Source: Candidatus Rokuibacteriota bacterium
Lineage (GTDB): Bacteria > Methylomirabilota > Methylomirabilia > Rokubacteriales > CSP1-6
Length of the DNA: 35,028 nt
Reading direction: 5' to 3'
Assembly (NCBI GenBank): GCA_016209425.1
Contig: JACQWA010000384.1
Location: 1 to 35,028, forward strand
Below the pieces are notes generated by a model. The model saw nothing but the letters and a program-made list of their open reading frames with translations. It was not told the DNA's origin and ran no database searches. The translations under genes and the position numbers were made by a program. Below, one piece after another: positions 1 to 35,028 of the stretch (position 1 is the first letter of the stretch; every line of letters begins with the position of its first letter).

Positions 1-203
1 CCCCTCATGGGTTTTCGCAGCACCTGCGTCTGATCGAAGATGCTCCGGAACAGCTCCGGATCGTTCGCTCTGTCAAACATGGTCTCAGGCTCGATCGGGT
101 TTTCGACGCCTAGTGTACCAGATCCGAGGCGCCCCACGCGGCGCGCGTGGAGTCGGCCCGACATTTCTCAAGCATCGGATCTTCGGAGAGCTGGGAAGCC
201 GCC

Positions 204-1187
204 TCATCGAGTCGGCACGCGCGGCTTCTTCTTCGCCTTTGCCTTTTTCTCGGGGAGGAAGGCGGGCAGGATCTCCTCCGCATAGGCGTGCAGGGCCTCC
301 CAGTCGAACGGCATCCTCAGGCCGATATTCACGCGGACCGCTCCGGCCTTGCGATATTCGGCGATTCGATCCATCACCTGCCGCGGGGTGCCGACGAAGA
401 ACCCGCCGATCCGCTGCTCCAGCGTCGTCCCCCACTGCGCCTTCATCCGCTCTTCCTGCCGTCTGGCCCCCTTCTCGGTCGCCCCCATGTAGAAGCCGAC
501 GTTGACCGTCCGGAGGACCTTGGCCGGATCGCGCCCCTCCTTCTGGCACCAGTCGTCGAGGATCTGGCTCTTCCGCCTGAATTCCTGGGGCGAGATGTAT
601 GGCGCGTTCCAGCCGTCGGCGTACTTGGCCGCGACGCGGAGCGTCCGCTTTTCCCCGAGGCCGCCGATCCAGATCCTGAGGTGCCTTTGGAGCGGTTTCG
701 GATTACACCGGGCTTCATTGAGCTGGAAGTACTGCCCTTTGAAGTTGGCGACCCGCTGGGTGAAGAGGAGCCTCAGGACCTGCGCGTATTCCTCCAGCTG
801 GTCCTCGCGGATCCCGATCCGCTCGAACGGCATGCCGAAGGCCTTATATTCGGCCTCGTGCCAGCCGGCGCCGAGGCCGCATTCGACACGCCCGCCTGAG
901 AGGTGGTCGATGGTGCAGAGCGCCTTGGCCAGCACGCCCGGGTGGCGGTAGTTGACGCAGAAGACCAGACAGCCGACCCGGACGTTCTTCGTTTCCATGG
1001 CCTGCGCCGTCATCGTCGAGATGGACTCGAAGCAGTCGATGTCGCCCCCCTGGGGCGGGGACTCCTGGAAATGGTCCGACACCGAGAACCAGTCGAAGCC
1101 CCCCGTGTCCGCGAACCGCCAGAGGCGACGGAGTTCGCTGAGCGGGCTCCCCAGATGCCCCACGTGCACGCCGAAGGTCATCGCCAT
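204..1187 (-). CDS. LLM class F420-dependent oxidoreductase (luciferase-like monooxygenase)
   Basis: 327-aa ORF; FGVHVGHLGSPLSELRRLWRFADTGGFDWFSVSDHF..., GGRVECGLGAGWHEAEYKAFGMPFE, IWIGGLGEKRTLRVAAKYADGWN typical of LLM/F420 family. Confidence 0.9.
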   Translation of the reverse strand: MAMTFGVHVGHLGSPLSELRRLWRFADTGGFDWFSVSDHFQESPPQGGDIDCFESISTMTAQAMETKNVRVGCLVFCVNYRHPGVLAKALCTIDHLSGGRVECGLGAGWHEAEYKAFGMPFERIGIREDQLEEYAQVLRLLFTQRVANFKGQYFQLNEARCNPKPLQRHLRIWIGGLGEKRTLRVAAKYADGWNAPYISPQEFRRKSQILDDWCQKEGRDPAKVLRTVNVGFYMGATEKGARRQEERMKAQWGTTLEQRIGGFFVGTPRQVMDRIAEYRKAGAVRVNIGLRMPFDWEALHAYAEEILPAFLPEKKAKAKKKPRVPTR

Positions 1188-1228
1188 GGTCGTAGCCCCC
1201 TCCGATGTACGGAGCGCGCGAGCTGGCC

Positions 1229-1247
1229 GGGGGGCGAAGCGCCCCCC
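1229..1247. repeat. GC-rich perfect hairpin (GGGGGGCG-aag-CGCCCCCC) between two minus-strand genes; terminator-like or REP-like
   Basis: Read directly: ggggggcgaagcgcccccc; no T-run follows. Confidence 0.45.
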
Positions 1248-1252
1248 ACCGG

Positions 1253-2275
1253 CTACGCCGCGAAGGATTCGAAGAACTTCAGGACGATGATCTTGCTCCT
1301 GGGTGAAACCTGCTTGGCCTCCTTGACCCAGAGGTCCAGGTTCGCCGGGTCGCCGAAGAGGGCTCGGAGGTCCTGCGGTGGCTCCGAGTAAGGCTTTTCG
1401 AAGTGATCCCAGTGGGTCGGGAGGATCACCTTCGGGTAGTTCAGCGCCTTCAGGAGCCGTGGGGTGAAGTTGTGAATCTGGTTCGCGAAGATCGAGGCGA
1501 TCAGCGCCACGTCGGGCTTGAGCCCGGCGATTGCCCTCTCGACGAAGTTGGCCGTGCTCATCAGGAAAATGCTGAACTTTCCACCGATGGTAATGACGTA
1601 GATCAGGCTGTCACCCTCGGGCATCTCTCCCACGGTGGCTGGCGCGGGCGGCACGGAGAAGAGGTGGCCAGGGACCGCATGTTTCTTGGTCGGCCCCATG
1701 GAGTGGAGTCCCGGGAACACCTCGATCGTGAATCCGTCGAACTGCATGAACTCGCCGCCCTTGACCTGGACGATCTTTCCTTCCGCCATCCCGGAAGCCC
1801 GCATCACATTGGCGTGGGTTTCCGAGCCGATCACCTGGGCGTTCGTCCTCTTGGCGATGTAGGGGATGTCCGCCATGTGGTCCCAGTGGCCGTGACCGAT
1901 CAGAATATGGTCGGCCTTCTTAATGTGCTGATCGATCAGGGCCTCCTCTACCTTGATCGGTGTCTTCGCGTTGAACTTGCCCGCGAAGAAGCCCGTGTCG
2001 AAGCGGCTGAACCAGGGATCGAAGAGGATTGTCTTGTTGCCGAACGTGATCTCCCATCCGTCCGTGCCGAACCACTTGAAGTTCACCCCGGCCGTTCCCG
2101 GCCCCCCGCTCTTGGGCGGTGCCTCGGCCCCTTCGGCGAGACCGGGCAACAGGAACGACTTCCCCCAGTCCACGGCGGCGGCAGTCAGGCTCGCGGCGAC
2201 ACCGGTCCCGAGGAACTGCCGGCGAGAAAGAACAGAGGACACCGAATTCGTCCAGTTCGGATCAATGAAGCACAT
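1253..2275 (-). CDS. Tat-exported MBL-fold metallo-hydrolase (UlaG-like)
   Basis: SRRQFLGTGVAASLTAAAV twin-arginine signal; GHGHWDHMADIPYIAKRT metallo-beta-lactamase motif; PTHWDHF near C-terminus. Confidence 0.85.
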   Translation of the reverse strand: MCFIDPNWTNSVSSVLSRRQFLGTGVAASLTAAAVDWGKSFLLPGLAEGAEAPPKSGGPGTAGVNFKWFGTDGWEITFGNKTILFDPWFSRFDTGFFAGKFNAKTPIKVEEALIDQHIKKADHILIGHGHWDHMADIPYIAKRTNAQVIGSETHANVMRASGMAEGKIVQVKGGEFMQFDGFTIEVFPGLHSMGPTKKHAVPGHLFSVPPAPATVGEMPEGDSLIYVITIGGKFSIFLMSTANFVERAIAGLKPDVALIASIFANQIHNFTPRLLKALNYPKVILPTHWDHFEKPYSEPPQDLRALFGDPANLDLWVKEAKQVSPRSKIIVLKFFESFAA

Positions 2276-2337
2276 GACCTCCTCCTTGCCGGTGATTGTT
2301 GGTTCGCTTCATAGTCCCGGAGGGCCGCGATGTCACG

Positions 2338-3108
2338 TTACCGCGTGGTGATGGATAGGCCGCCATCCACGACCAGGACCTGCCCCGTCACCCAGCGCGA
2401 CTCGTCGCTCGCCAGATAGACCGCGGCCCAGCCCACATCCCAGCCCTTGCCCTCGTCCTGGATCAGGGCGGCCAGCCTGCGGCGCTCACGCAGTTCCGCC
2501 GACATGCCCTCGGCCACCATCGGCGTGTACACGAAGCCCGGCGCGATGGCGTTGACGCGGATTCGATCTTTGGCGAGTTGTCCGGCCAGCGAGATCGTGA
2601 GCCCGATCACCCCGGCCTTCGCCGCCGCGTAGGCGGTGCGGCCGTGGGCGCGGAGGGCCGCTACGGAAGAGACGTTGATGATCGAACCGCCGCCGGCCTC
2701 CACCAGCCGCGGCACAGCGGCCTGGGAGGTCAGCAGCATGCTCTTCAGGTCCACGGCCATGACTCGATCCCACTCGTCCTCCGTGACCTCCATCATAGGT
2801 TTGCGCGACTCGACCCCGACATTGTTGTGGAGGACGTCGAGCCGCCCGTAGCGTTGAACGGCCGTCGCCACCATGCGCTCGCAATCGGCGGCGCGCGTCA
2901 CGTCGGCCTGAAGGGGAGAGGCGTCCCCGTTCTCGGAGCGGATGAGCGCGCAGGTCTCTAGGGCGCGCTCGATCACCTGGTCCACACAGAGGACTTGGGC
3001 CCCCTCGCGGGCGAAGAGAACGGCCGCGGCCTTGCCGTTTCCCACTCCCGGGCCGCGCGAGCCGGCCCCGGTGACGATGGCAACTTTCCCTTTCAGCCGA
3101 TCCGCCAC
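2338..3108 (-). CDS. SDR family NAD(P)-dependent oxidoreductase
   Basis: KVAIVTGAGSRGPGVGNGKAAAVLFAREGA, NNVGVE, SSVAALRAHGRTAYAAAKAGVIGLT (S...YxxxK), C-terminal VTGQVLVVDGGLSI. Confidence 0.92.
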   Translation of the reverse strand: MADRLKGKVAIVTGAGSRGPGVGNGKAAAVLFAREGAQVLCVDQVIERALETCALIRSENGDASPLQADVTRAADCERMVATAVQRYGRLDVLHNNVGVESRKPMMEVTEDEWDRVMAVDLKSMLLTSQAAVPRLVEAGGGSIINVSSVAALRAHGRTAYAAAKAGVIGLTISLAGQLAKDRIRVNAIAPGFVYTPMVAEGMSAELRERRRLAALIQDEGKGWDVGWAAVYLASDESRWVTGQVLVVDGGLSITTR

Positions 3109-3112
3109 GGCG

Positions 3113-4786
3113 CTAGGGCTTGAAACTCGCGTCCACGTGGACGTCGAGGAGGTACGGGCCGCCGGATGTCAGGCCGCGAGCCAGGGCCGGGCCAATCTCA
3201 GCCGCCTTCTCCAGGCGTTCCCCCGGCACCCCGAGGGAGTGGGCGAGTTCCACGAAGTCGATGAGGGGCGTATCGAGATCCATCCCCACGTACAGGTCGT
3301 CCTGAGCCGAAAAGCCCTTGAGGGCGTGGACGCGCTGCTTCAGGATCCGGTAGCTTCGGTTGTTGATGATGACGAAGACCACGCCGAGGCCGGTGTGGGC
3401 GGCGGTCCAGAAGGCCTGGCTGGTGTACATGGCGCTCCCGTCCCCGACCAGCGCCACCACCGGGCGGTGGGGGAGGGCGAGTTTGACGCCGAGGGCCGCG
3501 GGGAGCCCCCACCCGATCCCGCCGCCGCGCAGGCCATAGAAGCTCTGGGCGTCCCGGCAGCGGAGGAGTTCGCGGAGGCCGCCGCCCGAGGAGATGGATT
3601 CGTCCACGATCACCCCATCCGGCGGCAGGCTCTCGGCCACGGCGTGGACGAGGGCCAGGGGCGGGATCGGCGTCCTGCCGCTCTCGGTCAGCGCCCGCTT
3701 GGTGAGGTCGGCTGTCGTCTGCGCCCGACGCCCCTCGGCCTCCGCCAGGCGGCGTTGAGCATCTGGATGGGCGCTTCCTCCGAAGCGTTTCCGGAGGGCC
3801 TCAGCCAGGTCTGGAAGGGTGGCCTTAGGGTCGCCGACGATGGCCACCTTGGCGGGGTAGTTCTTGCCGATCTCCCACGCATCCACGTCGAGGTGGATGA
3901 GGGGCAGACCGTCCGGCATGGGCTCCACGTCCGACGGGAGCGACAGCGTGAAGAGGTCTCCGCCGACGGAGAAGAGCAGGTCGTGCGGCTGGAGCAGCGC
4001 GCGAAGACCGGGGGCGAGGCGGGGGATCGCGCCCTGATAGAGCGGGTGGGAGAAGGGGAAGTTGCACCGGTTGGCCATCCCCTCCGTGTACACCGGCGCG
4101 CCGAGAAGCTCGGCCACCTCGATCAGCTCCGCGTGGGCGCCGCCCTGGGCGACCGCGTCGCCCGCGACGACCAGCGGGCGCTCGGCCTGAGCCAGGAGAT
4201 CGGCCGCCCGCTCCACCGCCTCGCGGGATCCCCGGATCCGCGGGTCCACGCGGGTCGGCTCGCCCAGCTCCAGGTCCCGCTCGGCGTTCAGTACGTCCAC
4301 GGGGAGGGAGAGGAAGACCGGCCCTGTCGGATGAGTCAGCGCGACCTTGGCAGCCCGGTGAACGATGCGCGGCAGGTCTTCGAGCCGATGGACCTCCGTG
4401 GACCACTTGACGTACGGTCTGGCCACGGGCGGAAGCTCGGACCAGAGGACGGGCTCGGTGACCGTCATGGACTGATCGTGCTGGCCCGCGGTCAGCAAGA
4501 GGGGAGAGCCCGCCTTGAAGGCGTCGTAGAGCATCCCCATGGCGTTGCCGAGCCCGGGGGAGATGTGGACGTTGGCCGCCGCGAGCTTCCCGCTGGCCTG
4601 GGCATACCCGTCGGCCATGGCGACCGCCACGGCCTCCTGGAGGGCGAGGATGTAGCGGATGCCCTTCTCGCGCGCGAGGCCGTCCATCAGCGGCAGCTCC
4701 GTGGTCCCCGGGTTGCCGAACAGCAGCTCCACCCCCTCCTGCTTCAGGAGCTCCAGGAATACCTGCTTCCCCGCCATGAACGGCAT
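3113..4786 (-). CDS. Thiamine diphosphate-dependent enzyme (benzoylformate decarboxylase / acetolactate synthase large-subunit-like)
   Basis: GNPGTTELPLMDGL, LQEAVAVAMADGYAQASGK, ThDP motif VGDGSAMYTSQAFWTAAHTGLGVVFVIINN; start chosen at MPFMAGK, ORF extends to 4864. Confidence 0.88.
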   Translation of the reverse strand: MPFMAGKQVFLELLKQEGVELLFGNPGTTELPLMDGLAREKGIRYILALQEAVAVAMADGYAQASGKLAAANVHISPGLGNAMGMLYDAFKAGSPLLLTAGQHDQSMTVTEPVLWSELPPVARPYVKWSTEVHRLEDLPRIVHRAAKVALTHPTGPVFLSLPVDVLNAERDLELGEPTRVDPRIRGSREAVERAADLLAQAERPLVVAGDAVAQGGAHAELIEVAELLGAPVYTEGMANRCNFPFSHPLYQGAIPRLAPGLRALLQPHDLLFSVGGDLFTLSLPSDVEPMPDGLPLIHLDVDAWEIGKNYPAKVAIVGDPKATLPDLAEALRKRFGGSAHPDAQRRLAEAEGRRAQTTADLTKRALTESGRTPIPPLALVHAVAESLPPDGVIVDESISSGGGLRELLRCRDAQSFYGLRGGGIGWGLPAALGVKLALPHRPVVALVGDGSAMYTSQAFWTAAHTGLGVVFVIINNRSYRILKQRVHALKGFSAQDDLYVGMDLDTPLIDFVELAHSLGVPGERLEKAAEIGPALARGLTSGGPYLLDVHVDASFKP

Positions 4787-4919
4787 CGTGGCCTCCGGCA
4801 GCCAGCAGTGGATCGCGGGAGCCATCGTCGCCCAGGGGCCCTCGGATGTCAATCCGCCGCGCATCCTGGTAGTGTCTGGGGACGGAGAGGTAATTGAGGA
4901 GGGGTGCTATACTACGGCC

Positions 4920-5636
4920 ATGACCAAGGGGGGCTTCGCGTTCGATCCAAGGCAGGATCCGCGCGAACTACCAGCTTACGCGATCACGGAAGCTGCCCAC
5001 TACCTCCGTATCCCCAAGGCGACGCTTCGAGACTGGGTTCTCGGACGGTCCTCCCCAACTGATGCTGGGACCGTGTTTGCGAAGCCGATTATTGTCCTTC
5101 CCGAAAGAGACGGGCAGGTGCTTTCCTTCGTAAATCTGGTTGAGGCTCACGTGCTTGACGCCATTCGGCGGGAGCATAAGATTTTCCTCCAGAGAGTCAG
5201 AAAGGCTCTCAATTATCTCGCAAAGCATTTTCCCTCCCGGCATCCATTGGCCGAACAGAACTTTGAAACGGATAGTTTGGATCTTTTCGTTCAAAAGTAT
5301 GGCCAGCTGATTAACCTTTCTCAAGCTGGCCAACTAGCCATTCGTAGCTTGCTAGAGGCCCACCTCCGCCGCATAGATCGTGACACAGCCGGATTCCCGG
5401 TAAGATTGTTTCCGTTTACCAGAAAGCGCCAACCCGATGAGCCCAAAGTAGTTGTTATCGATCCTTATGTATCCTTTGGGCGGCCCGTCTTGGTCGGGAC
5501 GGGAATTGTGACGGCTATTATCGCGGAACGCTACAAGGCTGGTGAGTCTATCGACGAATTGGCGGACGACTATGGTCGAAAACGCCTCGAAATCGAAGAG
5601 GCGCTCAGATGCGAGCTCGAAGTCGAGGCTGCCTAG
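4920..5636 (+). CDS. DUF433 / VapB45-like antitoxin with N-terminal HTH-like region
   Basis: AYAITEAAHYLRIPKATLRDWVLG helix-turn-helix-like; C-terminal PYVSFGRPVLVGTGIVTAIIAERYKAGESIDELADDYG..EIEEALR is DUF433-like; ATG at 4920 rather than the ORF-track start at 4659. Confidence 0.75.
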   Translation: MTKGGFAFDPRQDPRELPAYAITEAAHYLRIPKATLRDWVLGRSSPTDAGTVFAKPIIVLPERDGQVLSFVNLVEAHVLDAIRREHKIFLQRVRKALNYLAKHFPSRHPLAEQNFETDSLDLFVQKYGQLINLSQAGQLAIRSLLEAHLRRIDRDTAGFPVRLFPFTRKRQPDEPKVVVIDPYVSFGRPVLVGTGIVTAIIAERYKAGESIDELADDYGRKRLEIEEALRCELEVEAA

Positions 5637-6021
5637 CACGCTCAGTTTCTTCCTCGATCGATCCCTCGGAAAGAAAAAGATTGCCACTGCCCTCCGCCAA
5701 GCCGGCGTACAAGTAGAGATACACGACGATCACTTTCCCCAGGATGCAAGGGATGAGGATTGGCTTCAGGAGGCCGGGAGAAGAGGGTGGATAGTTCTCA
5801 CGAAAGATCGACGAATCCGACACAGAGCTCTTGAACTGAGCGCGGTCGTCCGGGCCGGGGTGCGAGTGTTCGTGCTCACAGCAGGCGATCTTCAGGGCGG
5901 GGAGATGGCTGAAATTTTTGTGAAGGCGCTTCCGGCCATGAACGGATTTGCAGCTCAGCACTCACCACCGTTCATTGCAAGAGTTTCCAGAACCGGCTCG
6001 GTTTCAATGCTATTCAAATGA
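5572..6021 (+). CDS. PIN-like toxin (DUF5615 / VapC45-like)
   Basis: LSFFLDRSLGKKKIATALRQAGVQVEIHDDHFPQDARDEDWLQEAGRRGWIVLTKDRRIRHR; overlaps antitoxin 3' end; exact start uncertain. Confidence 0.7.
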   Translation: MVENASKSKRRSDASSKSRLPSTLSFFLDRSLGKKKIATALRQAGVQVEIHDDHFPQDARDEDWLQEAGRRGWIVLTKDRRIRHRALELSAVVRAGVRVFVLTAGDLQGGEMAEIFVKALPAMNGFAAQHSPPFIARVSRTGSVSMLFK

Positions 6022-6025
6022 TTCC

Positions 6026-7138
6026 ATGAAGCCGCCGGCGCCCGCTCCTTTTCTCTCCGCCTGTCGGCGCGAGCCCGCCGAGTACACGCCGGTCTGGGTC
6101 ATGCGCCAGGCGGGGCGCTACATGCCCGAGTATCGCGCGATCCGGGCTCGACTGGGCTTCCTGGAGCTCTGCAAGAATCCGGAGGCGGCGGCCGAGGTCA
6201 CGCTCCTTCCGGTTGAGCGCCTCGGGGTGGATGCCGCCATCATCTTCGCCGACATCCTGCTCCCCGTGGAACCCATGGGCGTGGGCCTGGAGTTCGCCAA
6301 GGGCGAAGGGCCCCTCATCCATCGTCCCGTGCGCACCGCCGCCGACCTCAACCGACTGGCGGACGTTGACCCGGGGGAGGCCACCCCCTTTGTCTTCGAG
6401 GCGATTCGAAAGGTGTGCGCGGCGCTGAAGGAGCGCGTCCCGCTGATCGGCTTCGCCGGCGCGCCCTTCACCCTGGCCTCCTACCTGATCGAAGGGGGCC
6501 CGTCCCGGGAGTATCTTCACACCAAGCGGCTCATGCACGATGACCCCGCCACCTGGCACGCCCTCATGGAGCGCCTGGTGAAGGTGACCGTCGGCTACGT
6601 GAACGGCCAGATCGCCGCGGGCGCCCAGGCCGTCCAGCTCTTCGATAGCTGGGTGGGGACGCTCTCGCCCGACGACTACCGCGAGTGTGTCCTGCCGCAC
6701 AGCCGGGCGACGATCGACGGTCTCACCCCCGGAGTCCCGGTCATTCATTTCGGCACGGGCACCGCGGGCTTGCTCGAGCTCATGCGGGAGGCGGGCGGCG
6801 ACGTGATCGGCCTCGACTGGCGGGTGGACCTGGGGGCGGCGTGGAAGCGCGTCGGCTACGATGTGGCGGTCCAGGGAAACCTCGACCCCGGGCTGCTCCT
6901 GGCTCGACCCGCCGAGATCAGGCGGGCGGTGCGGGCGATCCTCCAGCGCGCCGGTGGCCGGCCCGGCCACATCTTCAACCTCGGCCACGGCGTCCTCCCC
7001 GAGACGCCTGTTGACCACGTGGGGGCTATGGTCGACATGGTCCACGAGATCAGCGTCGGAGGGGGGCTCCGCCCCCCTTCCGATTCCTCCCCCCCGGAGT
7101 TGCGCGGGCCAAGCCCGCGCTCGAACGACCCGAGCTAA
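6026..7138 (+). CDS. hemE: Uroporphyrinogen decarboxylase, with repeat-derived C-terminal tail
   Basis: VWVMRQAGRYMPEYRAIR, ADILLPVEPMGVGLEF, GFAGAPFTLASYLIEGGPSREY, FNLGHGVLPETPVDHV. Confidence 0.95.
   Translation: MKPPAPAPFLSACRREPAEYTPVWVMRQAGRYMPEYRAIRARLGFLELCKNPEAAAEVTLLPVERLGVDAAIIFADILLPVEPMGVGLEFAKGEGPLIHRPVRTAADLNRLADVDPGEATPFVFEAIRKVCAALKERVPLIGFAGAPFTLASYLIEGGPSREYLHTKRLMHDDPATWHALMERLVKVTVGYVNGQIAAGAQAVQLFDSWVGTLSPDDYRECVLPHSRATIDGLTPGVPVIHFGTGTAGLLELMREAGGDVIGLDWRVDLGAAWKRVGYDVAVQGNLDPGLLLARPAEIRRAVRAILQRAGGRPGHIFNLGHGVLPETPVDHVGAMVDMVHEISVGGGLRPPSDSSPPELRGPSPRSNDPS
7062..7132 (+). repeat. Dispersed double-hairpin repeat, copy 1
   Basis: ggggggctccgccccccttccgattcctcccccccggagttgcgcgggccaagcccgcgctcgaacga; matches copies at about 29367 and 34443 (inverted). 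Confidence 0.85.
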
Positions 7139-7142
7139 TCCT

Positions 7143-8069
7143 GTGAGCACGGTGGATTCGGTGCTGCTCATCGCCTTCGGCGGGCCCGAAAAGCCCGAGG
7201 ACATCCGGCCCTTCCTCCAGATCGTGACCGCGGGCCGCCCGATTCCGCCGGAACGCATCGAGGAGGTGGCGCATCACTACGAGCTGATCGGGGGACGCTC
7301 GCCGCTCAACGAGCTGACGTTCAAGCAGGCGAAAGGACTGCGGCGCGCCTTGAAGCGTGAGGGCCTGTCCGTGCCCGTGTATGTCGGCATGAGGAACTGG
7401 CATCCGTTCCTCCACGAGACGCTGGCGGCGATGCGGGAGGTGGGACTCCGGCGCGCGTTCGCCATCATCCTCTCGGCATTCCAGACGGAGGCGTCGTGGC
7501 AGCGCTACATGGTGGACGTGGTCATCGCCTTCCGGAAGGTGGGCGCCGGCGTGCCGGAGGTCCGGTACGCCCCGCCCTGGTTCGACCATCCGCGCTTCAT
7601 CGAGGCGGTGGCCGAGCGCGTCCGTGCGGCGCTGGGGCACGTCCCGCCGGAAAGGCGCGCCGAAACGCGCCTGATCTTCACCGCCCACAGCGTGCCCACC
7701 GCCATGGCGGATGCCTCGCCTTACGTGGAGCAGTTTTGGGCGGCATCGCACGCGGTGGCGGGGCGGCTCGATCTCCGGCGATGGTCGGTGGCCTACCAGA
7801 GCCGGAGCGGGGCGCCCGGGGATCCATGGCTGGAGCCCGACATCGCCGACATGCTCCGGGACGTTGCCAAGGTGGGCGCGCGAGACGTTCTCGTGGCGCC
7901 CATCGGATTCGTCTGCGATCATGTCGAGGTGCTCTACGACCTCGACGTGGAGGCGCGACGCCTCGCGACCGCGCTGGGGATCCGGCTCCACCGCGCCGGC
8001 GCGGCCAACGACCACCCGGCGTTCATCGAGATGCTGGCCGACCTGGTGAGGGGCGGTCTCGGGGCGTAG
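7143..8069 (+). CDS. hemH: Ferrochelatase
   Basis: GTG start; VLLIAFGGPEKPEDIRPFLQ, FTAHSVPTAMADASPYVEQ, SVAYQSRSGAPGDPWLEPDI, VLVAPIGFVCDHVEVLYDLD. Confidence 0.93.
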   Translation: MSTVDSVLLIAFGGPEKPEDIRPFLQIVTAGRPIPPERIEEVAHHYELIGGRSPLNELTFKQAKGLRRALKREGLSVPVYVGMRNWHPFLHETLAAMREVGLRRAFAIILSAFQTEASWQRYMVDVVIAFRKVGAGVPEVRYAPPWFDHPRFIEAVAERVRAALGHVPPERRAETRLIFTAHSVPTAMADASPYVEQFWAASHAVAGRLDLRRWSVAYQSRSGAPGDPWLEPDIADMLRDVAKVGARDVLVAPIGFVCDHVEVLYDLDVEARRLATALGIRLHRAGAANDHPAFIEMLADLVRGGLGA

Positions 8070-8073
8070 GGGC

Positions 8074-9489
8074 GTGGCCCGCCGGGTGGTGGTCGTGGGG
8101 GGAGGGATCGCGGGCCTCGCCGCGTCTCACCGCCTCCTCGAGCTGGGCCGGGAGCACGGCCAGTCGGTGGAGCTCACGCTCCTCGAAGCGCGCGATCGCC
8201 TCGGCGGCACCATCGCGACCGAGCACGCCGACGGCTTCCTGATCGAGGCCGGTCCCGACTCCTTCCTCTCGGAGAAGCCCTGGGCCCTGGCGCTCTGCCA
8301 GCGGCTCGGCCTCACGGACCGGTTGGTCCGCACCGACGACCGATTCCGGCGCACCTACGTCGTCCATCGTGGACGCCTCGAGCCGCTGCCCGACGGGTTT
8401 CAACTCCTCGCCCCCGCGCGCTTCTGGCCGTTCATTTCGTCGCGGCTCTTCTCCTGGCCCGGGAAGTTCCGGATCGCGATGGATCTGCTCCTCCCCCGCC
8501 GGGTCGGTTCCGAGGATGAGAGCCTGGGAGCGTTCGTCCGTCGCCGGTTTGGCCGGGAGGCGCTCGAGCGAGTCGCCCAGCCGTTGGTCGCCGGGATCTA
8601 CACCGCCGACCCCGACAGTCTGAGTCTCGCCGCGACCATGCCGCGGTTCCTCGAGCTGGAGCAGGCCCAGCGGAGCCTCATCCTGGCGCTCTGGCGCGCG
8701 GCCCGCCGGGCGCCCGCGACGGCGACCGGCGTCAGCGGGGCGCGCTGGAGCCTCTTTGTGACCTTCGCCGGGGGGATGGAGGAGTTCGTGCGGGCGCTTG
8801 CGGATCGTCTCCCGTCGGGCTCGGTCAGACTCAAGGAAAAGGTTGTTGGGCTCCACCGCGTCGCGGCCGGCTGGCGGGTGAGCCTGGCGGACGGGAGCGC
8901 GCTCGACGCCGACGGCGTCGTCGTCGCGGCCGAAGGCCACCAGGCCGCGCGCATGATCCGCTCCCTCGACCCCGGCTTGGGTCATCTCCTCGAAACGATC
9001 CCCTACGCCTCGTCAGCCACGGTCACGCTCGCCTACCGCCGGGCTCAGATTGCCCATCCGCTCGACGGCTTCGGCTTCGTCGTGCCGCGGATCGAGCGGC
9101 GGCCGATCCTGGCCGGCACGTTCTCGAGCGTGAAGTATCCCGGGCGGGCGCCGGCGGGGCACGTCCTGCTGCGCGTCTTTCTGGGCGGGGCGCTGGACGA
9201 GAGGATCCTCCGGGAGGACGACGGGCGCATGGTCTCGATCGTGCGGGCTCAACTGGGCGCGCTGCTCGGCGTCACGGGACCGCCGCTCCTCACCCGCCTC
9301 TCCCGCTACCCGGCCTCGATGGCGCAGTACCTGGTGGGGCATGGAGACACCGTGGCGGCGATTGAACGGCGGCTCGTGGAGCATCGAGGGCTGGCGCTGG
9401 CGGGGAGCGCCTACCGCGGTGTGGGGATCTCCGACTGCGTCCGCTCGGGCGAGGACGCTGCCCTGGGCGTGCTCGGCCACCTCTCCTAA
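8074..9489 (+). CDS. hemY: Protoporphyrinogen oxidase (FAD-dependent, HemY/HemG type)
   Basis: GTG start; RRVVVVGGGIAGLAASHRLLE dinucleotide-binding motif; DRLGGTIATEHADGFLIEAGPDSFLSEKPWALALCQRLGL; C-terminal LAGSAYRGVGISDCVRSG. Confidence 0.93.
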   Translation: MARRVVVVGGGIAGLAASHRLLELGREHGQSVELTLLEARDRLGGTIATEHADGFLIEAGPDSFLSEKPWALALCQRLGLTDRLVRTDDRFRRTYVVHRGRLEPLPDGFQLLAPARFWPFISSRLFSWPGKFRIAMDLLLPRRVGSEDESLGAFVRRRFGREALERVAQPLVAGIYTADPDSLSLAATMPRFLELEQAQRSLILALWRAARRAPATATGVSGARWSLFVTFAGGMEEFVRALADRLPSGSVRLKEKVVGLHRVAAGWRVSLADGSALDADGVVVAAEGHQAARMIRSLDPGLGHLLETIPYASSATVTLAYRRAQIAHPLDGFGFVVPRIERRPILAGTFSSVKYPGRAPAGHVLLRVFLGGALDERILREDDGRMVSIVRAQLGALLGVTGPPLLTRLSRYPASMAQYLVGHGDTVAAIERRLVEHRGLALAGSAYRGVGISDCVRSGEDAALGVLGHLS

Positions 9490-9627
9490 GCCTCTTCGCG
9501 ACGCGTGCGCTGCCGGCGCCGGCCGTAGTCCACCATCGCGCGGATCGGCTGGACCGAGGCCCGCGTGTCGGAGCCACCGGTCCTTGACGTGGCCCCCGGT
9601 GATCACGAGGAAGATCGGCTTCCCCGG

Positions 9628-9984
9628 ATGGGAGGCTCATTGCGCTCCTTCGTGTCTTTGGAGGAGAAGATCAAGGCCGTTGCCGACATCCACGTGAAGC
9701 GGATCTCGGCCAAGGACGTGGTTCAGGTCCGCCGCCACAACAGTGTCGACAAACCGGTTGTGAAGAGAATCGGCGACCAGTTAAAGGCGACAGGTATCCT
9801 TCCCTGGCTGGATGAGTGGGAACTTCGGCCGGGTTTGCCATGGCAAAAGGCGCTTGGGGAGCAGATTAAAAGCATCAAGTCGGCTGCAGTGTTTGTTGGG
9901 TTCAGCGGATTTCGGAAGAGTGAGCCTGATCCCTTGAAGCAGCTGGTCTGGGGCGTCACTGGGCGCCGGGATGACCCGCGCTGA
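9628..9984 (+). pseudogene. Truncated TIR-domain protein fragment
   Basis: RRHNSVDKPVVKRIGDQLKATGILPWLDEWELRPGLPWQKALGEQIKSIKSAAVFVG resembles TIR_2; ends soon after the fourth strand. Confidence 0.55.
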
Positions 9985-10082
9985 CCGGGTCTTGCCGACG
10001 TCGCGCTTGGGCTCGGGCGGCCGTCACGCGTCTAAGAAACTTTGGGTCCAGCCGCAGGCCCGTGCGCTGTTCCGACGGCGGT

Positions 10083-10105
10083 GCCCCGGGGGAATCCCCC
10101 CGGGC
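10083..10105. repeat. GC-rich hairpin (ccccgggggaatccccccggg)
   Basis: Self-complementary arms read directly. Confidence 0.5.
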
Positions 10106-10127
10106 CGGCCCGTCCGATAAGGGGCTT

Positions 10128-10203
10128 CACCCTCTCCCTCACGAGGGAGAGGGAGAGATTTTGGCACCCTCGCCCCCGGAGGGGGAGAGGGCAGGGTGAG
10201 GGG
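10128..10203. repeat. Palindromic CCCTCACCCT/CTCTCCC-type repeat with two hairpins
   Basis: cttcaccctctccctcacgagggagagggagagattttggcaccctcgcccccggagggggagagggcagggtgagggg; related sequence at 31226-31277. Confidence 0.75.
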
Positions 10204-10641
10204 GGCGCCTGCGAGGCGGCGCTCGCGTTCATGCATACTTCGGGCTAAGGTCTCCATAGCTCCCCGCCCCGCAAATTCAGCGACCGCCCAAGTAATCCCA
10301 GCAATGATGAGCCCGCTGATGACGCTGAAAATAACGGTTGTGAATGCTCGTTGCATACCCCGCACCTTCGTACGGGGTGATTGTGCTACGGCATCGCCTG
10401 CTCTGGTGAAGCACTATCCATGGTAGCGTTCGCATTTTATGCGTCCCGCGCGCCCACGCGAAGCGGCGCGCCCGTGCATGAGCGCGGTGCTCGATACCAC
10501 CGGCAGGTTGTCGGCGACCCACATCCATCGCGAAGCGTGGCTCGTCCACACCCGAGAGCAAAGACGCAGCGATCTGGGGCAAACAGTGTTGTTTGACGCG
10601 GCCCCTCCGAGCCCGTACAATCGTGGCGAGGAGCCAGCTCG

Positions 10642-11190
10642 ATGGCAACCCGTCGCGTGGTGCTGACCTACAAAGAGTACGAGGCCCTGCCGGCCGACGG
10701 CCGCAGGTACGAGATCCATGATGGGGAGCTCTCCGTGACGCCTGCACCCAGTCCCCGGCACCAGATGATCAGCGCCAACCTGTTCAGAGTTCTTGACGCG
10801 CATGTACGCGCCCGGGGGATCGGCATCGTGCTGTACGCTCCTCTTGACGTCGTCCTCAGCGAGACCTCGATCGTCCAGCCTGATATTGTCTATCTGGAGC
10901 CAGAACGGCTTGGCGCGATCAGCGACCGCGGGGTTGAGGGCGCGCCGACTCTTGCAGTCGAGATCATTTCGCCCTCAACGACGCTGATCGACCGGAGCAC
11001 CAAGCATCAGCTCTACGCTCGTCACGGCGTCCCCTTCTTCTGGCTCGTGGACCCGGAAGCCCGCATGGTCGAGGCGTTTGTCCTCGGGCCCGAGGGGTAC
11101 TCCCTGGCCCTGCGAGCCTCTGGACCGCAGCCCGTCAACCCTCCACCCTTTCTAGACCTCGCGCTCATCCCCACCTCCCTGTGGCCGTAG
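10642..11190 (+). CDS. Uma2 family endonuclease (DUF820)
   Basis: LTYKEYEALPADGRRYEIHDGELSVTPAPSPRHQMISANL, VQPDIVYLE, PTLAVEIISPSTTLIDRSTKHQLYARHGVPFFWLVDPEARMVEAF. Confidence 0.92.
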   Translation: MATRRVVLTYKEYEALPADGRRYEIHDGELSVTPAPSPRHQMISANLFRVLDAHVRARGIGIVLYAPLDVVLSETSIVQPDIVYLEPERLGAISDRGVEGAPTLAVEIISPSTTLIDRSTKHQLYARHGVPFFWLVDPEARMVEAFVLGPEGYSLALRASGPQPVNPPPFLDLALIPTSLWP

Positions 11191-11560
11191 GCCTCACGGA
11201 ACGGGATCCGCGACTATGTCGAATTCACCCCGGCCGAGCGATAGGCATGCGAACGGCTGTTCGCGTCGTGGAAACCGACGCGCTTCCTGTCCAGTAGGGT
11301 CCCAGTAAGCCAACCGTAGCAGACTCGCGCAGAGCGAGTCCCCACTGTATCGGTTCGTTCCAGGTCTTTTCGGTTGATGGCCCGCATGACCGTAACCACC
11401 CCCTCGTCAACCCGGTAGAGCACCCGGTCATCAATGAGCCCCCGGAGGGCCGAGGCCCTCCGCCCCTCGGCCGCCCTCGACCGTGACCCCTGCCCACTCC
11501 CGGCTCCCGAAAAGCCGCGGCCCCATAAGGCAAATGACCCGGGAAAACGGTCCGCCTGTT

Positions 11561-11604
11561 CTATTGACTATCGAGGGGGAGGAGTTTTCCTCTTGAGTCA
11601 ATAG
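11561..11604. promoter_or_regulatory. Nested inverted repeat upstream of aprBA (candidate operator or attenuator)
   Basis: CTATTGACT (11561-11569) ... AGTCAATAG (11596-11604), perfect 9-bp arms, enclosing gagga-gttt-tcctc. Confidence 0.45.
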
Positions 11605-11692
11605 ACTCGACGGGTCCGCCGGGTCCTTCAGGCAGGGCGGGGCGGTTGATCCCCCGCATGAGATTCGGACCCAAACCAGGGTGAGGTGAGCC

Positions 11693-12127
11693 ATGCCGAG
11701 CTTCGTGTACGCCGAGAAGTGTGACGGGTGTAAGGGGCAGGCGCGGACGGCCTGCCAGTACATCTGCCCCAACGACCTCATGGCGCTGAACAAGGAGATC
11801 ATGAAGGCCTTCAACCAGGAGCCCGAGCTCTGCTGGGAGTGCTTCAGCTGCGTCAAGATCTGCCCCCAGCAGGCAATCGAGGTCAGGCACTACGCCGACT
11901 TCGCCCCGCTGGGGGCCAGCGTCATCCCCCTCAGAGGGTCGGATTCCATCATGTGGACCATCAAATTCAGGGACGGGCGGCTCAAGCGGTTCAAGTTCAA
12001 GACCCGCACGAGCGCTGAGGGGTCTATCGAGCCCTACGACGGCGCCCCGGCGGGATCGCCCGGGGACCTCGCCTCCCCGAACTTCTTCACCGAGGCGGGC
12101 AAGACGCTTCCCGTCCCGACCCGGTAG
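11693..12127 (+). CDS. aprB: Adenylylsulfate reductase subunit beta
   Basis: MPSFVYAEKCDGCKGQARTACQYICPNDLMALN...CWECFSCVKICPQQAIEVRHYADFAPLGASVIPLRGSDSIMWTIKFRDG. Confidence 0.96.
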   Translation: MPSFVYAEKCDGCKGQARTACQYICPNDLMALNKEIMKAFNQEPELCWECFSCVKICPQQAIEVRHYADFAPLGASVIPLRGSDSIMWTIKFRDGRLKRFKFKTRTSAEGSIEPYDGAPAGSPGDLASPNFFTEAGKTLPVPTR

Positions 12128-12141
12128 AGGAGGGGAGAGAC

Positions 12142-14031
12142 ATGGCGACGAACGGGAAGCCGGAAGTGGTGGAGGTCTCGACCGACCTCCTGATCGTGGG
12201 CGGCGGGATGGCGGCCTGCGGGGCCGCGGTGGAGGCGCGCCGGTGGGCGCCCGCGGAGATGAAGATCACCCTGGTGGACAAGGCCGCCATGGACCGGAGC
12301 GGGGCGGTCGCCATGGGGCTCTCCGCCGTCAACACGTACCTCGGGGAGAACACGCCCGAGGACTACGTGCGGTACGTCCGCACCGACCTGATGGGGATCA
12401 TCCGGGAGGACTTGGTCTACGACCTGGGCCGCCACGTGGACGACTCCGTCCACCTCTTCGAGAAGTGGGGGCTGCCGATCTGGAAGCAGCACGGCGACGA
12501 GGGCAAGCCCCTGGCCGAGGGGGGCAAGCCGGTCCGGTCGGGCCGCTGGCAGATCATGATCAGCGGCGAGAGCTACAAGGTAATCGTGGCCGAAGCCGCC
12601 AAGAAGGCACTGGGGGCCGAGAACATCTACGAGCGCGTCTTCGTGGTCAAGCTCCTCCTCGACGGCAAGGAGGCGAACCGCGTCGCGGGGGCCGTGGGCT
12701 TCAGCGTGAGGGAGAACAAGATCTACATCTTCCGGGCGAAGGCGGTCCTGGTGGCCTGCGGGGGCGCCGTCCACGTCTTCCGGCCGCGCTCGACCGGTGA
12801 GGGGCTGGGGCGCACCTGGTACCCGCCGTGGAACTCCGGCTCCACCTACGCCATGCTGCTCCAGGGCGGCGCCGAGATGACCATGATGGAGAACCGGTTC
12901 GTGCCCGCGCGGTTCAAGGACGGTTATGGTCCCGTGGGCGCGTGGTTCCTCCTCTTCAAGGCCAAGGCCCTGAACGCCCTGGGCGAGGACTACGTGCTCA
13001 AGAACAAGGCGCATCTCAAGGAGTACGACCCCTACGGGAGCGCCGCCATCACTCCGACCTGCCTCCGGAACCACCTGATGATGGAGGAGATGCGGCAGGG
13101 GCGGGGGCCGATTTTCATGGACACGCCGACGGCCATGAAGGAGCTGGCGGCCAAGATGGACCCCAAGCAGGTCAAGGAGCTCGAGGCCGAGGCCTGGGAG
13201 GATTTCCTCGACATGACGATCACCCAGGCCGGCCTCTGGGCCAGCATGAACGTCGCGCCGGAGGAAAAGCCGTCGGAGATCATACCCGCCGAGCCCTACC
13301 TCATGGGCTCCCACGCCGGCTGCGCCGGGGCCTGGGTCAGCGGCCCCGAGGACTTCGCGCCCCCCGAATACCGGTGGGGGTACAACCGGATGACGACCGT
13401 CCAGGGGCTCTTCACCGCCGGGGATGGTGTCGGCGCCTCGGGACACAAGTTCTCTTCCGGCTCCCACGCCGAGGGGCGGATCGCCGCCAAGGCGGCCGTC
13501 CGCTTCATCGGGGATCACGCCGACTTTGCGCCGTGCGTGGCCCAGAGCGCCGACGAGCTGGCAGCGGAGATCTACCGGCCGCTGGCGACCTTCGAGAAGT
13601 ACCGGTCGGTCACCACGGACCCGGCCATCAACCCCCACTACGTCCGCCCCAAGATGCTGATGTTCCGGCTCAACAAGATCATGGACGAGTATGTGGCGGG
13701 GATCACCACCGGCTACACGACCGGCGAAGCATCGCTCACCCACGGCCTCGAGCTCCTCACCATGCTCAAGGAGGACTCGGCGAAGCTCGCGGCGAAAGAT
13801 CTGCACGAGCTGATGCGCTGCTGGGAGAACTACCACCGGATCTGGGCGGCCGAGGCGCACCTGCGCCACATCCTCTTCCGGCAGGAGACCCGGTACCCGG
13901 GCTACTACTACCGCTCCGATTTCCCCAAGCTGGACGACGGGAACTGGCGGGTCTTCGCCAACTCCCGGTACGATCCGCAGAGGGGCCGGTGGGAGTGCTT
14001 CACAAAGCCGGTGGTCGGGCTGGTCACGTGA
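12142..14031 (+). CDS. aprA: Adenylylsulfate reductase subunit alpha
   Basis: TDLLIVGGGMAACGAAVEARRWAP, DRSGAVAMGLSAVNTYLG, HVFRPRSTGEGLGRTWYPPWNSGSTYAMLLQGGAEMTMMENRFVPARFKDGYGPVGAWFL. Confidence 0.97.
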   Translation: MATNGKPEVVEVSTDLLIVGGGMAACGAAVEARRWAPAEMKITLVDKAAMDRSGAVAMGLSAVNTYLGENTPEDYVRYVRTDLMGIIREDLVYDLGRHVDDSVHLFEKWGLPIWKQHGDEGKPLAEGGKPVRSGRWQIMISGESYKVIVAEAAKKALGAENIYERVFVVKLLLDGKEANRVAGAVGFSVRENKIYIFRAKAVLVACGGAVHVFRPRSTGEGLGRTWYPPWNSGSTYAMLLQGGAEMTMMENRFVPARFKDGYGPVGAWFLLFKAKALNALGEDYVLKNKAHLKEYDPYGSAAITPTCLRNHLMMEEMRQGRGPIFMDTPTAMKELAAKMDPKQVKELEAEAWEDFLDMTITQAGLWASMNVAPEEKPSEIIPAEPYLMGSHAGCAGAWVSGPEDFAPPEYRWGYNRMTTVQGLFTAGDGVGASGHKFSSGSHAEGRIAAKAAVRFIGDHADFAPCVAQSADELAAEIYRPLATFEKYRSVTTDPAINPHYVRPKMLMFRLNKIMDEYVAGITTGYTTGEASLTHGLELLTMLKEDSAKLAAKDLHELMRCWENYHRIWAAEAHLRHILFRQETRYPGYYYRSDFPKLDDGNWRVFANSRYDPQRGRWECFTKPVVGLVT

Positions 14032-14065
14032 GGTGGGGGAGCCTTAACACGAGGAGGGAAGCATC

Positions 14066-15070
14066 ATGAATCAGCGCAGGACGACAGGAATCTGGATCGG
14101 TCTGGTACTCGTCTTGTCCCTGGCCAGCTCGGCCTTCGGGGCCGAGGTGATCGTGGACACCGCCTATGTGGCCAAGCAGAAGGACAAGGCGGGGGTGGTC
14201 CTTCTCGATGCCCGCGGGGGAAAGGCATACGGCGAGGGGCACATTCCCGGCGCCATCAACCTCGGCGGCAGGGGGGCGGCCGTGGTCCTGAGGGACGTGG
14301 ACGCGCGGGTGCTTCCGGTGAAGACCCTGGAGAAGATCCTCGGTGAAGCGGGGATCAGCCGGGACCAGGAGATCATCGTGTACGGAGCCAAGGGCGACAC
14401 CGGCATGACGGTCCCATTCTGGATCCTGGAGTACCTGGGGGCCGAGAAGGTTCGGGCCTACTGGGGAGGGATCGACGACTGGAAAGCCGCCAAGCAGCCC
14501 CTGGCGACCCAGGAGCAGAAACTCCCGGCGGCCAAGTTCGTGGCCAAGGTGCGGGCGGACCGCTACGCCTCGACGGAGTACGTGAAGGCGAACTTGAAAA
14601 ACGCCAACGTCCAGATCGTCGATTCCCGGACCCCCAAAGAGTTCGCCGGAGATGATATCCGCGCCCTGAGGGGCGGGCACGTCCCCGGGGCCATTCTGAT
14701 CCCCTTCGAGCAGAACTGGGCCGACCCGGAGGCGGCGAAGAAGCTGGCCGACAAGAAAGTGACGGGCCGCGACGGCATGGCCCTGAAGGACGACAAGGCC
14801 CTCCGAGAGATCTACAAGGGCCTGGACCCCAAGAAGGAGGTCGTCGCCTACTGCCAGACCGGTACCCGCTCGACGCTGACCTACGTGGCCCTGAGGTCGC
14901 TGGGCTTCGAGAAGATCCGGAACTATGACGACTCCTGGATCGTGTGGGGGAGCCGCCCGGACCTTCCGGTCGAGAACGCGAGCTACTACGACTTCGTCAA
15001 GGTGAACGCGGCGCTCCGGAGGATCGACGACCTGGAGCGGCAGGTGGACGAGCTTACGCGAAAGCGGTGA
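14066..15070 (+). CDS. Exported two-domain rhodanese-like sulfurtransferase
   Basis: Signal peptide MNQRRTTGIWIGLVLVLSLASSAFGAEV; second domain active loop VVAYCQTGTRSTLTYVAL; first domain lacks catalytic Cys (IIVYGAKGDTG). Confidence 0.88.
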   Translation: MNQRRTTGIWIGLVLVLSLASSAFGAEVIVDTAYVAKQKDKAGVVLLDARGGKAYGEGHIPGAINLGGRGAAVVLRDVDARVLPVKTLEKILGEAGISRDQEIIVYGAKGDTGMTVPFWILEYLGAEKVRAYWGGIDDWKAAKQPLATQEQKLPAAKFVAKVRADRYASTEYVKANLKNANVQIVDSRTPKEFAGDDIRALRGGHVPGAILIPFEQNWADPEAAKKLADKKVTGRDGMALKDDKALREIYKGLDPKKEVVAYCQTGTRSTLTYVALRSLGFEKIRNYDDSWIVWGSRPDLPVENASYYDFVKVNAALRRIDDLERQVDELTRKR

Positions 15071-15077
15071 CGCCGGG

Positions 15078-15449
15078 ATGGCGGGAAAGCGCCTGCTCAT
15101 CTTGCAGACGCACGGGGTCGGTGAGCCGCGCCGGACGTACGCGCCCCTCTTCTTCGCGCTGACGGCCGCCGCCATGGACATGGAGGTGGCCGTCTGGTTC
15201 AGCATGGAGGGCGTCACCCAGCTCCGCAGGGGAGCGGCGGAACAGGTGGAGCTGGAGCCCGGGAGCGGGGTGACGCTCAAGACCTGGCTCGACCAGGCCC
15301 GGGAGGCGGGCGTGGAGCTTCTGGCGTGCGCGCACGCCATGGGCCTGGAAAAGATGGTGGAAGCGGAGCTGATCGAAGGGGTCCGGGTGGTGGGGGTCGC
15401 CGGCGTGCTCGATCGCTGCCTGGAGGCGGACCGCGTGATGTACTTCTGA
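15078..15449 (+). CDS. DsrE-family protein (DsrE2-like)
   Basis: RLLILQTHGVGEPRRTYAPLFFALTAAAMDMEVAVWFSMEGVTQL...GVELLACAHAMGL. Confidence 0.75.
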   Translation: MAGKRLLILQTHGVGEPRRTYAPLFFALTAAAMDMEVAVWFSMEGVTQLRRGAAEQVELEPGSGVTLKTWLDQAREAGVELLACAHAMGLEKMVEAELIEGVRVVGVAGVLDRCLEADRVMYF

Positions 15450-15466
15450 GAGCCACTGGAGGGGGA

Positions 15467-15742
15467 ATGGCACAGAAGAGGGTTGCCGTGCTCGTCAGGG
15501 ACAGACAGGGCGAGGCGCTCAGGATGTCTCTCGGCTTACTGCTCCTGGACGACGCGGTCGATGTGTACGTGCTGGACAGAAAGCTGGAGCCGACCGAGGA
15601 AAACCTGCTGCATCTGGAGACGATGAAAGAGTTCGAGATGACGATCTATACGAATTGCCGGGAGAACGAAGGAATGGAATGTCTTTCGACCGTGGAGCTC
15701 GCCCAGAAATTGCTTCAGTACGATCACGTGTTGCCCTACTGA
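15467..15742 (+). CDS. DsrE/DsrF-like small protein
   Basis: KRVAVLVRDRQGEALRMSLGLLLLDDAVDVYVLDRKLE...YDHVLPY; ATG at 15467 after a purine-rich RBS. Confidence 0.65.
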   Translation: MAQKRVAVLVRDRQGEALRMSLGLLLLDDAVDVYVLDRKLEPTEENLLHLETMKEFEMTIYTNCRENEGMECLSTVELAQKLLQYDHVLPY

Positions 15743-15780
15743 GCCTCCGTCCCGGTCGATGAGGGAGAAGGGACAACGGC

Positions 15781-16083
15781 GTGAAGCTGGGAATACTCGT
15801 CAACACGGATAGACATCTTCACGATATTGTCGGGCTGACACGAGCTGCCGTTTCGAGCGGGCATGAAGTGACCCTCTTCGCCATGGACGAAGGCACGCGC
15901 TTGGTCGAAGACCCTTCCTATACCGATCTGTGCAAGCTGCCTGGCGTTGCCATGAGCGTCTGTGAGCACAGCGCCAAGGGGCATCACGTTCGGACGGTGG
16001 GGCTGCCCAAAGAGATCGTCTGCGGGAGCCAGTATCATCACGCGGTGATGGTCCATGGCGCTGACCGGATGATCGTCCTGTAG
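15781..16083 (+). CDS. DsrE/F-like family protein
   Basis: KLGILVNTDRHLHDIVGLTRAAVSSGHEVTLFAMDEGTRLVED; GTG start. Confidence 0.65.
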   Translation: MKLGILVNTDRHLHDIVGLTRAAVSSGHEVTLFAMDEGTRLVEDPSYTDLCKLPGVAMSVCEHSAKGHHVRTVGLPKEIVCGSQYHHAVMVHGADRMIVL

Positions 16084-16099
16084 CGGGAGCGATTGGGTG

Positions 16100-16270
16100 A
16101 TGAGGGTTCTCTTTCTCCTGAGGGACGGACCGGAGAAGCTCTGCGGTCAGATCATCGATCTGCATTCCAGGGAGCATGAGGTGACGGTCATCGATCTCTC
16201 AGAACGAGAAGTTCCCTACGAGCGGATCGTTGCCGAGATCTGCGCTCACGACAGAGTCATCGCGTGGTGA
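16100..16270 (+). CDS. 56-aa DsrH/TusB-like protein (not in supplied ORF track)
   Basis: Translated by hand: MRVLFLLRDGPEKLCGQIIDLHSREHEVTVIDLSEREVPYERIVAEICAHDRVIAW*; starts 17 nt after the previous stop and overlaps the next start. Confidence 0.6.
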   Translation: MRVLFLLRDGPEKLCGQIIDLHSREHEVTVIDLSEREVPYERIVAEICAHDRVIAW

Positions 16271-18018
16271 AACAGTTGCTCCCACCCGAAACGAGGGGCG
16301 GTCGTGCGTCCGAGGGCGAAAATACGGATCCGGCCATCGTATGGCTGATTTCGCTGCTGTTCGTGGCGGCATTTCTCACGCTGTTCGTCATCCGCGGGAT
16401 CGATGACAACCGGCTGACGAGCTGGCAATGGGTATTTGCCGCCGCCGATGGGCCCAAAATCGCGGGGATGCTGGGGATCGGCCTGGTGTGTGCGTTCGCG
16501 GTGTCGAAGGTGTCGCTGCCGGGGCGCCACCTGGGCGGCGTCCTGTTCCTCTCCTCTTTTCTCACGGCGGCGGGGTTCTGGAGCGAGCCCGAGGTGATCG
16601 TGGATGCCGCGAGATATTTCACGCAGGCCAAGCATCTCGAACTGTACGGGGTCGCGTATTTCCTCCACGGCTGGGGCAGGGAGATTCCGGCGTGGACGGA
16701 TCTGCCGCTCATCCCCTTTCTCTACGGCGTGATGTTCGCCCTCTGGGGAGAGACGCGGGTTGGGGTCCAAGTCTTTACCACGCTCCTCTTTTCCGGGACG
16801 GTTGTGCTCACCTACCTGATCGGGAAGACCTTGTGGGACGAAGGCGTCGGTTTCCGCGCGGGGGCGCTTCTTCTGGGGATGCCCTACCTGCTCACGCAAG
16901 TGCCGCTGATGCTGGTTGACGTCCCCACGATGTTTTTCGTTACGCTCGCGACGTTCACCGCCATCAAAGCCCTCAGAGAAGGAGGAGCGGGGTGGACGAC
17001 CGTGTCGTCCGCGGCGCTCACGTGCGCCTTGTTATCGAAATATTCGACGTGGCCGTTGCTCACCGTGGTTCCGATCATCTTGCTGGTCCACGTGTGGAAG
17101 GACCCGGGGAGACTCCTGCTGCGGGCCGCCGGGATCGTCCTGGTTCCCGTGGTCCTCGTAGGGGCTGTGGGGCTCTGGAAGTATGACGTGATCGTCGGGC
17201 AGCTCGGGCTGCTCCAGACGTATCAAGCGCCGGGCTTAACGCGGTGGCGGGAGAGCTTCGCCTCGACATTCCTCTTTCAGATCCACCCCTTCATCAGCGT
17301 CGCAGCGCTGTATTCCGTCCTGGTTGCGTTCTGGAAAAAGGACTGGAAGTACGCGATCGTCGGCTGGCTCTTGGTCCTGGTCGTGCTGCTGCGGATCGAG
17401 CGGATCAGGTACCTCCTCGTGGCGTTTCCGATGCTGGCCCTGATGGCATCCTACGGCCTGCGGGAAATCAGGAGCGCCGAGATCAGAAGATTCACGACGT
17501 GCGGGATCATCGCCTCGTCACTCGTGGTCGCCGTCTTCGGGTATTTGCCGTACTTGACGAACATCAGCGCGGTAAACGTGATGAACGCGGGCGAGTATTT
17601 GAACTCGATTGACGCGGAGACCGTGGAGGTCTTCGCCCTCCCCCAGGCGCACTCGGCGGTGAATCCGGCCGTGTCCGTTCCGCTGCTCGATCTATTCACC
17701 CGCAAGCGAATCGTCTACCATGACCAGCCACGCTGGTCGCCGCCGCGGGAGGAAATCGAGAGGTCGCCCTTGCGGTTCACGTGGGAGTATCGGAACCCGA
17801 CCTACTACAGTTCACGGGCCGCGGGTCCAAACGGGACGGGGGCCGTGGTGGTCATCCTCGCCCACACCGATCAATCCTTGCCGGATCCGGTCGAGCGGAA
17901 AATCAGAGAGTACCGCCTGTCGAAGGCCTTTCAGGCGTCAGACGAGTGGTTTCAGTACAGGACCTTCGTGAGGATCTACCAGCCGGTGCCGAAGGCGCCG
18001 ACCGGGAGGGCGGATTGA
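16264..18018 (+). CDS. ArnT-like / PMT-family multi-TM glycosyltransferase
   Basis: GTG start; many TM segments; VRGIDDNRLTSWQWVFAA..., ARYFTQAKHLELYGVAYFLHGWGREIPAWTDLPLIPFLYGVMFALWGETRVGVQ; aspartate-bearing first loop. Confidence 0.7.
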   Translation: MVKQLLPPETRGGRASEGENTDPAIVWLISLLFVAAFLTLFVIRGIDDNRLTSWQWVFAAADGPKIAGMLGIGLVCAFAVSKVSLPGRHLGGVLFLSSFLTAAGFWSEPEVIVDAARYFTQAKHLELYGVAYFLHGWGREIPAWTDLPLIPFLYGVMFALWGETRVGVQVFTTLLFSGTVVLTYLIGKTLWDEGVGFRAGALLLGMPYLLTQVPLMLVDVPTMFFVTLATFTAIKALREGGAGWTTVSSAALTCALLSKYSTWPLLTVVPIILLVHVWKDPGRLLLRAAGIVLVPVVLVGAVGLWKYDVIVGQLGLLQTYQAPGLTRWRESFASTFLFQIHPFISVAALYSVLVAFWKKDWKYAIVGWLLVLVVLLRIERIRYLLVAFPMLALMASYGLREIRSAEIRRFTTCGIIASSLVVAVFGYLPYLTNISAVNVMNAGEYLNSIDAETVEVFALPQAHSAVNPAVSVPLLDLFTRKRIVYHDQPRWSPPREEIERSPLRFTWEYRNPTYYSSRAAGPNGTGAVVVILAHTDQSLPDPVERKIREYRLSKAFQASDEWFQYRTFVRIYQPVPKAPTGRAD

Positions 18019-18019
18019 A

Positions 18020-19462
18020 ATGGAGGCCGTGGAAAAGAGAAATCAGGTCTGGGTGTTTATCATTGTCGGCTTCCTCACCCTGGTCAGCGTCGCGACGTAT
18101 CTGTGGAACGAGTACTACATTTATCTCTCGGCGTATTTGTGGTTTGGCTTTATTTACGGGATGTGCCTTCAGTACGGGAGGTTTTGCTTCTCGTCGGCCT
18201 TCAGAGATCTGTTCGCCGTCGGGGTGCCGAGGATGGCCGTCGGGATCATGATCGCAATGGTCTTGTTCGGTTTTGTCTCTGCCTTCGTCACGGCGACCGG
18301 GATGAGCACGTTCCATGCCGCTCCCTACGGGGTTCACTCGGTGATTGCCGGCCTCATCTTCGGCGTGGGGATGGTGTTCGCCGGGGGCTGCGCGTCGGGT
18401 TCCCTGTATAAGAGCGGAGAGGGCAACGGGTCCGCCATGCTGGTGGTCGTCTCTATCAGCGTGACTCAGGCGATCATCGTGGATATCGGGGGGTGGTTCA
18501 ACAGGCTGGTGCCGCGCTCCTGGTACGACTCGGCCATGGCCAAGGACCTTCCGGCGAAGATCAACGTCGCGGACGGCTGGATGGACCAGTATCTGGCCGG
18601 GTATGTGTGGGACCAGCCCGTGACGACGTTCGGGGAGCTGGTGAGGATCTCCAACCCCTTCCTGGCCGCGTACGTGGGGAACCTGCTCCTCGGCATCGCG
18701 GTGCCGGCGGCATTCATCCTGACCTGGATCTACATCACGTGGGCGAGAAGGCCGTTCTTGAAGAAACGGATGAAGGCGGGGCAGGCCAGGAGGGGCATCG
18801 CGACGGAGCTGGCCGGCTACTGGAGCATGATCGTGGCTTCGAACAGGACGGCCGTGGCGGGACTCTTCCTGGGGATCGCCGCCGGCCTTCATATGCTCGT
18901 GATGAAGGGGCTCCAGGTCAAGTTCGGGGTGCAGAACTTCGGCGAGCTGATGACCCGGATGGGCTTCACATTCGGCATCTCGGCCAAGGGAACGGTGTTC
19001 GATCCCGGCTACTGGTACGTGACGACTCAGGAGGCCCAGTGGGTGGGCTGGGTCTTCAACAGGCTGGGCTGGGACAACATGGATAACGTCTTCTTCGGGC
19101 TCAACAACGGCATCCCCAACCCCCTCATCAACCCGGCGGACTGGATGTCCCTCGCCCTGATCGGCGGCGCCGCCGTGATGGCGCTCCTCCACAACGAATT
19201 CAAGTGGAAGGCTCCCACGAGGGAGCTCGCCATGTGGGCCATTCTCGGCGGGGCGTTGATGGGAATCGGCTCCCGGCTCGGTCTCGGCTGCAATATCGGG
19301 GCCTTCTTCGTCCGTGTGTCCGAGGGCGATGTGTCGGGCTGGCTGTTCGGCATCGGGATGATCGCCGGCGCCTACCCGGGGGTGAAATTCCTCAGCTGGT
19401 GGACCGAGCGGAAGATGGCCAAGGAGGCGGCATTCGAGATGGAGCCGCAAACACAGCGGTAA
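18020..19462 (+). CDS. YeeE/YedE family sulfur-compound transporter (TsuA-like)
   Basis: GMCLQYGRFCFSSAFRDLFAVG, GVGMVFAGGCASGSLYKSGEGNGSAML, GSRLGLGCNIGAFFVRVSEGDVSGWLFG conserved Cys motifs. Confidence 0.92.
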   Translation: MEAVEKRNQVWVFIIVGFLTLVSVATYLWNEYYIYLSAYLWFGFIYGMCLQYGRFCFSSAFRDLFAVGVPRMAVGIMIAMVLFGFVSAFVTATGMSTFHAAPYGVHSVIAGLIFGVGMVFAGGCASGSLYKSGEGNGSAMLVVVSISVTQAIIVDIGGWFNRLVPRSWYDSAMAKDLPAKINVADGWMDQYLAGYVWDQPVTTFGELVRISNPFLAAYVGNLLLGIAVPAAFILTWIYITWARRPFLKKRMKAGQARRGIATELAGYWSMIVASNRTAVAGLFLGIAAGLHMLVMKGLQVKFGVQNFGELMTRMGFTFGISAKGTVFDPGYWYVTTQEAQWVGWVFNRLGWDNMDNVFFGLNNGIPNPLINPADWMSLALIGGAAVMALLHNEFKWKAPTRELAMWAILGGALMGIGSRLGLGCNIGAFFVRVSEGDVSGWLFGIGMIAGAYPGVKFLSWWTERKMAKEAAFEMEPQTQR

Positions 19463-19475
19463 GGAAGGATCTGCC

Positions 19476-19736
19476 ATGGCGATGAAGTTCGAAAAAAAGG
19501 CGGAGGGCGATTTTTTCCTGGACGTCACCGGATATGTCTGCCCGCATCCTCAGCTCTACACGAAGAAGGCCCTTGAGAAAATGCGGGAAGGCGACGTCCT
19601 GGAGGTGGTGTTCGACAATCCCTCTTCCGCGGAATCGATCGCCGCGATGTGCGATACGATGGGCGACGATATCATCGAGCGGATCATGGAGAAGGGCACG
19701 TATAGGTGGAAAATTAAAAAGACAGAATCGGGTTAA
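19476..19736 (+). CDS. tusA: TusA-family sulfurtransferase
   Basis: FLDVTGYVCPHPQLYTKKALEKMREGDVLEVVFDNPSSAESI; CPxP motif. Confidence 0.9.
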   Translation: MAMKFEKKAEGDFFLDVTGYVCPHPQLYTKKALEKMREGDVLEVVFDNPSSAESIAAMCDTMGDDIIERIMEKGTYRWKIKKTESG

Positions 19737-19747
19737 GAAAGCCTCGC

Positions 19748-19978
19748 ATGAACACGCGCCTGTGGTTCGTCCTTCTTGTCGTTGTGGCATGGATAAGCTT
19801 CTTGATCGGTTACAGCGTATCGGCTCTGACCGGCGTGAAGCCTCCTCCTGCCGAAGTGACGGCGGCCGGTGGAGGGTACGGCGCCAGCCGGGGAGGATCG
19901 AAGGCAGCGGCCGGCGGCTACGGCGGGTCCGCCGGAAGTTCTGAAGCGACCTCGAGCCGGGACGACGAAACAGAATGA
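19748..19978 (+). CDS. Small membrane-anchored Gly/Ser-rich protein, unknown function
   Basis: LWFVLLVVVAWISFLIGYSVSAL TM segment then AAGGGYGASRGGSKAAAGGYGGSAGSSEATSS; fits gene spacing. Confidence 0.6.
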   Translation: MNTRLWFVLLVVVAWISFLIGYSVSALTGVKPPPAEVTAAGGGYGASRGGSKAAAGGYGGSAGSSEATSSRDDETE

Positions 19979-20039
19979 TCGTCCTGCCGCTCGCCCGGGA
20001 CCGCATCGCGAGTCCATTGATCCTTGCAGGGGGAACGGG

Positions 20040-21542
20040 ATGAAGTGTGCGTTGATCATCCCCGCGTGGGTCCCGGGGGAGATCTTCTCGCCGAAGACCA
20101 CCAGCTCGCAGATCAATTACTGGCAGCCCCTCGGGACCCTCTACGTCGCGTCGTGCCTCCTCCAGGCCGGACACGCGGTGAAGTTTTTGAACGGGGCCTT
20201 TATGACCCATGAGGAGATATTGGCGGCGGTCAAGGAATGGCGCCCGGGCTTCGTGGGTATCTATTCAACCGCCTTTGGCTGGCCGAAAGCCAGGGAGACG
20301 GCCGACGATATCAAGCGGCTTGATCGGGAAATATTCACCTGTGTCGGAGGGCCCTATCCCATCGCGGTCCGGGGGGGGTGCTTGAGCCGGGGAGGCGGAA
20401 GCCTGGATGCGGTGGTGACCGGTGAGGGCGAATGGTCGGTGGTCGAACTGGTCGACAGGCTCCAGCGCGGGAAAAACCTCGCGGGGGTGCAAGGAGTCAT
20501 TTTCAAGGACGGTGGGGACATTATTGAGAATCCCCCGAGGCCGTTCATCGCCGATCTCGATTCTGTTCCGTTTCCCGCCAGAGAACTCCTGGGCGATGCG
20601 AATCGGTATGTCCCTCCCCCGGGGACGTACAGGAGACGGCCGGTGGCCGTCATGATCACCGCCAGGGGATGCGATCGGAGGTGCATCTTCTGCTTCCAGA
20701 TGGACAGGGAGAGAACGAGCGGCGTCCGGGGGATCCGCTACCGCACCGTCGGGAATGTCTTGAGGGAGATCGAGCTCTGTCTCGCGCAGGGTTACCGGGA
20801 GATAAAATTCATTGATGATACGTTCGCTGCCGATTACGACCGGGCGATGCACATCGCCCGGGAGATCAAAGCGCGCCGGCTCGACTTCGCCTGGTTTGCC
20901 TCGGCCTGCGTGAATCAGGTGGATACACCCTTGCTGCGCGCCTTCAGGGAGGCGGGGTGCTGGGCGATCCTCTTGGGCGCCGAAAGCGGCGTCCAGAAGA
21001 ACCTGAACGCGATCCGGAAAGGGATCACGCTCGAGCAGACCCGCCGGGCGGTGAGGGCGGCGAAGGAGGTCGGCCTCACGGTCAGCACGCCCTTCATCTG
21101 CGGCCTACCCGGGGAGACCTTTGAGGAGGGGCTGCGGACCATCGAGTTCGCCTTGGAGCTCGACCCCGATATGGCAAACTTCCACGCCCTCACGCCATTT
21201 CCGGGAACCGACCTGTACGATCAGCACGAACGCTACGGCAGAATCTCTGAAGACCTGACGGACTACACCTATCAGGGCGCGGCATTTGTCCCCTACACCA
21301 TGACAAGAAGGGAGATCTTCACGCTCCGGCGGATGGCGTTGAGACGCTTCTATTCCAGGCCTTCATTCTGGCTGAGAAGGCTCCTTGGGCTCAGGACGTT
21401 CCACGATCTGGCCGCAGCGGCGAAGGGGATGAAAAGCCTCTTCTGGCTCTGGGCGAGACGGGATGTGTTCGAGCCCCGGAAGGAGAGACTACAAACGCAG
21501 GTATTCCTGGACCAGGCTGGCGTACCACCTCGGATTAAATAG
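20040..21542 (+). CDS. B12-binding domain radical SAM protein
   Basis: N-terminal cobalamin-binding-like domain; ITARGCDRRCIFCFQMDRERTSGVRGIRYRTVGNVLREIE (CxxxCxxC), KFIDDTF, LLGAESG, FICGLPGET. Confidence 0.9.
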   Translation: MKCALIIPAWVPGEIFSPKTTSSQINYWQPLGTLYVASCLLQAGHAVKFLNGAFMTHEEILAAVKEWRPGFVGIYSTAFGWPKARETADDIKRLDREIFTCVGGPYPIAVRGGCLSRGGGSLDAVVTGEGEWSVVELVDRLQRGKNLAGVQGVIFKDGGDIIENPPRPFIADLDSVPFPARELLGDANRYVPPPGTYRRRPVAVMITARGCDRRCIFCFQMDRERTSGVRGIRYRTVGNVLREIELCLAQGYREIKFIDDTFAADYDRAMHIAREIKARRLDFAWFASACVNQVDTPLLRAFREAGCWAILLGAESGVQKNLNAIRKGITLEQTRRAVRAAKEVGLTVSTPFICGLPGETFEEGLRTIEFALELDPDMANFHALTPFPGTDLYDQHERYGRISEDLTDYTYQGAAFVPYTMTRREIFTLRRMALRRFYSRPSFWLRRLLGLRTFHDLAAAAKGMKSLFWLWARRDVFEPRKERLQTQVFLDQAGVPPRIK

Positions 21543-22568
21543 GATGTTCGTGATGAAGTAGCATTCGTGGGTGCAGTAGCACTGGCCGCTCTGAATCGAC
21601 TCCCTGATCTTCCGGGCCTTTTCCGTTCGGATGATCCGCCCCAGGTCGTAGTCATACTCTCTGACGTTTCCAAAACTCGCGGTGAGCATCTCGCAGGGAT
21701 GCACCTCTCCGGTCTCCGTGAGGACGAGATTCAACCGGCCGGCATAACAGGGCATGAGCCGTTCCTGCGCGAGCAGGGTGTGGTGGATCAGGCGGCGCTG
21801 CACGACATCCTGGGCGGCCTTGAGGCGTCCGCCCCTGAAACGATAGCGCGGGGATCCCCTCCTTTTCAGACCGTCCTCGAGCCGCTGGATCGCGCGCGCG
21901 TAATTCTTGGCGTCCACGTTCTTATAACGCTCGTCCAGGAGGTTCCCGCGAACGAGGGAGATGGTGTGGGTGGTGACGTGCTTGAGGCTGCGGACAAAGT
22001 CGATGATCCCCTCCATCTCGTCCTGGTTCTCCGAACACAGGAGGGTATTGATGCCGAGTTCGAAGTGGGGGTACCGGCCGAGGAGTTCGCCGAGGCCGTG
22101 ATAGGTCTCCATGGTTTTCTCAAAGCAGCCGGGTCGATTCCGGAGGGCGTCGTGGGCCCCATTCAGCCCGTCCAGTGAGAGTTTGACGACGATGACGCTC
22201 TTCTTGCAGTGCGTGAGGATTCGCTCGACGCCGTCTCGTATGATGTCGGGAAGCTGGCCGTTGGTGGGGTAGAGTATGACCACCGGCTTGTTGTGGTCGT
22301 AGAAGATCCGGCTGATCTCGACGAGATCGTTCCTGAGGAAGATCTCGCCCCCGGAAAAAGCAAGCCAGAGCAGAGTGCCCAGGGAGCGGGAGATCCGCTC
22401 GATTTCGTGCAGCGCCAGCTCGGGCGTGGGAGCCCCGGTCTCCCCGACGCTTCTGAGATAAAAGCAGAAGGGGCACCCGAGGTTGCACCTTCTGGTCACG
22501 AAGAAGGTGAGCTGGATGGGCGTCCGCTTCCAGAGGATCGAACCGATGTGGCGGAGCGGGGAATACAT
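21489..22568 (-). CDS. Radical SAM/SPASM-type protein
   Basis: FFVTRRCNLGCPFCFYLRSVG; LAFSGGEIFLRNDLVEI; C-terminal Cys-rich QCYCTHECYF; overlaps convergent gene at 21489-21542. Confidence 0.9.
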   Translation of the reverse strand: MYSPLRHIGSILWKRTPIQLTFFVTRRCNLGCPFCFYLRSVGETGAPTPELALHEIERISRSLGTLLWLAFSGGEIFLRNDLVEISRIFYDHNKPVVILYPTNGQLPDIIRDGVERILTHCKKSVIVVKLSLDGLNGAHDALRNRPGCFEKTMETYHGLGELLGRYPHFELGINTLLCSENQDEMEGIIDFVRSLKHVTTHTISLVRGNLLDERYKNVDAKNYARAIQRLEDGLKRRGSPRYRFRGGRLKAAQDVVQRRLIHHTLLAQERLMPCYAGRLNLVLTETGEVHPCEMLTASFGNVREYDYDLGRIIRTEKARKIRESIQSGQCYCTHECYFITNILFNPRWYASLVQEYLRL

Positions 22569-22570
22569 GA

Positions 22571-23575
22571 TTATGCCGGTCGTGCTCGCTTCGGCATCGC
22601 CAAATATCTCAGGGCGCCGAGGAGGGCGCCGGTGCCGACCGCCAGAGGATACACCATGACATAGTACAGGGTCGCGCCGGCGGCAAAGACGGCTCCCCCG
22701 GTGCGGTAGAGGGCCCGGATCAGCCCCCGGTTCAGGACCAGATTGAAAAGGATAACCCCTGGAATCAACGGCAGAAGGAATGGTCGTCCGATCGGGAACG
22801 CGAGCAGAAGGAGCAGCGCGCTCAGAACATATGCTCCGACGTTGAGCTTGAGCTGGAGCGACGCGGCTCCGGAGTCGGCAAGCAAATCCCCGTTTCCCAG
22901 GGAGTAGATGGTCCAGTACAGGGATTTTTTCACGGCGTTCCGAAGGGACCCCAGGAACGAGTAGTTAAAGACGTGTTGCACCTGGAGCTCGGGGTGCACC
23001 ACCAGGGTGTATCCTGCCCGCCGTAACCGGTGGCTGAACTCCACGTCTTCCAGGATCGGGAGGAACGCCTCGGCGAAGCCGTTGTTCTTCCGGAAGGTCC
23101 GGGCATCAATGACCATGGCGTGGGTGGCGACGTAATCCGGATGGTCCGCGTTCTTGGTCTCCGAGTAGTGGATGAATACCGACTGGAAGCGGCTGAAGAA
23201 CCTCTTGTCATACGGCGTCCGTGTGTAGGTGCCGCCCACCACTGTCGTGGGGCCTTCGCCGGCGAGGGTCTTGCTGGCGATGGAGAGGGTGTCCTCCTGG
23301 AGGAGACAATCGGCATCCGTAAAGAAAAGGGCCTCGCCTTTGCTGTGCGCTGCGCCGACATTTCTCGCCCTCGCGGCGCCGGAGTGCTTCTCGAGCCGGA
23401 GGAGCTCGCAGGGGAATGTTCTTATGACCGCCACCGAATTGTCCTCAGACCCGTCGTCCACCACGATCACCTCGAAGTCTGGATACCCGGAGGAAAAGAC
23501 GGCGGCGAGGCATTTGTCGATCGTGGCCACCCCATTTCGATTGGGAATGATGACGGAGATGAACGGTGCCATCAA
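22571..23575 (-). CDS. Family 2 glycosyltransferase
   Basis: FISVIIPNRNGVATIDKCLAAVFSSGYPDFEVIVVDDGSEDNSVAV, ALFFTDADCLLQEDTL, DVEFSHRLRRAGYTLV; C-terminal TM segments. Confidence 0.92.
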   Translation of the reverse strand: MMAPFISVIIPNRNGVATIDKCLAAVFSSGYPDFEVIVVDDGSEDNSVAVIRTFPCELLRLEKHSGAARARNVGAAHSKGEALFFTDADCLLQEDTLSIASKTLAGEGPTTVVGGTYTRTPYDKRFFSRFQSVFIHYSETKNADHPDYVATHAMVIDARTFRKNNGFAEAFLPILEDVEFSHRLRRAGYTLVVHPELQVQHVFNYSFLGSLRNAVKKSLYWTIYSLGNGDLLADSGAASLQLKLNVGAYVLSALLLLLAFPIGRPFLLPLIPGVILFNLVLNRGLIRALYRTGGAVFAAGATLYYVMVYPLAVGTGALLGALRYLAMPKRARPA

Positions 23576-23836
23576 GAAAAACCCTTCGACGAAGGTCCGG
23601 AGAGCAGTCTACCACGGCGCGGGTCCGCGGGGGCGCCCACGCGGCGGGAATCCTCCGTCTTTGGGTCACTCGACGCAGGAAATTGATGCATCCGGACCAT
23701 TGACCCCCGCCATCGTCTGGGACAAAAGTCACTCAAAAGAGTTGAGGGGTCTATTGGGTCTGTCAGCTCCGGATTCCGGGGGGGGACCCTCCGCGTGGCG
23801 GACCGTTGCCGCCGGGGAGGGGAGCGGGGAACTTCC

Positions 23837-24076
23837 ATGACGCAACTCACCGCCGATGTGACGCTGGATTGCACAGGTCTGGCCTGCCCGTTGCCGATCC
23901 TGAAACTCTCCAAGGCCCTCGCCCGCATGCAGCCGGGGCAGATCATCGAACTGATCGGCACCGATAGCGGCTCCAAGGACGACGTTCCCGCCTTCTGCCA
24001 GCGCACCAACCACACGCTCCTCGCGAGCCGGGACGAAGCGGATCGCTTCATCTTTTACGTCAAAAAGGGGCCCTGA
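23837..24076 (+). CDS. tusA: TusA-family sulfurtransferase (second copy)
   Basis: ADVTLDCTGLACPLPILKLSKALARMQPGQIIELIGTDSGSKDDVPAFC; CPxP motif. Confidence 0.92.
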   Translation: MTQLTADVTLDCTGLACPLPILKLSKALARMQPGQIIELIGTDSGSKDDVPAFCQRTNHTLLASRDEADRFIFYVKKGP

Positions 24077-24099
24077 GAGGGGCGCCGGGGGGAGCGCCA

Positions 24100-24300
24100 G
24101 TGTACATCGTCGCCATTGATTCGTCGGTCTGTGACGGGAACGCCGCGTGCGTCGAGGGATGCCCGGTGACGATCCTCTCGACCGAGGAGCTCGAGGGCAA
24201 GAAGAAATGCGTGGTGAGCGGGGCCACGGCAGACTGCCTCGGCTGTATGGTCTGCGTGGAGGTCTGTCCCACCGGGGCCATCAAGGTCACTGAGATTTAG
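24100..24300 (+). CDS. Small 4Fe-4S ferredoxin
   Basis: GTG start; DSSVCDGNAACVEGCPVTIL and CLGCMVCVEVCPTGAIKV. Confidence 0.88.
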   Translation: MYIVAIDSSVCDGNAACVEGCPVTILSTEELEGKKKCVVSGATADCLGCMVCVEVCPTGAIKVTEI

Positions 24301-25704
24301 GTGATAGACATCCCCCGCCTCGTCGTCTCCGCTCCTCACGGGCGCTCGGGGAAGACGACGCTCTGCCTGGGGCTCGCCGCGGCGTTCGCCGGGCGCGGCC
24401 TCCGCGTCCAGCCGTTCAAGAAGGGACCCGACTACATCGACCCGGGGTGGCTCGGCGAGGCCGCCGGGCGCCCGTGCCGGAACCTGGATCTCTTCCTGGT
24501 GGATGGCGGGGCGCTCCTGGCCGGCTTCGGCCGGGCCTGCCAGTCGGCCGATCTGGCCCTCATCGAAGGCGCCCACGGGCTCTACGACGGCCTGGACGGC
24601 GAGGGGACGAACAGCACCGCCCAGCTGGCCAGGCTGCTCCAGGCCCCCGTCGTCCTCGTCGTCGATGCGAGCCGGATGACCCAGAGCGTGGCGGCCCTGG
24701 TCCGGGGATTCCAGGATTTCCAGCCGGGCGTGAATGTCGCCGGGGTGATCCTGAATCAGGTCGCCAATCCCCGCCACCGCGCTAAGCTGGCCGACGCCCT
24801 CTCCCGCCACACGAGGCTTCCCCTGCTGGGCGCGCTTCCACGGGGAGCGTCCCTGACCATCCCCGACCGGCACCTGGGGCTGGTGCCGAGGGACGAGGAG
24901 GCGGGCCTCCTGCCGGTCGTGGACCAGCTCCGGCGGGCCGTGGAGGCGTCGGTGGATCTGGATGGACTGCTGGACCTGGCCCGTCGCGCCCCGCCGCTCC
25001 CCCTCGCGCCGGCACCCCCGATCACGACCCCCGCTCCCTCCGTGAGTCTCGGCGTGGCCCGGGATCGGGCCTTCACCTTTTACTACCCCGAGAACCTGAG
25101 GGCTCTCCGTCAGGCCGGCGCCGAGTTGGTTTCGCTGAATACCCTGGAGGACAGTTCGCTGCCGGAGGTGGACGGGCTCTACTTGGGCGGCGGATTTCCC
25201 GAGATGTTCCTGGAGGCCCTGGGAGCCAATGACGGGCTGCGGCGCGACATTCGCCGTGCCGTTGCCGACGGCCTCCCGATCTACGCCGAGTGCGGCGGTC
25301 TCATGTACCTGGCCCGGCGGATCACCTGGAACGGCCGGTCGGCCTCCATGGTGGGGGCGCTCCCATGCGACATCGAGATGACCGGGCGAATCCAGGGCCA
25401 CGGCTACGTCCGCGGGCGGGTCGCCGGGGCGAACCCTTTCTTCCCGATCGGGACCGCGCTCCGCGGTCACGAGTTTCATTACTCGCGGGCGACGAACGTG
25501 GGGGCCGCCGCCTTCGCCTACCACCTTGAGCGCGGCCGCGGGATCGACGGGGGGAAGGACGGGCTGGTGGTCGAAAACGTCCTGGCGGCATACACGCACC
25601 TGCACGCCCTCGGTGCGCCCTGGTGGGCGGAAGGCCTCGTCGCCATGGCGCGCGCGTATCGCGCCGGCCGCCCGGCGGGGTGGGAGCTAAGCCGGGTGCC
25701 ATGA
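24301..25704 (+). CDS. dsrN: Cobyrinic acid a,c-diamide synthase-like amidase, siroheme amidation (DsrN)
   Basis: PRLVVSAPHGRSGKTTLCLGLAAAFAGRGLRVQPFKKGPDYIDPGWL; GLYLGGGFPEMFLEAL; IYAECGGLMYL; HEFHYSRA; genomic context. Confidence 0.9.
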   Translation: MIDIPRLVVSAPHGRSGKTTLCLGLAAAFAGRGLRVQPFKKGPDYIDPGWLGEAAGRPCRNLDLFLVDGGALLAGFGRACQSADLALIEGAHGLYDGLDGEGTNSTAQLARLLQAPVVLVVDASRMTQSVAALVRGFQDFQPGVNVAGVILNQVANPRHRAKLADALSRHTRLPLLGALPRGASLTIPDRHLGLVPRDEEAGLLPVVDQLRRAVEASVDLDGLLDLARRAPPLPLAPAPPITTPAPSVSLGVARDRAFTFYYPENLRALRQAGAELVSLNTLEDSSLPEVDGLYLGGGFPEMFLEALGANDGLRRDIRRAVADGLPIYAECGGLMYLARRITWNGRSASMVGALPCDIEMTGRIQGHGYVRGRVAGANPFFPIGTALRGHEFHYSRATNVGAAAFAYHLERGRGIDGGKDGLVVENVLAAYTHLHALGAPWWAEGLVAMARAYRAGRPAGWELSRVP

Positions 25705-26054
25705 AGATCGGGGTGATGGTCCAGGAGGGGCCGTATCAGCACCAGGCCTCGGACAGCGCCTGGGAGTTCATCCAGGCGGCGCTTGCCCGGGGGCATGAGA
25801 TCGCTGGGGTCTTTTTCTACACGGACGGCGTGTACAACGCGAACCGGTTCATGAATCCGCCCGGGGAGCGGGTGATCGGCAAGCGCTGGTCGGAGCTGGG
25901 GGCCCGGGGGATTCCGCTGGTGGCCTGCGTGACCGATTCGACCTACCGCGGCATCACCCCCGAGATCGCCGTTCCCAACGTGAAGATTTCCGGGCTGGGA
26001 AACCTGGCCGAGTTCATCCTGGCGGCGGACCGGTTCGTGACATTCGGCGACTGA
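25701..26054 (+). CDS. dsrE: Sulfur-trafficking protein DsrE
   Basis: MKIGVMVQEGPYQHQASDSAWEFIQAALARGHEIAGVFFYTDGVYNANRFMNPPG...LVACVTDSTYRG; overlaps dsrN stop. Confidence 0.9.
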   Translation: MKIGVMVQEGPYQHQASDSAWEFIQAALARGHEIAGVFFYTDGVYNANRFMNPPGERVIGKRWSELGARGIPLVACVTDSTYRGITPEIAVPNVKISGLGNLAEFILAADRFVTFGD

Positions 26055-26060
26055 GGGGAG

Positions 26061-27242
26061 GTGATACGAGCGGCAGGGTCTGAGGCTGTACGCAGGTTCG
26101 CATCCAGGGGAGGGCTCACAGTGCGTCTCCGAGTGAAGAAGGTCACGGCAATCATTCCCGTCTTGTTTATCGGGGTCGTCCTCATCTCGCTGATAGGTGC
26201 CGGCGCCCTTCCGGGCGCCGAAAAAGTGTACCAAGGGACCGTCTACGTCGCCGGCATGGGCGGGCACATCGCGAAGGCCGAGGTGAGGATCGACCCGTCA
26301 CAGGCCGAGCCGATCTCCGTGGTGAAGCTTACCAGGATCAAGCTCCACAGCGATGCGGCTGTCGCCAAGAAGGCGTACCCAACGCATGACGTGAGAATCG
26401 ACCACGCGAAGAACGTGATGTTCTGGTCGGCCTTCGTGCTCGACGGCAAGTCGATGCACGCGGGGAAGATCGATCTGGCGACGGGCAAGGTGGTCGCCGA
26501 CGCAAAGTTCCTGAAAGGCCAGCGGACGACGGCTCAGGGGCCGATGTACTGCGGCTCGGGGCAGACGAAGGACAAGTTCCTGCCCGTCATGATGGGGTAC
26601 GAAGGGTTCGTTGACGTCGTGGACAAGGAGACGATGAAGCTGGAACGCCGGGTGTTTTTCGACCACCCGAAGATTCCCAAGAACTACGTCTGGGCGCACG
26701 GGGTCAACTCGCCCGACGGCAAGGAGTTCGCGCTCTGGATGAGTCTTGCCGACGCCCCGGGGAAGTTCCCGAGGGAGAAGGAGGGGCGGCACCTGGTGTT
26801 CGTTCTCGACACCCCATCCCTTGTCAACGGGGAGATCAAGGTACTCCGGGAGACAACCCTGACGGGGGACCCCACGGCCAGCGCGCTCTTCAGGGGCTTC
26901 TACACCTCGGATGGCACGCGCGTGCTGATCTCCGGCAGGGACCGCACCTGGCTGCTGGATGCGGCGAGCCTGAAGGTCCTCGCGGAGACCGCGAACTCTC
27001 CCGGCTGGGAGAACCACGACATCCAGCCCCTTCCCGGCGACAGGTACGCGCTGCTCACACACCGGGTGCCGATGGAGTTCGAGCCCGGCAAGAAGGGGAT
27101 GGACGGCCAGCTCGAGCTCTACGACCTCACCCGGATGGCCAGGGTCGGCAAGGCCGTCTCCGTCTGCCAGTCCTGTCACAGGGACGAGGACATCAAGACG
27201 ACCTCCGTCGCGTGCGGCCTGGACAGCGTATGGAAGCAGTAG
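26061..27242 (+). CDS. Exported/membrane-anchored propeller-like protein with single C-terminal CxxCH heme-c motif
   Basis: N-terminal hydrophobic VTAIIPVLFIGVVLISLIGAGALPGAE; repeating strand-rich segments; CQSCH at 27165-27179; start could be downstream (about 26121). Confidence 0.75.
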   Translation: MIRAAGSEAVRRFASRGGLTVRLRVKKVTAIIPVLFIGVVLISLIGAGALPGAEKVYQGTVYVAGMGGHIAKAEVRIDPSQAEPISVVKLTRIKLHSDAAVAKKAYPTHDVRIDHAKNVMFWSAFVLDGKSMHAGKIDLATGKVVADAKFLKGQRTTAQGPMYCGSGQTKDKFLPVMMGYEGFVDVVDKETMKLERRVFFDHPKIPKNYVWAHGVNSPDGKEFALWMSLADAPGKFPREKEGRHLVFVLDTPSLVNGEIKVLRETTLTGDPTASALFRGFYTSDGTRVLISGRDRTWLLDAASLKVLAETANSPGWENHDIQPLPGDRYALLTHRVPMEFEPGKKGMDGQLELYDLTRMARVGKAVSVCQSCHRDEDIKTTSVACGLDSVWKQ

Positions 27243-27661
27243 AGCCGTCGGAGCACGGCCCGCAGGTGGGGGGGGCCGGGGAGGTCGCCCCCCCCAGGAA
27301 GGTCCTGGTCCTCATGCGCAAGGCCCCCTACGGATCCCTCTACAACTGGGAAGGGCTTCAGACGCTCCTGATCATGGGGGCCTACAAGATGCAGGGGAAA
27401 GTGGATGTTGCCGTGGCCTTCGTGGACGACGGAGTCTACGCCATCACTCAGGGCCAGGACCCGCGCCTGCTGGGGGTGAAGGCGCTCGCCAAGACCTACC
27501 CGGCCCTTCCCGACTTCGAGATCGAGCGCTTCTACGTCGATGAGCAATCGCTGGCCGACCGCAATCTGACGCTCAACGACCTCGTGATCAAGCCCGAGCT
27601 GCTGGATGGAGCAGGGATGGCCCGCCTCCTCGAGCAACAGGACGCGGTCCTGCCGTTCTGA
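27230..27661 (+). CDS. dsrF: Sulfur-trafficking protein DsrF
   Basis: KVLVLMRKAPYGSLYNWEGLQTLLIMGAYKMQGKVDVAVAFVDDGVYAITQGQD...; position before dsrH. Confidence 0.87.
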   Translation: MEAVEPSEHGPQVGGAGEVAPPRKVLVLMRKAPYGSLYNWEGLQTLLIMGAYKMQGKVDVAVAFVDDGVYAITQGQDPRLLGVKALAKTYPALPDFEIERFYVDEQSLADRNLTLNDLVIKPELLDGAGMARLLEQQDAVLPF

Positions 27662-27673
27662 CGAGGCAGACTC

Positions 27674-27967
27674 ATGCTCTTCACCGTGAACAAGTCGCCC
27701 TTCATGTCCGGCAACCTGGAGAGCTGTCTGCGCGTGGCCCCGGCCGGGACACCTCTCGTGCTGTACGAGGACGGGGTGTACGCGGCCGCGGCGGGCACCC
27801 GAGTGCAGGGGCTGGTGCGCGAGGCCCTGGCCCAGCACCCGGTCTACGTCCTCGAGGCCGACGTGAAAGCGCGGGGAATCGAGCGGCTGATCGAAGGAGT
27901 GCGGGTGATCGACTACGGGGGCTTCGTGGAGCTGGTGGAGCAGCACCCGGTCGTCCCGTGGCTCTAG
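27674..27967 (+). CDS. dsrH: Sulfur-trafficking protein DsrH
   Basis: MLFTVNKSPFMSGNLESCLRVAPAGTPLVLYEDGVYAAAAG...GGFVELVEQHPVVPWL. Confidence 0.87.
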   Translation: MLFTVNKSPFMSGNLESCLRVAPAGTPLVLYEDGVYAAAAGTRVQGLVREALAQHPVYVLEADVKARGIERLIEGVRVIDYGGFVELVEQHPVVPWL

Positions 27968-27980
27968 GAAGAGGAGAGCG

Positions 27981-29468
27981 ATGATGCTGATGGTGCAGCT
28001 GGCGTGCCCCAAGTGCGGCTTTGTCATCGAGCAATACCGGGCCGACCAGCTGGAGACCGACGCCCAGAAGCAGAAGCGCTACCAGTACCTCAGGAAGAAA
28101 CAGACCCTGTGCCCGAGCTGCCTCAGCCAGACCGCCAAGCTCGAGGAGCGCCGGCTGGAGGTGGAGGCGCCGCCCGAGGCCGGGCTCCTGGCTGAAGCGC
28201 CTCTGGAGGTCTCCGCGGCGGAGGGCCCGGCCCCGACGCCGCTCTGTGACGAGCTGGAGCGGGGGCCGTGGCCCAGCCACGTCACGGAGCTCAAGCAGAC
28301 CCGCTATCACCTCCAGATGTACGAGGAGGGCCTCCGCCAGAAAAAGACCCAGTGGGGGTTCGGCGGCTACACCTCGATCCCCGGCGTCGCCTCGGGGATC
28401 CTCATGCGAAAGTCGGCGAGGCCTGACATCGCCCAGGGGGCCAACCTGGTCCGCGCCTTCTGCCCCAGCGGGACCTTTTACTCGACGAAGACGCTCCGGG
28501 CCCTCTGCGACGTGGCGGACCGCCACGGCTACGGCATCCTCCACCTCCACGCCACCACCTGCGACATCGAGGTCTTGGGGGTGCCGAAGGAAGAGCTGAA
28601 GGCAACGGTTGACGAGCTGGTGGCCGCCGGGCTGGACGTGGGATCCACCGGCGACGCGTACCGCAACTGCCAGGAGTGCATCGGGCCGGCCCGGTGCGAG
28701 ATGGTCCTGGTGGACTCGGTGGCCATGCGCCAGGCCTACTTCACGCGCTTCCTGGACGACGTCCAGTTCCCCCGCTTTCCCCACAAGATCAAGTTCAAGC
28801 TCTCGGGATGCCCCAATGACTGCACCCGGTCCCAGCAGAAAGGGGATCTCGCCATCGTCGGCGTCTTCCGGGACCCGCCCCGGATCGACGAGGCGAAGCT
28901 GGACGCCTGGGTCAAGAGGGGCGGCGACATGACTCATATCGCCCGCATGTGCCCGGCTCGGGCCATGGAGTGGGCCGGCCGGCGGCTCACCATCGACGCG
29001 GAGGCCTGCGTCCGCTGCATGTACTGCATCAATAAATGCCCGGCGCTCCGCCCCGGCGGCGACAGGGGCGTGGCCGTCCTGGCCGGCGGCAAGATGCGGG
29101 GCAAGTACGGGCCGCTTCAGCCCTTCGTCATCGCCCCCTTCGTGCCGGCCATTCCGCCGGATTTCAAGGAGGTCTTCGACCTCTGCGCCAAGATCACGGA
29201 CGTCTACGACGAGCACGCCCGCCGCAAGGAGCGGCTGGGGGATTTCATCTACCGGATCGGGATCGACGAGTTCTGCCGGCTGGTCGGCGTGCCGACGACC
29301 CCTCAGCAGATGGCGGCCCCTCGGGTCAACCCCTTTTACCACTGGACGCCTGCGGAACTGCATCGAAGGGGGGCGGCGCCCCCCTCCGAGCCACCCCCGG
29401 AGGGTTGCGCGGGCCAAGCCCGCGCTCGAAGCGGAGAGCTTCACGCGGGGCGGGCGGAGGCCGAGTGA
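27981..29468 (+). CDS. dsrA: Dissimilatory sulfite reductase alpha subunit with N-terminal zinc-ribbon-like extension and repeat-derived C-terminal tail
   Basis: LCDELERGPWPSHVTELKQ; CIGPARC and CPNDC siroheme-FeS motifs; ferredoxin domain CVRCMYCINKCP; RBS gaagaggagag before ATG. Confidence 0.95.
   Translation: MMLMVQLACPKCGFVIEQYRADQLETDAQKQKRYQYLRKKQTLCPSCLSQTAKLEERRLEVEAPPEAGLLAEAPLEVSAAEGPAPTPLCDELERGPWPSHVTELKQTRYHLQMYEEGLRQKKTQWGFGGYTSIPGVASGILMRKSARPDIAQGANLVRAFCPSGTFYSTKTLRALCDVADRHGYGILHLHATTCDIEVLGVPKEELKATVDELVAAGLDVGSTGDAYRNCQECIGPARCEMVLVDSVAMRQAYFTRFLDDVQFPRFPHKIKFKLSGCPNDCTRSQQKGDLAIVGVFRDPPRIDEAKLDAWVKRGGDMTHIARMCPARAMEWAGRRLTIDAEACVRCMYCINKCPALRPGGDRGVAVLAGGKMRGKYGPLQPFVIAPFVPAIPPDFKEVFDLCAKITDVYDEHARRKERLGDFIYRIGIDEFCRLVGVPTTPQQMAAPRVNPFYHWTPAELHRRGAAPPSEPPPEGCAGQARARSGELHAGRAEAE
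29367..29437 (+). repeat. Dispersed double-hairpin repeat, copy 2
   Basis: aggggggcggcgcccccctccgagccacccccggagggttgcgcgggccaagcccgcgctcgaagcg. Confidence 0.85.
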
Positions 29469-30520
29469 TGCCGGGCGTCGGCCTGCCCCCGCTGGAGCAG
29501 AACCTCCCGCCCGTCGTCCTTCGCAACTACGGCAAGTGGGTGGAGCACGAAGAGCTGCGGCCCGGCGTCCTGAAGCACGTGGCCGAGGGCGGCGAGGAGT
29601 GCTACACCGTGCGCGCCGGAATGCCGACCAACGCGCGGGTCTCCACGGCCCTGGCCCGGCGGATTGCGGACGTGGCCGACGAATTCGCGGGGGGGCACCT
29701 GCGCCTGACCCGGCGCCACAGCCTGGAGCTGGTCGGCGTGGACCCGGCCCGGATCGACGAGCTGATCGGGCGGCTCCGAGAGCTCGGCCTCCCCGTGGGC
29801 GGCACCGGCCGGACGTTCCGCAACACGGTCTCCTGCACCGGCTGGATCCACTGCCAGTTCGCCGCCACCGACGCCCCGGCGGTGGCCAAGGCCATCTCCG
29901 ACGAGCTGTACGAGGACTTCCTCAAGGAGCGGTACCCGGCGAAGTTGAAGATCTCCATCTCCGGCTGCGTGAACCAGTGCGGCGAGGGCTCCACCGCCGA
30001 CATCGGGATCATCGGCATCCACCGGGACCTGCCGAGGGTCATCGACGAGGAGGTGGCGCGGTGCGAGATCCCGCTGATCGTCTCCGTCTGCCCGACCGGG
30101 GCCATCAAGCCCAAGCCGCCGAAGAGCGTCCAGGTGGACCCCGAGCGCTGCATCCACTGCGTGGCCTGCGCGGCCCAGTGCCAGGGAATGCTCATCGGCG
30201 ACCCGGAGACGGACGGCCTGGCCATCGTCGTCGGGGGCAAAGCGGGGAACTCGGGGAACGGCCCGGCCTTCGCCAGGTTCGTGATCCCCTATCTTCCCAA
30301 CAACCCGCCGCGCTGGCCTGAGGTCGTCGAGGCGGTGAAGCGCATCGTCGAAGCGTGGGTCGCGGGGGCCCGCAGGGACGAGCGCATCGGCGACTGGATC
30401 GCCCGGATCGGCTGGGACAAGTTCTTCCAGAAGGCCGGCCTGCCGGTGGGCGACAAGCTCCTGGACGGCTACGTCCTCTGGCCCATGTCGGCGCGCACGG
30501 GGGTGCGCTTCCACTGGTAG
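29468..30520 (+). CDS. dsrB: Dissimilatory sulfite reductase beta subunit
   Basis: LRNYGKWVEHEELRPGVLKHVAEGGEECYTVRAG; SCTGWIHC, SGCVNQCG, ferredoxin CIHCVACAAQC; PNNPPRWPEVVEAVKRIVEAW; ATG overlaps dsrA stop. Confidence 0.96.
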   Translation: MPGVGLPPLEQNLPPVVLRNYGKWVEHEELRPGVLKHVAEGGEECYTVRAGMPTNARVSTALARRIADVADEFAGGHLRLTRRHSLELVGVDPARIDELIGRLRELGLPVGGTGRTFRNTVSCTGWIHCQFAATDAPAVAKAISDELYEDFLKERYPAKLKISISGCVNQCGEGSTADIGIIGIHRDLPRVIDEEVARCEIPLIVSVCPTGAIKPKPPKSVQVDPERCIHCVACAAQCQGMLIGDPETDGLAIVVGGKAGNSGNGPAFARFVIPYLPNNPPRWPEVVEAVKRIVEAWVAGARRDERIGDWIARIGWDKFFQKAGLPVGDKLLDGYVLWPMSARTGVRFHW

Positions 30521-30552
30521 GCCGGGTCCCTCGAGCCAAAGGAGGAAAAGGA

Positions 30553-30870
30553 ATGCCAACGGTCGATTTCGAAGGCAAGACGATGGAGCTGGATGAGGAC
30601 GGGTTCCTCCAGAACCCCGAGCTGTGGAGCGAGACGGTGGCCCAGTACTTCGCCGACCAGGAAGGGCTCCGGAAGCTGACGGACGAGCACTGGAAGGTGG
30701 TCAACATGATCCGCAACTACTACCTCCAGTTCGGCGTCGCCCCCATGATCCGGAAAGTGGTGAAGGACACGGGCTTCGAGCTGAAGTATATCTACACGCT
30801 CTTCCCCTCGGGGCCCGCCAAGGGGGCCTGCAAAATCGCGGGCCTGCCGAAGCCCACCGGCTGCGTGTAG
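30553..30870 (+). CDS. dsrC: DsrC / TusE-family sulfur carrier
   Basis: C-terminal KGACKIAGLPKPTGCV with both conserved Cys; EDGFLQNPELWSETVAQYFADQEG. Confidence 0.97.
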   Translation: MPTVDFEGKTMELDEDGFLQNPELWSETVAQYFADQEGLRKLTDEHWKVVNMIRNYYLQFGVAPMIRKVVKDTGFELKYIYTLFPSGPAKGACKIAGLPKPTGCV

Positions 30871-30879
30871 GGCCCCCTG

Positions 30880-31431
30880 ATGACCGGGGCGGGCGTGGGG
30901 TCGGCGCCGTTGACGGGGGCGCTGGCGGCCGGGAAGGACGCCATCGTCCGCGCGTGGCTGGCGCGGACGCTCGAGGCTTACCCCGAGCGCACCGCCCGCT
31001 TCCTGGCGCAGGAGGGGGATCCGTTCCGAAATCCCGTCGGCCAAACCCTGAAGGAGGCGTTGCCTGCGCTCTTCGACGAGCTCCTCGGCGCCATGGACGC
31101 CGGCAGGCTCTCGACGCTTCTGGACGGGATCGTCAGGATCCGGGCCGTGCAGGATTTCACCCCCAGCCAGGCGACCGCCTTCGTCTTCCTGCTCAAAAAG
31201 GTCATACGCGAACAGATGGACCTCCCCCCTCACCTGTCTCCTCTCCCCCTCAGGGGGGCAGGGGAGGGTGAGGGGGCAATGGCCCTGGCGGCCGTGGAGG
31301 GCCGGATCGACGAGATGGCCCTGCTCGCCTTCGACCTGTTCGTGCGGTGCCGGGAACAGATGTACTGGATCAAGGCCGACGAGGCCAGGCGCCGGACGTC
31401 CCTGCTGGAGCGGATGCGGGAGCGGCCGTGA
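30880..31431 (+). CDS. RsbRD N-terminal domain-like protein (dsr-associated)
   Basis: AARTLEAYPERTARFLAQE-like region (LARTLEAYPERTARFLAQEGDPFRNPVGQTLKEALPALFDELLG), IVRIRAVQDFTPSQATAFVFLLKKVIRE; sits between dsrC and dsrM. Confidence 0.8.
   Translation: MTGAGVGSAPLTGALAAGKDAIVRAWLARTLEAYPERTARFLAQEGDPFRNPVGQTLKEALPALFDELLGAMDAGRLSTLLDGIVRIRAVQDFTPSQATAFVFLLKKVIREQMDLPPHLSPLPLRGAGEGEGAMALAAVEGRIDEMALLAFDLFVRCREQMYWIKADEARRRTSLLERMRERP
31226..31277. repeat. Palindromic CCCTCACC...GGTGAGGG repeat inside an ORF
   Basis: cccctcacctgtctcctctccccctcaggggggcaggggagggtgaggggg; related to 10128-10203. Confidence 0.75.
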
Positions 31432-32420
31432 ACGCGTTGGGTTCCCTCGTGCTGGTGTCGGCTCTCGCCGGGCTGGGCTTCGCCGGCGGGCAGGTCGCGG
31501 GCTTGCGCCCCCTCTTCGGGATGATCATCCCCTACGCCGCCTTCCTCACCTTCCTCCTCGGGGTGAGCTACCGGATCCTCGTGTGGATGCGCTCGCCCGT
31601 TCCGTTCCGCATCCCCACCACGTGCGGGCAGCAGAAATCGCTTCCCTGGATCACGCCGAGCCGGCTCGAGAACCCCTCCTCCACGCTGGGGGTGATCGGG
31701 CGGATGGCGCTGGAGATCGGCCTGTTCCGCTCGCTGTTCCGCAACACGAGGGCGGAGCTGCGCGAGGGGCCCCGGCTGGCGTATGGGGAAGCCGGGCTCC
31801 TCTGGCTGGGAGCGCTCCTGTTTCACTGGTCGTTCCTGTTCATCGTCCTGCGGCATCTCAGGTTCTTCCTGGAGCCCGTTCCCGGGGTCGTCAACGCGCT
31901 GGCGGGCCTGGACAACTTCTTCCAGATCGGCGCGCCGAGCCTGTACGTGACCGATGTCCTCCTCGCGGGGGCCCTGGGGTACCTGCTGCTGAGAAGGCTG
32001 GTGAACCCGCAGGTGCGCTACATCTCCCTCTTCGCCGATTACTTCGCCCTCTTCCTGCTGCTCGGGATCGCCGTGTCGGGCATCCTCATGCGGTACGTCG
32101 TCAGGATCGACACCGTGGCCGCGAAGCACCTCGCCCTGGGGCTCGTCACGTTCTCGCCCGTCGTCCCCGAAGAAGTCGGGCCGCTGTTCTTCGTCCACCT
32201 CTTCCTCCTGAGCGTGCTGGCCGCCTACTTCCCCTTCAGCAAGCTGATGCACATGGGAGGCGCCTTCCTGAGCCCGACCAGGAATCTGGCCAACAACAGC
32301 CGGATGAAGCGGCACGTCAATCCCTGGAACTACGGGGTCCCGGTGCACACCTACGAGGAGTGGGAGGACGAGTTCAGGGACAAGATCAAGGCCGCCGGGC
32401 TGCCGCTGGAAAAGGAATAG
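31428..32420 (+). CDS. dsrM: DsrM membrane cytochrome b-type subunit
   Basis: GTG start; FRIPTTCGQQKSLPWITPSRLENPSSTLGVIGRMALEIGLFRSLFRNTRAEL; multi-TM; HMGGAFLSPTRNLANNSRMKRHVNPWN. Confidence 0.93.
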   Translation: MNALGSLVLVSALAGLGFAGGQVAGLRPLFGMIIPYAAFLTFLLGVSYRILVWMRSPVPFRIPTTCGQQKSLPWITPSRLENPSSTLGVIGRMALEIGLFRSLFRNTRAELREGPRLAYGEAGLLWLGALLFHWSFLFIVLRHLRFFLEPVPGVVNALAGLDNFFQIGAPSLYVTDVLLAGALGYLLLRRLVNPQVRYISLFADYFALFLLLGIAVSGILMRYVVRIDTVAAKHLALGLVTFSPVVPEEVGPLFFVHLFLLSVLAAYFPFSKLMHMGGAFLSPTRNLANNSRMKRHVNPWNYGVPVHTYEEWEDEFRDKIKAAGLPLEKE

Positions 32421-32423
32421 CGA

Positions 32424-34043
32424 ATGGCGGAAGAGGCCCCGAAGCCCGAGGAACTGGCGCAGATCGATTACCGGCCGCCCGGGAGGGACTGGCGGGAGCC
32501 GGCCGTCGAGCTCCGCAAAGGGACGTTCTGCTACAGCGCCGCCCCCAAGCACCTCGAGTACCTGGGTCTTCCCAACCCGAGGCCGTGGCAGCCCTTCGAG
32601 GCGGACTGGAAGCTCCCCGCGGACTGGAAGCAGACCATCCTTCAGGGGATGAAGGAGCGGCTGGACAGGTTCCGCTCCTTTCGCCTCTTCATGGACATCT
32701 GCGTCAGATGCGGGGCCTGCGCGGACAAGTGTCATTTCTACATCGGCTCGGGCGATCCCAAGAACATGCCGGTCCTGCGGGCCGAGCTCATGCGGTCGGT
32801 CTACCGGCGGTACTTCACCGCGGCCGGCCGGCTCCTGGGCCCGCTGGCCGGCGGGCGGGAGCTCACCCCGGACGTGGTCAAGGAGTGGTTCTACTACTTC
32901 TACCAGTGCACCGAATGCCGGCGGTGCTCGGTCTTCTGCCCGTTCGGGATCGACACGGCGGAAGTGACCATGATGGGCCGCGAGCTCCTGAACCTCGTCG
33001 GGTGCAACATCAACTGGATCCTGGAGCCGGTGGCGAACTCGTACCGCACGGGCAACCACCTGGGGATCCAGCCGCATGCGTTCAAGGACAGCCTCGACTT
33101 CGCCGTGGACGAGCTGGCGGAGATGACCGGCATCCGCGTGGAGGCGCCCATCAACAGGAAGGGCGCCGAGATCCTGTACGTCATCCCCTCCGCCGAGACC
33201 TTCGGGACGCCCCACTACTACACCCTCCTGGGCTCGCTGCTGCTCTTCCACGCGATCGGGCTCGACTACACGTTCAGCGCCTACGCCTCCGAGGGGGGGA
33301 ACTTCGGCCTCTTCACCTCCCACGAGATGATGAAGCGGCTGAACGCCAAGATCTACGCGGAGGCCAGGCGGCTCGGCGTGAAGTGGATCCTCGGCGGCGA
33401 GTGCGGCCACATGTGGCGGGTGGTGCACCAGTACATGGACACCATGAACGGCCCCGCCGACTTCCTGGAAGAGCCGGTCTCGCCGATCACGGCCACGCGG
33501 TTCGAGCACGCGCGGTCCACCAAGATGGTGCACATCTGCGAGTTCACCGCCGATCTGATCCGCCACCAGAAGCTCCGGTTGGATCCCGCCCGGAACGACC
33601 ACTGGACCGCCACCTTCCATGACTCCTGCAACCCCGCCCGGTCCATGGGGCTCATCGAGGAGCCGCGCTTCATCCTCCGGAGCGTCTGCAGCCGGTTTCA
33701 CGAGATGCCCGAGAACACCATCAAGGAGCGGACCTTCTGCTGCGGCAGCGGGTCGGGCCTGGGCACGGACGAGAATTTCGAGATGCGGATGCGGGGCGGG
33801 TTTCCGCGGGCCAATGCCGTCAGGCACGTCCGCGACAAGTTCGGGGTGAACCTGGTCGCCTGCGTCTGCGCCATCGACAAGGCCACCCTGCCGCCGCTGC
33901 TGGAGTACTGGGTGCCCGGGATGAACGTGGCCGGCGTGCACGAGCTCGTCGGCAATGCGCTGGTGGTCGAGGGCGAAAAGGAGCGGACGACGGACCTGCG
34001 GGGTGAGTCCCTCAAGCCGAAGGAAGAGCGCGCCCATGAGTGA
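32424..34043 (+). CDS. dsrK: DsrK HdrD-like Fe-S subunit
   Basis: CVRCGACADKCHFY, CTECRRCSVFCPFGID, CNPARSMGLIEEPRFILRSVC...CCGSGSGL. Confidence 0.95.
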   Translation: MAEEAPKPEELAQIDYRPPGRDWREPAVELRKGTFCYSAAPKHLEYLGLPNPRPWQPFEADWKLPADWKQTILQGMKERLDRFRSFRLFMDICVRCGACADKCHFYIGSGDPKNMPVLRAELMRSVYRRYFTAAGRLLGPLAGGRELTPDVVKEWFYYFYQCTECRRCSVFCPFGIDTAEVTMMGRELLNLVGCNINWILEPVANSYRTGNHLGIQPHAFKDSLDFAVDELAEMTGIRVEAPINRKGAEILYVIPSAETFGTPHYYTLLGSLLLFHAIGLDYTFSAYASEGGNFGLFTSHEMMKRLNAKIYAEARRLGVKWILGGECGHMWRVVHQYMDTMNGPADFLEEPVSPITATRFEHARSTKMVHICEFTADLIRHQKLRLDPARNDHWTATFHDSCNPARSMGLIEEPRFILRSVCSRFHEMPENTIKERTFCCGSGSGLGTDENFEMRMRGGFPRANAVRHVRDKFGVNLVACVCAIDKATLPPLLEYWVPGMNVAGVHELVGNALVVEGEKERTTDLRGESLKPKEERAHE

Positions 34044-34431
34044 CCGGGGCCTGATCGTCGGCGGTCTCGTCCTGTTCCTCGGCCTCGTCACCCTGCCGGT
34101 GTGGTACAACGTCGCCGCCGGGAGGACTGCCAAACCCCCGGAGCTCACGCTCCCCACCCAGGCGAAGAGCTGCGTTGCACCGGTGGAGTACATGCGGGCC
34201 TCCCACATGGACCTCCTGATGACCTGGCGGGATGACGTCGTCCGGCAGGGGGAGAGAACGTTCGTGGGGCTCGACGGGAAGACCTACGCCAAGAGCCTGA
34301 CCGGGACCTGCATGGCCTGCCACGTCAACCGGGCCGAGTTCTGCGACCGCTGCCACGACTACGCCGCGGTCACGCCGACCTGCTGGGAGTGCCACCTCGA
34401 GTCCAGACAGGTCCAGAGGACCGCGCGATGA
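34036..34431 (+). CDS. dsrJ: DsrJ triheme cytochrome c
   Basis: Three CxxCH: CMACH, CDRCH, CWECH; conserved KSCVAPVEYMR; N-terminal TM/signal anchor. Confidence 0.94.
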   Translation: MSDRGLIVGGLVLFLGLVTLPVWYNVAAGRTAKPPELTLPTQAKSCVAPVEYMRASHMDLLMTWRDDVVRQGERTFVGLDGKTYAKSLTGTCMACHVNRAEFCDRCHDYAAVTPTCWECHLESRQVQRTAR

Positions 34432-34442
34432 CCAGGTTCCTG

Positions 34443-34512
34443 TTCGAGCGCGGGCGGACCGCGCAACCCGGGGGGAGGAATCGGAAGGGGGGCGGAGCCC
34501 CCCTCCGAGGTA
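34443..34512 (-). repeat. Dispersed double-hairpin repeat, copy 3 (inverted)
   Basis: Reverse complement cctcggaggggggctccgcccccccttccgattcctccccccgggttgcgcggtccgcccgcgctcgaaca matches copy 1. Confidence 0.85.
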
Positions 34513-35028
34513 TGAGTATCGATCGGAGGAGGTTCCTGCAAGTGGCCGGGCTCTCGGCGCTGGCGGTCGCCGGAAAGCGCGGGTTCAACGCGCTGACGGA
34601 CGGCGGTCGGGCGGAGGGCGCCCCCCAGAGGCGCCCGGCGGCGCGCTGGGCGATGGTCATCGACCTCCGGAAGTGCGTGAACGGGGGGGGGTGCACCGAC
34701 TGCATCGCCGCCTGCGACCGGGCGCACAACGTCCCCCACTTCGACGAGCGCCGGCACGAGGTCAAGTGGATCTGGCGGGAACCCTTTGAGAGGGCGTTCG
34801 CCGACCACGGCAGCGGCTACACGGAGGCCGCCTTCAAGGGCACATCCCTCCCGGTGCTGTGCAACCACTGCGACAATCCCCCCTGCGTGCGCGTCTGCCC
34901 CGTGAAGGCCACCTGGAAGCGGGACGACGGCATCGTCATGATGGACTACCACCGGTGCATCGGCTGCCGGTACTGCATGGCGGCCTGCCCCTACGGGGCC
35001 CGGAGCTTCAACTGGCTCGATCCCAGGC
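34512..35028 (+). CDS. dsrO: DsrO Tat-exported periplasmic Fe-S subunit (3' truncated by window)
   Basis: MSIDRRRFLQVAGLSALAVAG twin-arginine signal; CVNGGGCTDCIAAC, CNHCDNPPCVRVCP, CIGCRYCMAACPYGAR; ORF also open upstream to ATG 34428. Confidence 0.93.
   Translation, partial: MSIDRRRFLQVAGLSALAVAGKRGFNALTDGGRAEGAPQRRPAARWAMVIDLRKCVNGGGCTDCIAACDRAHNVPHFDERRHEVKWIWREPFERAFADHGSGYTEAAFKGTSLPVLCNHCDNPPCVRVCPVKATWKRDDGIVMMDYHRCIGCRYCMAACPYGARSFNWLDPR

Follow-up and report, generated by a model that had tools for sequence, protein, structure and literature searches.

The nearest known counterparts of the present locus are copper-dependent propeller enzymes of sulfur metabolism and the DsrEFH sulfur carriers. 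Thiocyanate dehydrogenase (TcDH) is a copper-dependent propeller encoded with Cop or Cus genes alongside (PMC6504805). It is a Tat-exported, seven-bladed protein with a trinuclear copper site, and its electron acceptor is a separate single-heme cytochrome c (PMC9456337, PMC6504805). Methanethiol oxidase (SBP56/MtoX), whose gene mtoX is adjoined by mauG, is a periplasmic, copper-dependent propeller enzyme which acts on a sulfur compound and is encoded with SCO1 (PMC5739008). DsrEFH are small cytoplasmic sulfur carriers, for which a type II arrangement beside yedE and tusA has been published (PMC13293266), and the Dsr system of Rokubacteria has been described as chimeric (PMC10504309); the label rDsr, which the original prediction had attached to the cluster analyzed here, is therefore not established.

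The window (the whole stretch of DNA that was analyzed, 35,028 nucleotides from a Rokubacteria genome referred to below as G000) contains an additional gene, termed X, between dsrE and dsrF of a type I set, with dsrH and dsrA coming after dsrF (Table 1). The open reading frame that had been predicted at this position (26061-27242, forward strand) is real, and the calls for dsrE, dsrF and dsrH rest on curated NCBIfam cut-offs. Its predicted end also holds, as does the overlap with the start of dsrF, whose ATG at 27230 lies inside the end of X and gives an overlap of 13 nt (27230-27242). The proposed start at 26061, from which a product of 393 aa (about 390 in the original prediction) would be read, is less likely than the GTG at 26121 (373 codons), because the ribosome-site-like sequence AGGGGAGGG lies directly upstream of the latter and the 20 preceding codons are poorly conserved: in a relative that is 86% identical, 10 of these 20 codons are identical and the substitutions show no preference for third positions, against 88% identity over the body of X. 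Read from 26121 and compared with the same gene in a second Rokubacteria genome (G071), the frame is under purifying selection (dN 0.073, dS 0.380). The gap between the end of dsrE and the GTG is 66 nt, and the stretch contains no promoter- or terminator-like site between X and its neighbours, which makes co-transcription with dsrE and dsrF likely.

Table 1. Features of gene X, its product and the associated sulfur-transfer genes in the window
Feature	Position	Strand	Basis or remark
dsrE (type I)	25701-26054	+	TIGR03012, 96.9 bits against cut-off 89.25
Gene X; product predicted to be an exported propeller, heme c motif near its C-terminus	26121-27242	+	ORF, translation, fold, homologs
Signal/anchor segment MRLRVKKVTAIIPVLFIGVVLISLIGAGALPGA	26121-26219	+	by eye; no twin arginine; model residues 1-32 of low confidence
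His49 in GMGGH	26265-26267	+	invariant; candidate metal ligand
His89	26385-26387	+	46/47; candidate metal ligand
Cys144	26550-26552	+	46/47; covaries with Cys365
His193	26697-26699	+	invariant; candidate metal ligand
His299	27015-27017	+	invariant; candidate metal ligand
CQSCH heme c motif (residues 349-353)	27165-27179	+	CxxCH invariant in 47/47
Cys365	27213-27215	+	46/47; covaries with Cys144
dsrF (type I)	27230-27661	+	TIGR03010, 94.4 bits against cut-off 94.15
dsrH (type I)	27674-27967	+	TIGR03011, above cut-off
Second set, three DsrE-family-like genes (15078-15449, 15467-15742, 15781-16083)	15078-16083	+	arrangement matches type II DsrEFH
YedE-like sulfur transporter and TusA	18020-19736	+	linked to X in betaproteobacterial loci and some Nitrospirota

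The translated product begins with positive charges, followed by a hydrophobic segment that would direct export, a strand-rich body and, near the end, the single CQSCH, at which heme c would be attached; the CxxCH by which c-type cytochromes are recognized, and whose lack of conservation would have counted against the original prediction, is present in every one of the 47 aligned sequences. Further residues invariant in this alignment are Asp90, Arg92, Asp94, Met158, Lys169, Arg177, Arg258, Arg275, Asp300 and Arg315. The conserved histidines capable of binding a metal number only four, one of which is replaced by Gln in one member (L005, see below). Cys144 and Cys365 are both present in 46 of the 47 sequences and both missing from L005, a pattern that fits a probable disulfide between them. 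The prediction of an exported, propeller-like mono-heme protein is supported, as to its fold by AlphaFold2, which, from alignments of five sequences, modeled as propellers both the window protein (pTM 0.78, mean pLDDT 75.5) and the L005 domain (37% identical, pTM 0.79). As we interpret the DSSP string, the modeled strand order is most simply explained by six blades of four strands each, with the last strand, beyond the heme motif, completing the first blade. One ring residue per blade was also considered and rejected as a proven repeat: the register is backed only for residues 193/258, whose score in profile-profile comparison is reached by 0.06% of random pairs, and, shifted by one residue, for 193/299, the remaining pairs having been matched by eye. 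Foldseek matched the models to hundreds of propellers, TcDH ranking first for the window protein and 33 for L005 (TM ~0.5, 10% identity); because of these ranks, and with generic propellers placed first by the second model, we regard the fold match as unspecific and use TcDH as an analogy only.

X represents a previously unnamed family, in agreement with the earlier statement that it is not a named dsr gene. Searches of Pfam and NCBIfam with 47 members returned no family that matches convincingly, a profile of X found no chain below E = 0.035 among all PDB sequences, none of the copper-protein families match X by sequence, and a plasmid collection contained no homolog. A Cytochrom_D1-type propeller (PF02239, the type of NirN, NirF and NirS) was rejected as an assignment, with matches in 4 of 47 members (best E 0.007) and none for the window protein. 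The first relatives, found by contig search, were four: one from Rokubacteria CSP1-6, two from Betaproteobacteria bins and one from a Nitrospirae bin. Whole-genome searches, made on single representatives of which many are MAGs in which a missing gene may reflect a gap, then placed X in 3 of 95 Methylomirabilota and, as strong and near full-length matches, in 47 Nitrospirota species out of 346 sampled, the X-bearing ones mostly carrying dsr genes; the counts given for this phylum, here and below, are uncorrected for phylogeny. In one betaproteobacterial family 4 of 98 genomes carry X (one copy being a fragment), as does 1 of 369 in the evenly sampled class, so that X is rare in that group. The tree joins Rokubacteria and the two Betaproteobacteria in one clade (100/100) and places the latter beside a third Rokubacteria genome, G090 (98/92), a grouping that suggests either gene transfer from one group to the other or mis-binned contigs.

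Two variants of the domain were also observed. In a Nitrospirae bin (L005:8870-10999), it is fused behind a caspase-like (Peptidase_C14) domain and has lost His89 along with the cysteine pair; the same genome also encodes a second, ordinary X. Additional weak matches in Nitrospirota are a distant paralog, exemplified by L076:5370-6521, in which GHGGH, HD, SxCxxCH and LCG motifs occur and which is followed by FtsX and ABC genes; the CxxCH propellers of this phylum form a superfamily broader than X.

The tight packing with dsrE and dsrF that the original prediction had emphasized is supported, and the order dsrE-X-dsrF is more than a chance arrangement: it recurs in two other Rokubacteria genera, namely in G071/L002, whose X is 86% identical, and in G090 (74% identical), where two further genes come between X and dsrF. 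True DsrE was found in five Methylomirabilota genomes (G000, G071, G090, G089 and G088), three of which have X, and the contents of their dsrE-dsrF junctions differ: X alone in G000 and G071; in G090, X followed first by a Cox11/CtaG-cytochrome c fusion and next by SCO1; ExtKL, a multiheme selenoprotein-type cytochrome preceded by a small exported protein, in G089; and nothing in G088. These varied contents indicate that one exported cytochrome can be exchanged for another at the junction and that DsrEFH can do without X. Like X, ExtKL is an exported c-type cytochrome which occupies the same slot and which is also found close to X at six loci in Nitrospirota; unlike X, it is multiheme, is not a propeller and has no sequence similarity to it. 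The G089 gene (L101:12932-14576; NF040886, 395.7 bits against a cut-off of 250) is split by an in-frame TGA (14196-14198), as is the ExtKL gene of Nitrospirota L076 (14140-14142), and these codons probably specify selenocysteine. The same G089 contig contains two successive dsrA/dsrB sets (15361-19900), one 67-75% and the other 88-92% identical to those of the window, and the window itself has, between dsrC and dsrM, a conserved 183-aa gene (30880-31431) that is 53-67% identical in three other Rokubacteria.

Outside G000, G071 and G090, X was found near no dsr core gene (46 loci), and none of the 47 X-bearing Nitrospirota has type I DsrE. The latter is not evidence of avoidance, a possibility we rejected since 0 of 47 does not differ significantly from the 11 of 299 genomes lacking X (p = 0.37). 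In the same phylum dsrA scored above cut-off in 43 of 47 genomes with X vs 109 of 299 without (Fisher p = 4e-13, a value confounded by ancestry). Organisms with dsr genes are thus the usual carriers of X, but X is not a general partner of type I DsrEFH. The proposal of a partner dedicated to the Dsr system is not supported, two dsrEFH-bearing Rokubacteria also being without X, and conserved co-presence with dsrEFH, by which X would count among the Dsr core, was not found. Homologs spread broadly with no link to dsr genes had been named in advance as evidence against that proposal, and the outcome is divided: some homologs are physically linked to sulfur-transfer genes, but most lie away from dsr genes. 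Nor, in our reading, is X a subunit of the DsrEFH complex, whose small cytoplasmic carriers it does not resemble and from which it is set apart by its export segment and heme motif, even though the two share loci (with the type I set in Rokubacteria and, in other phyla, with a DsrF-like gene of type II). We interpret its position between dsrE and dsrF as an operon insertion particular to some Rokubacteria, giving co-expression.

The link to sulfur transfer is wider than the type I set. A second set of three genes in the window matches the published type II arrangement, so that both DsrEFH types are present, and is adjoined by an exported rhodanese, GT39, yedE and tusA. Relatives of its middle, type II DsrF-like gene occur beside X, within the fetched stretch, in 12 of 46 loci; in 12 Nitrospirota genomes the distance to X is at most 4.5 kb and in 10 of these it is within ~1.1 kb. 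In the two Betaproteobacteria X is divergent from a cluster of type II DsrF and DsrH, two yedE, tusA and rhodanese. A statistical association was rejected, type II DsrF being present in 41 of 47 X-bearing and 25 of 33 other dsrA-bearing genomes (p = 0.24); because it is about equally common without X, the linkage is physical and not obligatory, and in most Nitrospirota X loci there is no recognized sulfur gene nearby. The window also contains a B12-binding radical SAM gene, a SPASM radical SAM gene and a GT2 (family 2 glycosyltransferase) gene (20043-23575); two radical SAM genes, GT2 and an FAD oxidase recur near X in Rokubacteria, Nitrospirota and Betaproteobacteria.

The strongest clue to function, which the original prediction missed, comes from the copper-handling neighbours of X homologs. 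In a survey of 46 X loci, with neighbours named by Pfam, PCuAC (PF04314) lies near X in 17, mostly immediately upstream on the same strand, FtrD-like genes in 12, NosL (PF05573) in 8, SCO in 5 and Cox11-cytochrome c in 4. Among 50 X-bearing genomes, 18 of 23 PCuAC genes are within ~2.2 kb of X (nominal binomial p = 6e-38, or ~1e-37, a value inflated by the shared ancestry of the genomes). Other copper-enzyme genes were not recognized as recurrent neighbours. A Cox11-cytochrome c and SCO pair comes after X in the Betaproteobacteria (L016/L017), the same pair that is found inside the dsr operon of G090. The occurrence of two distinct copper sets around one protein in distant lineages, PCuAC and NosL in Nitrospirota and Cox11 and SCO in Betaproteobacteria and G090, is the best argument that X itself, which these loci have in common, needs copper. 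The window genome has no copper gene beside X and no PCuAC; its two SCO genes lie away from X.

Taken together, these observations make it probable that X is a periplasmic metal enzyme of a new kind, active in sulfur metabolism, which does not belong to the standard Dsr machinery. Our preferred reading, to which we assign a probability of about 40%, is that X is an exported propeller oxidoreductase with copper and heme c which acts on an external sulfur compound and feeds the sulfur carriers. Copper delivered by PCuAC, NosL, SCO or Cox11-type chaperones would be bound in the propeller's central funnel by His49, His193 and His299, with His89 as a further ligand, next to the covalent heme c on the C-terminal CxxCH. 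The enzyme would most likely oxidize a reduced sulfur compound outside the cytoplasm, its heme handing electrons to other periplasmic cytochromes, and sulfane sulfur would pass through a YedE-type transporter to TusA and then to the DsrEFH carriers, type I in Rokubacteria and type II in Nitrospirota and Betaproteobacteria. Since copper propeller enzymes of sulfur metabolism with adjoining copper genes are known, X plausibly works like methanethiol oxidase or TcDH. It shares with TcDH (PMC9456337, PMC6504805) the predicted export and propeller, the tie to sulfur metabolism, copper genes alongside and a single heme c as the putative electron acceptor, and its loci share SCO1 with methanethiol oxidase. 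X differs from TcDH in having its own heme c motif in place of a separate cytochrome and in the absence of a twin arginine from MRLRVKKVTAIIPVL; from methanethiol oxidase it differs, again, in the heme c motif, and in the lack of any SBP56 match.

Of the alternatives, the one that survives best is that X is a propeller with one heme and no copper, serving only as an electron relay, or as a redox sensor, that connects carriers in the periplasm with the membrane complexes of Dsr; the copper genes would then serve other proteins. We consider this a possible if doubtful explanation. The heme c motif is the sole cofactor site in X that is recognizable by motif, X stands alone with dsr genes in the window and in G071, and another c-type cytochrome, ExtKL, fills the corresponding slot in G089; against this, the invariant His/Arg set exceeds the needs of a heme carrier, a simple electron carrier would rarely need a whole propeller, and the clustering of PCuAC with X has no other recurrent copper enzyme to account for it. 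Rather unlikely is that X serves as the periplasmic partner of an FtsX/ABC pair, like NosD with NosFY, and so helps to assemble, or to supply metal to, some other metalloprotein. In most Nitrospirota loci an FtsX permease and an ABC ATPase are at +1 and +2 of X, the distant L076 paralog also precedes such a set, and NosL and FtrD-like genes are nearby. The NosL-like gene and the ABC transporter recall the maturation genes of nitrous oxide reductase (NosL, NosDFY), from which these loci differ in the FtsX type of the permease and in that X is not NosZ. Against this reading, Rokubacteria and Betaproteobacteria keep X without the pair, and the constant component is X and not the transporter. A role with selenium or tellurium oxyanions instead of sulfur is improbable: ExtKL, known from a Geobacter selenite/tellurite gene cluster, is near X in the six Nitrospirota loci and fills the dsrE-dsrF slot in G089, and YedE relatives occur in selenium metabolism too, but ExtKL is absent from most X loci and the YedE/TusA set matches the published sulfur-transfer cluster (PMC13293266). 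Membership of X in a known copper propeller family (TcDH, methanethiol oxidase or lactonase-type NosZ), toward which TcDH as the top PDB structure for the first model and weak matches of 3 of 47 members to the lactonase-type NosZ model (NF052460) might point, is refuted at the level of sequence and extremely unlikely, since the latter matches are local, involve different parts of the profile and reach 13-19 bits against a cut-off of 700, SBP56 is not among the matches listed for the 47 members, and the X profile retrieved no TcDH, methanethiol oxidase or NosZ from all PDB sequences at E up to 10.

In a broader proposal, which we regard as speculative and rather unlikely, X would supply the first, extracytoplasmic step that the DsrEFH sulfur-transfer route has so far lacked: propeller enzymes of a new class, with copper and heme c, would make sulfane sulfur from an external sulfur compound, to be imported by YedE and passed by TusA to DsrEFH, in use with reductive-type or chimeric Dsr systems. 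We found no paper that unites the neighbours of X, and a family that has no Pfam, NCBIfam or PDB entry is nonetheless present in 47 of the 346 sampled Nitrospirota species. In Rokubacteria, the junction between dsrE and dsrF, which takes X, X with copper chaperones, ExtKL or none, constitutes a natural experiment in operon assembly.
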